Shown here: piece by piece, positions 1-64,000 of the stretch
Position numbering within the stretch: the first letter of the stretch is position 1
Layout: each line of letters begins with the position of its first letter
NCBI GenBank assembly: GCA_016191145.1
Contig: JACPPD010000010.1
Location: 1 to 64,000, forward strand
Length of the DNA stretch: 64,000 bases
Direction: 5' to 3'
DNA from: Ignavibacteria bacterium
Lineage (GTDB): Bacteria > Bacteroidota > Ignavibacteria > Kapaibacteriales > Kapaibacteriaceae
Translations under genes and position numbers: made by a program
Notes under the pieces: model-generated
What the model saw: only the letters and a program-made list of their open reading frames with translations
Databases searched by the model: none
What the model was told of the DNA's origin: nothing

Positions 1-90
1 CCTCTTCCCATTCCGAACAGAGTCGTTAAGCCCCGTTGCGCCGATGGTACTGCACCTGAACTGGTGTGGCAGAGTAGGTAGTCGCCAAGG
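1..90 (+). rRNA. rrf: 5S ribosomal RNA, 3' portion (truncated by window start)
   Basis: The first 90 bases match the 3' three quarters of a bacterial 5S rRNA. The conserved CCCATTCCGAACAGAG segment of loop B/C lies near positions 7-22, followed by the GTTAAGCCCC region, the ATGGTACTGC segment and the terminal GTAGTCGCCAAGG, whose end would pair with the missing 5' strand. The 5' part lies outside the window, so an rRNA operon presumably ends here. A hairpin terminator follows within 15 bases. Confidence 0.93.
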
Positions 91-103
91 TCTTTCTTAA
101 AAT

Positions 104-134
104 ACCCCTGCACCCTGTGGTGTGGGGGTTTTTT
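104..134 (+). terminator. Rho-independent terminator of the rRNA operon
   Basis: A hairpin with arms CCCC-TG-CACC and GGTG-T-GGGG is followed by a run of six T residues. It sits 14 bases after the end of the 5S rRNA, as expected for the end of an rrn operon. Confidence 0.85.
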
Positions 135-149
135 CGTGCCAGGTAACAC

Positions 150-322
150 GTGCCAGGTGCGAAGGTAACTGGTACGGGGAGATGCCGGGAGAGATATGCT
201 GCCGGGGAAGATGCCGGGAGAGATATGCTGCCGGGGAAGATGCCGGGAGAGATATGCTGCCGGGGAAGATGCCGGGAGAGATATGCTGCCGGGGAAGATC
301 AATCTCAATTGGCACCTGGCAC
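150..322. repeat. 11-bp inverted repeat bracketing the first 29-bp array
   Basis: GTGCCAGGTGC at 150-160 is the exact reverse complement of GCACCTGGCAC at 312-322. Between them lies the four-copy 29-bp array. A further partial copy (GTGCCAGGTAA) lies at 137-147. Similar CCTGGCAC-rich sequence occurs inside a permease gene near 35620, so this is probably a dispersed repeat and not a unique structure. Confidence 0.7.
181..296. repeat. 29-bp tandem repeat array, four perfect copies (locus 1)
   Basis: Four back-to-back identical 29-bp units (181-209, 210-238, 239-267, 268-296) begin GATGCCGGGAGAGATATGCT and end CCGGGGAA. There are no spacers, so it is not a CRISPR array. A variant of the same unit, with GGCATATGC in place of GAGATATGC, forms arrays at 2224-2368 and 29135-29221. 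Because 29 is not a multiple of three, short open frames on both strands are artefacts of the repeat. Confidence 0.95.
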
Positions 323-375
323 TTGCCACGTTTATAAATGGCAATATGTTCATGCCATCGACGCCACCATCCCCT

Positions 376-2042
376 ATGCGATTACCATCTGTATCTCATG
401 TGTTTGCGCTGGCAAGGCACACGGCGCGACGCTTTCCGGTTGAGCTTGCTGCTGCAGTGATTGGCGTTGTTGCCAACATGCGCAACATTTTTCTCAGTGA
501 CCTCAATTGGCTTGGCGACAGCGAAAGATTTCACAGTGGATTCGCTGGACTTTGTTCTTGGTGATAGGGGGCGCTCTTACTTGGTTCACATTTACACTGT
601 CTGTAGCAGAATGGGACCAGCAGCAGTACGTCGCTGCTGCACTTGCCGTTCATTTTGCTGTGGCATTGAGTGCAGTTTGGAATCGCTCACGGCGCGGCTA
701 CTGGGCATTCAACAAGACATTGTTTCTTAAAGTGCTCTCGGGAATTCTATTTACTGGAGTTCTGATTGCGGAACTATTAATTGCAATATCATCGGTTGGC
801 GAACTGTTCGATTTGAAAATAGATGGTTGGATATATGGTTGGGTTACCGTGTTCTTTATTGGATTCTTCAACACCCTCTTAGTGTTGAGTGACATTCCCA
901 TCACACCAAGGACACATATCGTAAATAATAATAATAATGACCAATCAACTGAACCCTATCCAAAGGGGTTGGGAAACTTCGCGCTATTCGTTCTCCTTCC
1001 TCTTGTGCTTGTCTTTCTTTGCATCCTCTATGCTTATACAATCAGAGTATTATTCTTTGCAAATTTCAACGGAAGTGTTGCGGCATTCATTATCGTCCTG
1101 GCAATAGTTTGTACGATTGTGATTTTGTTGGTTTATCCGCTGCGCACGGTGGCTGAACACAAATGGACGTCATTCTATTCCAGTTGGTTTGGAAGGATTA
1201 TGATTCCATTATGCGTGCTGCTCTGGGATGCCATCATGGTGCGCATCAATGAGTATGGGATTACTGAGAGTCGGTATGTCGTCATAGTCCTTGCATGCTG
1301 CATGACTTTGATCTCAGTATTCTTGGCACTTGTTCGAGACCCAGATCTGCGTGTGATCCCTCTAATTCTTGGAATTGCATGTTTGTTTGGGTTCGTTGGA
1401 CCTTTCAGCATGACGACAGTTTCCTATGCAAGTCAAACAAAGCGATTAACGTCGATATTATCATCATACGGTGTTTTGGTTAAAAGATAAATTCATACGA
1501 AGCGATAAACCGAATGCCGAGGGAAGAATCGGAAACTGTCGAATCTATTCTCGATTACCTTTATTCATCAAAGGATTCCTCCAGAATCCAAAGATGGATT
1601 TCAGGTATTACAGACGGTAAACCCGCTGCTTATAGTTCAACAGATGTAGCCTCGTGGTTAGGTTTAGACAAGTATGAAAAAGCATCGTTTGGAGTAACTA
1701 TAAATAGCAACCGTTTAGATTCACCGCAGAATCATTGGCAAATAATGGAAGCGTCCAGCCATTCCGTATTCTTTATTATGAACTATTGGAACAACCAAGG
1801 GAATTCAATTTTTTTACGAAGATGCGGCCTGGGTAATTACATTTCCTCAGGATACATCGCTTACCTGGCTGATTACTGATCCTATGGGGAATACCGATAC
1901 ACTAGGTTTTCGATCAGTTCTTACTGCGAAGTCTTACAGCAAGGCTACAAGTATTCGCCGTGGCGCGTATGCACCTGTTGCATCTTTCCCCACAAGACAA
2001 ATGAGATTTGCCTTTAACGCATTGAATGCTACGATTGCTTAG
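376..2042 (+). pseudogene. DUF4153-type polytopic membrane protein gene, broken by three frameshifts
   Basis: Three consecutive pieces in different frames read as one protein. Piece one starts at 376 (MRLPSVSHVFALARHTARRF) and runs to about 500-545. Piece two (about 507-1490) holds many hydrophobic segments and the RINEYGITESRY motif typical, as I recall it, of DUF4153 proteins, ending in a TKRL..IL..YGVLV segment. Piece three (about 1484-1815) begins KINSYEAINRMPREE, as expected for the soluble C-terminal domain; the text then moves to a third frame at a run of seven T (1809-1815) and continues EDAAWVITFPQD to a stop at 2040-2042. Deleting one T would restore that junction. Either a decayed gene or an assembly with indel errors; the DUF4153 assignment is from motif memory. 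Confidence 0.72.
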
Positions 2043-2100
2043 GGTAAATGGCATTCAATAGAAGCCGATGGCATTATCATCATTGAACGGAAGTAGTCTG

Positions 2101-2175
2101 TGGTCGCTATAAGATTTGAACTTATGACCTTTCGCGTGTGAAGCGAACGCTCTGAACCAACTGAGCTAAGCGACC
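2101..2175 (-). tRNA. valT: tRNA-Val (anticodon CAC)
   Basis: The reverse strand folds as a 75-nt cloverleaf. The acceptor stem is GGTCGCT/AGCGACC, the D arm GCTC..GAGC, the anticodon stem TTCGC/GCGAA with loop TTCACAC (anticodon CAC), and the T arm ATAAG-TTCAAAT-CTTAT. The discriminator base is A and CCA is not encoded. A TAnnTTTG promoter element lies about 10 bases upstream. The gene symbol is generic. Confidence 0.93.
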
Positions 2176-2184
2176 GGATAGCAC

Positions 2185-2192
2185 CAAATATA
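2185..2192 (-). promoter_or_regulatory. TAnnTTTG -7 element of tRNA-Val
   Basis: The reverse strand reads TATATTTG ten bases before the mature 5' end of tRNA-Val. It matches the -7 consensus TAnnTTTG of the primary sigma factor of Bacteroidota. No clear -33 TTTG is visible at the right distance. Confidence 0.6.
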
Positions 2193-2223
2193 CCGGAAGT
2201 CGGCTCCGTAGACGTAGAATCGG

Positions 2224-2368
2224 AACATGCCGGGAGGCATATGCTGCCGGGGAACATGCCGGGAGGCATATGCTGCCGGGGAACATGCCGGGAGGCATAT
2301 GCTGCCGGGGAACATGCCGGGAGGCATATGCTGCCGGGGAACATGCCGGGAGGCATATGCTGCCGGGG
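2224..2368. repeat. 29-bp tandem repeat array, five copies (locus 2)
   Basis: Five perfect 29-bp units (2224-2252, 2253-2281, 2282-2310, 2311-2339, 2340-2368) carry AACATGCCGGGAGG followed by CATATGCTGCCGGGG. Each contains the palindrome GCATATGC inside an imperfect inverted repeat (GGAGGCATATGCTGCC). The array lies between the tRNA-Val promoter and the 3' end of the cytochrome gene. The following ~53 bases (2371-2423) are repeated after the third array. Confidence 0.95.
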
Positions 2369-2370
2369 AA

Positions 2371-2423
2371 GGTTTGTCAAAAGATGGTTTAGTTGTTGTA
2401 CCCCAATCCTTTACGATTTCAAT
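2371..2423. repeat. Conserved flank shared with the array at 29135
   Basis: About 53 bases immediately after the five-copy array align with 29225-29276 after the three-copy array, with roughly 43 of 53 positions identical by eye and one single-base gap. Both begin GTTT(G/A)TCAA and contain ATTGTTGTA or a close variant. No open frame is conserved across the pair, so it looks like a non-coding part of the same dispersed element. Confidence 0.75.
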
Positions 2424-2469
2424 CATTAATGATCTTTGAACTGACCTACCTCCTTCGCAGGTTACGGCA

Positions 2470-3687
2470 TCATTTGCGACTCAATTCTCTTACGTACGAG
2501 GAGAGAGTTGCCAGATCCTCTTCCTTAATCCGCCCATCAAATGTTGGCATAAATGAGTCAGGGTTGTACTTCCATTGCGTTCTTATAACGTTGGCTATAA
2601 CCGAATCGTTGTAATATTTAGCATCTGCCTTCTTCAGGCTTACAATTCCGATACCCGTTTTCCCGTGACAGCTCGTACAGGCATACATATCGAAGAGTTG
2701 TGCGCCCTTTGAGCTCCATGGTCCAGCAGGTTTTACAACTGAAACAGTGTTCGGCAAGGCAGGTGTTGTTATTAAATAATCATACAAACTGCCAAGAGCA
2801 TGAGGGCCAAGACTTCTGTACGAAACCATTGGATACCGCAATGGAGTACCGTCGGGACGGATGCTCGTGGACAACAATGAAATAAATTCATCTCGGGTGT
2901 ATCTGCCTATACCATGTAGTTTATCACCCGTAATGTTGGCTGTCCTTACAATCAATCCCGAAGCATCGGGCATTTCTAGTCCGCCGCCAAAAAATCCTTC
3001 AGACTTCTCTGGGACGACGGGATCGTTCGTCGAAAAATCCTTGCTATGACATTCATAGCAATCATAAACGCCAGTAGCTAAATACTTACCGTATGCAACT
3101 GTATTGGAAGTATCGGGATGGGGCATCGCACCTGCCGGATATTCAAACGGCTTGAATGCCACATAACACAGAAATTTTGCAAAAAACGTCGGCTCGGATT
3201 GTCTGTTTACTCTTTCATCGGGTTTCAACATGTCATCGTTGGAACGTAGAAAGGCAATGATTGAATGCAAATCGTAGTCCGACATGTGCGGGAACTTTGG
3301 CATCCACGGTGGAACGTACATACCTGTGCGGGGGTGTATGCCTGTTCGCAAGAGCCAGGCAATTTCGCCGTCAGTCCAGGAACCGATACCGCGCTCTTTG
3401 TGCTGCGTGATGTTCTTAGAATATGCTACGCCAAACGCTTCGGGCATATCTAAAAGGCGGATGCCGCTTAATCTCCCCGTCCCGGGATCCCTGTGGCAAA
3501 GCATGCATAGTTTCGTTGCTAATTCCCGTCCGTGCGAGACACGTTCCGGACTTTTGTCAACAACGAGGTCAATCTTCTTGGCCTTGTACCTGGGAATGCC
3601 GTTAATCGCCACATACGCCAGGAATCCGCCAATGATGACGATAAAAACAACCAGGATAATTCCAACCCACTTCAGAATACGTCTCAT
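2470..3687 (-). CDS. Membrane-anchored triheme cytochrome c
   Basis: A 405-residue protein with one N-terminal membrane segment (about residues 8-28) and three CxxCH haem-binding motifs: CMLCH at 61-65, CYECH at 210-214 and CTSCH at 337-341. It is therefore likely a periplasm-facing electron carrier with three c-type domains, comparable to membrane-bound dehydrogenase cytochrome subunits. The ATG at 3687 is preferred because GGAGG lies about five bases upstream; a TTG nine bases earlier merely overlaps that Shine-Dalgarno. No dehydrogenase gene lies next to it, so its redox partner is unknown. It is transcribed divergently from the TonB receptor gene. Confidence 0.9.
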   Translation of the reverse strand: MRRILKWVGIILVVFIVIIGGFLAYVAINGIPRYKAKKIDLVVDKSPERVSHGRELATKLCMLCHRDPGTGRLSGIRLLDMPEAFGVAYSKNITQHKERGIGSWTDGEIAWLLRTGIHPRTGMYVPPWMPKFPHMSDYDLHSIIAFLRSNDDMLKPDERVNRQSEPTFFAKFLCYVAFKPFEYPAGAMPHPDTSNTVAYGKYLATGVYDCYECHSKDFSTNDPVVPEKSEGFFGGGLEMPDASGLIVRTANITGDKLHGIGRYTRDEFISLLSTSIRPDGTPLRYPMVSYRSLGPHALGSLYDYLITTPALPNTVSVVKPAGPWSSKGAQLFDMYACTSCHGKTGIGIVSLKKADAKYYNDSVIANVIRTQWKYNPDSFMPTFDGRIKEEDLATLSSYVRELSRK

Positions 3688-3801
3688 CATTCCCTCCAAC
3701 TTGTTGATGTTTGTTTCTGATTAGCCCCTAAGCCATTCCAATTTATGTGAAAGCGGATTAATTACAAATCAAATTCAAATTTTGCTGTTCTTGATTTCTT
3801 C

Positions 3802-5700
3802 ATGCAAAAGCCGTTTATACACTTTCTATTTGTAATTGCTGCCGTTCTTGCAAATGCTAAAGAGCATGATACGGTGAAGGTGAAACCGATCGAGGTAATT
3901 GCTGTTGCACCGGTAAGCGCTGTTGCTGTAACCCGCCTAACAAATACTGACTTGAAGATTATTTCACCGGTCCAGATATCGGAAGTGCTGTCGGCTGTCC
4001 CAGGACTCTATGTAAGAGATTATGGGGGTCTGGGTGGACTAAAGTCAGTTTCTGTCCGCGGAGGAACGGCTGCTCAGACCCTTGTTTCTATCGACGGCGT
4101 TCGGTTAAATACTTCACAGAACGGAGGCATCGACCTGTCGGCTATCCCTGCAAGTTTCGTTTCAAGTGTAGATGTAATTCGTGGTAGTGTTTCCGCTTTG
4201 GCGGGAGCAAATGCAATGAATGGTGCAGTGGACTTCAACATGTCTGTGCCGCAAAAGTCTTCTGTATCAGCCCTTGTGTCTGGCGGATCGTTTAACGAAT
4301 TGAGAGGGCAAGCGTCTGCGATACTAAATATGGGTACAATCAGATTCGGAGCGTCGCTCGAATCGTATTCATCCGATGGGTCGTTCTCGTACACCATCAA
4401 TGCCGATGGCATGCCGGCAAGCGTGACGAGGTCAAATGCAGATATCTCTTCCACATCCGGTATGCTTCGTATGGAAACTGACTCGCTCACAACTGTAATG
4501 ATTCTCGGACGATCTGGTGAAAGGGGCGTTCCAGGCGCAGTTATTCAGGGAGTTTCAACTCCATCGGTTGCACGCCTGTACGAATCGGATGTGTATGGCT
4601 TTGTAAAAACGGGCGCACCCATTTCAGATAACATAATGATGCTATACGGCGTTGGCGGACGATACCTTGATCTGCATTACACCGATCCACAATCGACGAT
4701 CACCGGCCCTCAGGGCGTTGATGCACGGTACATTAACCGCGAAGTGTCTTCATTCGCCTCAGTTACCGTTGGTGCCGGGCCGCTTACACATGACTTTAAA
4801 GTTGATGCTGGATATGTCTCTCTGGTGGGAGAGTCACTGCTGACCAGCGAAGGCCAGAACCCGAAAAGACTCTCTGCCGACGGACAATACAAACTTGTTT
4901 GGCGTGATCAACGCTCCCACTTCGTCGGCGAGGCAGCTGTCCGGGGTGACTACTTTTCAGATGTAGGCGGAGCATTGTCCGTCTTCCTTGGCGGTTCATT
5001 CGAATTATTAGACCAACTGAATTTGCGTGTAAACGTCGGATCCGGATTCCGCCCACCATCGTTCAATGAACTTTACTATTTGAACTATGGTACATCGTCG
5101 CTTAAACCCGAGAGATCAATTACAGTTTCTATCGGTGCCGATTCGAAATTCAATGTTATCGATGGTTACAATGCTATTTTCTCTGCAGATGTGTATGTCT
5201 CGAAAATCACAGACCTGATTGTTGCTGTTCCAATCAATCCGGTAACAGTCAGCGCTCAAAATGTTGGCAGCGCCGGCTCCATAGGTCTTGAGCTGTCGGC
5301 AAGAGCTAATATGTTTCGCGATCGGCTCGGTATAAATTGGGCGTATACAATTCAGCGAGTAGTAGACATGACTGGGCGCAGTGACCTGGATGGTACGTTG
5401 ATTCCATATACACCCGTAGAATTGTTCTCCTTCGGAGCAATCTGGAGTCAGCATGACTTTTATGCACGAGCCGCATGGCTCTATACGAGCTATCGCTATG
5501 CTCAGTCAGGTGAAGAATACTCGAGTTTGATGCAGCCTTATCACCTTGTAAATATTATTCTCGGATTGAAACCAAGGGGCTCCTTTGTTGATGCTGATAT
5601 CAGTTTACATATCGACAATCTGTTCGATGCATCGTACTCAGTCATTCGCGGATACCCGATGCCAGGCAGAACGTTCAGAGTGGTATTGGCGGTGCAATGA
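3802..5700 (+). CDS. TonB-dependent outer-membrane receptor, BtuB-like
   Basis: A 632-residue protein with an N-terminal signal peptide, a plug domain (about residues 50-150; VRGGTAAQTLVSIDGVRLN, VIRGSVSALAGANAMNGAV) and a C-terminal barrel with GSGFRPPSFNELYY and a final strand ending in RVVLAVQ. Such receptors import scarce ligands across the outer membrane using TonB energy. The plug and size resemble cobalamin/siderophore receptors. The next two genes overlap it, and one encodes a YncE-type propeller lipoprotein as found beside corrinoid receptors in Bacteroides, so corrinoid is the favoured but unproven ligand. No cobalamin riboswitch is visible in the 114-bp upstream gap. Confidence 0.88.
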   Translation: MQKPFIHFLFVIAAVLANAKEHDTVKVKPIEVIAVAPVSAVAVTRLTNTDLKIISPVQISEVLSAVPGLYVRDYGGLGGLKSVSVRGGTAAQTLVSIDGVRLNTSQNGGIDLSAIPASFVSSVDVIRGSVSALAGANAMNGAVDFNMSVPQKSSVSALVSGGSFNELRGQASAILNMGTIRFGASLESYSSDGSFSYTINADGMPASVTRSNADISSTSGMLRMETDSLTTVMILGRSGERGVPGAVIQGVSTPSVARLYESDVYGFVKTGAPISDNIMMLYGVGGRYLDLHYTDPQSTITGPQGVDARYINREVSSFASVTVGAGPLTHDFKVDAGYVSLVGESLLTSEGQNPKRLSADGQYKLVWRDQRSHFVGEAAVRGDYFSDVGGALSVFLGGSFELLDQLNLRVNVGSGFRPPSFNELYYLNYGTSSLKPERSITVSIGADSKFNVIDGYNAIFSADVYVSKITDLIVAVPINPVTVSAQNVGSAGSIGLELSARANMFRDRLGINWAYTIQRVVDMTGRSDLDGTLIPYTPVELFSFGAIWSQHDFYARAAWLYTSYRYAQSGEEYSSLMQPYHLVNIILGLKPRGSFVDADISLHIDNLFDASYSVIRGYPMPGRTFRVVLAVQ

Positions 5701-6578
5701 ATAAAATTTATGGCATCGTAATCGGTTTCGCAATAGCGGCTTTCACAACGAGCTCTGCTCTGTGCGATGAATACTACCGTATCACTGTTGATACTGTTCT
5801 TGCATTTATTCCGGGCAGCGGACAAAATGCTGGCCAAGGTCCAGCCTTCTTCCCGCAGAATGTATTTGGTCCGCCCGACACTACAGCTTCCGAAACAATA
5901 CCAGCAACCGATCCCCGATCGGTGTGCTCAATCGGCTTAGGTGGCGTAATCGAAGTTGGATTTTCAGGATACGCAATTGAGGATGGCCCAGGTGTTGATT
6001 TTATCGTTTATGAAAATGCATTTCGTTACTTAAACAATAAAGTGTATGCAGAGCCAGCTCGAATTAGCGTCAGTACCGATAACGTTGCGTGGTACGATTT
6101 CCCTTACGATCCTGAGACATTGATAGGCTGTGCAGGGATCACACCAACGAAAGGTGGAGATCCTTTTGATAGTGAAAGTGGAGGTGGTGATGCATTCGAC
6201 CTGGCAACTCTTGGAGTTGATTCAATTCGGTGGATTCGAATTACCGACATCACCAGCATTGTGCTGGAGAATCCCAATCACCGTTACTACGATCCCACAC
6301 TGTCCGGCTTCGACCTCGATGCTGTAGTGTCGGCTCACGGTGTGCGAGCCCCCTTAACATCTCAAGTATTTGTGCAGCCGCGCTCCTCTGTTGTGGAAGT
6401 TCAAGTTGTTGGCGGAGAGGGAATCTACAGTGTGTATAACGTCGAGGGATCCTTGCTTTCACGCGAAGTGCTGATGCCGGGGGTATACATTATGCCGACT
6501 GAGGGTTTTGAAACTGCGTTTCTGTTCGTGACCTTATCTGTTGGTTCGGCTGTTTATTCAGCAAAGGTGTTGCCGTGA
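5697..6578 (+). CDS. Secreted cell-surface protein of the TonB receptor operon
   Basis: A 293-residue protein with an N-terminal signal peptide (residues 1-24, ending SSALCDEY). Motifs FGPPD, DGPGVDFIVYENAF, SVSTDNVAWYDF and IRWIRITDI suggest a beta-sandwich similar to discoidin-like surface proteins encoded beside corrinoid receptors in Bacteroidota. It overlaps the receptor stop by ATGA and is followed by an overlapping propeller gene, so the three are co-translated. The last ~75 residues (VQPRSSVVEVQVVGGEG onward) resemble a short C-terminal beta domain, perhaps a reduced sorting domain. The exact function is not known; a ligand-capture or receptor-lid role is inference. Confidence 0.72.
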   Translation: MNKIYGIVIGFAIAAFTTSSALCDEYYRITVDTVLAFIPGSGQNAGQGPAFFPQNVFGPPDTTASETIPATDPRSVCSIGLGGVIEVGFSGYAIEDGPGVDFIVYENAFRYLNNKVYAEPARISVSTDNVAWYDFPYDPETLIGCAGITPTKGGDPFDSESGGGDAFDLATLGVDSIRWIRITDITSIVLENPNHRYYDPTLSGFDLDAVVSAHGVRAPLTSQVFVQPRSSVVEVQVVGGEGIYSVYNVEGSLLSREVLMPGVYIMPTEGFETAFLFVTLSVGSAVYSAKVLP

Positions 6579-6604
6579 GGACTAGCGTGGAGGAGTCTCG
6601 GCAA

Positions 6605-7681
6605 ATGTTTGTTCGCATTGTTGCAGCAATCATCCCTGCCCTACTGATGTTGTGCGCATCATGCGTACCAACGCCAACCGCTCCCGCTGGTGAGACAAAA
6701 GCGCTTAGAACAGGCGGAATCTTTGTGTTATGTGAGGGTTTGTGGCGTCAGGATAATGCAGTCCTCTCGTACATCAATGCCGATAACAGCGTGGTCAGAG
6801 ACGTTGTTGGTACATATAATCCAAATACTAAACTTGGTGATATTGCCACCGACATAATTTCAATGTCGGACACATTAGTCATTGCCGTAAACACTTCGCG
6901 TTCACTGTGTTTGGTCCGAAAGACCGATGGTAAATGGTTGGGCAGAATTTCCACGCCCGGTATTAAACAGCCGTTTCATTTAGCGTTGGCATCGAATGGG
7001 AAATTGTATTGCACAAACATCAACGACGATTCGATAACAGAGTTTGATGCCGCAACAATGGAGATAACGGTTCCATCTGTAAAAGTTGGACCTGCACCAG
7101 AAGGTATTGCTGTTCTTGATAACAAAATTTACGTTGCTAATAGTGGGTATGGAGATTTGCGAAAGAACGAGGAAGGGGCAGGTACTATTCAGATTCTGCG
7201 GCAACAGGATTTGTCGACGTTATCAGTCATCGGAGATCTTCCAAACGTTGGGGTGATTCGATCAGATAGGGTTAGAAAATTTGTTTGGGCAACATTCAGA
7301 CACTTTGCTTCTGCACCAGACTCGCTTGGTGGCGTAGCACTCATCGATGGGAAGACCGATATTGTGATGAACATTTGGAGAATCAAGTCGCCATTAGACG
7401 TTACAATCGATTCTCTCTCAGGCAACGTCTATGTGTTGCATGCCGACGGTGTAGATGTTCTCGATGCACGAACATTTGAAATGACAAGGATCATTTCGCA
7501 TCAAAGCGGGGCAGGCAGTGATGTTTGGTACAGTATCGGCTTTGATCACGAACGGAGATTAATTCTGGTTGGTAACGCAAGATCGTACGTCACAGATGGA
7601 GAAGTGATTGTGTTTGATCCGTCAGGGGCAATCACATCCCGTCATCCAGTTGGTCCCAACCCAATTGCATTCACACGCTAA
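6605..7681 (+). CDS. YncE-like beta-propeller lipoprotein (BtuG-like)
   Basis: Starting at ATG 6605, with GGAGG about ten bases upstream, gives 358 residues with a lipoprotein signal peptide ending LCASC (Cys20). The rest is a series of propeller blades: ALASNGKLYCTNINDDSITEFD, VGPAPEGIAVLDNKIYVANSGYG, DVTIDSLSGNVYVLHADGVDVLDA and VGPNPIAFTR. The architecture matches YncE-type seven-bladed propellers such as BtuG, a surface corrinoid-binding lipoprotein paired with BtuB in Bacteroides. An upstream in-frame GTG at 6575 overlaps the previous stop but would add a charged leader before the signal peptide. Confidence 0.75.
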   Translation: MFVRIVAAIIPALLMLCASCVPTPTAPAGETKALRTGGIFVLCEGLWRQDNAVLSYINADNSVVRDVVGTYNPNTKLGDIATDIISMSDTLVIAVNTSRSLCLVRKTDGKWLGRISTPGIKQPFHLALASNGKLYCTNINDDSITEFDAATMEITVPSVKVGPAPEGIAVLDNKIYVANSGYGDLRKNEEGAGTIQILRQQDLSTLSVIGDLPNVGVIRSDRVRKFVWATFRHFASAPDSLGGVALIDGKTDIVMNIWRIKSPLDVTIDSLSGNVYVLHADGVDVLDARTFEMTRIISHQSGAGSDVWYSIGFDHERRLILVGNARSYVTDGEVIVFDPSGAITSRHPVGPNPIAFTR

Positions 7682-7710
7682 AATCGCAATCGGCTATATT
7701 GTAACTATGG

Positions 7711-8019
7711 TTACTTTGCAAAAACAAAGCCTTCCTTTACAAGAGTCTCACGAACGCGAAATGCATGATCGCCCTGCAGCTCGAGAGTGTTGTCGACAAC
7801 CTGACCTCCGGCTCCCAACCGTTTTTTACATATTCCCAACAATCTTTCGAGTTCCCTGGGCTTCGATTGAAAGCCCCATACAATCGTCACGGGTTTACCG
7901 CGGCGTTTCTCAATCCGCACCTTCAGGCGGATTACCGAGCCATCGTACCCCTTGGGCTGGTTATCCTTTTTTTGAGGTTCCATTCCAAGGAGTGAGGCAA
8001 GATCTTCCAGTCCGGGCAT
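7711..8019 (-). CDS. SUI1/YciH-family translation factor
   Basis: A 102-residue protein with the SUI1 (eIF1-like) fold signature: VIRLKVRIEKRRGKPVTIVWGF, then LERLLGICKKRLGAGGQVVDNTLELQGDH. The bacterial YciH family is homologous to eIF1 and is thought to affect initiation fidelity; its role in bacteria is still poorly defined. The ATG at 8019 (MPGLEDLASLLGM) is chosen; an in-frame GTG at 8040 would overlap the divergent plsC start. It converges with the propeller gene. Confidence 0.88.
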   Translation of the reverse strand: MPGLEDLASLLGMEPQKKDNQPKGYDGSVIRLKVRIEKRRGKPVTIVWGFQSKPRELERLLGICKKRLGAGGQVVDNTLELQGDHAFRVRETLVKEGFVFAK

Positions 8020-8030
8020 AGATTGCGAAT

Positions 8031-8744
8031 ATGCGTACACTTTTTGTGATTACTGCCATCGTCTTCATCACTACATGCTATGCAGTGACGATCATCATTC
8101 ACATATTTCTGTTCAGGGATAACAGTGTATTCTTTTTCTATACAAAAAGCTGGGGTCGCATTTTGTTGCGTCTTTCTGGTGTAAAATTACAGGTAGTCGG
8201 TGAACACAACATCGAACCTGGAAAGCGCTACGTGTATGTTGCCAATCATTCATCACTATTCGACATTCCCATAGTTTTTGCCGGGATTCCCGACAACGTC
8301 CGGATCATGTACAAACGAGAGCTCGAGCGCATCCCTGTTTTTGGGTGGTGTCTGAATATGTCTCCGCTTATTTCCGTCAATCGTTCCCGGCATAGAGATG
8401 CTGCCGATGTGCTTGCCAATATCGTCACTTCGTTATCATCCGGAGCATCCGTTCTGTTGTTTCCTGAAGGCACACGGTCTGTTGATGGAACGGTGGGAAC
8501 GTTCCGTCGCGGTGCTGTTACCATTGCTTCAGACAGCCAGACGCCCGTCATTCCCGTCAGCATCATTGGCGCCTCAAGGGTTCTACCTGCGCGGTCAAAA
8601 CGGATCAGAGGCGGAGTTGTAAAAGTGATTATTGGCGTGCCAGTACAAATCGACGCTGAAATTTCGCGTGCCAATGAGCGCGATGTGACCAATAAGCTTC
8701 GGGACATCATTTCTGCCAACGTAAATTCGCAGCATGACGAGTAA
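8031..8744 (+). CDS. plsC: 1-acyl-sn-glycerol-3-phosphate acyltransferase
   Basis: A 237-residue protein with one N-terminal membrane segment (residues 3-27), the catalytic H73-x4-D78 box in NHSSLFD, and the FPEGTRS acceptor-binding motif at about 144-150. PlsC acylates lysophosphatidate to phosphatidate at the inner membrane, the second acylation of phospholipid synthesis. Its end overlaps gatC by 11 bases, and kdsB follows, so a three-gene operon is likely. Confidence 0.92.
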   Translation: MRTLFVITAIVFITTCYAVTIIIHIFLFRDNSVFFFYTKSWGRILLRLSGVKLQVVGEHNIEPGKRYVYVANHSSLFDIPIVFAGIPDNVRIMYKRELERIPVFGWCLNMSPLISVNRSRHRDAADVLANIVTSLSSGASVLLFPEGTRSVDGTVGTFRRGAVTIASDSQTPVIPVSIIGASRVLPARSKRIRGGVVKVIIGVPVQIDAEISRANERDVTNKLRDIISANVNSQHDE

Positions 8745-9015
8745 CGACATTGCGAGGATTGCTGAGCTTGCACGATTGCAATTCAGCGAGGAAGAGATTG
8801 CAGCGTTCACCAACGAATTCATCCGCATTGTTGATTACGTTGGCACAATTGCTTCGTTGAACCTCGAAGGTGTTGAACCAATGACCACCGTATCAGGGGC
8901 AGTTAATGTTTCCCGTGAGGACGTGGCCGGCGAATGCCTCACCTCAGAAGAAGCCCTAAGTAATGCACCCAGGAAGAATGAAGCGTTCTTCAAGGTTCCC
9001 AAGGTCCTTGGATGA
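8734..9015 (+). CDS. gatC: Asp-tRNA(Asn)/Glu-tRNA(Gln) amidotransferase subunit C
   Basis: A 93-residue protein of the GatC family, with IARIAELARLQFSEEEIAAF at the start, LEGVEPMTTVS in the middle, and APRKNEAFFKVPKVLG at the C-terminus. GatC supports folding of GatA in GatCAB, which amidates mischarged Glu-tRNA(Gln) or Asp-tRNA(Asn). gatA and gatB are not in this window. It overlaps plsC upstream and kdsB downstream (ATGA-type). Confidence 0.93.
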   Translation: MTSNDIARIAELARLQFSEEEIAAFTNEFIRIVDYVGTIASLNLEGVEPMTTVSGAVNVSREDVAGECLTSEEALSNAPRKNEAFFKVPKVLG

Positions 9016-9758
9016 TTGTCGCAGTCATCCCCGCACGATTCGCCTCTGAACGTTTGCCCGGTAAACCATTGATTGACCTCGAAGGTCAGTCTATGATTGA
9101 GCGTGTATGGCGGGCAGTAAAGGGCGCATCGGCAATAGGGCGGACAATTGTTGCAACTGATGATAAACGAATTGCCGACGAAGTTCACCGCCTTGGCGGA
9201 GAAGCAGTGCTTACAAACCCTGCGCTTCCGAGCGGCACTGACCGATGTTTTGAAGCACTTACGATTGAAAAACTGACGCCCGATGGTGTCGTCAATATCC
9301 AATGCGATGAACCCTTGCTCGAAAGTAGCTTACTAGACGGTCTGGTTCAGACTCATATCAAAATGAATTCCGACGTCACAACAATCGTAACACCCTTTCA
9401 TGCGCACGAAAGTATTCACGACGAAGCAGCAGTTAAGGTGGTACGTGGAACCGATGGACGTGCTTTGTATTTCTCTCGATCTGCAATACCGTTTGTACGT
9501 GGTGTACCTAAAGCAGATTGGAGCAATTCAATTCCGTATTGGAAACATATTGGTGTTTATGCTTACCGTTATTCAGCCCTAAAGCGGCACGTGTCGCTTG
9601 CCCCCTCCAATCTCGAAAAAATGGAATCGCTCGAGCAACTACGCTTGCTGCAGGACGGAGCAGTTTTTCAGTGTTTTGAGACTGATGCAGTTTTAAAAAG
9701 CGTGGACACGCCCGACGATGCCGAGCGTGTCCGCGAAATTTTAAGAATGCGTTCTTAG
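9012..9758 (+). CDS. kdsB: 3-deoxy-manno-octulosonate cytidylyltransferase
   Basis: A 248-residue protein that opens IVAVIPARFASERLPGKPL, the nucleotide-binding signature of KdsB. It also has VATDD, GTDRCFEA, VNIQCDEPLL, YFSRSAIPF and WKHIGVYAYR. It activates KDO with CTP for lipopolysaccharide inner-core synthesis, which implies an LPS-bearing outer membrane. Its start codon overlaps the gatC stop. Confidence 0.95.
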   Translation: MIVAVIPARFASERLPGKPLIDLEGQSMIERVWRAVKGASAIGRTIVATDDKRIADEVHRLGGEAVLTNPALPSGTDRCFEALTIEKLTPDGVVNIQCDEPLLESSLLDGLVQTHIKMNSDVTTIVTPFHAHESIHDEAAVKVVRGTDGRALYFSRSAIPFVRGVPKADWSNSIPYWKHIGVYAYRYSALKRHVSLAPSNLEKMESLEQLRLLQDGAVFQCFETDAVLKSVDTPDDAERVREILRMRS

Positions 9759-9780
9759 AAAAGGTTACTAAACACTGCTG

Positions 9781-10266
9781 TTAGTGGAAGAACCATTCGA
9801 CGCCAACATTTCCAAATAACAACCCAAACTGGGTGGCGCTTGGAGTGAACCCTAAATTCAGCAAGGTAACGGCGCCCCACACACCAAAATGTTGAGTGAT
9901 AAAATATTCGGCCCCCGGCGCGAATGCAAGGCTTGTAGCTGCTGTTTTTTGCCCCTGATCGTTTAAAGCAGCATCGGTCGTTATCGAGAACTGGCCAAGG
10001 ATAAACGGTTTTAGCTCAGTCGTGCCAGCAAAAATAAATTTGCCGTATGGTCCAAAGAAGAACTGGTTGTTATTGCTCTCGACGCGTATGCCAAGTTGCG
10101 TTCCAACTTGAAAAGCAGGTGAAATAGCATAGGCGACATACCCGCCATACATTGAACCAGCAACAACACCAACGCCAAACTGTTGATCAGGGCTCTGTGC
10201 GCGGGAAGACATGGCGCTAATCAGTAAGGCTACAACAAGTGCAAGCAACATGAGACTACTCTTCAT
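9781..10266 (-). CDS. Small outer-membrane beta-barrel protein
   Basis: A 161-residue protein with a signal peptide (cleavage near SRAQS) followed by alternating amphipathic strands and a C-terminal aromatic residue pattern (VGVEWFFH), consistent with an eight-stranded porin-like/OmpA-type barrel. The segment VSGAEYF-like FAPGAEYFITQHFGVWG is common in such proteins. Function is unknown. A TATATTTG promoter element lies about 36 bases upstream of the start on the same strand. Confidence 0.72.
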   Translation of the reverse strand: MKSSLMLLALVVALLISAMSSRAQSPDQQFGVGVVAGSMYGGYVAYAISPAFQVGTQLGIRVESNNNQFFFGPYGKFIFAGTTELKPFILGQFSITTDAALNDQGQKTAATSLAFAPGAEYFITQHFGVWGAVTLLNLGFTPSATQFGLLFGNVGVEWFFH

Positions 10267-10301
10267 ACCGATGCTCCAGAAAATATGGCTAAATAGTTGG
10301 G

Positions 10302-10309
10302 CAAATATA
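10302..10309 (-). promoter_or_regulatory. TAnnTTTG -7 element of the barrel protein gene
   Basis: The reverse strand reads TATATTTG, 36 bases before the start codon, matching the Bacteroidota -7 consensus. No convincing -33 TTTG was found. Confidence 0.5.
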
Positions 10310-10385
10310 TGTTGAGACCCCTACGTCGAACCATTAAATATTCTTGAATTCTTTTCCTTAACTTGTTTGTCCGCCATAGAACGAT

Positions 10386-11360
10386 ATGAAGGGAACAATC
10401 ACCGCCCAACGGTACACACCTGCAGACAGAGAAGAGTGGGATTCATTTGTCGAGCGTTCTAACAACGGCACAATGTTCCATCTGCAAAAGTTCCTGGATT
10501 ATCACGCAGAGGGGAAGTGGGCTTTTCATCATGTGATGTTTCGTGAGAAGGGGAAGCTTGTTGGTGTACTGCCGGGGGGAGTGACTAAGGACGGAGCGTT
10601 TTGGTCTCCGATTGGCGCCTCATACGGATCAATCGTCACTCACGATACTGCCTTCGAGCGTTCGCTCCGCATCGTTGATGCCTGTTTGGAATATCTGAAA
10701 GCAAATGGTTTTTCCCATGCCTACCTTATTCCGCCACCGCTCATCTATTCGATTAACTACGAGCAGCACATTGAATATGCAATGCTGTACCGGAAGGCTG
10801 ACTTCGAACTGCATTATATCTCGCATGCAATAGACCTCAAGCGTGGTGAACGCTTCGTGGACCACTTCGATGCAACTGCACGTAAGAGCATTCACAAAAT
10901 ATTGCGCGAAGGGGCTCTCACGATTCGTGAAAGCGATGATTACGACACGTTTTACCAGATACTTGTCGAGAACAAATCCCGTCACGGCGTCAAGCCAACA
11001 CACTCTCTTGCCGATCTTCTCCGACTGCGAGATTTGGTGCCTGAGAAAATGAGGCTGAACATGGTTTACCTCGGAGACAAAGCCATAGCCGGGTCGCTGC
11101 TCTTTATTACAAATCCCAAAGTTGTTCTCTGTTTTTATAATATGCTTCGTTATGAATATGAAAATCTGCGACCTATCTATCTTGTGATGTATGAGACGTG
11201 CCGATGGGCGATCGAAAATGGTTTTGAATGGGTCGACATTGGAGTGTCGCAGGATACCAGCGCCTTAGATCCCATGACGCCATCGCTGAACTTGATTACG
11301 TTCAAGGAGCGATTCGATGCACGCGGCATTCTTCGAAGCACATTCCATTTTTCGCTGTAA
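10386..11360 (+). CDS. FemAB/GNAT-like acyltransferase
   Basis: A 324-residue protein whose two halves resemble tandem GNAT folds as in FemAB-type proteins: the N-half has NGTMFHLQKFLDYH and the C-half has ARKSIHKILREGALTIRESDDYDTFYQIL and GFEWVDIGVSQDTS. Such enzymes transfer amino acids or acyl groups during cell-wall or surface polysaccharide synthesis. A glycosyltransferase gene follows eight bases later, supporting a role in surface glycan assembly; substrate unknown. Confidence 0.75.
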   Translation: MKGTITAQRYTPADREEWDSFVERSNNGTMFHLQKFLDYHAEGKWAFHHVMFREKGKLVGVLPGGVTKDGAFWSPIGASYGSIVTHDTAFERSLRIVDACLEYLKANGFSHAYLIPPPLIYSINYEQHIEYAMLYRKADFELHYISHAIDLKRGERFVDHFDATARKSIHKILREGALTIRESDDYDTFYQILVENKSRHGVKPTHSLADLLRLRDLVPEKMRLNMVYLGDKAIAGSLLFITNPKVVLCFYNMLRYEYENLRPIYLVMYETCRWAIENGFEWVDIGVSQDTSALDPMTPSLNLITFKERFDARGILRSTFHFSL

Positions 11361-11368
11361 GCGCTGTG

Positions 11369-12478
11369 ATGAAAGCTGACGTTCTGTTGTTCGCAATGTC
11401 GGACGTAAGCCGCGATGCACGAACACTGAATCTTGCACGCGCCATCGCTGCCACCGGGTTATCAGTAGCTGTGGCGGCATCGTGTTCTCTGGACTGGAGT
11501 GACGCCGGTATTACAATGTTAAAGTGGGATGACCCTGGAGGGTCTGCGTTAAGCCGGTGGCTTAGCTTCAGGCAGTGGGCAGCGTCGCTCTCTATTCAAC
11601 CCAGAGTTGTTGCAGCAATGGACTTCTTTGCACTCGCATCGGCGGTTCGAAGTGCTAAACGGGCAAACGTTAAACTTATTTATGATATGCGCGAATTCTA
11701 TTTCGCTCTTGGCCCGCTCGAAGGCAAGGGGCTTCGCCAGCGGCTGATTTCCATAGCCGAACGTTGGTGGCTTCGCAGCGTTTCCAGGATCATTGTTGCC
11801 GGAAGGCTCGATGCACGAATAGTACAAAAGCGGTTCAGGCTTTCCGATACCCCTTACATTTTAACAAACACGCCTCCATACCGCGAAGCTGTTGTCTCTG
11901 ATAAGCTGCGTAAGCTATTCTCAATTCAATCGTCGGATATTATCGTTATTTATCAAGGTGTAGTGCACCCAGGCAGGGGCCTCGTGCCATTCATCAATGC
12001 AATGGCGCTGATGCCAGACGTCCACCTGTGCATAGTGGGCGATGGACCGGCGCTGTCTGAGATCCGCACGTATGCGGAATCGGACCTTGTTGCAAACCGC
12101 GTACACTTCCACCCTTCTGTTCCGTATGATTTGCTTCATCCAATTACGTGCAGCGCCGACATCGGGCTTTGCCTGATAGAACCAGTCTCACTGAGCTATG
12201 AATATGCACTGCCTAATAAATTCTTTGAGTATATGATGGCACGAATTCCATCCGTGGTTAGCGATCTGCCTGCGCTGCACGACCAAATTCTCCAGACACC
12301 TGTTGGAATGCTCGTTGAGCGCTCGCTTAAGCCCGATGATATCTGCGCGGCTATCGAACAGTTGAGAAATACATCGACACGCCAAGCAATGATTCAGGCA
12401 TGCGGCGCTATCAGGGATCTGTGCTATGAGAGACAGGCTGTATATGCGGTTGATGTTTTTAGAGAGTGTATGACGTGA
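11369..12478 (+). CDS. Glycosyltransferase, family 4-like
   Basis: A 369-residue protein from ATG 11369. It has a GT-B fold with a C-terminal Rossmann half: IYQGVVHPGRGLVPFINAM, LCIVGDGPALSEI, VHFHPSVPYDLL, and ALPNKFFEYMMARIPSVVSDLPAL, which contains the EX7E-type donor-binding region. Likely transfers a sugar from a nucleotide donor to a lipid or surface glycan. An upstream in-frame start inside the preceding gene is rejected. The following transporter pseudogene starts in its stop codon (GTGA). Confidence 0.85.
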   Translation: MKADVLLFAMSDVSRDARTLNLARAIAATGLSVAVAASCSLDWSDAGITMLKWDDPGGSALSRWLSFRQWAASLSIQPRVVAAMDFFALASAVRSAKRANVKLIYDMREFYFALGPLEGKGLRQRLISIAERWWLRSVSRIIVAGRLDARIVQKRFRLSDTPYILTNTPPYREAVVSDKLRKLFSIQSSDIIVIYQGVVHPGRGLVPFINAMALMPDVHLCIVGDGPALSEIRTYAESDLVANRVHFHPSVPYDLLHPITCSADIGLCLIEPVSLSYEYALPNKFFEYMMARIPSVVSDLPALHDQILQTPVGMLVERSLKPDDICAAIEQLRNTSTRQAMIQACGAIRDLCYERQAVYAVDVFRECMT

Positions 12479-13061
12479 ATTATTTACTCCTGGTTCTGCA
12501 GCAATTGATAGCGACGTCGACGCATTTAGTTGCCAAGAACATCACGTCGGAGCTTTGTCCAACAACCGTTGTCTTAGGTAGAGGCGTATTCGCATGTGCC
12601 GCATTTGGAATCTGGTGGGTTATTCGAAGAAAAACATTGCCGAAGATTCAACGGTCGGACGTGGGGCTAATTGTTCTCATGAATTTCATCAACCTGCCCC
12701 TTAACCAACTATTATTTGTTTGGGAGAATTAGGTATACAACAGCTCCGAATGCGGCTCTGGCTTATGTTCTCACGCCGGCTTTCACTGTTTTATTTCTCG
12801 CGTTGGTAATGAAACAGCGACCTGGCTGGAAAAGAGTTGTTGGGATTGCCGTCGCATTCGTTTTCGCGGCTATCGTGTTGCCCGATCGCGGTGCAGGCGC
12901 GTCGGTCTTTAACAATCTGCAGCCGATATTCACCACGATTCTTGCTTTTTTGATATTTGGAACACAGCCGACGATGTTTTTTTGCCATTGGTGGCATCAT
13001 CGTGCTTACCGGAGTAATAATTACACAGCGAGTTCACGACGTGCGGCGTGTTGTGTTGTAG
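12475..13061 (+). pseudogene. EamA/DMT-family transporter, frameshifted and internally deleted
   Basis: The reading frame starts at GTG 12475 in the glycosyltransferase stop. It reads VNYLLLVLQQLIATSTHLVA to NFINLPLNQLLFVW, then shifts near 12722 (one extra base in GGGAGA) and continues GIRYTTAPNAALAYVLTPAF. After PDRGAG the protein jumps to VFNNLQPIFTTILAFLIFG, skipping most of the second EamA domain. A run of seven T at 12976-12982 causes a second shift, after which AIGGIIVLTGVIITQRV follows to a stop at 13059-13061. A full two-domain DMT protein has about 280-300 residues; here fewer than 200 remain. Inactive relic. Confidence 0.82.
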
Positions 13062-13088
13062 TTTCGTCGGCAATTCGGGAGTGATTTC

Positions 13089-13631
13089 ATGCGAGTCGAA
13101 CCGTCTCACGCCACAGTGTTAGTTGTTGATATTCAGGAACGCCTGTTCCCTCACATTTATGAACGCGAAGCATTGCAGGCCAATTGTGTTCGGTTTATCA
13201 AGGGACTGCGGATTCTAAATATTCCTATTATCGTTACTGAACAATACTCACGGGGACTTGGAAAGACTATCGCTCCGGTGGCTGCAGCGCTCGGCTCCTT
13301 CGATGCGAATGAGAAGATGACGTTCAGCGCCTGCCGAGTCAGTGAAGTGGAAGGTATCGTGCTGGGCAGCCAGGGGCACCAGATCATCGTGATTGGTATC
13401 GAGGCACACGTGTGTGTGCAACAAACGGTACTCGACATTCTTGCACAGGGCCGTTCCGTAATAGTTGTTGAAGATTGTGTTTCTTCGAGGAAACGTAACG
13501 ATCGCGACGTAGCGGTAGCCCGAATGAGAAATGAAGGTGCACTGATTACAACATACGAGTCGCTCCTGTTCGAGATGTTAGGAACTGCGGAAGCAGAGGC
13601 ATTTAAACAAATTTCTAATTTGGTGAAATGA
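13089..13631 (+). CDS. Isochorismatase-family cysteine hydrolase
   Basis: A 180-residue protein with the family triad visible: Asp14 in VVDIQERL, Lys76 in NEKMTFSAC and Cys109 in [11 protein letters not shown]. The non-proline cis peptide region precedes the Cys, as usual. These enzymes hydrolyse amides or vinyl ethers; this YcaC-like subgroup has no agreed substrate. Its stop overlaps the acetyl-CoA synthetase start by ATGA, which suggests co-translation. Confidence 0.85.
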
Positions 13632-15607
13632 AACGCGAGCACGATTCTATAACCTCCGTGATGATGGAGGAGAGAGTGTTTGCTCCTTCTGTGCAGTTTT
13701 CGAAAGGGGCACACGTATCAGGCACTAAACAGCTTGCGTCAATTACGTCGCGTGCTGCTAAGGATCCGGTAACGTTTTGGGAACGACAGGCTTCGGCGCT
13801 CAGTTGGTTCGCCCCCTGGAAGACTGCAATGAAGTGGAAATATCCGCATGTGCAGTGGTTTGTTGGGGGTAGGCTGAATGCCAGTTACAACTGTCTGGAC
13901 AGACACATCATTTCCTGGCGCAGAACAAAGGCGGCACTGATTTGGGAAGGTGAGGATGGAACCGTGAGGACCTTTACCTATCAGCAGTTGCATACAGAAG
14001 TTTGTAAATGCGCCAATGCATTGGTTAGCCTGGGTATTCAGCAAGGCGATGTTGTGGGAATCTATATGGGAATGGTTCCCGAAGCAGTGATTAGCATGCT
14101 TGCATGTTCGCGCATCGGCGCAACGCATAACGTTGTGTTCGGTGGTTTTAGCAGCGATGCCGTGGCGGAACGTATGAACGATAGCAAGGCAGTTGCACTG
14201 ATTACACAGGATGTGGCACAGAGACGCGGCGAACATGTGCACCTGAAGCTGGCTGTAAATGAAGCGTTGAAAAGTTGTCCGACGATAAAAAATGTTATCG
14301 TCTGCAAGAGAAGTGATGAACCGACGAAGATGAAGGCCGGACGAGATCATTGGTTTCACGATCTTATCAACGCTGCAAGCCACGTCAGCACTGCCGCATC
14401 TCTTCCAAGTGAGCACCCGCTGTTCATTTTGTATACAAGCGGGTCTACTGGCAAGCCGAAGGGCATCCTGCATACTACCGGTGGCTATCTGACGCAGGTG
14501 GCATATACAGCCAGGATGGTATTCGATTTGAAAGATGACGACGTCTATTTCTGCACGGCAGACATAGGATGGATTACAGGTCACAGCTATATCGTCTACG
14601 GTCCGCTTGCAAACGGTGCCACACTGCTGATGTATGAGGGTGCGCCCAACTGGCCTGAGCCGGACAGATTCTGGCGTCTGATAGAAAAACATCGTGTGAG
14701 TATTTTTTACACTGCCCCAACGGCTATTCGTGCCTTTATGAAGTGGGGTGAATCCTGGCCGCGCAAACATGATCTTACATCGTTGCGATTGTTAGGTACC
14801 GTTGGCGAACCAATAAATCCGGAAGCATGGATGTGGTATTACAATGTGATTGGACAAATGCGATGTCCAATTGTTGATACATGGTGGCAGACCGAAACCG
14901 GATCAATTATGATTAGCCCCCTACCGGGAGCTTCAAAGACAAAGCCAGGCACTGCCACGCGTCCGTTGCCGGGAATTCTGGCCGACGTTGTGCGCCGCGA
15001 TGGAACTCCGTGTGCCGCCAATGAAGGCGGCCTGCTTGTAATAAAGCATCCGTGGCCAGCGATGCTCCGAACGATATACGGAGATGACGAAAGGTATCTG
15101 AATTCGTATTGGAAAGAATTTCCTAAGAAGCGCAATCATCCGGGCTGGTATTTTACTGGCGACGGCGCGCGCAAGGATGAGTCCGGAAATATTTGGATCA
15201 TCGGCAGAGTAGATGATGTTGTAAACGTTAGCGGACACAGGCTTGGCACTGCAGAAATAGAAAGTGCATTGGTATCTCACAGGCATGTTGCCGAAGCCGC
15301 AGTGGTTGCCAGACCCGATGAGATTAAGGGAAATGCACTTGTAGCTTTTGTTACGTTAAAATCGAATGTTAACGCCGACTTGCAAAACCTCCGCGAAGAA
15401 TTGCGTAATCACGTTGGCAAGGAAATTGGACATATCGCCAAGCCAGACGAGATAAGATTTACAGACGCATTGCCAAAAACGCGCAGCGGTAAAATCATGC
15501 GGAGATTATTGCGAGAACTCGTGACGAGGGGCGATGTAACGGGAGATACAACAACGCTCGAAGACCGCGGAGTTCTTGAGCGATTACGCGTTGCCGACGA
15601 AGAGTAA
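13628..15607 (+). CDS. acs: Acetyl-CoA synthetase (AMP-forming)
   Basis: A 659-residue ANL-superfamily enzyme. It has the AMP-binding P-loop [11 protein letters not shown], the ATP motif [10 protein letters not shown], the hinge region [16 protein letters not shown] and the C-terminal [11 protein letters not shown] with Lys622, the residue usually controlled by acetylation. It converts acetate, CoA and ATP to acetyl-CoA. The start at 13628 overlaps the previous stop; a later in-frame ATG pair at 13661/13664 gives a length closer to that of E. coli Acs and cannot be excluded. Confidence 0.95.
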
Positions 15608-15668
15608 TGCTTGTAAGCAAGCTTCCCCTATTTTCGCTGGTCTATAACCACCGAATAACGGAAAAACA

Positions 15669-18179
15669 ATGCGCAGTGATGTGTTGCGCAAAGCAGTAAT
15701 CATGGCAGGAGGCTTTGGCACGCGCCTGCGCCCCCTTACAATGTCGCTGCCAAAACCAATGGTACCCTTGGCTAACAGGCCAATGATGGCTCACATCGTA
15801 TCGCTGTTGAAACGCCATGGTGTGTCCGACGTTGTTTCGTTGCTGTATTTCCAACCTGAACATATCACATCGTACTTCGGAGATGGATCTGCATTCGGTG
15901 TAGAGATGAAGTATGTTACTGCCGAATCCGACTATGGCACAGCCGGCAGTGTAAAAAACGCGGAACCTCTGCTCTCTGAACGGTTCATCATCATCTCTGG
16001 CGACGTGCTAACCGATGTTGATCTGACTGCGGCAATGAAATTCCATCTGCAGCGAAAGGCGATGGCTACCATAGTGCTAACGCGCGTACCTCAGCCGTTG
16101 CAGTACGGTATTGTTATGACGGATGCTGAAGGCCACATCACACGGTTTCTGGAAAAGCCATCGTGGGGTGAAGTCTTTAGCGACACAATTAACACCGGCA
16201 TCTACATCCTCGAATCCGAAGTGCTCTCGCTGATCCCTGAGAAAACAGATTTTGATTTTGGAAAAGATTTATTCCCGCTGATGCTTCGAAAAAATCTTCC
16301 GTTGTTTGGATACACTGCCGAAGGATACTGGAAGGATGTTGGCAATCTTCAGGAATATCAGCTTGCTCATGCAGATGTACTTGCAGGCCGAGTGAACATA
16401 GAATTGGAAGGAGCTCGGCGCAATTCGGCTGTGTGCGGAAACAACCTTCAGTTATCGCCGACGGCACATCTCGATGGACTGGTGATTATTGGCGACAACG
16501 TTACCATTGGCGATAAGGCATGGTTGAGCAACTGCGTTATTGGTCCGCAGGTAACAATAGGCGCGGGAGCAAAACTCTCCGGCACCGTTGTTTGGCACGA
16601 TTCGCAAATAGGCGATTTCTCCGAAATAACGAATTCCGTTGTCTGCAACGATGTTACCATTGGTAACCGTGTAACCGTACTCGATAACTCATTCATAGCC
16701 GAAGAATGTGTGATAGGTGAAGGGGCTCGAATTCTCTCTAATCTGAAACTTTGGCCACGAAAAACGGTGGAATCGGAAGCTGTGCTCACCCGAAGTTTGG
16801 TTCAGGAGGAACATTGGGCACGGCAATTGTTTACAGATGCACGGATATCGGGAATTTCTAATAACGACATGAATCCCGATTTCGGCGCTAAGCTTGGCTT
16901 TGCGCTCGGCATGGCATTCGGAGTAGGAACATTAGTTGTTTCAAGTCGTGACGACGACGCCGTTTCGAGAATTATGAAACGATCCATTACAGCAGGCCTT
17001 ATGAGCGTTGGTGTTAACGTTGGCGACCTTCAGTTGACGTCGATCCCGCAAACCAGACAGGAAATGTACACCGGCAGATATGTCGCTGGATTTCATGTCC
17101 GACGTTCGCCGCGAAAGTCAGACAAAACCGACATCATATTGTTTGGCAAGGACGGACGGGATATTCCATCGTCTCAGGCAAAAACCATCGAGCGATATTT
17201 CTATGGCGAAGACATTAAGCGCGTGCATTACGGAAACGTTGGACGGCTCTCGTTCCCGGAACGGTCTGTAGGCACATACATCCAGAGGTTCGTTTCCAAT
17301 CTCGATGCAGATACTATCCGACAGCGAAAGTTTAAACTGTTTGTAGACTACTCTTTTGGTTTGGCGGCAAGTGTATTCCCGCAGATCCTTGGTGAGCTTT
17401 CGTGCCGGGAGCTGGCAATGAATAATTACGTCGACGCATCACGCAATCCCGATGCGCTCGAAGAAACGCTTGATGAGTCAGCGATGATCATGAGGTCGCT
17501 TGGATATGAAATTGGATTCAAATTCGATGCGGGAGCCGAAAAAATTGCACTGGTTGATGAGCGGGGTATCTGGTATACATCGTTGCGATTGTTAACGATA
17601 GTTACTAAGTTAGTTCTCGACACATACAAGCACCGCGAGCCATATTCAATTGCAGTTCCCGTGCAGGCAACTCAGGAGATCGAAGAAATTGTGGGAGGCC
17701 ATGACGTAGAAATAATTCGAATCCGTAATTCTCACCTTGCAATGATGGAGGCAACCCGAAACGAGCACGTTGTTTTTGTAGGGGGCACTCGCGGCGGTTT
17801 TATTTTTCCTGAGTTCCTTGCTGCTGCCGACGGAATGTTTTCGGCATGCAGGATTCTGCAAATGGTTGCCCAAACAGGATATCAGCTGAGCGAACTCGAT
17901 AGGTCCCTCCCCAAGCGGCATCAGGCAACGGCTAGCGTTGCATGTCCATGGGAAGTTAAGGGGCGCGTAATGCGCCGTGCCATGGAGTTCTCCGAAGACA
18001 AAAGGCGGCTGCTGATTGATGGTGTAAAAATTGTTGAAGGCGACCGGACGGTTCTGCTGGCGCCGGATAAGGAAGACGCATTGTTTGTTGTAACTGCCGA
18101 AGCAAATACAATTAGCGAAGCACAATCAGAGCGAGATAGATTTGCACAACTCGTGGCGCAATGGCGCGATAGTAATTGA
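15669..18179 (+). CDS. Mannose-1-phosphate guanylyltransferase / phosphomannomutase-like fusion
   Basis: An 836-residue fusion. Residues 8-240 form a nucleotidyltransferase with MAGGFGTRLRPLT and FLEKPSWGEVFSDTINTGIY. Residues about 250-380 are a left-handed beta-helix with hexapeptides (VIIGDNVTIGDKAWLSNCVI). Residues about 400-820 are phosphohexomutase-like domains (DFGAKLGFALGMAFG, GIHV-like AGFHVRRSPRKSD, NEHVVFVGGTRGGFIFPEF). It would make GDP-mannose for surface polysaccharides. The usual mutase TASHNP active-site serine loop is replaced by VRRSP, so mutase activity is uncertain; such fusions are known in several phyla. Confidence 0.85.
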   Translation: MRSDVLRKAVIMAGGFGTRLRPLTMSLPKPMVPLANRPMMAHIVSLLKRHGVSDVVSLLYFQPEHITSYFGDGSAFGVEMKYVTAESDYGTAGSVKNAEPLLSERFIIISGDVLTDVDLTAAMKFHLQRKAMATIVLTRVPQPLQYGIVMTDAEGHITRFLEKPSWGEVFSDTINTGIYILESEVLSLIPEKTDFDFGKDLFPLMLRKNLPLFGYTAEGYWKDVGNLQEYQLAHADVLAGRVNIELEGARRNSAVCGNNLQLSPTAHLDGLVIIGDNVTIGDKAWLSNCVIGPQVTIGAGAKLSGTVVWHDSQIGDFSEITNSVVCNDVTIGNRVTVLDNSFIAEECVIGEGARILSNLKLWPRKTVESEAVLTRSLVQEEHWARQLFTDARISGISNNDMNPDFGAKLGFALGMAFGVGTLVVSSRDDDAVSRIMKRSITAGLMSVGVNVGDLQLTSIPQTRQEMYTGRYVAGFHVRRSPRKSDKTDIILFGKDGRDIPSSQAKTIERYFYGEDIKRVHYGNVGRLSFPERSVGTYIQRFVSNLDADTIRQRKFKLFVDYSFGLAASVFPQILGELSCRELAMNNYVDASRNPDALEETLDESAMIMRSLGYEIGFKFDAGAEKIALVDERGIWYTSLRLLTIVTKLVLDTYKHREPYSIAVPVQATQEIEEIVGGHDVEIIRIRNSHLAMMEATRNEHVVFVGGTRGGFIFPEFLAAADGMFSACRILQMVAQTGYQLSELDRSLPKRHQATASVACPWEVKGRVMRRAMEFSEDKRRLLIDGVKIVEGDRTVLLAPDKEDALFVVTAEANTISEAQSERDRFAQLVAQWRDSN

Positions 18180-18186
18180 TGAAGAC

Positions 18187-18657
18187 ATGGACCTAAAAAT
18201 CACCGATATCCTTGCCCCTTCCTGTATTCGACTAAACATGGATGCCGTCGACAAAACAGACGCTCTTACTAAATTAGTTGATGTTCTGTCTGATACCGGA
18301 AAGGTTCGGGACAGGGACGAACTGCTGCGCGTAATTATGGAGCGCGAGCGGCTGATGTCGACGGGTATTGGTAATGGTGTTGCGTTGCCTCACGGAAAAA
18401 CATCGTTAGTAGAATCGTCACTCGCTGCTCTGGCAACACTTCGGAATCCAATCGATTTCGATGCGCTCGATGATAAGCCGGTTACCATTGTGTTATTGTT
18501 AGTTGGTACCGATGGCAACGTTGGCGTACATCTCAGGCTACTTAGCCGTATATCGAGGATGGTTGGGTCTGAGCATTTCCGCACATCGCTTCTCGGCGCA
18601 ACCACTACGGAAGAAGTGCTCGACCTGTTTGCAGCGCACGAAGAGGAGCGTGCGTGA
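18187..18657 (+). CDS. PTS IIA (PtsN-type) domain protein
   Basis: A 156-residue protein of the fructose/nitrogen PTS EIIA type. The phosphorylatable His69 lies in IGNGVALPHGKT and the family pattern LLSRISRMVGSEHFRTSLLGATTTEEVLDLF follows. With no sugar permease nearby, a regulatory role in phosphotransfer, as for PtsN, is likely. The start at 18187 (MDLKITDIL) is taken; an upstream in-frame start lies inside the preceding gene. Confidence 0.88.
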   Translation: MDLKITDILAPSCIRLNMDAVDKTDALTKLVDVLSDTGKVRDRDELLRVIMERERLMSTGIGNGVALPHGKTSLVESSLAALATLRNPIDFDALDDKPVTIVLLLVGTDGNVGVHLRLLSRISRMVGSEHFRTSLLGATTTEEVLDLFAAHEEERA

Positions 18658-18676
18658 ACACTAGGTTGTAACTCTA

Positions 18677-19924
18677 ATGATCAGCACAGTCCGCGGAATG
18701 AAAGACATCTTTGGCGACGAGATGTCTGCATGGCATTATCTGGAGACGACGTTCCGTTCGCTCTCTGCAGCGTTTGGATACGCTGAGTTCCGCACCCCTC
18801 TGTTAGAACACACAGAGTTATTTGCACGTGGCGTCGGCGAAGGCACCGATATCGTTGGCAAGGAGATGTACACGTTTGCCGACAGAGGCGGAGACTCGCT
18901 TACACTGCGACCCGAAATGACTGCGCCGATTGTTCGCGCTGCCATCGAACACAACCTTCTGCGCAATGCGCCAACCACACGGTTGTGGTACATGGGACCG
19001 CTGTTCAGATATGAACGGCCACAGAAGGGGCGCTACCGGCAGTTTCATCAGTATGGCGCAGAGCTCATAGGGTCGGCGCATCCAGAGGCCGACGTTGAAA
19101 TTATCGAGCTTGCCTCCGAAGTTCTGCGTGCATTGCAGCTCAACAATGTTACGCTCGAGCTCAACACACTGGGATCTCCCGAAGCTCGTGTGGAGTATCG
19201 GAAGGCACTTGTTGAGTATTTGAACCGGAAGGCAGACGGACTGTCTGCCGACAGTAAAAATCGTCTGATAGTAAATCCATTGAGAATCCTCGATTCCAAA
19301 GATGAAGCAGACAAAGCCGTCGTGGCAGATGCACCAGTGCTACTTGATTTCCTCGACGCTACGAGCGTCAACCATTTTGAATCGGTGAAGGCGCAGCTTG
19401 CAACGGCAGGCATATCCTATACTCTCAATTCACGGCTGGTTCGAGGTCTCGACTATTACAGCCACACCGTATTTGAGTTCACGAGCCCGGCGTTGGGTGC
19501 ACAAAACACAGTTTGTGCCGGCGGACGTTACGATCCGTTGTTTGCAATGCTTGGAGGGGCCGATGTACCAGCCGTTGGATTTTCGGCAGGTGTTGAACGG
19601 CTGCTGTTAATCTTACAGCAGCAGGATTTGCAGAATACACAAGTTCGTCCGGATGTATATATCTGCGCCTTTGGCGAAGAGGCGCGCACACCGGCACACC
19701 TGATTGCATTGCGCATGCGCCGCAATGCCTTTAGCGTAATCACGGATGTTCAAAGGCGCTCACCCAAAGCACAGCTCAAGGATGCAGCAAGGGTTAATGC
19801 GAGATATGCCGTTTTAATAGGTGAAGACGAATTAGCCAGTGGAACGGCAATTATCCGAGAGATGGATAGCGGCACGCAGTCAACAGTACCCATTACGGAG
19901 ATTGAACGTGCAATTGCCAGGTAG
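18677..19924 (+). CDS. hisS: Histidyl-tRNA synthetase
   Basis: A 415-residue class II synthetase. It begins with VRGMKDIFGDEM and has motif 2 (WYMGPLFRYERPQKGRYRQFHQYGAE), the histidine-binding RGLDYYSHTVFEF, motif 3 (VPAVGFSAGVERLLL) and a C-terminal anticodon-binding domain. It charges tRNA-His. The next gene begins inside its last codons. Confidence 0.96.
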   Translation: MISTVRGMKDIFGDEMSAWHYLETTFRSLSAAFGYAEFRTPLLEHTELFARGVGEGTDIVGKEMYTFADRGGDSLTLRPEMTAPIVRAAIEHNLLRNAPTTRLWYMGPLFRYERPQKGRYRQFHQYGAELIGSAHPEADVEIIELASEVLRALQLNNVTLELNTLGSPEARVEYRKALVEYLNRKADGLSADSKNRLIVNPLRILDSKDEADKAVVADAPVLLDFLDATSVNHFESVKAQLATAGISYTLNSRLVRGLDYYSHTVFEFTSPALGAQNTVCAGGRYDPLFAMLGGADVPAVGFSAGVERLLLILQQQDLQNTQVRPDVYICAFGEEARTPAHLIALRMRRNAFSVITDVQRRSPKAQLKDAARVNARYAVLIGEDELASGTAIIREMDSGTQSTVPITEIERAIAR

Positions 19925-21143
19925 CGAGATTGACAGGGTTCGGTTCGGACGAGCAACAATCTCCAAATGGCAGATCAAGGTACTGCTAACCGTTATTGGT
20001 CTGTCCATTATGGCTGCAGTGTTGTTATACACAAAGACAATTGTAGACGAATTGGTGCGCAACGAATCTCGTACCGTTGAACTGTATGCAAACCTCCTTG
20101 CACGGTCTGCACAGGAAGCAAACGACCAAGACCTATTATTCTACCTTGATATAGCCAGCACATCCATAACATTTCCCGTTGTGATTACCGATCGGAATGA
20201 GCAGCCAATATTTCCATTCGAACAATTTTTACTCAATGTCGATCTCGATTCAACACTGAGCATCGAACAGCAGCGAAGCTGGATGATTGATTTAATTGCC
20301 GATATGCGGCGCGATTATCCTCCATTCGAGATAACGGATCCCAGTGGCAAAGTGATTCAAAAAATGTTTTTTACCAACTCTGCAATCGTCAGGCGCTTGC
20401 GGTTCATGCCCTATGTAGAAATTCTTATCGTTACAGCTTTCATCATCATCGGATATGTGGCATTCAGTACAATTAGAAAAAATGAAGAAAGCAATATTTG
20501 GGTAGGCATGGCAAAAGAAGCTGCCCACCAGCTTGGCACGCCCCTTTCAAGTTTACTTGCATGGCTGGAGATATTGCGCTCGAATGCAGCAGATCCTACG
20601 TTGGTTGAAAAGACGTCGGGCGAAATGGAGCAGGACGTGCATCGGCTAAACGTGATAGCAAATAGATTTAGTAAAATCGGATCGCAGCCTCAGCTCGTCG
20701 ATGCTTCTATCAGCGAAGTTATTGAACGCGTCTGCCTGTATTTTGAAACACGTCTGCCGAATCTTGGCCGAAAGGTTGTTATAGAGCGGAAGCTCGACCA
20801 CACGGTGCGCGCCAACATCAGCGCCGAACTGTTCGAATGGGTGTTTGAGAATCTCATCAGGAATGCAGTAGAAGCAATCGAGCGGCAGGACGGAGTTATC
20901 AAAATTCAGATGTCGAAAAATCCCCGCAGTGGTATTTCGATTTTGGTGAGCGACAACGGCAAGGGCATGACTGCTGCGGTAAGGAAGCGAGTCTTTCAGC
21001 CCGGCTTTACAACAAAGCGTCGCGGATGGGGACTTGGCATGTCGCTTTCAAAACGAATCGTCGAAGAATATCACGGCGGGAAACTGAACGTCAAAGATTC
21101 TCAGGTTGGCGTGGGAACAACATTCATTCTTGAATTGCCATGA
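19908..21143 (+). CDS. Membrane sensor histidine kinase
   Basis: From GTG 19908, 411 residues: two membrane segments (about 24-45 and 167-188) enclose a periplasmic sensor of ~120 residues. The H-box is AKEAAHQLGTPLSSLLAWLEIL, where a Q replaces the usual E after His and the box is of the HxLGTPL type. The N-box is ENLIRNAVEAI and the G-boxes are VSDNGKGM and GFTTKRRGWGLGMSLSKRI. No response regulator is adjacent. It overlaps hisS upstream and ftsW downstream (ATGA), so it is co-expressed with both. Start choice uncertain because the gene begins inside hisS. Confidence 0.85.
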   Translation: MQLPGSEIDRVRFGRATISKWQIKVLLTVIGLSIMAAVLLYTKTIVDELVRNESRTVELYANLLARSAQEANDQDLLFYLDIASTSITFPVVITDRNEQPIFPFEQFLLNVDLDSTLSIEQQRSWMIDLIADMRRDYPPFEITDPSGKVIQKMFFTNSAIVRRLRFMPYVEILIVTAFIIIGYVAFSTIRKNEESNIWVGMAKEAAHQLGTPLSSLLAWLEILRSNAADPTLVEKTSGEMEQDVHRLNVIANRFSKIGSQPQLVDASISEVIERVCLYFETRLPNLGRKVVIERKLDHTVRANISAELFEWVFENLIRNAVEAIERQDGVIKIQMSKNPRSGISILVSDNGKGMTAAVRKRVFQPGFTTKRRGWGLGMSLSKRIVEEYHGGKLNVKDSQVGVGTTFILELP

Positions 21144-22276
21144 CGCCGCCAAACGAACCAGGACATATCGATTGGCTGATTTTGCTGCCCATTGCCGGGC
21201 TGCTGATGTTCAGCGTAGCATTTGTTTACAGCGCCAGTTCATCGTTTGCTGCGGTAAAATTCGGTTCATCGGAACAGCTCTTCTGGAACCATGCCATACG
21301 TGTTCTGCTGGGTTTGGTGCTCATGATTGCAGTAGCAAAACTCGACTACCATTTTTGGGAGCGCATATCGGCCACGGCGTTGCTGATTGCTGTTGGCTTC
21401 CTTGTAATGGTGTTGCTCGTTGGCGCGCAGGTTAAGGGCGCATCGCGTTGGGTTCACATAGGTCCCGTCAACTTTCAGCCCTCAGAGTTAGCAAAGTTCA
21501 CACTCGTGCTGCACACTGCTGTTATTCTCAGTTCTAAAAAAGCAATCCTTGGCGAATGGCGGAAGGGAATTCTTCCAGTAATGGCGTGGACAATACCAGT
21601 GTGCATAATGGTGGCGCTGCAGCCGAATCTTTCAACATCGTTCGTAATCTTCCTCATCATTCTGGCAATGCTCTTCCTTGCCGACGTGCGGCCGGTGCAC
21701 CTCTCTGCGATTGTAATTTTGGGGATGATTGTAGGGGGCTTGTACGCCGTCAGCGCTGAGTACAGACTCCGACGCCTAATGTCGTTTTTCGGAATGGACA
21801 ACGTCGATGAATCCGTTTCATATCAGTTGAATCAGGCACTCATAGCATTCGGCAATGGCGGCATAACCGGGCTCGGACCCGGGCAGAGCCGACAGCGAGA
21901 TTGGTTTCTTCCGGAGTCTTACGGAGATTTTATTTTTAGCATTGTTGGCGAGGAATATGGATTTATTGGAGTTGCCCTGTTGGTTGGCGCATTTGTTTTA
22001 GTGATGTGGCGTGGATTCGGCGTTGCCCGCAAGGCGCCCGACGCATTTGGGAGGCTGCTGGCCGGCGGGATAACGACTACGCTTGCCAGCTATGCCCTCG
22101 TGAACGCCGGCGTAACGTGTGGACTGCTGCCAACAACAGGATTGCCAATGCCATTTATCAGTTATGGCGGGTCAAGCGTGTTCTTCAGCGCCATCGCAAT
22201 TGGGGTGTTACTCAACATATCTTCGCATGCTGGGGTGTACCGCCGGAAAGCCCCGGCAACTCCAATCAATGCCTGA
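21140..22276 (+). CDS. ftsW: SEDS glycosyltransferase FtsW (cell division)
   Basis: A 378-residue polytopic protein of the SEDS family with about ten membrane spans. It has GASRWVHIGPVNFQPSELAKF, GLGPGQSRQRDWFLPESYGDFIFSIVGEEYG and the C-terminal GLLPTTGLPMPFISYGGSS, which favours FtsW over RodA. SEDS proteins polymerise peptidoglycan with a class B PBP. No other division or mur genes lie here. Overlaps the histidine kinase gene by 4 bases. Confidence 0.9.
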   Translation: MTPPNEPGHIDWLILLPIAGLLMFSVAFVYSASSSFAAVKFGSSEQLFWNHAIRVLLGLVLMIAVAKLDYHFWERISATALLIAVGFLVMVLLVGAQVKGASRWVHIGPVNFQPSELAKFTLVLHTAVILSSKKAILGEWRKGILPVMAWTIPVCIMVALQPNLSTSFVIFLIILAMLFLADVRPVHLSAIVILGMIVGGLYAVSAEYRLRRLMSFFGMDNVDESVSYQLNQALIAFGNGGITGLGPGQSRQRDWFLPESYGDFIFSIVGEEYGFIGVALLVGAFVLVMWRGFGVARKAPDAFGRLLAGGITTTLASYALVNAGVTCGLLPTTGLPMPFISYGGSSVFFSAIAIGVLLNISSHAGVYRRKAPATPINA

Positions 22277-22306
22277 CCGTTCTTTTTTTCGTATAATTCG
22301 CGTCTG

Positions 22307-22723
22307 ATGAAGGCTTCAATTGAACGTTTGTATTACTCGATAACAGAAGTTAGTAAACTTCTTGACGAAGAACAGCACGTACTGAGGTACTGGGAACGGG
22401 AATTCCAGCAATTGAGACCTCAGAAAAATCGGGCTGGTAATCGGGTGTATTCAGAGAAGGACATTGCAATTTTAAAAGTGATTCGCAAACTGCTTCGGGA
22501 GGAGAGATATACCGTTGCCGGCGCCAGGGAATATCTGCGTCAGCATGGAGTGCAGGAAGAAATAGATCATGAGAACCTTATTGCCGCGGAGGGCGATGGA
22601 AGCCTGCTAACGCCTTCGATCGATGAAAAAACGGATTTGGACCGTCCGGCAGTGATTAGGGAACTCGCTGGTGAAATTCGGGAAATTGCGGGGACGCTTC
22701 GGCAGAAGACATCGAGGAAATGA
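22307..22723 (+). CDS. MerR-family transcriptional regulator
   Basis: A 138-residue protein with a MerR-type winged helix: YYSITEVSKLLDEEQHVLRYWEREFQQLRP, then NRVYSEKDIAILKVIRKLLREERYTVAGAREYL. The C-terminus is short and polar with no metal-binding cysteines, as in the compact regulators found near division or tRNA genes in this phylum. Target unknown. Confidence 0.88.
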   Translation: MKASIERLYYSITEVSKLLDEEQHVLRYWEREFQQLRPQKNRAGNRVYSEKDIAILKVIRKLLREERYTVAGAREYLRQHGVQEEIDHENLIAAEGDGSLLTPSIDEKTDLDRPAVIRELAGEIREIAGTLRQKTSRK

Positions 22724-22765
22724 ACACACAATTTTTTAAACTGTAAACATTTTTAGGAAGAACGT

Positions 22766-23773
22766 ATGATGCGAACGGTTCGTACGGCTGTATTCGTCGC
22801 AAGCTGCCTGGCGCTAATGTCGGTTACGATGTTAGCACAACAGCGCAGCTATACTTCGACCACAGTTGGCAAACACAACGATGAAGTCCTTGGAGTCTTC
22901 GTCAATACGGGTAACACAATGGTTGCAACATGCAGCCTCGACGAAACTGTGAAGTTGTGGTCGCTGCCCGATGGAAAGGAATTAAAAACGCTGAAGGGCC
23001 ATACGGGGCAGGTAAACAACATCTCGTTCTCGGGCGACGACAAGGAACTTGCCAGCGCAAGCAGCGACCGAACTATCCGAATCTGGAATGTTGCCGATGG
23101 CTCCGTAAAACAGGTGTTGAAGGGGCATACGGCCGAGGTTATCGGCGTTTATTATAATCAGGACGGCAACAGCGACATCGTGGCCAGCACATCGTTCGAT
23201 AAAACCGTTAAACTCTGGGATGCTAATCTTGGTATTGAGCTGAAGACGCTTCGTGGCCATACCATGCAAACCAATAACGTGGCGTATTCATACGACGGTA
23301 GGTATATCGCCTCATGCAGCGACGACAGGTCAATCATGATCTGGTCTACCGACCTCACAAAAAAAGAACCCCTCATGGTTTTATCGGGGCATCGGGCACC
23401 AGTACTCACCGTTCTGTACTCGTTTGATTCTCAGTACTTGGCCTCATCGGACCAGGATGGTGTAATTAAGATTTGGAAAATGCCGGCAGGAGAGCTTGTC
23501 CGAACGATTAACGCACACACAGAATTGGTGCAGGATGTTTCTTTTGCAGAAGATAATAAGACACTTATTTCGGCAAGCCTCGACAAGACAGTTAAGATGT
23601 GGAATATCGAAACCGGACAAAATATCATGACGATGAATGTCGATACGGAAGTATGGTCGATCGACGTGACCAGTTCCGCCAGCATTATTGTACTTGGTTG
23701 TGCCGATGGAACGGTACGTTTTCTGCGAGAGAATGAAAGTCAATCTGGGAAAACAAATATGAAGGCTCGTTAA
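22766..23773 (+). CDS. Secreted WD40-repeat protein
   Basis: A 335-residue protein with a signal peptide (ending SVTMLAQQ) and about seven WD40 repeats, e.g. HTGQVNNISFSGDDKELAS with SDRTIRIWN, SFDKTVKLWD and SLDKTVKMWN. It is probably a periplasmic or surface propeller scaffold. An OmpA-like protein gene follows one base after its stop, suggesting an envelope pair. No catalytic motif seen. Confidence 0.88.
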   Translation: MMRTVRTAVFVASCLALMSVTMLAQQRSYTSTTVGKHNDEVLGVFVNTGNTMVATCSLDETVKLWSLPDGKELKTLKGHTGQVNNISFSGDDKELASASSDRTIRIWNVADGSVKQVLKGHTAEVIGVYYNQDGNSDIVASTSFDKTVKLWDANLGIELKTLRGHTMQTNNVAYSYDGRYIASCSDDRSIMIWSTDLTKKEPLMVLSGHRAPVLTVLYSFDSQYLASSDQDGVIKIWKMPAGELVRTINAHTELVQDVSFAEDNKTLISASLDKTVKMWNIETGQNIMTMNVDTEVWSIDVTSSASIIVLGCADGTVRFLRENESQSGKTNMKAR

Positions 23774-23774
23774 C

Positions 23775-24611
23775 ATGAAACCGATAATAAAAACATTTAG
23801 AACTGCAATTTGCGCTTGCGTATTGGCAAGCATTGGCGTTGTGGCGTTCTCGCAGCCAAAACCGATGCCGATTCCGGTAAAAAATCAGGAAGGGTCGATG
23901 GTCACGGGCAAGGCGCCTGCCGCTCCTCAGCCCGTAGTTATTCCACCAGCACAGGCTGTACCTCAGGGGCAAACAATTGGCACCGTAGTCACGCTTACCG
24001 GTTATATGCTTAATCAGAACACGCTTACACCAGTTGATGCCAACTATGCTGTGTACGAAGCCGGTAAAAAGGTCGGACAATCTCGCAAGAGCAGCGTACG
24101 AGACGGCTTTCTGGTTACCGGTCTCAAGCCCGGCGGATCGTACACCGTCATGATTGAGGATCCGCGCTATTTCCGCGAAGAATTTCCGATTGCTTTGCCG
24201 CAGTCGAGCAGGTACGCCGAAATATCCAAGGATTTTATCGTGCGGCCTATGGAAGCCGGCAAGAAGATCGTAATCATGCCTTCTCCATTTGATCTTCGGA
24301 AGAACGTGATTAAGGCCGGCGTGGAGGAAGACCTGGTCCACTTTGCCAAAATGCTTTCCATGAATCCGGGCGTCAGCGTCGAGCTTGTCTGTTACCCGGA
24401 TGAAGAAGTTCCTGCAGCAGCGGCATCGAGCATCAGCACGACGAGGGGCAACGCTCTCAAGGCAGAGTTCGAAAAGGCAGGCATCAGCGGTTCCCGTATC
24501 AGCGTTAAGTCCGCTTCCACCGTCGATCCCATCAACCCGCCGCCGATTAAGAAGAGCGCCAAGGGTAAACGATATGTGGGAACGGTGTATGTGGTGGTTA
24601 CGAAGACGTAA
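23775..24611 (+). CDS. OmpA-like envelope protein with Pro-rich linker
   Basis: A 278-residue protein with a signal peptide (about residues 1-27), a proline/alanine-rich stretch (about 28-68), a carboxypeptidase-regulatory-like beta domain (SVRDGFLVTGLKPGGSYTVMI) and a C-terminal region resembling the OmpA/MotB fold (SPFDLRKNVIKAGVEEDLVHFAKML, RGNALKAEFEKAGISGSRI). In canonical OmpA domains Asp and Arg bind peptidoglycan; here RGNAL keeps the Arg but the usual NxxLSxxRA core is altered. Probably tethers the preceding WD40 protein to the envelope (inference). Confidence 0.7.
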   Translation: MKPIIKTFRTAICACVLASIGVVAFSQPKPMPIPVKNQEGSMVTGKAPAAPQPVVIPPAQAVPQGQTIGTVVTLTGYMLNQNTLTPVDANYAVYEAGKKVGQSRKSSVRDGFLVTGLKPGGSYTVMIEDPRYFREEFPIALPQSSRYAEISKDFIVRPMEAGKKIVIMPSPFDLRKNVIKAGVEEDLVHFAKMLSMNPGVSVELVCYPDEEVPAAAASSISTTRGNALKAEFEKAGISGSRISVKSASTVDPINPPPIKKSAKGKRYVGTVYVVVTKT

Positions 24612-24616
24612 TTCAT

Positions 24617-24868
24617 AGTTCCAGGTTCAGGGTTCAGGGTTCCAGGTTCAGGGTTCAGGGTTCATAGTTCCAGGTTCAGGGTTCAGGGTTCCAGGTTCAG
24701 GGTTCAGGGTTCATGGTTCCAGGTTCAGGGTTCATGGTTCCAGGTTCAGGGTTCAGGGTTCATGGTTCCAGGTTCAGGGTTCAGGGTTCATGGTTCCAGG
24801 TTCAGGGTTCCAGGTTCAGGGTTCAGGGTTCCAGGTTCAGGGTTCATGGTTCCAGGCTTACGGTTCCA
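24617..24868. repeat. Heptanucleotide tandem array, 36 units in perfect register
   Basis: 252 bases consist of 36 consecutive 7-mers of the form GGTTCAG, GGTTCCA or GGTTCAT (with A for the first G in two units, and one degenerate GGCTTAC). The variants follow a higher-order pattern, often CCA-CAG-CAG-CAT. No gene lies in it: the 310 bases between the OmpA-like gene and tRNA-Cys hold only this array and the tRNA promoter. Confidence 0.95.
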
Positions 24869-24902
24869 GGTAGTGCCCAAGTATGCCCCCCAATCCTCTT
24901 GT

Positions 24903-24910
24903 TATCTTTG
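24903..24910 (+). promoter_or_regulatory. TAnnTTTG -7 element of tRNA-Cys
   Basis: TATCTTTG lies 11 bases before the mature 5' end of tRNA-Cys, the same arrangement as for tRNA-Val at 2185. A clear -33 element was not found. Confidence 0.6.
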
Positions 24911-24921
24911 TGCCGCTCAAC

Positions 24922-24992
24922 GGTCCCGTGGTAGAGTGGCTATACAGAGCTCTGCAAAAGCTCGTACATCGGTTCAAATCCGGTCGGGACCT
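24922..24992 (+). tRNA. cysT: tRNA-Cys (anticodon GCA)
   Basis: A 71-nt cloverleaf: acceptor GGTCCCG/CGGGACC, anticodon stem GAGCT/AGCTC with loop CTGCAAA (anticodon GCA), T loop TTCAAAT, discriminator T; CCA not encoded. The T discriminator suits cysteinyl-tRNA synthetase, which needs U73. Confidence 0.93.
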
Positions 24993-25038
24993 CTAAGAAG
25001 CGCTTTGCAAACCGTTTATTTTAATTACGTCAGGTTTA

Positions 25039-25605
25039 ATGGCTACTACAGCGGATTTACGAGTTGGGGCGGTTATTCGGTATCAGGGCGACTTGTGTGT
25101 TGTGCTGGAATCGGTTCATAGAACGCCGGGGAATTTGAGAGCTTTTTATCAGGTGAAGATGCGTGTGATAAAAAGTGGGAAGTTGAGAGAGGAGAGATTT
25201 CGATCGGGCGAAACAATTGAATTTGTTCGTGTCGAAACAAATGATTTTCAGTATCTGTTTCGCGATGGAGACGTGTTCACGTTTATGGATACGAATACTT
25301 ACGATCAGATTCCTGTGATGGCAGAAGTGGTTGGCGACGCAGCAAAATTTTTAAAGGAAGGAACAGAGGTTCAGATTGGCAGGGATGACGATGGGAACGT
25401 TGTAACGCTTGCAGTTCCCCAGCATGTGCCCCTGCGAATCACGCATACCGAGCCGGGTGTAAGGGGCGATACAGCTACCAATGCGTTAAAACCGGCTACG
25501 GTTGAAACGGGCGCCAGCATTATGGTGCCTCTGTTTATCAACGAGGGCGACCTCATTCGGATCGATACTACAACGGGTAGCTATCTCGATCGCGTAAAGG
25601 AATGA
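25039..25605 (+). CDS. efp: Elongation factor P
   Basis: A 188-residue protein with the three beta-barrel domains of EF-P: KOW-like N-domain, central OB (FRDGDVFTFMDTNTYDQI) and C-terminal OB ending GASIMVPLFINEGDLIRIDTTTGSYLDRVKE. EF-P relieves ribosome stalling at polyproline. The tip loop is HRTPGNLRAF, with Asn32 where other lineages have a modified Lys or Arg. I recall the same loop in green sulfur bacteria, so it is likely a lineage trait. accB follows, a common gene order. Confidence 0.95.
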   Translation: MATTADLRVGAVIRYQGDLCVVLESVHRTPGNLRAFYQVKMRVIKSGKLREERFRSGETIEFVRVETNDFQYLFRDGDVFTFMDTNTYDQIPVMAEVVGDAAKFLKEGTEVQIGRDDDGNVVTLAVPQHVPLRITHTEPGVRGDTATNALKPATVETGASIMVPLFINEGDLIRIDTTTGSYLDRVKE

Positions 25606-25651
25606 AGCCGAAGCTGGGGAACAACGGTTTCATTAATTGTTTGGAGGGCTA

Positions 25652-26137
25652 ATGGACCTGAATTATCTGCGCAAGGTGTTAAAGATTTTTAATGAAAGTG
25701 CGATCACGGAATTGGCGATCGAAGAAGAAGGCGTCAAGATCAGCATGTCAAAAAATCTGTCGGCCGTACCTCAGCAAGCGGTTCATATTCCCATGCCTGC
25801 TGGCGTTCTCCCGCAGGCGGCGCCGCAGCAGGCGATTGGTACAGATGCCGGCAGGACGGGAGAATCGGGTGGTGCGACTAAGGGGCAGACCGAAGTAGGC
25901 CATACAGTTCTTTCGCCCATTGTGGGCACGTTCTACAGAGCCCCCTCCCCGGATGCAGATTCATTTATTCAGGTTGGACAGCACGTTAACGTAGGCGAAA
26001 CTCTGTGCATCGTGGAAGCAATGAAGCTCATGAATGAAATTGAAAGCGATGTTTCGGGGACGGTAATCAAGATTTTGGTTGAGAATGCGCAGCCAGTTGA
26101 ATACAACCAACCGTTGTTTATCATCAGGCAGGATTAG
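25652..26137 (+). CDS. accB: Acetyl-CoA carboxylase biotin carboxyl carrier protein
   Basis: From ATG 25652, with GGAGGG at 25643-25648, 161 residues. The N-terminal part ([16 protein letters not shown]) precedes a Pro/Ala/Gln-rich linker, and the biotinyl domain begins at about residue 85 ([15 protein letters not shown]) with the biotin-lysine in [12 protein letters not shown]. It carries carboxybiotin from AccC to AccAD in fatty acid synthesis. accC follows nine bases later. Confidence 0.95.
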
Positions 26138-26146
26138 GTTGCCGGA

Positions 26147-27487
26147 ATGATAAATAAGTTGCTCATTGCCAATCGCGGAGAGATTGCGCTTAGAATTATA
26201 CGCGCAGCTAAGGAGCTTGGCATACGGACGGTTGCAGTGTATTCCGAAGCCGACCGAGCTTCGCTGCATGTAAGGTTTGCCGACGAAGCGGTGTGTGTGG
26301 GACCCGCACAGGGAAAACTATCTTATCTTAATATCCCATCGCTGATTGCAGCAGCCGAAGTAACCAATGCCGACGCCATACATCCGGGCTATGGCTTCCT
26401 GGCAGAAAACGCCACGTTTGCAGAGATCTGTCACGACTGCAACCTGATCTTCGTTGGTCCCTCTCCATCGGCAATTACAAGAATGGGCAACAAGTCCGTT
26501 GCAAAGGAAACCATGCTGGCAGCAGGTGTTCCGGTTGTGCCGGGAAGCAATGGGATTGTTGCAACCGTAGAGGACGCCAGGCGTGTGGCACACGATGTTG
26601 GATTCCCGGTAATGCTCAAAGCCGTAGCCGGCGGCGGCGGCAAGGGAATGCGGTACGTCGAAATACCTTCGGAGCTGGAACGTGCATACGCAACAGCACG
26701 CGGCGAAGCAGAATCAGCATTCGGAAATGGTGATATTTATATTGAGAAATTTATTGAACAACCCCGACACATTGAGATCCAGATTTTTGCAGACTCACAT
26801 GGGAATACTGTTCATCTCAACGAGCGTGAATGTTCTATTCAGAGGCGTCACCAGAAGCTCATAGAAGAATCACCGTCACCCATTATGACGCCCGAGTTGC
26901 GGCATGCCATGGGCGATGCTTCGGTAAGGGGCGCGCAATCGGTTGGTTATGTTGGCGCCGGAACAATCGAGTATCTCGTCGACAAACATCGCAATTTCTA
27001 TTTCATGGAAATGAATACGCGTATACAGGTCGAGCATCCTGTTACCGAACTTGCCATGGGAATAGACCTCATCAAGGAGCAACTGCGTGTTGCTGCCGGA
27101 GAGACGCTCTCCGTAAAGCAGCACGATCCGCTGATGCATGCAATTGAATGCCGCATCAATGCCGAAGACCCTATGCATGATTTCAGGCCATCACCAGGCA
27201 AAATCGAATCGTTAAATTTTCCTGGCGGACCCGGCATTCGTATCGATTCGCACATCTATCAGGGCTACATCATTGTACCGCACTACGATTCGTTGGTTGC
27301 TAAACTTATTTCCTATGCACCAACACGAACCGAAGCTATTGCGCGAATGCGAAGAGCGCTCGACGAGTTTGTTATCGAAGGTGTGCATTCAACCATACCG
27401 TTCCATCGAAAGATGATGGACAATGCGGATTTTATTGCAGGGAATTTTGACACTAAGTATCTCGACACTCACGATTGGAAAAACTGA
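26147..27487 (+). CDS. accC: Biotin carboxylase subunit of acetyl-CoA carboxylase
   Basis: A 446-residue ATP-grasp enzyme with the N-terminal [19 protein letters not shown], the glycine-rich [17 protein letters not shown] loop, [15 protein letters not shown], the [20 protein letters not shown] core and [15 protein letters not shown]. It carboxylates the biotin on AccB using bicarbonate and ATP. Forms an operon with accB and gcvH. Confidence 0.96.
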
Positions 27488-27488
27488 T

Positions 27489-27863
27489 ATGAACTTTCCC
27501 AAAGACCTCAAATACACAAAGGATCATGAATGGGTCCGTGTTGAGGGCGAAATTGGAACCGTAGGCATCACAGACCACGCACAAAGCGAACTCGGCGATG
27601 TTGTCTACGTTGATATTCCCAATGCCGATGCCAATCTCGAAGCTGGCGCGGCATTCGGCACAATCGAAGCGGTGAAAACCGTTGCCGACATGTATGCTCC
27701 CGTGAGCGGCACTATCACGGAAGTAAATAGTGTTAACGATTCACCGGAAGTGATAAACCGCGATCCGTACGGTAAGGGATGGCTTGTTAAAATTCAGCTT
27801 GCCAATCCCTCCGAGCTGGAAGGACTACTCGATGCCGACGCATACAAAGCGCTGATCGGTTAA
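27489..27863 (+). CDS. gcvH: Glycine cleavage system H protein
   Basis: A 124-residue lipoyl-domain protein from ATG 27489, one base after accC. It has YTKDHEWVRVEGEIGTVGITDHAQ, the lipoylated lysine in GTIEAVKTVADMYAPVSG, and NRDPYGKGWLVKIQ. It shuttles the aminomethyl group between GcvP and GcvT. The other glycine cleavage genes are not in the window. Confidence 0.95.
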   Translation: MNFPKDLKYTKDHEWVRVEGEIGTVGITDHAQSELGDVVYVDIPNADANLEAGAAFGTIEAVKTVADMYAPVSGTITEVNSVNDSPEVINRDPYGKGWLVKIQLANPSELEGLLDADAYKALIG

Positions 27864-27933
27864 TAATCTCTGTTGTCAGGACGTTTTCGTTTTGCTATAC
27901 TGCACAATCTGTTCAACCAATTCACTGCAACCA

Positions 27934-28368
27934 ATGAGTCGTTTCCCAACCATCGCTGCACTATTCTGTGCTTTATTTCTCTGTTCCGCAGCTGTCCATG
28001 CACAGCAGCAACCCAGCGCATCGCTGTCGCCAGCGCCGCAACAGGCCGTAACAATATCTCCGAAGATGAAGCTGCAAGACCTTAAGAACGTCTCGCAATT
28101 CATCCAGGGAGTCGATCTCCGCGGCACAGAAGTAGATGCTTACTTAGACACACGAAAAGTCCTTGTCGAGGCTGCCGAGGCAGCCACCAAGGCCGGCAAG
28201 AAGGACGATGATGTTGTTACCGTAACCATGCGTCTGGACCAAGGGCAGAATCTCTTTACGTTAATGCAAAGGGGCCAGCTCAAGGGTGCAGAAGCTGAAA
28301 AGTGGCGCGAAATCGTACAATCGTTACAAGACGCAGTCAAGGCTGCACAGGAAGCAGCCAGGAAGTAA
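27934..28368 (+). CDS. Small secreted protein of unknown function
   Basis: A 144-residue protein from ATG 27934 with a signal peptide (cleavage near VHAQQQ), a Pro/Ser/Ala-rich stretch and a helical charged C-terminal part (EVDAYLDTRKVLVEAAEAATKAGKK, EIVQSLQDAVKAAQEAARK). No known family recognised. A strong terminator follows, closing the efp-acc-gcvH block. Confidence 0.7.
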   Translation: MSRFPTIAALFCALFLCSAAVHAQQQPSASLSPAPQQAVTISPKMKLQDLKNVSQFIQGVDLRGTEVDAYLDTRKVLVEAAEAATKAGKKDDDVVTVTMRLDQGQNLFTLMQRGQLKGAEAEKWREIVQSLQDAVKAAQEAARK

Positions 28369-28421
28369 GGAAACTGTAGGCAAAAACCTCAACCTGCCCA
28401 ACCTTGGCATTATTTATCAGG

Positions 28422-28451
28422 ACGGACGCTGTTATTGCAGCGTCCGTTTTA
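28422..28451 (+). terminator. Rho-independent terminator
   Basis: A perfect 10-bp stem (ACGGACGCTG / CAGCGTCCGT) with loop TTATTG is followed by a short T tract, 53 bases after the preceding stop codon. Confidence 0.88.
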
Positions 28452-28517
28452 TTTATTAGCCCCCTATAATCAGTTTTGAGTGTTCAATAAATATTTTACG
28501 CGTAGAAATAAATAGTA

Positions 28518-28546
28518 TTGACATTTGAGTAAATCCATTATGTTTG
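28518..28546 (+). promoter_or_regulatory. Promoter with TTG and TAnnTTTG elements
   Basis: TTGACA at 28518-28523 and TATGTTTG at 28539-28546 are separated by 15 bases (18 from the TTG), close to the Bacteroidota -33/-7 arrangement. It lies in a 260-base gap and would drive the small charged protein at 28629. Confidence 0.65.
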
Positions 28547-28628
28547 TGCTGGGCTAAGTTTAGCCTCGTGCAAATCAACTTGGCATGCAGCAGAAATCTA
28601 GTTCCTAAGCCTCGGGGAAAGCAAAGCG

Positions 28629-29006
28629 ATGGCCAAAAGGAAAATTGCAAGGGTAACACAGAATATCCTCAAAAAGGATCAGCTAATTGTCAAAGCTGTT
28701 CTGACGTTAAAGGACTACAGCCCTGCAAATTCTGAATTTACAGTAGCCCGTCTGCGAGAGGCACTCAGGAAGATTGAGGAAGTCACGGCAGCAGAGAGGC
28801 GAGCGCTTGATGCCGTAGCAAATGCGAGGGAGGAAGCGATGCGCATCGAGCTGCAGTTTCACGAGCTTGCCATTGGAGCGAAACGTCAGGTAATTGCCCA
28901 ATACGGCGATGAATCCGACGAAATCACATCTCTTGGAATGAAGAAGAAGTCAGAGCGAAAAGTTGGCCGACCGCGCAAGGCAACGAAGGCACAAGGGGGA
29001 ACATAA
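28629..29006 (+). CDS. Small highly charged helical protein, unknown function
   Basis: A 125-residue Lys/Arg/Glu-rich protein. The N-terminal half (MAKRKIARVTQNILKKDQ) is basic, the middle forms a long heptad-like helix (about residues 42-80), and the C-terminus ends in SLGMKKKSERKVGRPRKA, an AT-hook-like GRPRK core. Proteins with a QYG..S.E...LG.KKKSE motif occur as uncharacterised genes in this phylum and cyanobacteria, from memory. DNA binding is a guess from the basic tail. It has its own promoter and terminator. Confidence 0.68.
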   Translation: MAKRKIARVTQNILKKDQLIVKAVLTLKDYSPANSEFTVARLREALRKIEEVTAAERRALDAVANAREEAMRIELQFHELAIGAKRQVIAQYGDESDEITSLGMKKKSERKVGRPRKATKAQGGT

Positions 29007-29060
29007 TCCACGACAGAAGCATGTCAACGCAGCACGGCATGCAGCATAAAGAGGAAAAGA

Positions 29061-29093
29061 ACAGCGGCTTCGTGGGGTCGCTGTTTTTTTTTT
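29061..29093 (+). terminator. Rho-independent terminator
   Basis: A stem ACAGCG/CGCTGT enclosing a 12-base loop is followed by a run of ten T, 54 bases after the small charged protein gene. Confidence 0.85.
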
Positions 29094-29134
29094 GGATAAC
29101 CTGTAAAAACTGTAGTGTCGGGGTGCTGCAAGGA

Positions 29135-29221
29135 AACATGCCGGGAGGCATATGCTGCCGGGTAACATGCCGGGAGACATATGCTGCCGGGTAACATGCC
29201 GGGAGGCATATGCTGCCGGGT
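29135..29221. repeat. 29-bp tandem repeat array, three copies (locus 3)
   Basis: Three 29-bp units (29135-29163, 29164-29192, 29193-29221) of the same family as locus 2, ending GCTGCCGGGT; the middle copy has GACATATGC in place of GGCATATGC. It lies just past the terminator at 29061-29093. The flank at 29225-29276 is shared with locus 2. Confidence 0.93.
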
Positions 29222-29224
29222 AAC

Positions 29225-29276
29225 GTTTATCAATAGATGTTTTAATTGTTGTATCTCAAGCCATTACGTTTCAGTC
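29225..29276. repeat. Conserved flank shared with the array at 2224
   Basis: This 52-base stretch directly after the three-copy array aligns with 2371-2423, about 81% identical by eye. It marks a composite element consisting of 29-bp units plus a fixed 3' flank. Confidence 0.75.
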
Positions 29277-29312
29277 GCAGATGAACTACGAACTAGTCCC
29301 CACCAAAAAACC

Positions 29313-29495
29313 ATCCCGCTCAATGATCTCCAACATAATGTCACCTTAATATTCAATTCGTAAAGGATGATTATTTTGCATGTGTCCCTGATTCGATGTG
29401 TATTTGTAACTCAGCTCGCCTCTGCTGGCTGATATCGGAAGCACCCTCACCGTTTGGAGAGGGGTTGGGGGTGAGTTGCACGGATTTCACTCCAC
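29313..29495. repeat. Dispersed repeat, copy 1, ending in a GTGAGTTGCA palindrome
   Basis: This ~180-base stretch aligns with 30799-30971: both have CAATGA..CCAACAT, an ATTCAA(T/C)TCGTA segment, GCATGTGT, then TGTAACTCA and finally GGTTGGGGGTGAGTTGCA. The palindromic end (29405-29480) has the inverted termini TGTAACTCA and TGAGTTGCA. It lies upstream of the first Rhs remnant; the 517-base gap from 29007 holds only this, the terminator and the 29-bp array. Confidence 0.7.
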
Positions 29496-29523
29496 TAACC
29501 CCATCTATTACTAACCGATTGAA

Positions 29524-29838
29524 CGCTAGCGCTACAATGTGCTCATTAAGGTAAGGGGCGAACCATTGTTCACCCTGGTGTTTGAAGCGCGGTCGGGCAT
29601 TACTTTTAATGTCCACGGCACAGAATATAGCTGCGATGGTAACGGCAACCTCACAGGGTTTAAGTACTGCGACCAACAAGGCGACGAATTCGATAATTTG
29701 TCGACCACGTATCAATCTTCTCAACGAAACAACCGCTTGCTATGCACCGGCACATATACCGCAACAGCGGCACATCTTAACGATATTGAGGATCAGGGGG
29801 CGAGTACCTTGAGACTCCAAACGACTTTATATGCTTGA
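29524..29838 (+). pseudogene. Rhs/YD-repeat protein remnant (internal fragment)
   Basis: The frame reading GTEYSCDGNGNLTGFKYCDQQGDE, then NNRLLCTGTYTATAAHLNDIEDQG, carries the YxxDxNGNLT motif of YD repeats found in Rhs-family polymorphic toxin proteins. No start or signal sequence is present and a stop interrupts upstream at 29527. A second, C-terminal Rhs fragment lies at 30962-31864, with an HNH nuclease between them. Confidence 0.7.
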
Positions 29839-29897
29839 TTTACCTCTCAATCGTTGCAGATTGGTACGGTATGGTTACTGAAAGTCAAGACAATACA

Positions 29898-30788
29898 ATG
29901 CGCGAAGCACTTTTCCAGCACATGGATAGACTTGTTCTGGAATTTGGGGCATCCTTACCCGCCTTTGTTTTGAAACGACGATTTGTTTTCGAGGATTTCG
30001 GCTTTATGCCGCTGCAACAGAACGGTATTTTTAGACCACAGCCATTACAAGAGGGCGACGCGGCTGTTGTACTATTATCTAGCGTTGATGGACCTTATGA
30101 AGATCGGTCTGATGTGGAAACTGGATATTTTCAGTATCGTTATCAGGGTGGCTCTAAAGACAGGGACAATTGGTATAACCGCGCACTTCGATCGGCGCTT
30201 GAGAAACAGAAACCTGTATTGTATTTATTGGGAATGGGAGCAAACGAATATATGCCCCTTTATCCGTGTTATGTTATTAATGACAATCGTAGTAATGGAT
30301 TCGTCAATCTTCAACTAGTAAATCGATCAGTAGTTCTGACGCCGACTTCTGACGTCGAAGTAACTACTGCCATACGAGCCTATACAACGGTGCTAGCCAA
30401 AAGGAGAGTACACCAGGAGGCTTTCAGGGGACTTGTGTTGAAAGCATATAGTGATACATGCGCAGTTTGTAGCCTTAAAATTAGGAAGCTACTGGATGCC
30501 GCTCACATCATACCAGATGGGGAAGAACGGGGCGATCCAATCGTTCAAAATGGATTGGCATTATGTAAGCTGCATCATGAGGCATACGATTTTAACATTA
30601 TTGGTATTAAGTCTTCTTACGAAGTCGTTGTTTCTGAAAAAACAATGGAACTTGTTGATGGACCGATGTTAACGCACGGTTTAAAGGAAGTACATGGTAA
30701 ACAGTTGATTGTGCCAAGAAGGATTCCAAGTAGACCAGACAGAGAGAGACTTGAAGAGAGATTTCAAAGGTTTCTGCGACAATCATAG
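29898..30788 (+). CDS. HNH endonuclease with N-terminal PUA/SRA-like domain (restriction-like)
   Basis: From ATG 29898, 296 residues. The N-terminal half (GIFRPQPLQEGDAAVVLL, DGPYEDR, YFQYRYQGG, PVLYLLGMG) resembles the domain that precedes HNH in a widespread putative restriction endonuclease family. The HNH part has a CAVC knuckle (188-191), LDAAHIIPD with His203, NGLALCKLHHEAYD (218-231) and the conserved tail DGPMLTHGLKEVHG. These proteins are thought to cut modified or foreign DNA; target unknown. Earlier in-frame starts (29871, 29835) extend the N-terminus. It stands between two Rhs remnants, suggesting insertion. Confidence 0.82.
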   Translation: MREALFQHMDRLVLEFGASLPAFVLKRRFVFEDFGFMPLQQNGIFRPQPLQEGDAAVVLLSSVDGPYEDRSDVETGYFQYRYQGGSKDRDNWYNRALRSALEKQKPVLYLLGMGANEYMPLYPCYVINDNRSNGFVNLQLVNRSVVLTPTSDVEVTTAIRAYTTVLAKRRVHQEAFRGLVLKAYSDTCAVCSLKIRKLLDAAHIIPDGEERGDPIVQNGLALCKLHHEAYDFNIIGIKSSYEVVVSEKTMELVDGPMLTHGLKEVHGKQLIVPRRIPSRPDRERLEERFQRFLRQS

Positions 30789-30798
30789 GGATAGATCT

Positions 30799-30971
30799 GA
30801 TTCCGCCAATGAAGCCCAACATTTCACCACGTTAAAATTCAACTCGTATAGAAAAAATATTTAGCATGTGTGGTTTTCTGTAACTGCATTGTAACTCACT
30901 CCACCCCTGCGGAGTGAGATCCCAAGCCTCTTCTCCGTGAGGAGAGGAGGTTGGGGGTGAGTTGCATAGTT
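30799..30971. repeat. Dispersed repeat, copy 2, ending in a GTGAGTTGCA palindrome
   Basis: The second copy of the ~180-base element at 29313-29495. Its end (30890-30966) forms a long imperfect hairpin: TGTAACTCACTCC...GGGGTGAGTTGCA with the inner CTTCTCCGTGAGGAGAGG palindrome. It directly precedes the second Rhs remnant. Confidence 0.72.
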
Positions 30972-31864
30972 CCGCGTTCAACCACTCCAGTTGCAAGGGT
31001 TCCGCGCGTTCAACCACTCCAGTGGCGTCGGGAACACGCGATGTGCTGCAGCGATTGACGTACGAAGCGTTTGGTGGTGTACGAACCACGAAAGGGGAAG
31101 GGGCACGCACATCGTATATCGGACGTGAAGAGGACAACGAATCTGGTTTGGGCTTCTATGGCGTCAGGCTGTATGAACCGGAGTATGGACGGTTTACGGG
31201 TGTGGATGCTTACCGGGCAGAGTATTTGAATTTCAATCCGTATGAATATTCTTTGAACTCACCTATTGGGCTGTTTGATAACGGAGGAAAGTGGGTTCAG
31301 GGTATGGATGACGTAGCCCGGCTAGCTATCGTAGAATCAGTTCCCATTGAGTTTCAAAGTAAGGTTACATTTGATGCCAATGGCGTCGTGCAACCAGGGC
31401 CATTGCTTGAGGCAGCGGTTGGACAGGACCCAAATTCAAACATCGCAATTCTGAGTAGATTAGCAGAAAACGATCTCACTGTACAAGTGCAAACATCTGA
31501 CACATACGAAACTAAAAATCGTGAAGATGGAAGGACGGAGCTGAGCTCGCTAACAGAGGAATACTCGGCTGGTATTACACTTATCCCGGAGAAGGATGCT
31601 CAGGCAGCGAATCTTCCAGCGGGCATGCCAGTTTCAACGAACGGAACAACACAAATCTATTTACGCCCCGATCTGCCTCAGCAGGGAAAAAATGGCTATC
31701 TGAGTCGAGGTCAGATAGCAGCTCATGAGTTGTTTTCCCATTTCAGATTCTTCATCCTTGCAAAAGCTGGTAAAGCAGAAACTGCAGCTCACCACCTTAG
31801 AGGTCAACCAAAGAATGACGTTGATAAAGCTGCCGATAATGCTGAGAACGGGGCGGACAGATAA
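30962..31864 (+). pseudogene. Rhs core C-terminus with candidate toxin tip (N-terminally truncated)
   Basis: The frame opens inside the palindromic repeat and has no proper N-terminus. Residues about 28-106 carry the Rhs-associated core: TYEAFGGVRTTKG, SYIGREEDNESGLGFYGVRLYEPEYGRFTGVD and NPYEYSLNSPIGLFDNGGKW. The ~190 residues after it are unlike the core and end with IAAHELFSHFRFF and AETAAHHLRGQ, a possible metal-binding His cluster (HExxxH, not classical HExxH). In intact Rhs proteins the tip after the core is a toxin. A lipoprotein gene follows 31 bases later. Confidence 0.72.
30968..31023. repeat. Direct repeat of ~24 bases at the Rhs fragment junction
   Basis: GTTCCGCG followed by TTCAACCACTCCAGT occurs twice, at about 30970 and 31000, the second with an extra CG. 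It sits exactly where the palindromic repeat meets the Rhs core, consistent with a rearrangement scar. Confidence 0.65.
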
Positions 31865-31894
31865 CCAACATGGAAGGAACCTCCTGTGGAATCT

Positions 31895-32644
31895 ATGGTT
31901 GATTTATTCGCGCGCCGAAAGTTTTTGATTATTCTCACCGTCAGTCTTTGCATGTTGGTCTCCTGTACAAAGGAGAACAGAATTCACGATGTCTATGATT
32001 ATTCACATCTTCGGTCTGATTATTTTGTAAGAATTGATTGTCGGGCTAAGTTCAGGCACGACACTCTTATAATTATCGATAATATAACGAACACAAGTGG
32101 CTCTAATCTCATCTTGCTGCCGTCGCTTGCCTTCATTCGTGATCCCGAAAAATCCAGATATATTTTGAATAGATCATCACTTGGAAATGTATTGTACATT
32201 TCACGTGACAGCTTGTTTAATGTGCCATCCCTTTGGGACAGAAGAATTGAATACGATCCGGCATACAAGTATCAGTTCTTCGTATTGCCTTCCGATTCCA
32301 CTGTGGAGTTCGAGTATCGGTTACCTTGTCGGCTGCAACCTCTCAGAGGCTTCTTGGACGCAAAATTCATATCTCCATTCTTCTATTGCGCCTGGTCAAC
32401 CAGCGATACGTTGATGGGGACCCGCAGGGTGGAATACCTTAGAGACAAAAGGGCAGTGTTCACTGTCTTTCACAATGGCTTGAAGACGTTCCCGTATCGG
32501 GATCGATATATTTTTAATATGATGACACAAGAACTCAACGGAATGATGGAAGTAGTTGATGAGGACTATAACAAACTTTTTACATCAAGGATTGGAAGGC
32601 TGCTGGACACCAGCCTACCAAGAGCCATACCAATCACCAGATGA
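31895..32644 (+). CDS. Lipoprotein of unknown function, candidate immunity protein
   Basis: From ATG 31895, 249 residues with a lipoprotein signal peptide (lipobox LVSC, Cys24 in LCMLVSCTKEN). The mature part is predicted mainly beta with no motif I recognise. It follows the Rhs C-terminal fragment, where the immunity gene of a polymorphic toxin normally lies, and a lipoprotein would suit a toxin acting in the periplasm. That role is inference from position only. A GTG at 31886 is an alternative start. Confidence 0.6.
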   Translation: MVDLFARRKFLIILTVSLCMLVSCTKENRIHDVYDYSHLRSDYFVRIDCRAKFRHDTLIIIDNITNTSGSNLILLPSLAFIRDPEKSRYILNRSSLGNVLYISRDSLFNVPSLWDRRIEYDPAYKYQFFVLPSDSTVEFEYRLPCRLQPLRGFLDAKFISPFFYCAWSTSDTLMGTRRVEYLRDKRAVFTVFHNGLKTFPYRDRYIFNMMTQELNGMMEVVDEDYNKLFTSRIGRLLDTSLPRAIPITR

Positions 32645-32790
32645 TTGACCGAATATTCCGTATTAATTAAACAGGGCTGGTCCCTCTGCCAATGACTTTC
32701 TGGACACACTCAGTGTCGATAATAAATCAACTAGTTAGAGTCGAAATGAAACTCTGCGATGACAGAAGAGACGTTCACCCGGAAGTGGAT

Positions 32791-32921
32791 TGCAACTCAA
32801 CTCGCCCCTGCGAAGTCCCCTCTCCACGAGGAGTGGGGGCTGGGGGTGAGTTGCACGGATTTGGAGAGGGGGTTGGGGGTGAGTTGCACGGATTTGGAGA
32901 GGGGACTGGGGGCGAGTTGCA
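32791..32921. repeat. GTGAGTTGCA palindromic element plus 33-bp tandem duplication
   Basis: TGCAACTCAACTCGCCCC at 32791 pairs with GGGGGTGAGTTGCA ending at 32855, enclosing CTCCACGAGGAG. Two further 33-bp units beginning CGGATTTGGAGAGGGG and ending GAGTTGCA follow at 32856-32888 and 32889-32921. The 303-base gap between the lipoprotein and peroxiredoxin genes contains nothing else recognisable. Confidence 0.8.
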
Positions 32922-32947
32922 AAGCAACATGCCCTCCCGCTGAATCC

Positions 32948-33424
32948 CTACGCCTCTACAGCCTCTACGGCAGCAAAGATCTCGTCGTAGTTGGGTTCGA
33001 CGCCAGGCGAAGGCGTTACGTTTACGTATCGGATAATGCCGTCTCGGTCGAGGATGAAGGTAGCCCTCTGACATCGCGTGAAGCCCTGGATGCCGGCAAA
33101 GTTTTCGAATACAATATCGTAAGCTTTGATAGTATCGAGATTCAAATCGGAGAGTAGTGGGAAATTGAGGTTGTTGATTTCCCTGAACATGCGATTCGAG
33201 AAGGGTGTGTCCGGAGAAATGCCAATGACGTCGGCGTCTGCACTGTTGAGTCTGCCAAGTGCATTTTGAAATGCACACACTTCTGCATCGCAGACACCGC
33301 TGAATGCTGCCGGGTAGAATACAAGGATTACATTCCTCCCCCTGTATGCCGATAACGAGATTGGCTCCTTGTTCTGATTGACGAGCGTAAAAACGGGGGC
33401 GAGAGTTCCGGGTGAAAGTGCCAT
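32948..33424 (-). CDS. Peroxiredoxin (AhpC/TSA, AhpE-like)
   Basis: A 158-residue thioredoxin-fold peroxidase with the peroxidatic Cys45 in FYPAAFSGVCDAEVC (a second Cys at 50), GISPDTPFSNRMFREI and the C-terminal ILDRDGIIRYVNV. It reduces hydroperoxides. The usual PxxxTxxC Thr is Ser here, as in the AhpE subgroup. Transcribed away from the DUF2007 gene. Confidence 0.92.
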   Translation of the reverse strand: MALSPGTLAPVFTLVNQNKEPISLSAYRGRNVILVFYPAAFSGVCDAEVCAFQNALGRLNSADADVIGISPDTPFSNRMFREINNLNFPLLSDLNLDTIKAYDIVFENFAGIQGFTRCQRATFILDRDGIIRYVNVTPSPGVEPNYDEIFAAVEAVEA

Positions 33425-33498
33425 ATTGTTGTTCTGTTAATGTGAGATGTTGTTTATTTGCAGCAATCAATTTACCAAATACCTTTTCCCGAACCGCA

Positions 33499-33717
33499 AT
33501 GAATGGGTGGCAGACGGTTGCAACGTTCGAAACATCCTTTGAAGCGCGATTGCTTCAGGGCCTTCTCATCGAAAACGATATTGAAGCAATTGTTACCGAT
33601 GAGGAGATTGTAAATATGTTGCCGGGCTCGGTGTATTCGGTAGGGGGCGTTAAAGTACGTGTGAGGGAGCAGGATATGGAGCGTGCTCTTACGGTGTTGA
33701 ATGCCCCCTTAGAATGA
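33499..33717 (+). CDS. DUF2007-type putative signal-transducing protein
   Basis: A 72-residue protein from ATG 33499. WQTVATFETSFEARLLQGLLIENDIEAIVTDE and VKVRVREQDMERALTVL match the small DUF2007 family (ferredoxin-like fold, PII-like size). Function unknown. An APC permease gene starts 49 bases downstream. Confidence 0.85.
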   Translation: MNGWQTVATFETSFEARLLQGLLIENDIEAIVTDEEIVNMLPGSVYSVGGVKVRVREQDMERALTVLNAPLE

Positions 33718-33765
33718 ATATCTTTGACGCTTTGCCGGAAATCATCAACAAGGGGAGTCAAATGC

Positions 33766-35238
33766 ATGGCTTTTGAATTGAAGTTTCGGAAGGATATTAC
33801 TGCGCTTCAGGAGGAAGCGCTGACGTCGAATGAACTCAAGAGGACTCTGGGTCCGTGGAATCTTGTGGCGCTGGGGATCGGCGCTATCATCGGAGCTGGT
33901 TTGTTTTCGCTAACGGGTATTGCCGCCGCAGAGCATGCGGGACCGGCTGTCTCGCTTTCGTTTATCGTTGCTGCTGTCAGCTGTGCATTTGCGGGCCTGT
34001 GCTATGCCGAGTTTGCCTCGATGATTCCTGTTGCAGGCAGCGCCTACACGTATGCCTACGCCACGATGGGCGAACTTTTTGCGTGGATCATCGGCTGGGA
34101 CCTTGTGCTTGAATATGCCGTGGGCGCTTCGACGGTTGCAATCTCATGGTCGGCGTACTTTATTAAATTTCTGGAATATTTTCAGATTTATCTTCCTGCT
34201 TGGATGACGGCTTCGCCGTGGCAGCAGGTGACGATGGCTAATGGCGACGTTGTTACGGGTATTGTAAATGTGCCGGCAATGTTTATTGTCTTTGCTGTAT
34301 CGACGCTGCTAATTATCGGCATCCAGGAAAGCGCCCGTGCCAATGGAGTCATCGTCTTCCTGAAACTGGCAGTAGTGGTGATTTTTATCGGACTTGGGTT
34401 TATGTATATCAATGCCGATAATTTTAATCCGCTGATTCCGGCTAATACCGGCGACTTTGGACACTTCGGTGTTTCGGGAATCTTAAAAGCAGCTGGCGTT
34501 GTGTTCTTTGCCTTCATAGGATTCGATGCTGTATCTACTGCGGCACAGGAAGCGAAAAATCCGCAGAGGGACATGCCGATTGGCATTCTGGGTTCTCTTG
34601 CGATATGTACGTTGTTATATGTTTTGTTTTCTTATGTAATGGTGGGAATGGTTCCCTACACTTCTTTTAAAGGGGCTGCAGCGCCTGTTGCTGTTGCAAT
34701 TGCCATTACACCATACACCTGGCTAAAACCTGCAATTAATCTCGCAATTATTGCCGGATACTCGTCCGTGATTCTTGTGATGTTGCTGGGACAAAGCCGT
34801 GTGTTTTATTCGATGAGCAAGGATGGATTACTGCCAAAGATTTTTAGCGATACTCATAAAAAATTCAGAACTCCGTGGAAGTCGAATATTCTTTTCTGTT
34901 TGCTTGTTTCGCTGTTTGCGGGAATAGCGCCGATATCGCTCGTGGGTGAAATGACGTCGGTGGGAACGCTGTTTGCATTCATTGTTGTCTGTCTTGCAGT
35001 ATTGATTCTCAGGAAAAAAGATCCGCAGCGGGTTCGCCCCTTTAAAACTCCGTGGGTTCCATTTGTGCCTCTTGCGGGAATAGTTACGTGCGGAATCCTC
35101 CTCATATCGCTTTTTCTCGACCCCGTTCATGGGTACCAGCACATGCTGCGTTTTGGCGGATGGTTAGTTGTGGGAATGATTATTTATTGGGGGTATTCAG
35201 TTCGCAATTCAATTATTCGTAAGCAGCATTCAGCCTGA
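33766..35238 (+). CDS. APC-family amino acid permease
   Basis: A 490-residue polytopic protein from ATG 33766 (AGGGGAG nine bases upstream). It has the TM1 motif LGIGAIIGAGLFSLTGIAA, GLCYAEFASMIPVAGSAYTYAYATMGE and GFDAVSTAAQEAKNPQRDMP, matching cationic amino acid transporter-like APC carriers. About 12-13 membrane spans; substrate unknown. Its stop overlaps the start of a second APC permease (TGATG). Confidence 0.92.
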   Translation: MAFELKFRKDITALQEEALTSNELKRTLGPWNLVALGIGAIIGAGLFSLTGIAAAEHAGPAVSLSFIVAAVSCAFAGLCYAEFASMIPVAGSAYTYAYATMGELFAWIIGWDLVLEYAVGASTVAISWSAYFIKFLEYFQIYLPAWMTASPWQQVTMANGDVVTGIVNVPAMFIVFAVSTLLIIGIQESARANGVIVFLKLAVVVIFIGLGFMYINADNFNPLIPANTGDFGHFGVSGILKAAGVVFFAFIGFDAVSTAAQEAKNPQRDMPIGILGSLAICTLLYVLFSYVMVGMVPYTSFKGAAAPVAVAIAITPYTWLKPAINLAIIAGYSSVILVMLLGQSRVFYSMSKDGLLPKIFSDTHKKFRTPWKSNILFCLLVSLFAGIAPISLVGEMTSVGTLFAFIVVCLAVLILRKKDPQRVRPFKTPWVPFVPLAGIVTCGILLISLFLDPVHGYQHMLRFGGWLVVGMIIYWGYSVRNSIIRKQHSA

Positions 35239-36626
35239 TGTTTAAGCGCACATTCGGCACATTTGATGCTACGATGATTGTTGCCGGATCAATGATTGGA
35301 TCCGGAATCTTCATTGTTAGCGCCGACATTGCCCGCAGCGTTGAGTCGCCGCTCCTGCTAATGATGGTGTGGGTTGTAACGGGTGTGCTTACGCTGATTG
35401 CAGCGCTTTCGTATGGCGAGCTTGCAGGGATGATGCCGCATGCAGGCGGACAGTACGTGTACCTGCGCGAGGCGTTCGGACCTTTGCCGGGATTTCTTTA
35501 TGGGTGGACGTTGTTTGCCGTAATCCAAACGGGTACAATCGCGGCAGTTGCTATGGCATTTGCAAAATTTACGTCCGTGCTTATCCCATTTTTCTCCGAC
35601 AAAAACATCGTCTTCACCTGGCGCCTGGCGCCTGGCACATGGCACGTTACCGGCGCTCATATACTTGCAATTGTTAGCATCATTTTCCTTACCGCGTTGA
35701 ATGCACGAGGGGTTCGGCTTGGCAGATTTATACAGAACATCTTTACATCTACCAAGGTTGTTGCAGTTGTAGCTCTTGCACTTATCGGCATCGTTGTCGG
35801 TTGGGGAAGTACGTCATTTACCGTCAACATTCAGTCTTTCAACTCCACGTCGTTTGTTCTTACAGCATTCGTTGCAGCAATGGTTGGTTCAATTTTTTCC
35901 AGCGATGCCTGGAATAACATCACGTTCATTGCGGGAGAAGTAAAGGAACCCCACAAGACGATACCCAGAGGTCTTGCTTACGGAGTTATCATCGTTACCG
36001 TTTTGTATCTCGCGGTAAACGTTTCGTACCTGACGCTGCTTCCGGTGCATGGCGTCTCCGACGGTGCATCTGTTATCGAGCGGGGTATATCCTACACAAC
36101 TAACGACCGTGTTGGTACTGCCGCTGCCGAAGTGATGTTCGGCGGTGCGGGAGCCGTTATCATGGCAGTCCTCATATTGATTAGCACCTTCGGATGCAAC
36201 AATGGTCTCATCCTTTCCGGCGCCCGCGCTTACTGGGCTATGGCGCGCGACAAATTATTTTTTAAGGGGGCTGGCGATCTTAATAAAAATGATGTTCCAG
36301 GTAAGGGGCTCTGGATTCAGGCTGTATGGGCATCTGCACTATGCCTCAGCGGCAGTTACAGCGATCTGCTGGACTATGTTGTCTTTGCCGTCTTAATATT
36401 TTACGCCCTGACAATTGGCGGCATTTTCAGATTGCGGTTTACAAGACCCGATGCCGACCGACCATACAAGGCATTCGGCTATCCGTGGCTGCCGCTGCTA
36501 TACATCATTCTTGCAGTAACCATTTGCATCGTATTGCTTGTTGCAAAACCAAACTATACGTGGCCAGGACTGATGATTGTGGCCGTGGGACTGCCTGTCT
36601 ACTTTTTCTGGAAACAGAAAAAATAA
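35238..36626 (+). CDS. APC-family amino acid permease with repeat insert
   Basis: A 462-residue APC carrier with VAGSMIGSGIFIVSADIAR, SYGELAGMMPHAGGQYVYLREAFGPLPGFLYGW and GEVKEPHKTIPRGLAYG. It is distinct from the upstream permease and most like small neutral amino acid exchangers. In the loop between the third and fourth membrane spans (about residues 128-138, TWRLAPGTWHV) the DNA is a CCTGGCGCCTGGCAC repeat also seen near the 29-bp array at 150-322, suggesting repeat insertion tolerated in a loop. Confidence 0.9.
   Translation: MFKRTFGTFDATMIVAGSMIGSGIFIVSADIARSVESPLLLMMVWVVTGVLTLIAALSYGELAGMMPHAGGQYVYLREAFGPLPGFLYGWTLFAVIQTGTIAAVAMAFAKFTSVLIPFFSDKNIVFTWRLAPGTWHVTGAHILAIVSIIFLTALNARGVRLGRFIQNIFTSTKVVAVVALALIGIVVGWGSTSFTVNIQSFNSTSFVLTAFVAAMVGSIFSSDAWNNITFIAGEVKEPHKTIPRGLAYGVIIVTVLYLAVNVSYLTLLPVHGVSDGASVIERGISYTTNDRVGTAAAEVMFGGAGAVIMAVLILISTFGCNNGLILSGARAYWAMARDKLFFKGAGDLNKNDVPGKGLWIQAVWASALCLSGSYSDLLDYVVFAVLIFYALTIGGIFRLRFTRPDADRPYKAFGYPWLPLLYIILAVTICIVLLVAKPNYTWPGLMIVAVGLPVYFFWKQKK
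35618..35656. repeat. CCTGGCAC-type repeat inside a permease coding sequence
   Basis: The tract CACCTGGCGCCTGGCGCCTG followed by GCACATGGCACGTTACC is made of near-identical 8-mers and resembles the intergenic sequences at 137-161 and 310-330. It is in frame in the permease gene and encodes an exposed loop. Confidence 0.65.
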
Positions 36627-36635
36627 ACATAATTA

Positions 36636-38786
36636 TTATCGGGCAACTACCACCTGTTTTGTGAATGTACCCGATGCTGTTTGCAGCAAGACAGTGTAGA
36701 CACCGGGTGTATAATGCGTAGCATCCAACAGGAGGTACTGCTTCCCTGCCGAAAGATTGTCGAAATAAGTACTGGACATTTCAGCTCCCGAGATATCGAG
36801 TACTCTCATGTTTACGTTTGAAGACGCATCCAGAAATAACGTTACTGTTGCAGAAGTCACTGCTGGATTAGGAGTGACTGAGATAATTCCAGCGTGCATA
36901 CCAGTGATGGCTTCGCGAGAGCCACCGGCATAGCTGGCGTCGCTGATACCGGTTGTAAGAACAGTAGTGGTTGTGCCCCTTCCCAAATCGTAATACGTGC
37001 CGCTGGCAGTCGATCGCAATGCGCATGCGTTGATGCGGTACTCAACTGTTCCCTCATTCTCCAGCGAATCTCTGAACGATGTGGCAGTAATCGGTTGCTG
37101 TGTTAGCAGCACAAATGGACTGGTGGGATTGGTACGGCGGAAGACCTGGTAGGCATCAACGTCGCCGACAGGACGAAGCCACGACAAGTTGATCTTGTTT
37201 GGATATTCAGTTGTTACCGTAAGCTGTCCTACAATGGCCACAGGCTTCATAATTGCTCGGAGCGTTGGGTCGCCCATCAATGCAATGTGAACTCCTCTGT
37301 CGCCAAAGTTGACTACCTGTGCCTGATTACCGTTGAAGTAAACGTTGGGAACATAAGTACCTATCTGCCCGCCGGAATTCGACACGTTATTCTGTGCAAT
37401 CCTTGTTGAATAACCAACCGTTTCGCCGAGAGCCATGTGATGGATGTACCACGCAGGGCGTCCCACCCATGCGCACGTAAGGGCACGCGGCGATGATGCA
37501 AGGGGCGAACGTAAAAAGTTGTTCTTAGTATCGTAATCACCGAAATAGCTTCCGAACAACTGTGTGTGTATGGCATAAACCGGATTCGTTGCCATGTTGA
37601 TTGTGCTGCCAATACCACCAGCAGATGTATCGGTGCCGCCACCGCAGCCATGAGCAAACAAATAGGTTGCAGGCCCCGCAAGAGAACCAAACCAGTCTCC
37701 GGCACTTACGGATGTGTCGGTTCCAAAGGCTGAAAATCCTCGCCATGCCGACGTGGAAAATCCCTCCTGATATCCCTGAAAATTATCGTCGATAATTCCG
37801 TTGATAAGCACTGAAAATTGTGCAGTGCGAAAATCGTGGTCTTTTTTAAAATATGCTTTAAGTAATTCAAGTTCGGATTTTGTAAAATCCGGCATGTTAA
37901 AAAAGTCGACCCGACCAACTGGTGTGCGTACAAGAGATGCGAACTGACTTTGATCGAACTTGCCATCGCCGGGGAGGTTTTCGTTCGCAGGTCGGGATGC
38001 GTTTACACGCGACACAACTGCATCGGTGTAATAGCCGGCATCATCTCCGTACGTGCCGTCGGCAGGCCACGCTCCCAAATGATTTTCGTGGCCGTCGGGA
38101 TTGATATCGCCTGAATATGGCACCGGTACGCGTCCAACAAGGAAGATGGCGTCCAGATCTCGCTTGCCAGCAATAATTTCGTCGCGTATAATTTTTCGAG
38201 TGCGTACAACGGCGCCAGAGTCGAACTCCTCAGCACGCTGTACTGTCCGGATTGTAACCTGCCAGCCTTCGTTAATGAGGTCTTCTTCCCATGTTGCAAT
38301 TTCCTGAGACAATGGTATGATCATCGTTGTGTCTACAAGCAATAGCACTCGTCTTCTCGTTGCTGGCGGCACCTTAATTCCACTGTTGATGTATCCAAAT
38401 GCCCAGCGGTGAAGATAAATCGGCTGCTGTGTTATCGAGTCGGTTCCAACAACCTGCCACATGTCTCTCAGCAAGCGGTATTCATACGAGACGCCAACTT
38501 CTACATCTGTATCAGTCCACGATACAGTGCCGCTGTCCAGTTGCACAATTGGGTCGGTAGGAAAGAATTCATCCTTCTTCAGCTTCTTCCAAATTGAAAC
38601 GGCCTTGCCATCCTTGTTGAAATCCCATTTAAGAGTTATGGAAGGCCGAGGTGTTTCTCGCAAATCAGCCCACGTCATTACAGCAAGGGTTTTGTGAGGG
38701 GGCAATTGAGCCGACAAGAAGTTTGTGCAGACGATTACTGTTAAGAATGCAACAAGCAGACGCATCATAGCCATCGAATACCCCAT
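36636..38786 (-). CDS. Secreted gingipain-like (C25) protein with type IX sorting domain
   Basis: A 716-residue protein with a signal peptide (ending TNFLSAQ). Residues about 150-500 resemble caspase-fold peptidase C25: DAIFLVGRVPVPYSGDINPDG, YLFAHGCGGG (possible catalytic His), RALTCAWVGRPAWYIHHMALGE (possible Cys) and VHIALMGDPTLR. A fibronectin III-like domain follows (INLSWLRPVGDVDAYQVFRR). The last ~85 residues are a type IX sorting domain (SVTPNPAVTSATVTLFL, GVYTVLLQTASGTFTKQVVV). It is likely exported and anchored at the surface. Peptidase activity is uncertain. Divergent from the next large gene; a TAATTTTG promoter lies upstream. Confidence 0.78.
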   Translation of the reverse strand: MGYSMAMMRLLVAFLTVIVCTNFLSAQLPPHKTLAVMTWADLRETPRPSITLKWDFNKDGKAVSIWKKLKKDEFFPTDPIVQLDSGTVSWTDTDVEVGVSYEYRLLRDMWQVVGTDSITQQPIYLHRWAFGYINSGIKVPPATRRRVLLLVDTTMIIPLSQEIATWEEDLINEGWQVTIRTVQRAEEFDSGAVVRTRKIIRDEIIAGKRDLDAIFLVGRVPVPYSGDINPDGHENHLGAWPADGTYGDDAGYYTDAVVSRVNASRPANENLPGDGKFDQSQFASLVRTPVGRVDFFNMPDFTKSELELLKAYFKKDHDFRTAQFSVLINGIIDDNFQGYQEGFSTSAWRGFSAFGTDTSVSAGDWFGSLAGPATYLFAHGCGGGTDTSAGGIGSTINMATNPVYAIHTQLFGSYFGDYDTKNNFLRSPLASSPRALTCAWVGRPAWYIHHMALGETVGYSTRIAQNNVSNSGGQIGTYVPNVYFNGNQAQVVNFGDRGVHIALMGDPTLRAIMKPVAIVGQLTVTTEYPNKINLSWLRPVGDVDAYQVFRRTNPTSPFVLLTQQPITATSFRDSLENEGTVEYRINACALRSTASGTYYDLGRGTTTTVLTTGISDASYAGGSREAITGMHAGIISVTPNPAVTSATVTLFLDASSNVNMRVLDISGAEMSSTYFDNLSAGKQYLLLDATHYTPGVYTVLLQTASGTFTKQVVVAR

Positions 38787-38805
38787 TCGTAAAGTGTAGA
38801 TTGAA

Positions 38806-38839
38806 CAAAATTAGGTACTCTTAGGTATTGCATCTCAAT
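38806..38839 (-). promoter_or_regulatory. Promoter (TTG and TAnnTTTG) of the gingipain-like gene
   Basis: The reverse strand reads TTG at 38836-38838 and TAATTTTG at 38806-38813, 22 bases apart, within the spacing range of Bacteroidota -33/-7 promoters. It points to the secreted protein gene starting at 38786. Confidence 0.55.
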
Positions 38840-38892
38840 CGTGTGCATCACATTCGTATTTTAAGGCAAGACTGTAACCCTTATAGAGGGTA

Positions 38893-41800
38893 ATGGGTTT
38901 TCGAGTCTTCAGTAAACAATTCTCTATGCCGCTTCGCTACGGAATTTCAATCACACTTGTGTTGATGTGCCTCGTTCGCATTGCGAGCGCACAGTACCCT
39001 GCATCGTGTGACGTTAGAAAGGACTGCATTTTCAATGCAGTTACCCTTTCCACAACGAGTGGGAGGAATGCTCATTACGTTGAGATTAATAATCAGCCTA
39101 CACGACCCCGTCAGGCTGCACTGACGTTTGAAATGTGGGTTAAGATTGAGCGGCAGGCTGGTAAAAGGCAATTTCTTGGTGGGCTGTGGGGACCTAACCG
39201 AGATGCAAATGATGTTTGGGTTGTCTACATTGATGAAAACGATCAACTGACTTTCGAAGTAAATGCCGACGGCACAGCTCTGGGAGATATTGACAATACT
39301 GTTGTCCGCGCAAACGCTTCGAACATATATGACCAATGGAATCACATTGCCGCAGTTTTCGATGGAACTTCGGCATCTGTAAGTTTATTTATCAATGGAA
39401 TCATGGTTGCCGGACCGGTTTCTAATCCGTCGTACCCAGCCACGTATCTCAGGCCCCCCGAAAAACCAGAGCTCTTTACAATCGTTGGCTCTTGCAATGC
39501 ACTCGCAGACAATGCAAACCTTTACAGATCGATGAAAGGTCAGTTTGACGAGGTGCGTTTATGGACCCGTGCACTGAGTCAAAATGAACTGATCTGCTCT
39601 AAGGATTTGTCGCTTAACGGTAACGAGGCGGGTTTGCAGGTGTATTTCCGGTGCAACGAGCCTCTGAATAATATCGTTCAGCTCTGCGACGCCACGGGAA
39701 ATAACTATACGGGATTGCTGAGAAACGGAGCGTCAAATCAGAGTTCTAACAGGAGAGTACCTCGGACGATTTCTGCGTCGCCATCATCAGTAACGCAGGA
39801 AATACGATGCGATAGCGTTGTAACATGGACGTTTACGGTTGTTGATACCGGATACTGTCAGCGCCAGATGTCAGCTCGCATGCGCGGTCGTGAATCCGGT
39901 TCATTCACCGTCTCGCCTGCAAATCTCACACTGTCTCCCAATGTGTCGCAAACCATTACGGTAACGTTTAGAGGTACTAACGTTGGTTCGTTCCTCGATA
40001 CGCTGCAACTGCGAACCGGTAATCGGTGCGACTCTGTAATCAACATTAAATTTAATTTGAAGAGGCTTACGGAGATTAGTTCTTCGCGGAGCGCAATAAC
40101 ATTCGACACTCTTCTAGTTGGATGTATAGAACAGAAGTTCATTGATTCTACAATAACAATATGTAATACTTCCGATTCGCTTGGACAGCCCCGCACTCTC
40201 CGCATTGCAAACATCAGAGCACGAGAGCCGAAGGGATACCAGGTGATTAACGTTACGTATCCGATAGTGCTTCAGCCGGGTCAGTGCACAACACTTACGG
40301 TACGATGCTTTGTCCGCGACACTACTGCGGACTACATCGACACGCTCCTGATATTTAGCGACGATCGGTGCCAAAGCAAGCCACTCGAAGTTGCTCTTAT
40401 TGGAAGAACTCAGGAGGTTATTTCAATTCGATCAAGTGATGGCAGCAGACGTATAGATACAATGTCGTTCAGCCCTACGTGCCCTGGAATGCTCAGTAGC
40501 CCGCAGTATTATGTCTGGCAGAATCTTACGCTATCGCCGCTCATAATTGATACAATCCTTGTACCACCGGATTTCACGCATTATCGATATCGTTTTCCTG
40601 TAACACTTCTCCCGGCAACGGGCTATCAGCCTGTTGCAGTGCGGTTCCGTCCGCAAAGTCCAGGACAAAAATTCGACAGCGTAATAATTCGCACCAAGGT
40701 TGGCAACTGCACGGTGGAGCGCACGATTAAGGTAAGGGGCAGGGGTTTGGACAACAAAGTTGAATGGAGTGTAAATGGCTTGCTTGATTTTGGATCTGTT
40801 ATTGTCGGTCAGCAGCGAACACTGAATGTTGTTGCAAAGAACACGTCCCAGTTCGACGTTCTGAATGTTTCCATTTATGTTGAAAGGGGCGACGCATTCA
40901 CATTGCTGGCGGGTACCGGCAGAAGCATCCGACCCGGCGACTCAACGTCGATTCCAGTTACGTTCCGTCCTACCGATTCACTGTTATACACCGACAGGCT
41001 GTGCTTGTTTGAAACACGGTGTTATACTGTTGATTGCATTGATATTCGGGGCAAGGGAATTCTGCAGACGTTCAAGGTTTCGCCTCTGGTAATGGAAACG
41101 CAAAACGTTGTTGGCTGCGGATCTGAACTGGATACGGTTTGCTTAGAGAACATCAGCAATCAACCGCAAACAATATCATCACTTTTGTTAGCAAATGCGT
41201 CTGGCAAATTTGCGTTGGTGGATCCGGTACAACTGCCTTCCACGCTGACGCTCGGTGTTGGAGAGTCGGCGTGCTTCGTGTTTAGGTATACACCAAACGA
41301 TGTGGTTAACGACAGAGCCGACAGGGCATATCTAACGTATAAGGACGCCAACGGAACCGATTGGCAAATTCAACTCATCGGTACATCTGCAACGCCAAAG
41401 CTGTTTATAACGCAGACAACTGCGTATGGAACTGTCGAGGTTGGTGATGTGAGACGGGCAACGTTGATCGTGGAAAACACGTCGTCGATGATGGTTTCAG
41501 TCGACAGTCTATCAGTCGGACCCGGATTTTCGATTATATCAACTAGTCGCCCCTTACCAACCGACCTTAATCCTCGTGATTCTATTCGCGTCGACGTTGA
41601 GTTCCGTCCTACTGCTGCGCAAAATTATTCTGCGCAGTTGCGAGCCTATTCATCTGCTCCGTGCACAATAACAGGCAGCGGCGATTTAACCGGACGTGGA
41701 GTTATTATAGAACTTGAAAATCCTTTGTCGCTCGTCAACTTTGGTTATGTGCGTCCATGCGATTGCATTACCCGCACTGTGGAACTCTTCAACGGATCGC

Positions 41801-43953
41801 AGGTGTTCGACATGACGGTCGACAGTATTTGGATCGACTCGGCAAATATTCCTGGTGGCAAGCCGCAATATTTTACGTGGGCATCAAAGTTTTCACCGGG
41901 CGGCGTAGTGCCATACAGCGTCCCTCCGGGTGAGCGCGACACGGTATTCATCACATTTTGTCCCAACACTCCTGCCGATGCCGCGCAACTTGAAAGCCGC
42001 GCAGCATTCCATGTTGCAGCCCGCGGATCAGCATGGTCGAAGACATTAGAAACATTTATTATCGGCAAACGATCGCTTACGTTTCAGCCCTCGCCGCTGA
42101 GCATTCAATTCCCTGCGGGAGCAATTGATGTGCTGAGTCCGGTTCAGCGATTTGTAACAATTAAGATTCCTGGAATTGCTGCCAACCCACAGCAGGATAC
42201 GGTTGTTCTAGACTCGATAACATTCACTCCCGACGAACGAGTGTTCAGCATTCTTTCTCCCACTGTATTCCCCATAACAATTCTTCCTGGAGATTCGATA
42301 CAAATTGAAGTGAGGCAGAGACCGAGAGCGCCCAGAATATATTCTGCACGACTTACACTGCATTACAGCACGCCATGTCCAGGGACCGATACCACAGTTC
42401 TCATTTTAGGGGCAGGATTTGCACAACCGCGCGGACTAGCATTCTCGTTCGATCCGACGAGAGCGCTGCCCGACACGTTTGGAATGGTGTCGTGCGACAC
42501 GTTAATCATTCCTCTCTATTCATCAATCTTCATCGACGCGTCAGTTGTTGATGTGATGATGCGTGTAAACTTCGACAGCACGCAATTACGGTTACTTGAT
42601 GTTCTTTCGCCCCTTCTCACTAACTCCTGTATATCGCAAACAGGAGGCATAACGTACGTGCCTCAGGTGCAGACAGCACCGTCGGCGTACGGTGGCATAG
42701 CCGTTACGCTCAAGAACTTCTGCGGCATAGATTCCAGCGCCCCGTTTTGTCTGCTCCGGTTTGTAACCGTTGCAAACAACCGTGTTAACAGTCCTGTGTC
42801 TGTCGACAGCATCAACTTCGATACAGAAGATGTCATTCTTTACAAATTAATTGCCACGGGAGATCGGGGGACGATACTTGCCTATAAGTCGGAAATCAGC
42901 ATCATGCAACCGAGTGTGTACGACAGCGTTCGCATTCTTGACTGTGTCGACCGTACGGTGGTTGTATACAACACGGGTGATATTGGAAATACAATCGACA
43001 GTCTTATAAATCTTCCGCTTTACACTACAGTTGTATCGAGCATGCCGCCATTGGGAGACAGTATCTCGCCGGGAGATTCAGCTGTGATAACACTCCGATT
43101 TTGCCCAGGCTCTGAACGATTCATTGATACATCTTCCGTTGCCGTCAGCTTGCAGCCGTGCGATACACGCGACACAACAGCCGTCACCGGTTACGGATAT
43201 GCACCTGAGGTTGAAATACAGGTTGGAGCCATGCAGCAGTTTTTTGTTGCAGACACACTTAAGGGCACACTTGGAGACACCGTAACCATTCCCATTCAAC
43301 TCGATTCGGGAATTGCTGCAACATATCAGGGCAACACGTATTGGCTGAAGTCCTTCGATGCAACAATTAACATTACTTACAATGCCCGTGCACTTAAGTA
43401 TATCGATGCCCCCTACCTTTCCAGGGAGGACGAGATGTCGGTTTCATCAACACCGGGCAACGTAGTAATTACCGGTTCAGATCTGGATTCATTGAAATCG
43501 GGAGAGGTTGCACGCCTTCGTTTTCTGGTAACTGTTCCAGATATTAACATAAATGATATTACCGTCGAAGCATCGGGTTTCATTTCAGATTCCCTGCAGT
43601 TTATCGACGTTGTACCCAACACAGTTATTACGCCTTTCTCAACAACGGGAAAGTGCAACATCACAGTGTTAAAGTTTGATACACTTGGCGCTCCGATGAT
43701 TGGAATCACACCTAATCCTGTTGCTGACGATGCAACGATTACGTTCCGCATGTATGAAACTGTGCCCGTTGTGCTGGAGCTGTTTAATTCATCTGGATTC
43801 CAAACGAAGATATTCCTTGATGGATCGATTGTTTTGCCAGGGGGCGAGTATGCTGTGCGGTTCTCTTCAGCTGATTTGCCCGCTGGTCTCTATCATGCCA
43901 GAATTGCTGCCGGCGTTTTCTCTTCAACAAAGGCGTTTATTGTAGTCAAATGA
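38893..43953 (+). CDS. Giant secreted surface protein: LamG, choice-of-anchor repeats, cohesin-like, type IX sorting domain
   Basis: A 1686-residue protein. The signal peptide ends near IASAQYPA. Residues about 60-245 are a LamG/concanavalin-like domain (LTFEMWVKIERQ, WNHIAAVFDGTSASVSLFING, FDEVRLWTRALSQNEL). A long series of ~100-residue immunoglobulin-like repeats of the choice-of-anchor D/ASH type follows (LDFGSVIVGQQRTLNVVAKN, VNFGYVRPCDC). Residues about 1180-1290 and 1430-1560 look cohesin-like (MRVNFDSTQLRLLDVLS, INITYNARALKYIDA). The end (ITPNPVADDATITFRM to STKAFIVVK) is a type IX sorting domain. Cysteine pairs recur in the repeats. Probably an adhesin or surface scaffold; its 3' end overlaps the opposing helicase gene by 61 bases. 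Confidence 0.85.
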   Translation: MGFRVFSKQFSMPLRYGISITLVLMCLVRIASAQYPASCDVRKDCIFNAVTLSTTSGRNAHYVEINNQPTRPRQAALTFEMWVKIERQAGKRQFLGGLWGPNRDANDVWVVYIDENDQLTFEVNADGTALGDIDNTVVRANASNIYDQWNHIAAVFDGTSASVSLFINGIMVAGPVSNPSYPATYLRPPEKPELFTIVGSCNALADNANLYRSMKGQFDEVRLWTRALSQNELICSKDLSLNGNEAGLQVYFRCNEPLNNIVQLCDATGNNYTGLLRNGASNQSSNRRVPRTISASPSSVTQEIRCDSVVTWTFTVVDTGYCQRQMSARMRGRESGSFTVSPANLTLSPNVSQTITVTFRGTNVGSFLDTLQLRTGNRCDSVINIKFNLKRLTEISSSRSAITFDTLLVGCIEQKFIDSTITICNTSDSLGQPRTLRIANIRAREPKGYQVINVTYPIVLQPGQCTTLTVRCFVRDTTADYIDTLLIFSDDRCQSKPLEVALIGRTQEVISIRSSDGSRRIDTMSFSPTCPGMLSSPQYYVWQNLTLSPLIIDTILVPPDFTHYRYRFPVTLLPATGYQPVAVRFRPQSPGQKFDSVIIRTKVGNCTVERTIKVRGRGLDNKVEWSVNGLLDFGSVIVGQQRTLNVVAKNTSQFDVLNVSIYVERGDAFTLLAGTGRSIRPGDSTSIPVTFRPTDSLLYTDRLCLFETRCYTVDCIDIRGKGILQTFKVSPLVMETQNVVGCGSELDTVCLENISNQPQTISSLLLANASGKFALVDPVQLPSTLTLGVGESACFVFRYTPNDVVNDRADRAYLTYKDANGTDWQIQLIGTSATPKLFITQTTAYGTVEVGDVRRATLIVENTSSMMVSVDSLSVGPGFSIISTSRPLPTDLNPRDSIRVDVEFRPTAAQNYSAQLRAYSSAPCTITGSGDLTGRGVIIELENPLSLVNFGYVRPCDCITRTVELFNGSQVFDMTVDSIWIDSANIPGGKPQYFTWASKFSPGGVVPYSVPPGERDTVFITFCPNTPADAAQLESRAAFHVAARGSAWSKTLETFIIGKRSLTFQPSPLSIQFPAGAIDVLSPVQRFVTIKIPGIAANPQQDTVVLDSITFTPDERVFSILSPTVFPITILPGDSIQIEVRQRPRAPRIYSARLTLHYSTPCPGTDTTVLILGAGFAQPRGLAFSFDPTRALPDTFGMVSCDTLIIPLYSSIFIDASVVDVMMRVNFDSTQLRLLDVLSPLLTNSCISQTGGITYVPQVQTAPSAYGGIAVTLKNFCGIDSSAPFCLLRFVTVANNRVNSPVSVDSINFDTEDVILYKLIATGDRGTILAYKSEISIMQPSVYDSVRILDCVDRTVVVYNTGDIGNTIDSLINLPLYTTVVSSMPPLGDSISPGDSAVITLRFCPGSERFIDTSSVAVSLQPCDTRDTTAVTGYGYAPEVEIQVGAMQQFFVADTLKGTLGDTVTIPIQLDSGIAATYQGNTYWLKSFDATINITYNARALKYIDAPYLSREDEMSVSSTPGNVVITGSDLDSLKSGEVARLRFLVTVPDININDITVEASGFISDSLQFIDVVPNTVITPFSTTGKCNITVLKFDTLGAPMIGITPNPVADDATITFRMYETVPVVLELFNSSGFQTKIFLDGSIVLPGGEYAVRFSSADLPAGLYHARIAAGVFSSTKAFIVVK

Positions 43954-46900
43954 ACCAAACGCTGCAATGCGTTCTTTAATTCTGTTTCGATTGCCGGAAC
44001 ATCCCCTCGCGTAAATGAAAGCTGAGAGTGCCAATTTGGCGTGACACTAATAGCAGAAACAAACATTAGTGTTACGTTCACCGTTCGAATATTCACGTCA
44101 GAAAAGCACAGCCATGCATAAGCCTTGGCCTGCAGGGAATATTCAGATACCAATCGTTCTACGTCGGATGCCTTCGTAATTGTATTGGTCTTCCAATCCC
44201 ATACGTGCGCAATACCTTCGGCTACCGACACTGCATCGAAACGTCCCTGAACAACAGTTTCCTCGATGATTGCAGAATAGGGAACTTCAGCCTGGCACGT
44301 TACGGGGATTTCTCGGTATGCTGTGCTTTGCATAACCGACGTAAGCACGTTCCTTATGCGAGTTACTAGCTCATCGTCGAGTTCAGTTCCAATGTGTGCA
44401 AATGCACTTTCGACATCATTGTGATTTGGAGTGCCAATAACGCTGGCAATAGCATCGTGAAATGCAATCCCGAATTCTAACGATGAGACAGCTTCGCCAG
44501 TACCTGCATAAACGTCATCGGCAGAAGCTTGCATGAGCTGCGTAACCGATACAGATTCGAGCATTGCACTGCCAACAGGCAGGGTGTAGTCTAACGGCAT
44601 TTGGTCGGAAGAGACTCGTTTGTAAGATGTTTGCGTTGCTATTGGCTGTGTTGGATCGAGCGGCGGTAAATGGTTTTTGAGACGTTCATCGTTAGTGCAG
44701 ACAAATGCATGGTCTTGTGCGCGCGTCAATGCAACGTACATGATCCTGCTTGATTCAGCGAGTCTGGTAACGTCGGCGTTAATACGATTTGCGATATGCG
44801 ACGCTGAAGGAGGACACTTAACTGATGTTAGTTGGGGAGCTGCGACGAATTTCTTTTGCGGTAAGGTAAACGTTGGTCCGATGCCTTCACTTGAATAGTA
44901 TGGACTTGAATGTGATTTTCGAGATTCGGGAACAACCAGAAAAACAATAGGACGTTCAAGCCCCTTAGCCTGATGAATCGTCATTATCTGCACGCAGTCG
45001 CCATCGGAAACAACGATTCCCTCACCTTCAACGTCGCTTACGGGCACTCGAATTGCATCAACAACATCTTGCAGAGTGGCACCCACCATCGAATATGCAT
45101 CGTCGATGATGGTTATAAGCTTGTCGACGTTCGACAAAATTTGTTCACGACGTGGATCTCCGGCGATCGTCCGATGCCATTCTGTAAAGTCATGCACTCT
45201 GCGAACGAATTCACCAGGTGCAAAGCGCTGAATTTTCCGAGTGAATAGCTGAAGCGTTTCAAAGGCGCGCTTGATTTCTGTGGATGCTTTTCCGTTAGAA
45301 ATGCACGCTTCGAGAGCACGCATGGAAATAGTCCGTTCCGGTGATGAAAGCGCGACAGTTGCGAGCTCGTTATCGGTGAGTCTCAGAATCGGCGATCGCA
45401 GCAAGGCAGTCAAAGCCAGAGAATCGGCATTATCCGTTACCCACAACAACAAGTTTCTGATATCGGCAACTTCGGGCCGAGAATAAAAATCGCGGCCTCC
45501 ATAAACCCGGAATGGTACGCCACGGTGGAGCAATGAAAGTGCAACGTCTTTGGCAACAACGTGAGTGCGCGTTAGCACAGCTATGTCGGATGGTTTGGGT
45601 ATTCTCAAACCAGTGCCGTTGGTAGCGCGGGACTCCACCTTTGCCGGAAAGTCTCCGTTAAGAACGGAACTGATGTAGTCTCCAACGATATCAAATCGTC
45701 CTGGCACAGACTCATTATCAGGATCATCATCTTCTTTAGCATCTGTGTCTGTTGAGTCAAGGTCGATGATATGCAGTGAGCCGAGATCGTTGTCGAATTC
45801 CGTGATTCGACCTGCAACTAAGTTGTCGTACGGAACATTCACCCGATCCAATTCCGCTACTTCGAGGAAAATTCTCTCACAGGTTCGGTCTATGTTTTGC
45901 AGGAGCCTGGGAGCAGTTCGGTAAGATTGTTGCAGAAGTATCAGCCCGGAGGGAAGATTGCGTTGGCTGTTCGAAGTTTCGATTAGGCTCTCGGCACGGA
46001 AGAACGAGCCGACATCTGCCCCTCTGAAACCGTAAATGCTCTGCTTAGGATCGCCGACGATAAACAACGTTGAATGGACTCTCGAAGCTGGATTGGTAAG
46101 CGATGGGATCAGGAGCGTGATGAGATGCAATTGCCGAAGATCAGTGTCCTGAAATTCATCTACCATCAGGTGTCTAATAGACCGTTGAATTTCGTTTCGA
46201 ATTTCTGTGCGCGATTCCAGCAGTTTAATCACTCCCGAAACCATATCCGAATAATCAATTCCTTTACGAAGTCGTTTCTCGCCAACAAAACGATGGTAGG
46301 CTTCTACGGAGAGCCGACGCAGAATGAGCAATAGACGGGCTTGTTCCAACTCAGAGGCGTCGTTGGAAAAATCTATCTCAGTCAATCTGTTCTCCCATCC
46401 AATTGAGAGGCTCGAAAGGCTCTCGGCACCCTCAAATTTTTTCGATTTCTTCCGCGGCGTACCCTTGTCGGTGAATAGCAGTTTGATTGATTCGATGACT
46501 GACTTGACGGTATCCGGCGTAACTGATGAATTATTGAGCAGTGTTCTGTATCTCTTTAGCCGCTCAAACCAGGTATCAGCAGGTTCAGAACCGAAAACGT
46601 TTAACGATATCATATCGTCGATAATCTTATTTACTATCTGGAGCAGTACCGGTGCAATCACATCCGGAATTGCCATTCGACGTTGTGCTACCAACTCTTC
46701 AGCGCTCATCGGATCTATCCACGAAAGTTCGTCGCCCGTGTACTCAATACCGGTAATGAAATTTTCCAAAATCGTTTCAACGTTGGTGATGTCGAGCGAA
46801 TCGTATAACGACAGGACATCAACTTCCTGGAATGGATTGTGAAAGTGCTGGCGCAGAGTAGCTCTGATTGCTTCCTTCAGAAGCTGTCCCGACTCCGCAA

Positions 46901-47315
46901 CTCCAATTTCCCGCGACTGGGGATCTATATCGATGAGATGACCATGTTTTCTTAGAGCGCCGTTGCAGTAGGCGTGAAACGTTGATACCTGTACATTCGA
47001 CAGGTCGCGGCGCAATCCTTCGAGTCTGCTTTTGGCAAGCGTATCATCAATTGTAAAGCCAACAGATTGCCGAGCCTCCTCGTCGGTAAGCATTTGAGAA
47101 ACGAGGGAATGAATGCGATTCCTCATTTCCGCAGTGGCTTTTTTTGTGAAGGTGATGGCAACTATGTTCTCAATTGGGACACCTTCGTTAACAACCATCC
47201 AGATAAACCTCATCGTAAGCACGTGGGTCTTCCCAGAGCCTGCATTGGCGCGCACAGCGATGTGCCTGTTCGTGTCGAACGTCTTTCTCTGAGAGTCGCT
47301 GATGATGATTTTCAT
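43893..47315 (-). CDS. AddA/RecB-like UvrD helicase-nuclease
   Basis: From ATG 47315, 1140 residues. SF1 helicase motifs: Walker A ANAGSGKTHVL (23-33), VAITFTKKATAEM, DEFQDTD, FIVGDPKQSIYGFRGAD, MTIHQAKGLERPIVFLV and MYVALTRAQDHAFV. A C-terminal PD-(D/E)xK nuclease has VQGRFDAVSV, WDWKTN and the downstream YSLQAKAYAWL (QxxxY). This is the architecture of AddA/RecB, which resect double-strand breaks. No addB or recC partner is adjacent. It follows the M16 peptidase gene by two bases, on the same strand. Confidence 0.88.
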   Translation of the reverse strand: MKIIISDSQRKTFDTNRHIAVRANAGSGKTHVLTMRFIWMVVNEGVPIENIVAITFTKKATAEMRNRIHSLVSQMLTDEEARQSVGFTIDDTLAKSRLEGLRRDLSNVQVSTFHAYCNGALRKHGHLIDIDPQSREIGVAESGQLLKEAIRATLRQHFHNPFQEVDVLSLYDSLDITNVETILENFITGIEYTGDELSWIDPMSAEELVAQRRMAIPDVIAPVLLQIVNKIIDDMISLNVFGSEPADTWFERLKRYRTLLNNSSVTPDTVKSVIESIKLLFTDKGTPRKKSKKFEGAESLSSLSIGWENRLTEIDFSNDASELEQARLLLILRRLSVEAYHRFVGEKRLRKGIDYSDMVSGVIKLLESRTEIRNEIQRSIRHLMVDEFQDTDLRQLHLITLLIPSLTNPASRVHSTLFIVGDPKQSIYGFRGADVGSFFRAESLIETSNSQRNLPSGLILLQQSYRTAPRLLQNIDRTCERIFLEVAELDRVNVPYDNLVAGRITEFDNDLGSLHIIDLDSTDTDAKEDDDPDNESVPGRFDIVGDYISSVLNGDFPAKVESRATNGTGLRIPKPSDIAVLTRTHVVAKDVALSLLHRGVPFRVYGGRDFYSRPEVADIRNLLLWVTDNADSLALTALLRSPILRLTDNELATVALSSPERTISMRALEACISNGKASTEIKRAFETLQLFTRKIQRFAPGEFVRRVHDFTEWHRTIAGDPRREQILSNVDKLITIIDDAYSMVGATLQDVVDAIRVPVSDVEGEGIVVSDGDCVQIMTIHQAKGLERPIVFLVVPESRKSHSSPYYSSEGIGPTFTLPQKKFVAAPQLTSVKCPPSASHIANRINADVTRLAESSRIMYVALTRAQDHAFVCTNDERLKNHLPPLDPTQPIATQTSYKRVSSDQMPLDYTLPVGSAMLESVSVTQLMQASADDVYAGTGEAVSSLEFGIAFHDAIASVIGTPNHNDVESAFAHIGTELDDELVTRIRNVLTSVMQSTAYREIPVTCQAEVPYSAIIEETVVQGRFDAVSVAEGIAHVWDWKTNTITKASDVERLVSEYSLQAKAYAWLCFSDVNIRTVNVTLMFVSAISVTPNWHSQLSFTRGDVPAIETELKNALQRLVHLTTINAFVEEKTPAAILA

Positions 47316-47316
47316 C

Positions 47317-48582
47317 CTACATCTTACCAGGTAGTACAAGACATCGGCTCCAGCCTGCAGGGTTGCAAACCTGCGAGGCGATGGAGTTGATTTCATCAAC
47401 CGACACAGATTCAAGTTGTTGAATCGTGTCGAAGGGATCTTCTGGATCGCCAGCGTCGAGCATGCCCTTGCCCAGCATCGTCATGCGAGACGACAACGAC
47501 TCAAGCGACATAATCTTACCAGCGCGCACCTGCTCCTTGGCTCTGCGCAGTTCCGCTGGCCTCACACCATTCTTCCCAAGAGCATCAATCTCGTGTTCAA
47601 TGATCAACCTCGAGCGGTCAACTTTTTTTTCATCGACTCCTGCATATACTCCAAACATTCCGACATCGAAAAAAAGCTGCAAGTGTGAATAGACATTGTA
47701 TGCCAAGCCCTTTGTCTCTCTGAATCGTTGGTTAATCCTCGACGTCATGCCGTCGCCAAGAATTACATTCAGCAGTATCAGAGCAAACCGGTCTCTGGAG
47801 CTAAAACCATTCGTTCGGGTGTGCCACAGCAGATGAGCTTGTTGAATTGGTTTGCGGATAATATGCTCGGAAGGGGCGAGGGCGGGAGGGGTAGACCGCC
47901 TCATGGATTTTCGTCCGCGATTAGCAGACGATAAAAAATCGGAAGTGAGTGCAATAAACTCATCCACATCTACATTGCCCGAGACAGTAACGATAATTGA
48001 TCCGGTATGATAATGTTTATGATGAAATTCCTTAACGTCGGGAGCTGTGATACTATTGATTGACTGGCTTGTGCCAACAATAGGCAAACCCAACGGATGC
48101 TGTCCGAACAATTGCAATTCACTTTCATCAAAAATGAATTCCTCTATTTCATCTTCGTATGCGCGAATTTCTTCGGCTATAATGCCCCTTTCCTTTTCAA
48201 CGTCGGAAACCTCGAAAGTCGGCCACAGGACAACGTCGGTTAACGTCCTAATCACTGCAGGTATGTATTCGCTTAGAGTTCTTACGTAGTAGCAGGTTTC
48301 TTCCTTTGTTGTGTATGCGTTAGCATACGCGCCGACGTTTTCGAATTCGCGAGCAATCTGACGGGAAGTTCTGCTGCGGGTTCGGCGAAAAGATGTATGT
48401 TCCACGAAGTGAGCAACTCCGGCGCGGCCTTTCGGCTCGTCGCGCGTGCCTGCCTTAATCCAGATGCCTATTGCGCACGACTCTACAAATGGGACAACAT
48501 CGGCAACAACCTGTATCCCTCCCGGCAGTGCATCGATTCTGGGTTTGAAGACAGTAGTAAAGGGCCTTGCTTTCTTTGACAT
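47317..48582 (-). CDS. M16-family zinc peptidase (processing-protease type)
   Basis: A 421-residue inverzincin with the HxxEH zinc site H58-F-V-E61-H62 in GVAHFVEHTSF and the third-ligand helix KERGIIAEEIRAYED. The C-terminal half has GDGMTSRINQRFRETKGLAYNVYS, the R/Y pair that binds substrate. Bacterial homologues act in the periplasm or cytoplasm on peptides; substrate unknown. There is no signal peptide, so cytoplasmic action is likely. Confidence 0.92.
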   Translation of the reverse strand: MSKKARPFTTVFKPRIDALPGGIQVVADVVPFVESCAIGIWIKAGTRDEPKGRAGVAHFVEHTSFRRTRSRTSRQIAREFENVGAYANAYTTKEETCYYVRTLSEYIPAVIRTLTDVVLWPTFEVSDVEKERGIIAEEIRAYEDEIEEFIFDESELQLFGQHPLGLPIVGTSQSINSITAPDVKEFHHKHYHTGSIIVTVSGNVDVDEFIALTSDFLSSANRGRKSMRRSTPPALAPSEHIIRKPIQQAHLLWHTRTNGFSSRDRFALILLNVILGDGMTSRINQRFRETKGLAYNVYSHLQLFFDVGMFGVYAGVDEKKVDRSRLIIEHEIDALGKNGVRPAELRRAKEQVRAGKIMSLESLSSRMTMLGKGMLDAGDPEDPFDTIQQLESVSVDEINSIASQVCNPAGWSRCLVLPGKM

Positions 48583-48593
48583 TTAAGGTGCAA

Positions 48594-48601
48594 TATATTT
48601 G
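48594..48601 (+). promoter_or_regulatory. TAnnTTTG -7 element of the CHASE2 gene
   Basis: TATATTTG lies 26 bases before the GTG start of the CHASE2 gene. TTTG at 48575-48578 is 15 bases further upstream, slightly short for a -33 element. An AGGGGG ribosome-binding site at 48618-48623 supports the GTG start. Confidence 0.55.
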
Positions 48602-48627
48602 GTGCTCAACGAACATTAGGGGGTTCG

Positions 48628-49899
48628 GTGCGACCGTTAATAAAAATCATGTTTTCGTTCGACAACGTTATGATCACGCTTGGCACCATCGGCGTGAGCG
48701 CAGCGTTGTATTTCATCCCGCAGAATTTTGACTTTCTGAACCCGGTCGGCCAAGCGCTGCAGGACTTGGACCTTACAGACATGGTCTTTTCAAAATTCAC
48801 TGACGAAACAAAGACTTCTGTCGACACTTCGATCGTAATCGTCAACATCGGCAACGAAGATCGCCAAGGAATTGCTCGAATTGTGCGGAACATCAACAAG
48901 TACTCCCCAAAAGTTGTTGGCATCGATGCATTCTTTCGAATGCCGAAGGATGAATATGGAGACAGCGTCCTTGCTGAGTCGTTTCGCTCAACGAACAATC
49001 TGATTCTTGTTAGCAAGGTTGCATTCAAAACCTCGGATGAACGTGAGTTCGACACTCTCGAAACGAGTAATCCAATGTTTATGAAGGGAGTGAAGACGGG
49101 CTATGCCAATCTCATCGTTGATCAAATGAGGTCGTTCATGACGTGCCGCGAGACAACCATCCAGGAGCGTTATGCTGGCAAGGTAGAACCGTCTTTTGCA
49201 TTGGCTATGGCTGACGTCTTTGCCCCTAGCAAGGCAGCACTGGCTAGGAAGAGACACGAGGGAATTGAATCAATAAATTTTCGCGGTAACGAATCATCAT
49301 TCTATCATGTTGATGTTGATATGGCTCTCGATTCTATGGCTGACCTAAGTATTGTATCGAACAAGGTAGTCATCCTTGGATTCATGGGAGCTTCTCTTGG
49401 AGCAAAATCCTTCGAAGACAATTTCTTCACACCATTGAATGAGCAATATGTAGGCAGGAGCTTTCCCGATATGTACGGATGTGTTGTTCATGCAAACATT
49501 CTCGCAATGATTCTGCATGAAAACTACATTGACCATATGCCTTTTTGGTGGTCGATTGTTGTGGGTTTCTTTGTGCTGGTTGCAAACGTGATGTTTTTCA
49601 CATACATGTACACGAGGTATGAATCCTGGTACGACGTGATTGCCGTGAGCACACAGTTATTTGAATCCCTCGCAATGTTGTTCCTGATTGTGTTCGTGTT
49701 CTCTAACTACGACTATAAGCTGGCACTTACACCGGCTTTATTTGGGGTGTTTCTGGTGGGTACAGTTCACGATCTCTACCAGGATTCAGTGAAAAAAATC
49801 ATCTTAACTTCGATTTCAAGAATACAAAGGCGCAAAAGGTTTGCATCTTCGCGTAAACCTCCCCGTACTGCGCCGCCCGGTGCAACAGATTTGGAGTAA
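48628..49899 (+). CDS. CHASE2-domain membrane sensor protein
   Basis: A 423-residue protein. One N-terminal membrane segment (about 12-30) precedes a CHASE2 extracytoplasmic domain (about 55-290: VIVNIGNEDRQGIARIV, SPKVVGIDAFF, NFRGNESSFYHVD, VVILGFMG), followed by three C-terminal membrane spans (about 300-395) and a basic tail. CHASE2 domains sense unknown extracellular cues and usually sit before cyclases or kinases; this one has no such output domain. The next gene, encoding a FecR-like protein, overlaps by one base; FecR and CHASE2 are frequent partners. Confidence 0.85.
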   Translation: MRPLIKIMFSFDNVMITLGTIGVSAALYFIPQNFDFLNPVGQALQDLDLTDMVFSKFTDETKTSVDTSIVIVNIGNEDRQGIARIVRNINKYSPKVVGIDAFFRMPKDEYGDSVLAESFRSTNNLILVSKVAFKTSDEREFDTLETSNPMFMKGVKTGYANLIVDQMRSFMTCRETTIQERYAGKVEPSFALAMADVFAPSKAALARKRHEGIESINFRGNESSFYHVDVDMALDSMADLSIVSNKVVILGFMGASLGAKSFEDNFFTPLNEQYVGRSFPDMYGCVVHANILAMILHENYIDHMPFWWSIVVGFFVLVANVMFFTYMYTRYESWYDVIAVSTQLFESLAMLFLIVFVFSNYDYKLALTPALFGVFLVGTVHDLYQDSVKKIILTSISRIQRRKRFASSRKPPRTAPPGATDLE

Positions 49900-50939
49900 T
49901 GATGAATCATAAACTCGTTCAATTTACACTCTGCGTTGTCGTTGTCGGTGCGTGCTTAACCATCGATGCAGTGAGCCAGACAAAGTTTAAAATCCTTGCT
50001 ATCCGTGGATCGGTGCAGGTATCAGGAAATGCTGCAAGAATTGGCCAAGCTCTTGCAGCCAATGAAAAGATTTCTGTTGGTAAGGGGGCTTATGTGAGTT
50101 TAGCACACGTAAATGGAAGAGTTGTCGAAATCAACAAGGATGGGTCGTATAAAATTGCTGAGTTGGATAAGAAGGCTTCCGGCAAAACAAAATCATCGAC
50201 GAGCAAGTTCGCGTCATACGTTGTTAACGAGTTGACAGAGGTAAAAGAACCCGTTTCTTTTACCGACGACAGGCGTTCCAAGATGAAAACAACGGGTGCG
50301 GTTGAAAGAGCGGTGGGAGACGACGTAAGCCTCGTTGATTCTGTTCTTGCAGTGGTGGGAGGGCCGGGAGAACTCCGTGCTTTGGCAGTAGTAGAGAACA
50401 GTTCATTGAAATCAGGACAGCACATCGTTGTTATTACTCCACGCAACACTCGATTACTTTCGGACTCAGTCACATTCATCTGGCACGGTTCACCCCAGGT
50501 GTCTTCGTATAAGATTGTAGTCACCAACAGATCCAATTCAGTTGTGTTTTCAACTGTTGTATCGGACACGTTCTTTACCACATCAATCTCATCATTGAAA
50601 ATCGAACCTGCGTCGCTCAGTTCCTGGCGTGTGGAGAGTGCTTCGGATGCAGCAAAGCACTCCGACGATTTTGCATTGTGGTACATCGCCGGCGAGGAGC
50701 GGCAATCTGCCCAGGCAGTCCTTGCAGAAATAAACGGCGACATCAGCGAAGGCGATCAGGCGATAGGTCAGTTGATTGTGGGAGCGGCCTGCGAAGAGAT
50801 GGGGTTGATGGCCGACGCTCACAGGGCGTATGCGCGTGCCGTTGCAATTGCACCCGATGTGCAGAACTACAAATGGATGTATGCAGACTTTTTACAAAGA
50901 CAGGGACTCAATCTCGATGCATACCTGGCATATAGGTGA
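49899..50939 (+). CDS. Secreted FecR-like domain protein with C-terminal helical repeats
   Basis: A 346-residue protein with a signal peptide (ending DAVSQTKF) and a FecR-like beta domain (residues about 28-85: ILAIRGSVQVSGNAARIGQAL, KGAYVSLAHVNGRVVEI). The C-terminal ~80 residues form TPR-like helices (LIVGAACEEMGLMADAHRAYARAVAIAPDVQNYKW). It probably binds the CHASE2 protein or a surface polymer in the periplasm. Overlaps the CHASE2 stop (TAATG). Confidence 0.72.
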   Translation: MMNHKLVQFTLCVVVVGACLTIDAVSQTKFKILAIRGSVQVSGNAARIGQALAANEKISVGKGAYVSLAHVNGRVVEINKDGSYKIAELDKKASGKTKSSTSKFASYVVNELTEVKEPVSFTDDRRSKMKTTGAVERAVGDDVSLVDSVLAVVGGPGELRALAVVENSSLKSGQHIVVITPRNTRLLSDSVTFIWHGSPQVSSYKIVVTNRSNSVVFSTVVSDTFFTTSISSLKIEPASLSSWRVESASDAAKHSDDFALWYIAGEERQSAQAVLAEINGDISEGDQAIGQLIVGAACEEMGLMADAHRAYARAVAIAPDVQNYKWMYADFLQRQGLNLDAYLAYR

Positions 50940-50942
50940 TTT

Positions 50943-51380
50943 ATGACTGATTCTCAGATTTGGCTCATCATTGCTATCGCGTTTTTGATTCTCGAAATCA
51001 TTACGCCAGGTTTTGTGCTGGCAAACTTTGCCGTTGGAGCAATCGGCGCAGCAGTTGCAGCTTTTTTTGGCGCCACGATGGTCGTCCAACTGATCGTTTT
51101 CGCAATCCTATGTTTTATCTCTTTTGTTACTATTCGTCCAATCCTCAAGAAAACGCTGATTAAGGATGATAAACCTGCTTTCTTAACTGGTGCGGGAGCA
51201 ATTGTGGGTCGAACAACAATTGTAACGGAGCGCATTCCTAACGATCTGATTAGTGGCCGTGTGCAGATTGACGGTGATAGCTGGCAGGCTATCTCTGAAG
51301 ATGCAAACCCCATCGAAGTCGGCGAACGCGTCAGTGTGGTTCGTGTAGATTCAACTATCGTTGTTGTGAAACGCTTGTGA
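50943..51380 (+). CDS. NfeD-family membrane protein
   Basis: A 145-residue protein with two to three membrane spans in the first ~65 residues and a C-terminal NfeD OB-fold (TGAGAIVGRTTIVTERIPNDLISGRVQIDGDSWQAIS, VGERVSVVRVDS). NfeD proteins associate with SPFH/stomatin proteins, and one is encoded 55 bases downstream. Confidence 0.92.
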   Translation: MTDSQIWLIIAIAFLILEIITPGFVLANFAVGAIGAAVAAFFGATMVVQLIVFAILCFISFVTIRPILKKTLIKDDKPAFLTGAGAIVGRTTIVTERIPNDLISGRVQIDGDSWQAISEDANPIEVGERVSVVRVDSTIVVVKRL

Positions 51381-51435
51381 TTATTATCCAAGACATGTTA
51401 ACTTTTGCTGCTGATAAACATCAGAAAGGAAATTT

Positions 51436-52410
51436 ATGATAATCGTCGTCGGTATTCTCGCATTGTTTGTAATTATTCTCGTTGCAAAGGGCATTGTAGT
51501 TGTTCGGCAGGCCGAGACCATGATAATTGAAAGACTTGGTCGGTACCACAGAACGCTTGTAAGCGGAATAAACGTTATTGTTCCAATTGTGGACCGGGCG
51601 CGGGCAATCGACTGGCGGTTTGTACGAACCGATCCCAAGGGCACGCCTGTGTATCTCCATACAAAAACGGAACGAATCGATCTTCGCGAAACCGTGTACG
51701 ATTTCCCGCGTCAGGGTGTGATTACACGCGATAACGTGACTATCGAGATCAATGCGTTATTGTATTTCCAATTGGTCGATCCAATGAAGGTTGTATATGA
51801 AATTGCAAACCTTCCGGATGCCGTGCAGAAGCTTACGCAAACAACACTCAGGAATGTAATCGGAGAGCTCGACCTTGATGAAACCCTAACGTCCCGCGAT
51901 ACCATCAATACGAAGCTTAGGATTATCCTCGACGAAGCAACTCATAAATGGGGTGTCAAAGTCAACCGTGTGGAATTGCAGGATATCCTACCGCCACGTG
52001 ATGTTCAGGAAGCAATGGAAAAGCAGATGCGAGCTGAACGGGAAAAGAGGGCAACTATCCTGAATGCCGAAGCGAGCAGGAATAGTGCTATTCTTGAGTC
52101 GGAAGGCCAGCGTCAGTCTCTAATCAACAATGCCGATGGTAGTCGGCAGTCGCAGGTTCTTATGGCGCAGGGTCAGGCAGAAGCCCGCGAGCGCGTTGCG
52201 CAGGCAGAGGCAGCCGCTATCCGGTCTGTTGCTGCCGCAGTTGCCGACCTGAAGGGAGATCCAACACAGTATCTCATCGCAGTTCGCTACATTGAAGCAA
52301 TCAAGGAGATGGCATCCGGCGGAAATAAGGTTGTCTTTATGCCGTTCGAGGCAGGAGGTGTTATGGGTTCACTCGGAGCACTGAAAGAATTGTGGAAGCA
52401 TACGAGTTAA
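51436..52410 (+). CDS. SPFH/stomatin-like membrane protein (QmcA type)
   Basis: A 324-residue protein with an N-terminal membrane helix (1-22), the SPFH/PHB domain (about 24-190: IERLGRYHRTLVSGINVIVPIVDRARAIDWR, NVTIEINALLYFQL, LRNVIGELDLDE) and a C-terminal coiled coil (EAMEKQMRAEREKRATILNAEASR). It forms oligomeric rings in membrane microdomains with NfeD. A GGAAATTT-type leader, not a strong SD, precedes the start. Confidence 0.93.
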   Translation: MIIVVGILALFVIILVAKGIVVVRQAETMIIERLGRYHRTLVSGINVIVPIVDRARAIDWRFVRTDPKGTPVYLHTKTERIDLRETVYDFPRQGVITRDNVTIEINALLYFQLVDPMKVVYEIANLPDAVQKLTQTTLRNVIGELDLDETLTSRDTINTKLRIILDEATHKWGVKVNRVELQDILPPRDVQEAMEKQMRAEREKRATILNAEASRNSAILESEGQRQSLINNADGSRQSQVLMAQGQAEARERVAQAEAAAIRSVAAAVADLKGDPTQYLIAVRYIEAIKEMASGGNKVVFMPFEAGGVMGSLGALKELWKHTS

Positions 52411-52412
52411 CG

Positions 52413-52454
52413 CCGGGAGAATGACCGGGAGAATGACCGGGAGAAACGCCGGGA
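52413..52454. repeat. 12-bp CCGGGAGAATGA direct repeat
   Basis: Three tandem 12-base units (52413-52424, 52425-52436, 52437-52448), the third diverging to CCGGGAGAAACG, plus a partial fourth. It fills the short gap between the convergent SPFH and OB-fold genes. It resembles the CCGGGAG core of the 29-bp family. Confidence 0.85.
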
Positions 52455-52456
52455 CC

Positions 52457-53236
52457 CTAACGCTCGTGCTGCCAACATAGTCCGCTGACGTTTGACGTCA
52501 TGCGCTTACATCTCGTCCCCTTCGTCGTGATGGCTGAACATTGTCGGAGGGGACGATTTATTTCGGGCCTACTTACGACTGGCGCATTCGATGATGAATC
52601 GGGTGTTGTAAGAGTGATGCTCGTAATTGGATGGAGCTCCCATGCAGTACCGCGCCAGACACGTGTATTGTTGGAACCTGCGGATTCATCTGCATGCATC
52701 TTGTCGAAAAATACCCAGCCACGAATTCGCACCCAGCGTCCGAGAAATGCATCGCGCAAACCACGCGTAGACCAGTCTAATCCCTCCGCCAGCTTTTCCC
52801 GCTGAAATCTCGGAGTCACCTCTGCAATTACAAGCGTTGTCTTATCGATATTTACATTCGGCTCCAACGTCAGCTCTATATGCGTGTCTCTATGCGCTGA
52901 GTCGGTATTGTTGCAATTGCAGGTCTCTTTAGAACCCAGCTTTACGTCGGACACATACGCAACGATTTCTGCGGCGTCTCCCTCTGCGAATCCCTCAGGT
53001 ATGGAGTCCGATGCAAGCATCCTGGCAAATGTAACTGCCCTGTTGATCTGCGATGTGTTTGGTACGTCCCATCGGTTCTTCTTTTTGTTTAGTATCTGAG
53101 CGTCTGACCGCACAGCCGAACCTTCCATCCCGCACGTGTCGAATAGCGTTTGCGTGTAGACATTGACGGTACAGACGAGAATGAAGACGCCAACAGTTAT
53201 CAGCGTGTTAGGCTTCGAACGACCATGAGATTTCAT
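52457..53236 (-). CDS. Secreted OB-fold-like protein with C-terminal zinc knuckle
   Basis: From ATG 53236, 259 residues with a signal peptide or N-terminal anchor (about residues 11-30). The central part (EIVAYVSDVKLGSKETCNCNN, LGRWVRIRGWVFFDKMH, RGTAWELHPITSI) reads like an OB-type beta barrel. The C-terminal 28 residues (QCSAITTKGTRCKRM to LCWQHER) are a CxxxTxxGxxCxR...GxCxxH zinc-knuckle-like motif seen in many unrelated proteins. Function unknown. It overlaps the end of pyrC by 29 bases. Confidence 0.7.
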   Translation of the reverse strand: MKSHGRSKPNTLITVGVFILVCTVNVYTQTLFDTCGMEGSAVRSDAQILNKKKNRWDVPNTSQINRAVTFARMLASDSIPEGFAEGDAAEIVAYVSDVKLGSKETCNCNNTDSAHRDTHIELTLEPNVNIDKTTLVIAEVTPRFQREKLAEGLDWSTRGLRDAFLGRWVRIRGWVFFDKMHADESAGSNNTRVWRGTAWELHPITSITLTTPDSSSNAPVVSRPEINRPLRQCSAITTKGTRCKRMTSNVSGLCWQHER

Positions 53237-54200
53237 ATCCAGCCCACATTGGTACAATGGAAAGATAAGATGCTGGGATTATCATTGATTGCTTGATAAG
53301 CCGTACTTCCTTTTCGCGCGGCGTTATGCGATAGATCCTGCAGGCATTCGAACTAACAAACGCTTGGAGCCGATCGAGCGCATTGTGCCGTTCAAACAAC
53401 TCAGCAAGCAACGGAAGTGCAATCGGCGCGGAAAAAACACCGGCCGCACACCCATGCGATTCCTTCATGTTAGTGGGATGTGGAGCGGAGTCGGTTCCCA
53501 TCATTACCTTGGAATGGGCGCTGAGAGCAGCGGCGAGAAGAGCATCGCGGTCTTCCGGACGTTTTGCGATGGGCTTACAAAACAGATGCGGATTCATTAG
53601 CCCGCCAACCACGTCATCGAGCGTTGTAAGCAAATGATGTGGCGTAATCGTTGCAAACAAGTTTTCGTACCGATCGAGCAGCACAACGGCGTCGCGCGTT
53701 GTGATGTGCTCCATAACAATCCTTAATCCCGGAAACTTAGATGCTAACAATTGATAGATACGGCAAAACTCGCTCTCCCTGTCCATCACGAATCCATTCG
53801 TTTCGCCATGTACTAGCAGCGGAATATCAAGCTCCTGCATCATGGAGAGAGTAGGTTCAATGAGTGACAGGTCTTGAACGCCCCCTTCGCTATTTGTTGT
53901 GATGCCAGAAGGGTATAGTTTGACGCCGATGATGTTCCGCCTTGCCTCTTCGAGCTCGCTAAAGGTATACGAGCGGAAGAATAACGTCATGTATGGCTCA
54001 AAAACGTACGGCGCAGTCGCTCGTTTCACCTCTGCCTTGTACCATAACAACCGTTCGATGCTGTTGATAGGCGGAATAAGATTTGGCATTACTACACCGC
54101 CGGCAAAGTATTTGGCGGATAATGGCGCAACTGCGTCGAGCATTTCATCCTGACGCAGGTGAAGGTGCATATCGAGTGGAGAATGAAGTGCTAAATTCAT
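53208..54200 (-). CDS. pyrC: Dihydroorotase (class II, E. coli PyrC type)
   Basis: A 330-residue amidohydrolase with DMHLHLR (metal ligands His12, His14), VKLYPSGIT (carbamylated Lys), PLLVHGE and IVMEHITT (His ligands), and GTDSAPH (catalytic Asp). It cyclises carbamoyl-aspartate in pyrimidine synthesis. It shares an ATGA-type overlap with the HsdR_N-like gene. Confidence 0.94.
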   Translation of the reverse strand: MNLALHSPLDMHLHLRQDEMLDAVAPLSAKYFAGGVVMPNLIPPINSIERLLWYKAEVKRATAPYVFEPYMTLFFRSYTFSELEEARRNIIGVKLYPSGITTNSEGGVQDLSLIEPTLSMMQELDIPLLVHGETNGFVMDRESEFCRIYQLLASKFPGLRIVMEHITTRDAVVLLDRYENLFATITPHHLLTTLDDVVGGLMNPHLFCKPIAKRPEDRDALLAAALSAHSKVMMGTDSAPHPTNMKESHGCAAGVFSAPIALPLLAELFERHNALDRLQAFVSSNACRIYRITPREKEVRLIKQSMIIPASYLSIVPMWAGYEISWSFEA

Positions 54201-54655
54201 TTAGTTACCGGATATGTAGGGACATCCGGCACGGGATCTACGCGTCCGTCCGTTTCAACCAGTGCACAAAACGCGTGAAGGCCATTTGTTAGAAGGATGT
54301 AGGGGGCCTTTAGCGTGATGTTGTACCACGCAGTCTGGCGTAATGTATCGTAAGAGACCTTAATGGAGGGGGCCTTGCATTCTACAAGCATAAACGGACG
54401 AAGCTGTGCGTCCACCCACAGTACATCGTAACGCATTCCTGTTTTGTCGATTCGCCGTTCAACGCTGCATCTCCCCAATGGATACCCAAGTCCGGCAAGC
54501 CAATGAATGCAGTGTTGGCGCACCCACTCTTCGGGAGTTAGCGTTACGTATGCTCGCCGCACATCGTCAAAAATCTGTAGCCCGTCGTGTGAATTATTGA
54601 TTTTCGCAGCATAAGAGGGAAAAATCAATGTTGGCAGCGCGACGAGTTCAGGCAT
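54197..54655 (-). CDS. Stand-alone HsdR N-terminal-like (PD-(D/E)xK) protein
   Basis: A 152-residue protein resembling the HSDR_N_2 domain: EEWVRQHCIHWLAGLGYPLG, KTGMRYDVLWVDAQLRPFMLVECKAPSIKV (the D-x12-ExK nuclease core), and LRQTAWYNITLKAPYILLTNG. In type I restriction enzymes this domain precedes the helicase; here it stands alone between elbB and pyrC, overlapping both. Such single-domain versions are common in this phylum and their role is not known. Confidence 0.85.
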   Translation of the reverse strand: MPELVALPTLIFPSYAAKINNSHDGLQIFDDVRRAYVTLTPEEWVRQHCIHWLAGLGYPLGRCSVERRIDKTGMRYDVLWVDAQLRPFMLVECKAPSIKVSYDTLRQTAWYNITLKAPYILLTNGLHAFCALVETDGRVDPVPDVPTYPVTK

Positions 54656-55367
54656 CAACTGTCTCCGGTTCGAGCATTGTTAGCAACGCATGGACAGCAG
54701 ATTTGATATTGTCGTGGACTTCTTCGATTGTTGCTTCCATCATGTAGCAGGGGGCGCTGACGATGTTGTTCGATGCATCGACGGTGATCTCGCGGATTGA
54801 ATTCAGGTGTGTATGAGCGCCTATCTGCTCCATGGCTTGGTGGATTGCTCCAATGTCGTATGGCGAGGCTTCTTCCGTTGTACCAACAGTAAGATGTGGA
54901 TGGATGTCGGAATGCTCAAGTGCCTTTGCAACAACTACAGGCCCCATGCAGAACGCTGCTACTGGTTTTCCTGCTCTTACCATATCGAGTATCAGTTTCC
55001 CAACATCATGCTGAATGGTTGAATCCGGACCATCAAATGCCCAAGAAGTAAGATTCTTCGCTGCGCCAAAGCCGCCGGGAATAACAAGGGCATCGATAGT
55101 ATTGACGTCGACAGATGCTACATCAACAATGCTGCCTCGAGCAATCCTCGCAGATTCCACGAGCACATTGCGAGTCTCATGCGTTTCGGAGCCATCAAGG
55201 TGATTAACAACATGATATTGGTTGATGTTGGGAGCGATACACATTACAGTGGTATGCATGCGCTGAAGCTCGAGCAGCGTCAGCGTGGCTTCGTGAATTT
55301 CTGAGCCATCGTACACGCCACATCCCGACAATAGGACTCCGATAAGGGGCTTTGCTGACTTTTCCAT
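54648..55367 (-). CDS. elbB: ElbB/ES1-family glyoxalase-like protein
   Basis: A 239-residue DJ-1/PfpI superfamily protein with GVLLSGCGVYDGSEIHEA, ALVIPGGFGAAKNL and the nucleophile Cys in AAFCMGPVVVAKAL, matching ElbB (isoprenoid biosynthesis-associated glyoxalase III). ATG 55367 is preferred over an earlier TTG. Its stop overlaps the HsdR_N-like start by eight bases. Confidence 0.92.
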   Translation of the reverse strand: MEKSAKPLIGVLLSGCGVYDGSEIHEATLTLLELQRMHTTVMCIAPNINQYHVVNHLDGSETHETRNVLVESARIARGSIVDVASVDVNTIDALVIPGGFGAAKNLTSWAFDGPDSTIQHDVGKLILDMVRAGKPVAAFCMGPVVVAKALEHSDIHPHLTVGTTEEASPYDIGAIHQAMEQIGAHTHLNSIREITVDASNNIVSAPCYMMEATIEEVHDNIKSAVHALLTMLEPETVDA

Positions 55368-55408
55368 ATTCAAATTTACTGATTTACTGAACGGTCACAT
55401 TACCGTTT

Positions 55409-56185
55409 CTATCTCTGGCCAATTAAATTCTCATACTCCTGATTTATTCTGGCAGGATAATTTGAAACAACAGCCATAACGCCAAACGATAGCGCCTTCT
55501 GCAGCGCATCTCTTGAATTTACTGTGTATACACCAAAGGGAATGCTATGGTATTTGCAATCCTCTGCCCGCGCATTGCTGAGCTCGTGAAGGGAGCATCC
55601 AAACGCATTGGCATGGCACGATTTGAGAATTTCCGATGGTAATCGATTGTCGTGCGCTTTGTTAAGTGCTGCTGTATGCAATTCAGGATCCATTTCTTGA
55701 ATTAGCGTCAGTGCTCGATGATCAAATGAAGCAAACACAGTATGCCGTTCATAACTCCGTTCCTTGATCTTCTTAATTATTCGTCTGATCACATCAAATG
55801 AACTTCCATTATTTGAAAGGGGCTTTATTTCGAGATTCAGATATACATTTTCACAAATAAGGTCAAGCGCCTCATCGAGCAGCGGCACTTTTTCGCCAGC
55901 AAATCTGACGTCGAACCACGAGCCGGCATCCAGGTCTCGAACCTTTGCCGAATCCAATTCGGTTATTAATCCTCTGCCATCTGTTGTTCTACCCAAGACG
56001 TCGTCGTGTAACACAACAATCTCATTATCTAACGTTGACTGAACATCTATCTCCACCATTTTTGCGCCCCCTTCAATGGCAAGGCGAATGGCAGAAAGTG
56101 TATTCTCTGGTGCGTCGCCCGATGAGCCGCGGTGAGCGATGACAAAAAAAGGTACTGTTCGGACGAATTCAGAAAGTGAAATCAT
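55409..56185 (-). CDS. Glycerophosphodiester phosphodiesterase family protein
   Basis: A 258-residue TIM-barrel protein with the GDPD signature FVIAHRGSSGDAPENTLSAIRLAIEGGAKMVEIDVQSTLDNEIVVLHDD, including the catalytic His pair and metal-binding Glu/Asp. It hydrolyses glycerophosphodiesters to glycerol-3-phosphate. No signal peptide, so cytoplasmic as UgpQ. Overlaps fmt by ATGA. Confidence 0.92.
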   Translation of the reverse strand: MISLSEFVRTVPFFVIAHRGSSGDAPENTLSAIRLAIEGGAKMVEIDVQSTLDNEIVVLHDDVLGRTTDGRGLITELDSAKVRDLDAGSWFDVRFAGEKVPLLDEALDLICENVYLNLEIKPLSNNGSSFDVIRRIIKKIKERSYERHTVFASFDHRALTLIQEMDPELHTAALNKAHDNRLPSEILKSCHANAFGCSLHELSNARAEDCKYHSIPFGVYTVNSRDALQKALSFGVMAVVSNYPARINQEYENLIGQR

Positions 56186-57159
56186 TCGAACCTTCCTTCT
56201 GTTGGTCCGCGGTATCCCGAAAGAAATTCAGCAGTCTTCATACGACGTTTCGCCGGCAACTGAATCTCGTCGAGCGACAGCCAGCCATCGGAGCATCGAA
56301 CAAGAAAATGATTCCCGACGATACGAAAAAATCCTGAGCTCACATCATTGGTTGCAATGGTATCAGCAACGGGGCCACCCAAAGTTGCATGCTCGTCGAC
56401 AGTGGAAGCACGGAAAATTTTAAGAGTGCGACCTTCCCACAATGTCCACGCACAAGGCATTGGCGATAGGCCATGTATGAAATTTCTTATGGCGCTCGGC
56501 TGTTGTGCCCAATTAATGGTGCTGGTCTCTCGGAACACTTTGGGAGCGGGGGACGTCCGTGCTTCGTTTTGATGCATGGGAGCTGCCGAACCGTTGATTA
56601 GCAGCGCGCACGTCTCAACGGCGCATTCAGCTGCCTTCAGTTTGAGTACATCGTATAAATCGCCGGCAGTTGTTTCGGTGGTAATGTTCACGCGATGCTG
56701 AAGAAGTATAACTCCGGCGTCGACCATTGTATTCAAGAGGAACGACGTTACTCCGGTTTCATGCTCACCATTGATGATGGCGTGGTTAATTGGCGCAGCT
56801 CCGCGGTATTTTGGCAGCAGCGATGCGTGTACATTAAAAGCTCCGAGATGCGCCATCGAATACACGGCTTCCGGCAGGATCCGAAATGCAATAACACAGA
56901 TAATATCAGGATTTAGTTTCCTAACTTCCTGAACGAAGGTCTCAGACTTGAGCGAAGCGGGTTTTAAGACTGTTGAAATTCCAAGCTCCTCTGCAGCCAT
57001 TGAAACTGCCGATGGATGCACAACAAGCCCCCTTCCCATCGGTTTGTCGGGCGCGGTTACAACGCCAATAATTCCATACTTCTCATGCAGCTTACGCAAC
57101 GCCGGTACGGCAAATTCCGGAGTACCCATAAACATGATTCTGGCATTGCCCTGAGACAT
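56182..57159 (-). CDS. fmt: Methionyl-tRNA formyltransferase
   Basis: From ATG 57159, 325 residues. It has IMFMGTPEFAVPALRKL, the formyl-THF domain motif FNVHASLLPKYRGAAPINHAIINGEHETGVT and the C-terminal OB-like domain (WTLWEGRTLKIFRAS). It formylates Met-tRNA-fMet for initiation. An upstream in-frame start would extend into the previous gene; the chosen ATG overlaps that gene's stop (TGATG). def is not adjacent. Confidence 0.94.
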   Translation of the reverse strand: MSQGNARIMFMGTPEFAVPALRKLHEKYGIIGVVTAPDKPMGRGLVVHPSAVSMAAEELGISTVLKPASLKSETFVQEVRKLNPDIICVIAFRILPEAVYSMAHLGAFNVHASLLPKYRGAAPINHAIINGEHETGVTSFLLNTMVDAGVILLQHRVNITTETTAGDLYDVLKLKAAECAVETCALLINGSAAPMHQNEARTSPAPKVFRETSTINWAQQPSAIRNFIHGLSPMPCAWTLWEGRTLKIFRASTVDEHATLGGPVADTIATNDVSSGFFRIVGNHFLVRCSDGWLSLDEIQLPAKRRMKTAEFLSGYRGPTEGRFE

Positions 57160-58343
57160 CAGCGATGCTTTACTTCGAGTACAGAAGTTGAGTATTGTCT
57201 GTCGGCACATAAAACAACAACGTATGTGCCTTCAGGCTTATCTATCATGTCGATTTCTCGCTCGAGCAATCCCTGTTCAAAGGTGGAAGGTTCAACATTC
57301 TCAACTTCCATCATGATTTCGTTTCGAACCGAAATTCTAACAGTTGCGGGAATCGGGATATTATATCGAGCATTATAAATTCCCTTTGTATCCGCAGAGG
57401 GAATTACAGACATATAGAACTTATCTTCGCCCATTTCGACGTACGTTGGATTATTTGTATTGTTTTTAAAGTAATAGTTGATTGCGTAATCAACAGTCGT
57501 ATCTGGCCGTTCGCTCAGCGTAAAGTATCCGTCGTCAGTTGCGGAAAAACACACTGCTTCGCCTTGCAGTTCCGGCATATAGGGCAGTACAGATGGCTTG
57601 CGCTTAAATAGAGATGCCAGCGACTCATTTGTACTTCTTTCCCAACCATAAACATACACGTAGTTTTTAACGATCACTGATTTGCCTGAATGGGAAATAT
57701 CTGCAGCCGTTGCGAGCGAAAATGGAAGTTCGGTAACAAAAGAAAGCGTATTTATTTTTTTGAAATTGAAGGGGGCGCTCAATTTGTACACACGCGATTT
57801 TCGTTCGCGTTTTGTGATGATGTACATATCATTTGAAACAGGATCTATAATCAGTGCTTCTGCGTCGCGAGGACCGTCTGGATACTTCATCTCTATCCGG
57901 TCGGCGCTTAACGTCATGGCTTTGCACAGCGGATCCAATGTTGGCTCTGCAATTCTGTACACAGTTATTGTTGACGCGCTTCCATTATTATCGCCGATGT
58001 CACCGACGTACAGATAAGACTTGCCTTTCTCCGGACCAGGCCCCATGGAAATATCTTCCCAATCGCGGTTTGTTGCATTTTCAATTGAGACCGCACACCG
58101 CAACTCGCCCTTGGTGGACAACGCGTACACCACGGCATCGTCGCCGGAATCGTTATGTACCCACAACAAATCTTTGTTTATGGATGAAGCTACGCAGCCC
58201 GAAACCTCATCGAGTCCTGGTGCGTCCAGGTTTCCTACCTTCACCTTGTTGACTATTTTCATTTCCGCAACACTGCCGTTCTGACTAGTTGCTGTATAAG
58301 AGACAAGAATCAGCAGGGTTAATACATTGACGAAAAGATTCAT
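57159..58343 (-). CDS. Secreted beta-propeller protein
   Basis: From ATG 58343, 394 residues with a signal peptide (ending SYTATSQNG). Propeller-like segments DLLWVHNDSGDDAVVYAL, NRDWEDISMGPGPEKGKSYLYVGDIGDN, DAEALIIDPVSNDMYIITKRE and EAVCFSATDDGYFTLSE occur in uncharacterised and phytase-like propellers. The C-terminal ~90 residues form a beta domain ending SVLEVKHR. Function unknown. It lies between leuS and fmt on the same strand. Confidence 0.7.
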   Translation of the reverse strand: MNLFVNVLTLLILVSYTATSQNGSVAEMKIVNKVKVGNLDAPGLDEVSGCVASSINKDLLWVHNDSGDDAVVYALSTKGELRCAVSIENATNRDWEDISMGPGPEKGKSYLYVGDIGDNNGSASTITVYRIAEPTLDPLCKAMTLSADRIEMKYPDGPRDAEALIIDPVSNDMYIITKRERKSRVYKLSAPFNFKKINTLSFVTELPFSLATAADISHSGKSVIVKNYVYVYGWERSTNESLASLFKRKPSVLPYMPELQGEAVCFSATDDGYFTLSERPDTTVDYAINYYFKNNTNNPTYVEMGEDKFYMSVIPSADTKGIYNARYNIPIPATVRISVRNEIMMEVENVEPSTFEQGLLEREIDMIDKPEGTYVVVLCADRQYSTSVLEVKHR

Positions 58344-58377
58344 AGCACCCTCGGATACAATTCTGGGCAATGACGCA

Positions 58378-60987
58378 TCATGATGCAATAAAATTGACGA
58401 GTTTACCGCGAACCACAATCGTTTTCCGGATTGTTTTACCATCAAGGTGACGCATCACGCCCTCGTCTTTCATCGCAGCATGTTCCATCGTCTGTTCATC
58501 GGCATCGGGCGACAGCATTACCTTCCCTCGGATTTTGGAGTTGACCTGAAGTACAATTTGCACTTCATCCTTAATCAATTTGGTGGGATCGGCTTCAGGA
58601 AATGCCGATAGGTGAATCGACGTGCTATGGCCAAGACGCATCCAAAGTTCTTCGGTAATATGCGGCGCAAAAGGAGCAAGGCATTGTAAAAATTGTTCAA
58701 TTGCTTTTCGCGGCCGAATATCAGACGACGTGAAAACATTGACGAAGATCATGAACTGTGCTATTGCTGTGTTCATGCTCAGTGATTCGATATCAGCTCG
58801 TGTTTTAGAAATCGTTTCGTGCAAAACACGATCAAGTTCTCGCGGACATTCCACATCGTCCAACGGAGATTCCAGCACAAGCCGCCACACTCTGTCAAGG
58901 AACCGCGGCATACCTTCGATACCTTGCGTGCTCCAAGGCTTGGAAGCTTCAAGCGGACCTAAGAACATCTCGTAAAGGCGGATGGCATCGGCGCCAAACG
59001 TGTCGATCATATCATCGGGATTGATAACATTACCCAACGACTTCGACATCTTTTTTCCCTCTGCAAGAATTAGTCCTTGATGAAACAATCTTCGCACAGG
59101 TTCACTGGTAGATACGTATCCGCGGTCGAATAGAACCTTGTGCCAGAACCTCGCATAGATTAAATGCAGCACTGCATGCTCCGCACCACCGATATACAGA
59201 TCGATGCCGCTGTCTCCCATCCAGTATTGTTCTGCTTCTTTCGAACAAAACTCATTGTTGTTTTGCGGATCGCAATACCTAAGATAGTACCAGCACGAAC
59301 CTGCCCACTGAGGCATCGTATTCGTTTCCAGTCGTGCATGCTTGCCTGTTTTTTTGTCGATGAAATCAACCCATTCTGTAACGGTTGCCAGAGCCGATTC
59401 ACCTGTGCCTGCGGGCTTGAAATCTGCTACATCGGGTAGAAGCAATGGAAGTTCATCATCATCGAGTGCGCGTTTGCTTCCATCGTCAAAAAACATAATT
59501 GGTATTGGCTCGCCCCAATAACGCTGACGCGAGAACAGCCAGTCGCGAAGTTTATACTGAATTGCACGCCTGCCAAAGCCCCTTTCCTCAAGCCATTCGC
59601 TGATAACACGCTTTGAGTCGATGGTATGCAGACCGTTGAGCGAAACCATGTTGTTTGCTGAGTTAACATTAATACCGTCATCAACAAATGCTTTGGTAGG
59701 GGGCTGGAATGCCGCAGTGGCAGCCGTTCTGCCATCCGGACTACCTTCCAGTATTTCGGTAAATGGTGCTACTACAGTTACTATAGAAAGTGAGAATGTG
59801 GATGCAAACTCAAAATCGCGTTGGTCGTGACCAGGCACTGCCATTATTGCGCCTGTACCATAATGTGCAAGCACATAGTCGGCAATCCATATCGGAATTC
59901 GTTCATTGGTTGCAGGATTGATTGCAAAAGCACCTGTGAAGACGCCGGTTTTTTGCTTCGTCAGTTCCGTTCGCTCAAGGTCGCTCTTCTTTGTAGTAAC
60001 CTGCCTGTAGATTTCTACTCTGTCGTGGTACTCGGGCGTTGTGATTACATCCACCAGCTCATTTTCTGGAGCAAGCACCAGATACGTTGCTCCAAAAATT
60101 GTATCCGGACGGGTAGTAAATATAGTTATCGTCTGTTCGTGAGTTCGCGGGCTGGCGGCCATGTCTTCGTGTTCTTCATACTCAGACACCACACGAAACT
60201 GGATTTCAGATCCATCACTCTTGCCTATCCAGTTTCGTTGCATTTCTATCGTCATTGCGGGCCAGTCAAGCCCGTTCAAATCAGTCAGCAAGCGTTCTGC
60301 ATAAGCAGTGATACGAAGCATCCACTGCCGCATCGGACGTCGTTCAACCGTATACCCTTTTTCTATCCACTCATCAACTTCTTCATTCGCGAGGACAGTA
60401 CCTAGTTGCTCGCACCAATTCACAGGTATGTGGTCAAGATATGCAAGGCGGTGAGAGTCGATATACTCGTCTATCTCGTGCTGACTGACAATCGACTTGG
60501 GAATGGGCAATGTGTCGATGTGCCGAGCCTTATCCATTTCCGGATCGTACCAGGAATTATAAATCTGCAAAAACATCCACTGAGTCCACCGCAGGTACGA
60601 AGGGTCTGTGGTGTTCACAGATCTCGACCAGTCATAATCAAATCCGAACGATTTCAGCTGGCGCGTGAATGTTGCAATATTTCGCTCCGTAATCGATCGC
60701 GGGTGGATATTCTCCACCATAGCCTGACGTTCTGTAGGAAGGCCGAACGCATCGAATCCAATTGGATGCAGAACGCTGTAACGGCACATACGCTTATACC
60801 GGCTAACGATGTCGGTTGCTGTGTACCCTTCCGGATGGCCAATATGCAGGCCATCGCCGGAAGGGTACGGGAACATGTCGAGCACGTAGTATTTGGGCTT
60901 GGAAGGATCTGCAACAGAACGATACAGGTTTTGGTCAGCCCATTTTTTCTGCCAGGAAGGTTCTATTTCTTTGAACGGATACCGCAT
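58378..60987 (-). CDS. leuS: Leucyl-tRNA synthetase
   Basis: An 869-residue class I synthetase with the HIGH motif (GLHIGH, 46-51), the CP1 editing domain (TIFTTRPDTIFGATYLVLAPE, GAIMAVPGHDQRDFEFA), KKMSKSLGNVINPDD and the leucine-specific zinc-less insertion. C-terminal anticodon domain present. It charges tRNA-Leu. A 44-base gap separates it from the outer-membrane protein gene. Confidence 0.96.
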   Translation of the reverse strand: MRYPFKEIEPSWQKKWADQNLYRSVADPSKPKYYVLDMFPYPSGDGLHIGHPEGYTATDIVSRYKRMCRYSVLHPIGFDAFGLPTERQAMVENIHPRSITERNIATFTRQLKSFGFDYDWSRSVNTTDPSYLRWTQWMFLQIYNSWYDPEMDKARHIDTLPIPKSIVSQHEIDEYIDSHRLAYLDHIPVNWCEQLGTVLANEEVDEWIEKGYTVERRPMRQWMLRITAYAERLLTDLNGLDWPAMTIEMQRNWIGKSDGSEIQFRVVSEYEEHEDMAASPRTHEQTITIFTTRPDTIFGATYLVLAPENELVDVITTPEYHDRVEIYRQVTTKKSDLERTELTKQKTGVFTGAFAINPATNERIPIWIADYVLAHYGTGAIMAVPGHDQRDFEFASTFSLSIVTVVAPFTEILEGSPDGRTAATAAFQPPTKAFVDDGINVNSANNMVSLNGLHTIDSKRVISEWLEERGFGRRAIQYKLRDWLFSRQRYWGEPIPIMFFDDGSKRALDDDELPLLLPDVADFKPAGTGESALATVTEWVDFIDKKTGKHARLETNTMPQWAGSCWYYLRYCDPQNNNEFCSKEAEQYWMGDSGIDLYIGGAEHAVLHLIYARFWHKVLFDRGYVSTSEPVRRLFHQGLILAEGKKMSKSLGNVINPDDMIDTFGADAIRLYEMFLGPLEASKPWSTQGIEGMPRFLDRVWRLVLESPLDDVECPRELDRVLHETISKTRADIESLSMNTAIAQFMIFVNVFTSSDIRPRKAIEQFLQCLAPFAPHITEELWMRLGHSTSIHLSAFPEADPTKLIKDEVQIVLQVNSKIRGKVMLSPDADEQTMEHAAMKDEGVMRHLDGKTIRKTIVVRGKLVNFIAS

Positions 60988-61031
60988 ACGTGAAATTTAA
61001 CAATAGAGTATCCTCTTTGGGAATAGCTTCA

Positions 61032-62501
61032 TTAAAGTCTGAACCGTGCTAGTCCGATAACACCGCTGAGAATTGGTCTATCCGTTACGAAGTAAGTAAG
61101 CACATCTCTCGATGCAATACCCAATTCCCAAAGGCCATTGAACAGAGAAAAAGAAACGCCAATGGGAACGAACACCCCCATGTTACCGCCGCCACCGAGG
61201 CCAACACCAACCTTCATCCATACGTTGGGCTGCCAATCCGCCCCTGCGCTAACGATTGGCTCACCAAGAGATCCGGCTTCGGTGTTCAATGGATAGATTA
61301 CGTCGAGACCAAACTGCCACCGCTGCGACCATTCGTACGAGGTGCCGATTCTCAATCTTGCTGGTAGTGTTGTTGTCTTAGAATTCAGGCCTTCCCATGT
61401 GAAAAAATTTCCAGCACCAGTGATTTTAGGAGCTTCTTCGAATATGTTGTAACTGCTGAAACCCGTGCTGGCAACGCCGTTAAGGATTGTGTCCTTTGCC
61501 TGAAATACGTTACCGTTCCAAGTGATTTGTCCGATATCAACTACCGACATTCCAACCGTTAACTTTCCAAGATCAACCGTCAGTCCCAAGTCTGTACTCC
61601 AGCCGTTTCCAATGTGTTGGTAGTCGTTGCCAAGAATGAGCGATGGCGACGTTGCCTTTCCATAGCTGATGCCGAAGAAGGGGGCTAATGCTGAGTATGC
61701 TCTGAGCCTGCCGTTATCGGTTAGCGCGTCAATCATGGCATATCCCATCAGGTATTTAACACCGAAGCCGAAATAAATGCTTGTTTCTGCTTTCTCGAAG
61801 TTCACAATACGAATGCCATACGATGCTCCAATCTCTCTGAACCACAGCATAGCCAGTCTGGTATCATCGAAAATTTGAGAAAATGTTTGCGGATTGGTTG
61901 AATACCCGATAGTATCACCATTTACATTAACTGCAAGTGAATCGAAGTAGTCGAAATTCCTTCCCTGAAAGGCAAGCTTTGCGGCGGCTTCATTAAATCG
62001 AAAAGTGCCACTGATCCGTTCACGCAGTGTAAGAGCAATCCCGCCCCATGAATCGCTCTGATACGAAGCGCCAGCGACTATTACATCAACGCTAAATCGG
62101 ACGCCCTTTCCGGCAAAAGCACTTGCAGCACGGATTTTTTCTGCTGCATCGAAGGTGCCGCTCGACGTTTGCGTGAGTAAATTCGCCAAGCCTTCCCGAT
62201 TGAGTGCATCGGTATGTAACGAAATGCCGCCCTCGAGCGCTGTAAATGACCATGCACGTTTGTTGCGCTCCACTCCGTAATCCACCGGCGATGCGAGGCG
62301 CCATAACGTAGATTGAGGGACGAAACCCAGGTTGGCCGGATTGATGCCCACACATTGATAATCCGACGCAACGGATGTTAGGTAACCGGTAAATCCAATT
62401 CGGGAATAATCTGAAGCCTCGGTTTGTGCATGTGCCCTCACCAACGCCATGATGATAATTAGAAGAACCGATGTTAAATGCGTTCGAAAGCCAGAATTCA
62501 C
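61032..62501 (-). CDS. Outer-membrane barrel protein (DUF5723/PorV-like)
   Basis: A 489-residue protein with a signal peptide (ending VRAHAQTEA) and long beta-barrel strands. The N-terminal GINPANLGF and the pattern of SVNPA-like repeats resemble OM proteins of the DUF5723/FadL-like type in this phylum. It ends in an aromatic-rich strand (GLARFRL). Role unknown; the GTG start overlaps the Gfo/Idh stop (GTGA). Confidence 0.75.
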   Translation of the reverse strand: MNSGFRTHLTSVLLIIIMALVRAHAQTEASDYSRIGFTGYLTSVASDYQCVGINPANLGFVPQSTLWRLASPVDYGVERNKRAWSFTALEGGISLHTDALNREGLANLLTQTSSGTFDAAEKIRAASAFAGKGVRFSVDVIVAGASYQSDSWGGIALTLRERISGTFRFNEAAAKLAFQGRNFDYFDSLAVNVNGDTIGYSTNPQTFSQIFDDTRLAMLWFREIGASYGIRIVNFEKAETSIYFGFGVKYLMGYAMIDALTDNGRLRAYSALAPFFGISYGKATSPSLILGNDYQHIGNGWSTDLGLTVDLGKLTVGMSVVDIGQITWNGNVFQAKDTILNGVASTGFSSYNIFEEAPKITGAGNFFTWEGLNSKTTTLPARLRIGTSYEWSQRWQFGLDVIYPLNTEAGSLGEPIVSAGADWQPNVWMKVGVGLGGGGNMGVFVPIGVSFSLFNGLWELGIASRDVLTYFVTDRPILSGVIGLARFRL

Positions 62502-63466
62502 AGATGTTGTTCGATCATTGCTGCAACGCGTACTGCCTCGGCCCCTTCCCGTAAAGTAACTGCGGCGTCGGTACCGCGGCTGATACTTTCAAGAAATGAG
62601 CGTTGTTCCTCGGCAATAGCATTCACAGCATCAACCTTGGGTGTATCGTAAACAATTGTACGATCTCCGTGAGATGTCGAAACAGTACTGACCATAATTT
62701 GATGACTTGGATCTACCGCGCCATGCTCAATTAAATGATACCAGTCCACCTTGCCATCTGCGAGATCGAGCGACAAATAACTGTCGCGCTGAAAAACCCG
62801 CAACTTGCGCATTGGTTTCGCAGATATGCGCGAAGCAGTGAGATTTGCCACACAGCCGTTGTCGAACGTCAGCCTTGCATTGCAGATATCGGGAGTGTCG
62901 GTGAGTACTGCAACGCCGGTAGCCTGGATGTCGGTGACATGCGATTTGGTAAGCCAGAGCAGTAAATCAATGTCGTGGATCATCAGATCGTGAATCACGC
63001 TTACGTCTATTGCGCGTGGCTTGAACGTAGACAGTCTGTGACCTTCGATGAAACGCGGTTCCGTAATGAAGGGGGCTACTGCACGCACTGCCTGATTAAA
63101 CCGTTCAACGTGTCCCACCTGTACAACCTTCGATGTAACTGTTGCCTTGGCAATTAGTTCAATGGCCTCATCGTAGGTGCCTGTAACAGGTTTTTCAATG
63201 AACGTGTGAAAGCCCCTTTCCAAACATCGCATTGCAATGGCGTGATGAAGAACTGTGGGTGTTGCTATTACAACAGCATCTGTGTCCTGCAGCGCATCAA
63301 TATCGTGAACCCAGGGTACTCCGTGGTCTGCGGCTACGGCTCTGCCGCGCAGCTCATCGGGGTCTACAATTGCAACAAGCCTTGCGCCCTGTTGCTGGCT
63401 CCAAAGCCTGGCGTGTATCGAACCAAGATGTCCTGCCCCGATAACTGCAATGCTGATGTCTTCCAT
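62498..63466 (-). CDS. Gfo/Idh/MocA-family oxidoreductase
   Basis: A 322-residue NAD(P)-dependent dehydrogenase: ISIAVIGAGHLGSIHARLW (Rossmann), ATPTVLHHAIAMRCLERGFHTFIEKPVTG (the conserved EKP) and HDLMIHDIDLLLWL. Members oxidise sugar derivatives, sometimes for lipid A or surface glycan synthesis; substrate unknown. Confidence 0.88.
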   Translation of the reverse strand: MEDISIAVIGAGHLGSIHARLWSQQQGARLVAIVDPDELRGRAVAADHGVPWVHDIDALQDTDAVVIATPTVLHHAIAMRCLERGFHTFIEKPVTGTYDEAIELIAKATVTSKVVQVGHVERFNQAVRAVAPFITEPRFIEGHRLSTFKPRAIDVSVIHDLMIHDIDLLLWLTKSHVTDIQATGVAVLTDTPDICNARLTFDNGCVANLTASRISAKPMRKLRVFQRDSYLSLDLADGKVDWYHLIEHGAVDPSHQIMVSTVSTSHGDRTIVYDTPKVDAVNAIAEEQRSFLESISRGTDAAVTLREGAEAVRVAAMIEQHL

Positions 63467-63496
63467 ACAAACAAATTACGTGAGGGAAATGATACG

Positions 63497-64000
63497 CTAC
63501 TGACTGTTTTCTCCGGGCTTTGTATCGTCATTCCTGGGGTGAGCCTTTTTATATGCTTCCTTCAAACGCTCAACGCTGATGTGGGTGTAGATCTGGGTTG
63601 TAGACAACGATGCGTGCCCAAGCATTTCGCTTACTGCTTTTAAATCTGCTCCGTTGTCCAGCAGATGTGTTGCAAACGAATGACGTAATACGTGCGGACT
63701 CTTTCTTGCCGCCTCTGTAATGGGACGCAGAGCTTTTTGAACGATACGATAGGCCGATACCGAAGTCAGTCGCTGACCACGCGTACCTAGGAACAGTGCC
63801 GGTTCTGTCGGCAGAGGATTAAAGTCCTTACGCACTGTGAGGTAGACATCGATAGAATCGGCGGCGCTTTGAGTGATTGGGACAATTCGCTCCTTAGAGC
63901 GTTTACCCAACACGCGGACTGTTCTGCGTTTGAAGTCGATCTCTCCCATGTTGAGCTGCAGAGCTTCGCTTATTCGAAGTCCCGAACCATAGAGTAATTC
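63497..64000 (-). CDS. xerC: Tyrosine recombinase XerC/XerD, C-terminal part (truncated by window end)
   Basis: The last ~167 residues of a Xer-type recombinase, still open at the window edge. The catalytic residues are present: LLYGSGLRISE (first Arg), SPHVLRHSFATHLL (His, Arg), GHASLSTTQIYTH (His and Tyr nucleophile). Xer proteins resolve chromosome dimers. Whether this is XerC or XerD cannot be told from this part. Confidence 0.88.
   Translation of the reverse strand, partial: ELLYGSGLRISEALQLNMGEIDFKRRTVRVLGKRSKERIVPITQSAADSIDVYLTVRKDFNPLPTEPALFLGTRGQRLTSVSAYRIVQKALRPITEAARKSPHVLRHSFATHLLDNGADLKAVSEMLGHASLSTTQIYTHISVERLKEAYKKAHPRNDDTKPGENSQ

Follow-up and report, generated by a model that had tools for sequence, protein, structure and literature searches.

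Orphan rhs-CT/rhsI modules, or silent cassettes, belong to the known layout of Rhs systems, in which PxxxxDPxGL is a boundary motif, according to the accessible part of one account (PMC3150448). The Rhs metallopeptidase toxins Tox-MPTase1–5 are listed with an HExxH motif, given as HEELH for MPTase5, in the excerpt available of a second (PMC3482391). The locus described here lies in the window, by which is meant the whole 64,000-nucleotide stretch of contig JACPPD010000010.1 that was analysed, from an Ignavibacteria bacterium whose 2.47-Mb genome comprises 19 contigs with a listed completeness of 99.96%. A preliminary description had read positions 29313–31864 as one Rhs toxin gene split through repeats by an HNH nuclease. 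Comparison with related genomes removes this false lead and puts in its place a more familiar picture, a variable site that collects Rhs tips, relics, and other cargo. In its present form, the site is very probably a mosaic in which an Rhs relic and an orphan Rhs-CT/immunity cassette accompany a nuclease that is stand-alone and unrelated to them.

Setting of the locus

The site is bounded by two genes found across the genus. On the left, a conserved gene for a 125-residue protein (orf125; 28629–29006, plus strand) has matches in four of the five other same-genus genomes, and on the right a bcp-like peroxiredoxin gene (32948–33424, minus strand) has matches in all five. In three relatives (G003, G004, and G005) these genes adjoin one another within a kept order of gcvH, orf158, orf125, and peroxiredoxin, with ~150–170 bp separating the last two, which leaves the site empty there; the corresponding gap in the window measures 3.9 kb. 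The names gcvH and bcp are those that we take to apply to these flanking genes. This synteny extends to a transporter gene that comes next in G004 and G005, and the stretch examined from G003 ended before that position. The left edge of the block is placed at ~29.1 kb because homology to G003 stops at about 29076, and a 29-bp tandem repeat of 3.5 copies (29124–29224) lies close to it. The right edge is occupied by copies of a palindromic repeat (32813–32926, plus strand).

The site coincides with contig ends in G002. G001, the closest relative by its peroxiredoxin (91% identity), has no match to orf125 or to the HNH gene, absences that weigh little because this genome is 80% complete. A 454-aa gene lies beside the peroxiredoxin gene of G001 (contig C82; L076, 5854–7218), and a relative of 82% identity is found on contig C15 of the window's own genome; the neighbourhood has therefore been rearranged between the species. 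Contig C55 of G001 additionally carries a repeat joined to a truncated Rhs core, with 83% identity to window positions 30932–31207. The nucleotide match extends no further than 31207, and a search with the C-terminal domain of the window's second Rhs piece gave no match on that contig. Upstream of this junction are a 158-aa frame and transposase-like frames, as read from the sequence, and no HNH gene. The junction is, in effect, a nuclease-free counterpart of that in the window, bearing another C-terminus. The far end of the same contig also matches, at 84% identity over 51 bases, the end of the window's cassette (32634–32684, plus strand).

Repeat elements

Each Rhs piece in the window is preceded by a copy of a similar plus-strand element, at 29313–29480 and 30800–30966, the second copy running into the Rhs tip at the junction common to G001. 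The copies are identical in 120 of 166 ungapped columns (72%), and their local alignment score of 73 compares with at most 21 for 500 dinucleotide-shuffled versions of copy 1; by this measure, the similarity of the two spacer elements exceeds chance. The preliminary description was right in this respect. The element also occurs beyond these two places, its 3' half being found again at the right edge of the block and genome-wide. This half is a dispersed palindromic repeat: BLAST with 111 bases of copy 2 found 35 matches in the window's own genome, the query included, on eight contigs, with copies partly in tandem. Three copies in the window have folding z-scores of −6.2, −2.1, and −4.2, with 0, 5, and 1 of 200 shuffles, respectively, folding equally well.

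The 5' part is related between the two copies even when taken alone (score 35.5 vs. a shuffle maximum of 22), and its 61 identical columns of 90 are compatible with an old duplication that would link the two pieces. Beyond itself, an own-genome BLAST search with this half (30800–30900) returned only matches at E 0.40 and 0.75; having missed the known copy at 29313, the search also leaves room for other copies. When the 5' halves were scored against 17 loci with 10 shuffles each, a clear excess was obtained for L053 (27.5 vs. 20.5) and L052 (26 vs. 20), and the scores for L049, L060, and a second query on L053 were above the shuffle control by 2 or less. The relative in L053 (788–865, minus strand, on own-genome contig C6) is weak and, like the 5' half in the window, precedes copies of the palindromic repeat. 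A translated-motif scan of the 5' half gave, outside the window copies, only two unrelated-looking matches, both in L037. As far as alignment can tell, then, the duplicated spacer is real, commonplace in its 3' half and unexplained in its 5' half.

Several other repeat arrays were encountered. Thirteen copies of the palindromic motif, on both strands, cluster at positions 1235–2504 of L048 (own-genome contig C15). A second repeat family, built on a 29-bp palindromic unit (CATGCCGGGAGGCATATGCTGCCGG-like), forms tandem arrays at window positions 175–299 and 2222–2370 as well as at the left edge of the block, and has one match on own-genome contig C14. An intergenic tandem array of GTTCCAGGTTCAGG-type units occupies window positions 24612–24856, with periods of 21, 28, and 49. 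Assignment of the palindromic repeat to a RAYT-linked REP family was considered and set low: the four Y1 genes of the genome lie on contigs C2, C3, and C19, the 35 repeat matches (E up to 0.001) are on eight other contigs, and no copy of the motif was found near the two of the four Y1 genes examined.

The hairpin repeats are a genome-wide spacer family, and delivery of the nuclease by them is unsupported. A related possibility, in which no gene was ever split and the repeats instead serve as recombination platforms that shuffle cassettes, the HNH gene among them, into the spacer, draws on the occurrence of repeats between the pieces and at either edge, on the 5' half common to both element copies, and on a repeat/core junction that two species have in common despite different C-termini. 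This possibility is nonetheless an unlikely one, because a repeat so common in the genome makes a chance neighbourhood likely; additionally, no recombination product was seen.

Two Rhs pieces

The first Rhs piece had been given as starting at 29524, a frame that crosses an in-frame stop; its open part spans 29539–29838 on the plus strand. It has no match to an Rhs family model in Pfam or NCBIfam and is recognised only through homology to other Rhs genes, including 79% nucleotide identity between 29680–29803 and an Rhs gene on own-genome contig C14 (L047, 8499–8625). The second piece (30962–31864, plus strand) contains a core that scores 51.5 bits against the NCBIfam model Rhs_assc_core (TIGR03696), for which the cut-off is 32.5. 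Its frame of 300 residues starts inside the repeat and is without the long N-terminal part of the full-length Rhs proteins of relatives, which have 2460–2568 residues.

Two kinds of Rhs core, labelled type A and type B for this analysis, separate the pieces. Seven matches to fragment 1 were found outside the window among 23 family genomes, one of them (G013, L085) in a first search and not recovered by later BLAST. Type A cores, which read NGKENDNEVKG or a slight variant of it, stand beside six of the seven and a type B core beside none, the seventh (G005 C98) having no core in the available flank. The fragment 2 core is 33–38% identical to type A cores and 41–70% identical to type B cores, the latter found in G001, G004, G005 C106, G009, G015, and G022. 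None of seven type B loci holds a match to fragment 1 (best E 0.33), a count in which only two loci, in G004 (2460 aa) and G005 C106 (2568 aa), contribute full-length Rhs genes that might have revealed a counterpart of fragment 1. From these core and fragment comparisons, the two pieces come from different Rhs subfamilies. Rhs cores number only three in the window's own genome; the open frames that contain them have 550, 307, and 632 residues, and none is full-length.

These relationships bear directly on the proposal that a single Rhs gene was split by an inserted HNH cassette. The order of the fragments does fit an Rhs gene, as illustrated by G005 C27, where a part resembling fragment 1 lies ~160 residues upstream of the core, and the two elements are, as noted, related. 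The proposal is very improbable all the same, given the different subfamilies of the fragments, the existence in G001 of the repeat/core junction without an HNH gene, and the outcome of a check for insertion-site duplication, in which 29781–29900 and 30771–31010 shared no exact match of at least 8 bases. With only 72% identity, the element copies do not represent a fresh duplication, and fresh repeat-mediated insertion was set aside on that ground. No transposase match was obtained in the segment ORFs scanned with Pfam. What survives is a recombined toxin locus with an HNH gene flanked by two Rhs-like pieces; the intact type B genes of G004 and G005, and the apparent origin of the fragments from separate loci, largely dispose of the rest.

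The HNH gene

The gene between the pieces (29871–30788, plus strand) encodes a protein of 305 residues, predicted by inspection of the frame to start most likely at ATG 29871, that matches Pfam HNH_2 with 34.2 bits against a cut-off of 21. Some match to it is present in 96 of 395 genomes of the phylum, most of the matches listed covering only the C-terminal HNH part. Near-full-length homologues occur in four genomes of the phylum, with 37–38% identity in that listing and 35.6–36.8% by BLAST, and none of the five other same-genus genomes contains a match. Among plasmids, 74 records match and eight of these cover at least 80% of the query; eight loci on viral contigs all match the C-terminal half. 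The ~170 N-terminal residues are conserved in stand-alone homologues. On this comparative evidence, the gene is intact, as previously described, and stand-alone; it most likely encodes a nuclease of restriction type that is housed at the same site.

A more specific assignment, as a phosphorothioate-DNA restriction enzyme (NF045808), was rejected: the protein reaches 67.1 bits, over its C-terminal part only, against a curated cut-off of 180. COG3440 and HNH are said to appear together in a paper about Haloquadratum. That the protein might be a detached C-terminal toxin of fragment 1, which abuts the HNH segment, is scarcely credible, for although Rhs systems do include HNH toxins, RhsB-CT of Dickeya dadantii being an example in the portion of PMC3150448 at hand, the gene has its own start and the N-terminal conservation just described, and no annotated Rhs gene was present in the two plasmid neighbourhoods examined among the eight with at least 80% coverage.

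The C-terminal domain of fragment 2 and the gene that follows

Within fragment 2, the core (31061–31288) gives way to a C-terminal domain of ~200 residues (31256–31861). At the boundary, the window reads PIGLFDNGGK; compared with PxxxxDPxGL, the spacing agrees, and the P that should follow D and the L that should follow G are not matched. The domain is common to two Rhs tips of G004 (55 and 50% identity), a further tip of G022, and one in G045, and is borne additionally by the full-length Rhs protein of G005 C106. A scan of genome contigs with the domain found three loci, which were again G022 C141, G005 C106, and G045 C23. Fragment 2 matches five plasmid records, none covering 80%. The Rhs domain of G005 C106 is also carried by JAGFIZ010000004.1, a public metagenome-assembled contig titled Bradyrhizobiaceae, a title that looks mislabelled.

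The most conspicuous feature of the domain is the motif HELFSH (31724–31741). AHEL and the following His are invariant in six aligned domains, giving a consensus of HExx[GSA]H, in an alignment from which G009 was omitted for its stop, and G012 and G015 because their matches do not extend to the motif. The G009 domain reads HEYGAH, so that the Leu is not invariant there. The domain has no Pfam match beyond chance-level E-values and no NCBIfam match, and a PDB sequence search with its profile returned nothing below E 0.45. A structure model (mean pLDDT 74.5) resembles zincins weakly, with a best Foldseek E of 0.72 and a best Z of 4.7 (rmsd 4.6 over 114 residues), and it also matches an unrelated fold, peptidyl-tRNA hydrolase, at Z 4.0.

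The gene directly after fragment 2 (31886–32644, plus strand; 252 aa) was absent from the preliminary description. Homologues of ~20% identity directly follow the two G004 tips that have the same C-terminal domain (E 7e-19 and 1e-14 among the collected loci); because of this placement, the gene is probably the immunity gene of fragment 2. Its product has, to judge from the residues, a lipoprotein-like start. The C-terminal domain would then be a toxin to which the neighbouring protein presumably confers immunity. It is possible, if on balance doubtful, that this domain, which recurs in several Kapaibacterium-related genomes, defines a family of Rhs effector peptidases not described before, in which HExx[G/S/A]H would be the zinc site and lipoprotein-like proteins the immunity partners.

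Proposed organization and comparison with known systems

In the favoured reading, that of a variable-site mosaic, ~3.9 kb of Rhs-array material (roughly 29,100–32,940) would separate orf125 from the peroxiredoxin gene. Its first part would be a defunct remnant of a type A Rhs gene; the second, a solitary HNH endonuclease, unrelated and intact, whose probable target is foreign or modified DNA; and the third, an orphan Rhs tip, made up of a type B core and a toxin-like C-terminal domain, together with its presumed immunity gene, a module that might act as a silent cassette. The locus is ordinary overall, and its new item is the uncharacterised C-terminal candidate toxin domain with the HExx[GSA]H motif. 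A literature search found no paper treating Kapabacteria together with Rhs, and the analysis adds comparative data on orphan Rhs cassettes for a little-studied lineage.

Dipeptidyl peptidase III (family M49) has an HEXXGH motif, and the six-residue spacing of the window's motif is like that of this enzyme. The domain has no sequence match to dipeptidyl peptidase III, which is likewise absent from the fold matches listed. The Tox-MPTase1–5 toxins, as far as the listing in PMC3482391 extends, resemble the window's domain in being linked to Rhs and in having a His-Glu-His motif; membership was rejected, as HELFSH has HExxxH spacing and no family match was obtained.

The nuclease resembles a solitary HNH restriction-type endonuclease of Allochromatium vinosum plasmid pALVIN01, with 35% identity over 94% of the query. 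The pALVIN01 gene lies directly before the hsdR, methylase, and specificity genes of an hsdR/M/S set, whereas that of the window lies among Rhs pieces.

A close counterpart of the cassette is the Rhs tip array of G004 (C1:2499417–2515882), in which two tips have the window's C-terminal domain and following gene. Unlike the window, G004 has a 2460-aa Rhs gene and then seven further Rhs cores downstream, a source-like arrangement at another place in the genome. Measured against the orphan rhs-CT/rhsI modules, in so far as the available part of PMC3150448 describes them, the window differs in that its own genome is without a full-length Rhs gene and its module stands alone beside a relic and a nuclease. 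It agrees with them in its truncated Rhs core, variable C-terminus, and small gene next to it, and in that another genome carries its C-terminal domain as part of a full-length Rhs protein.
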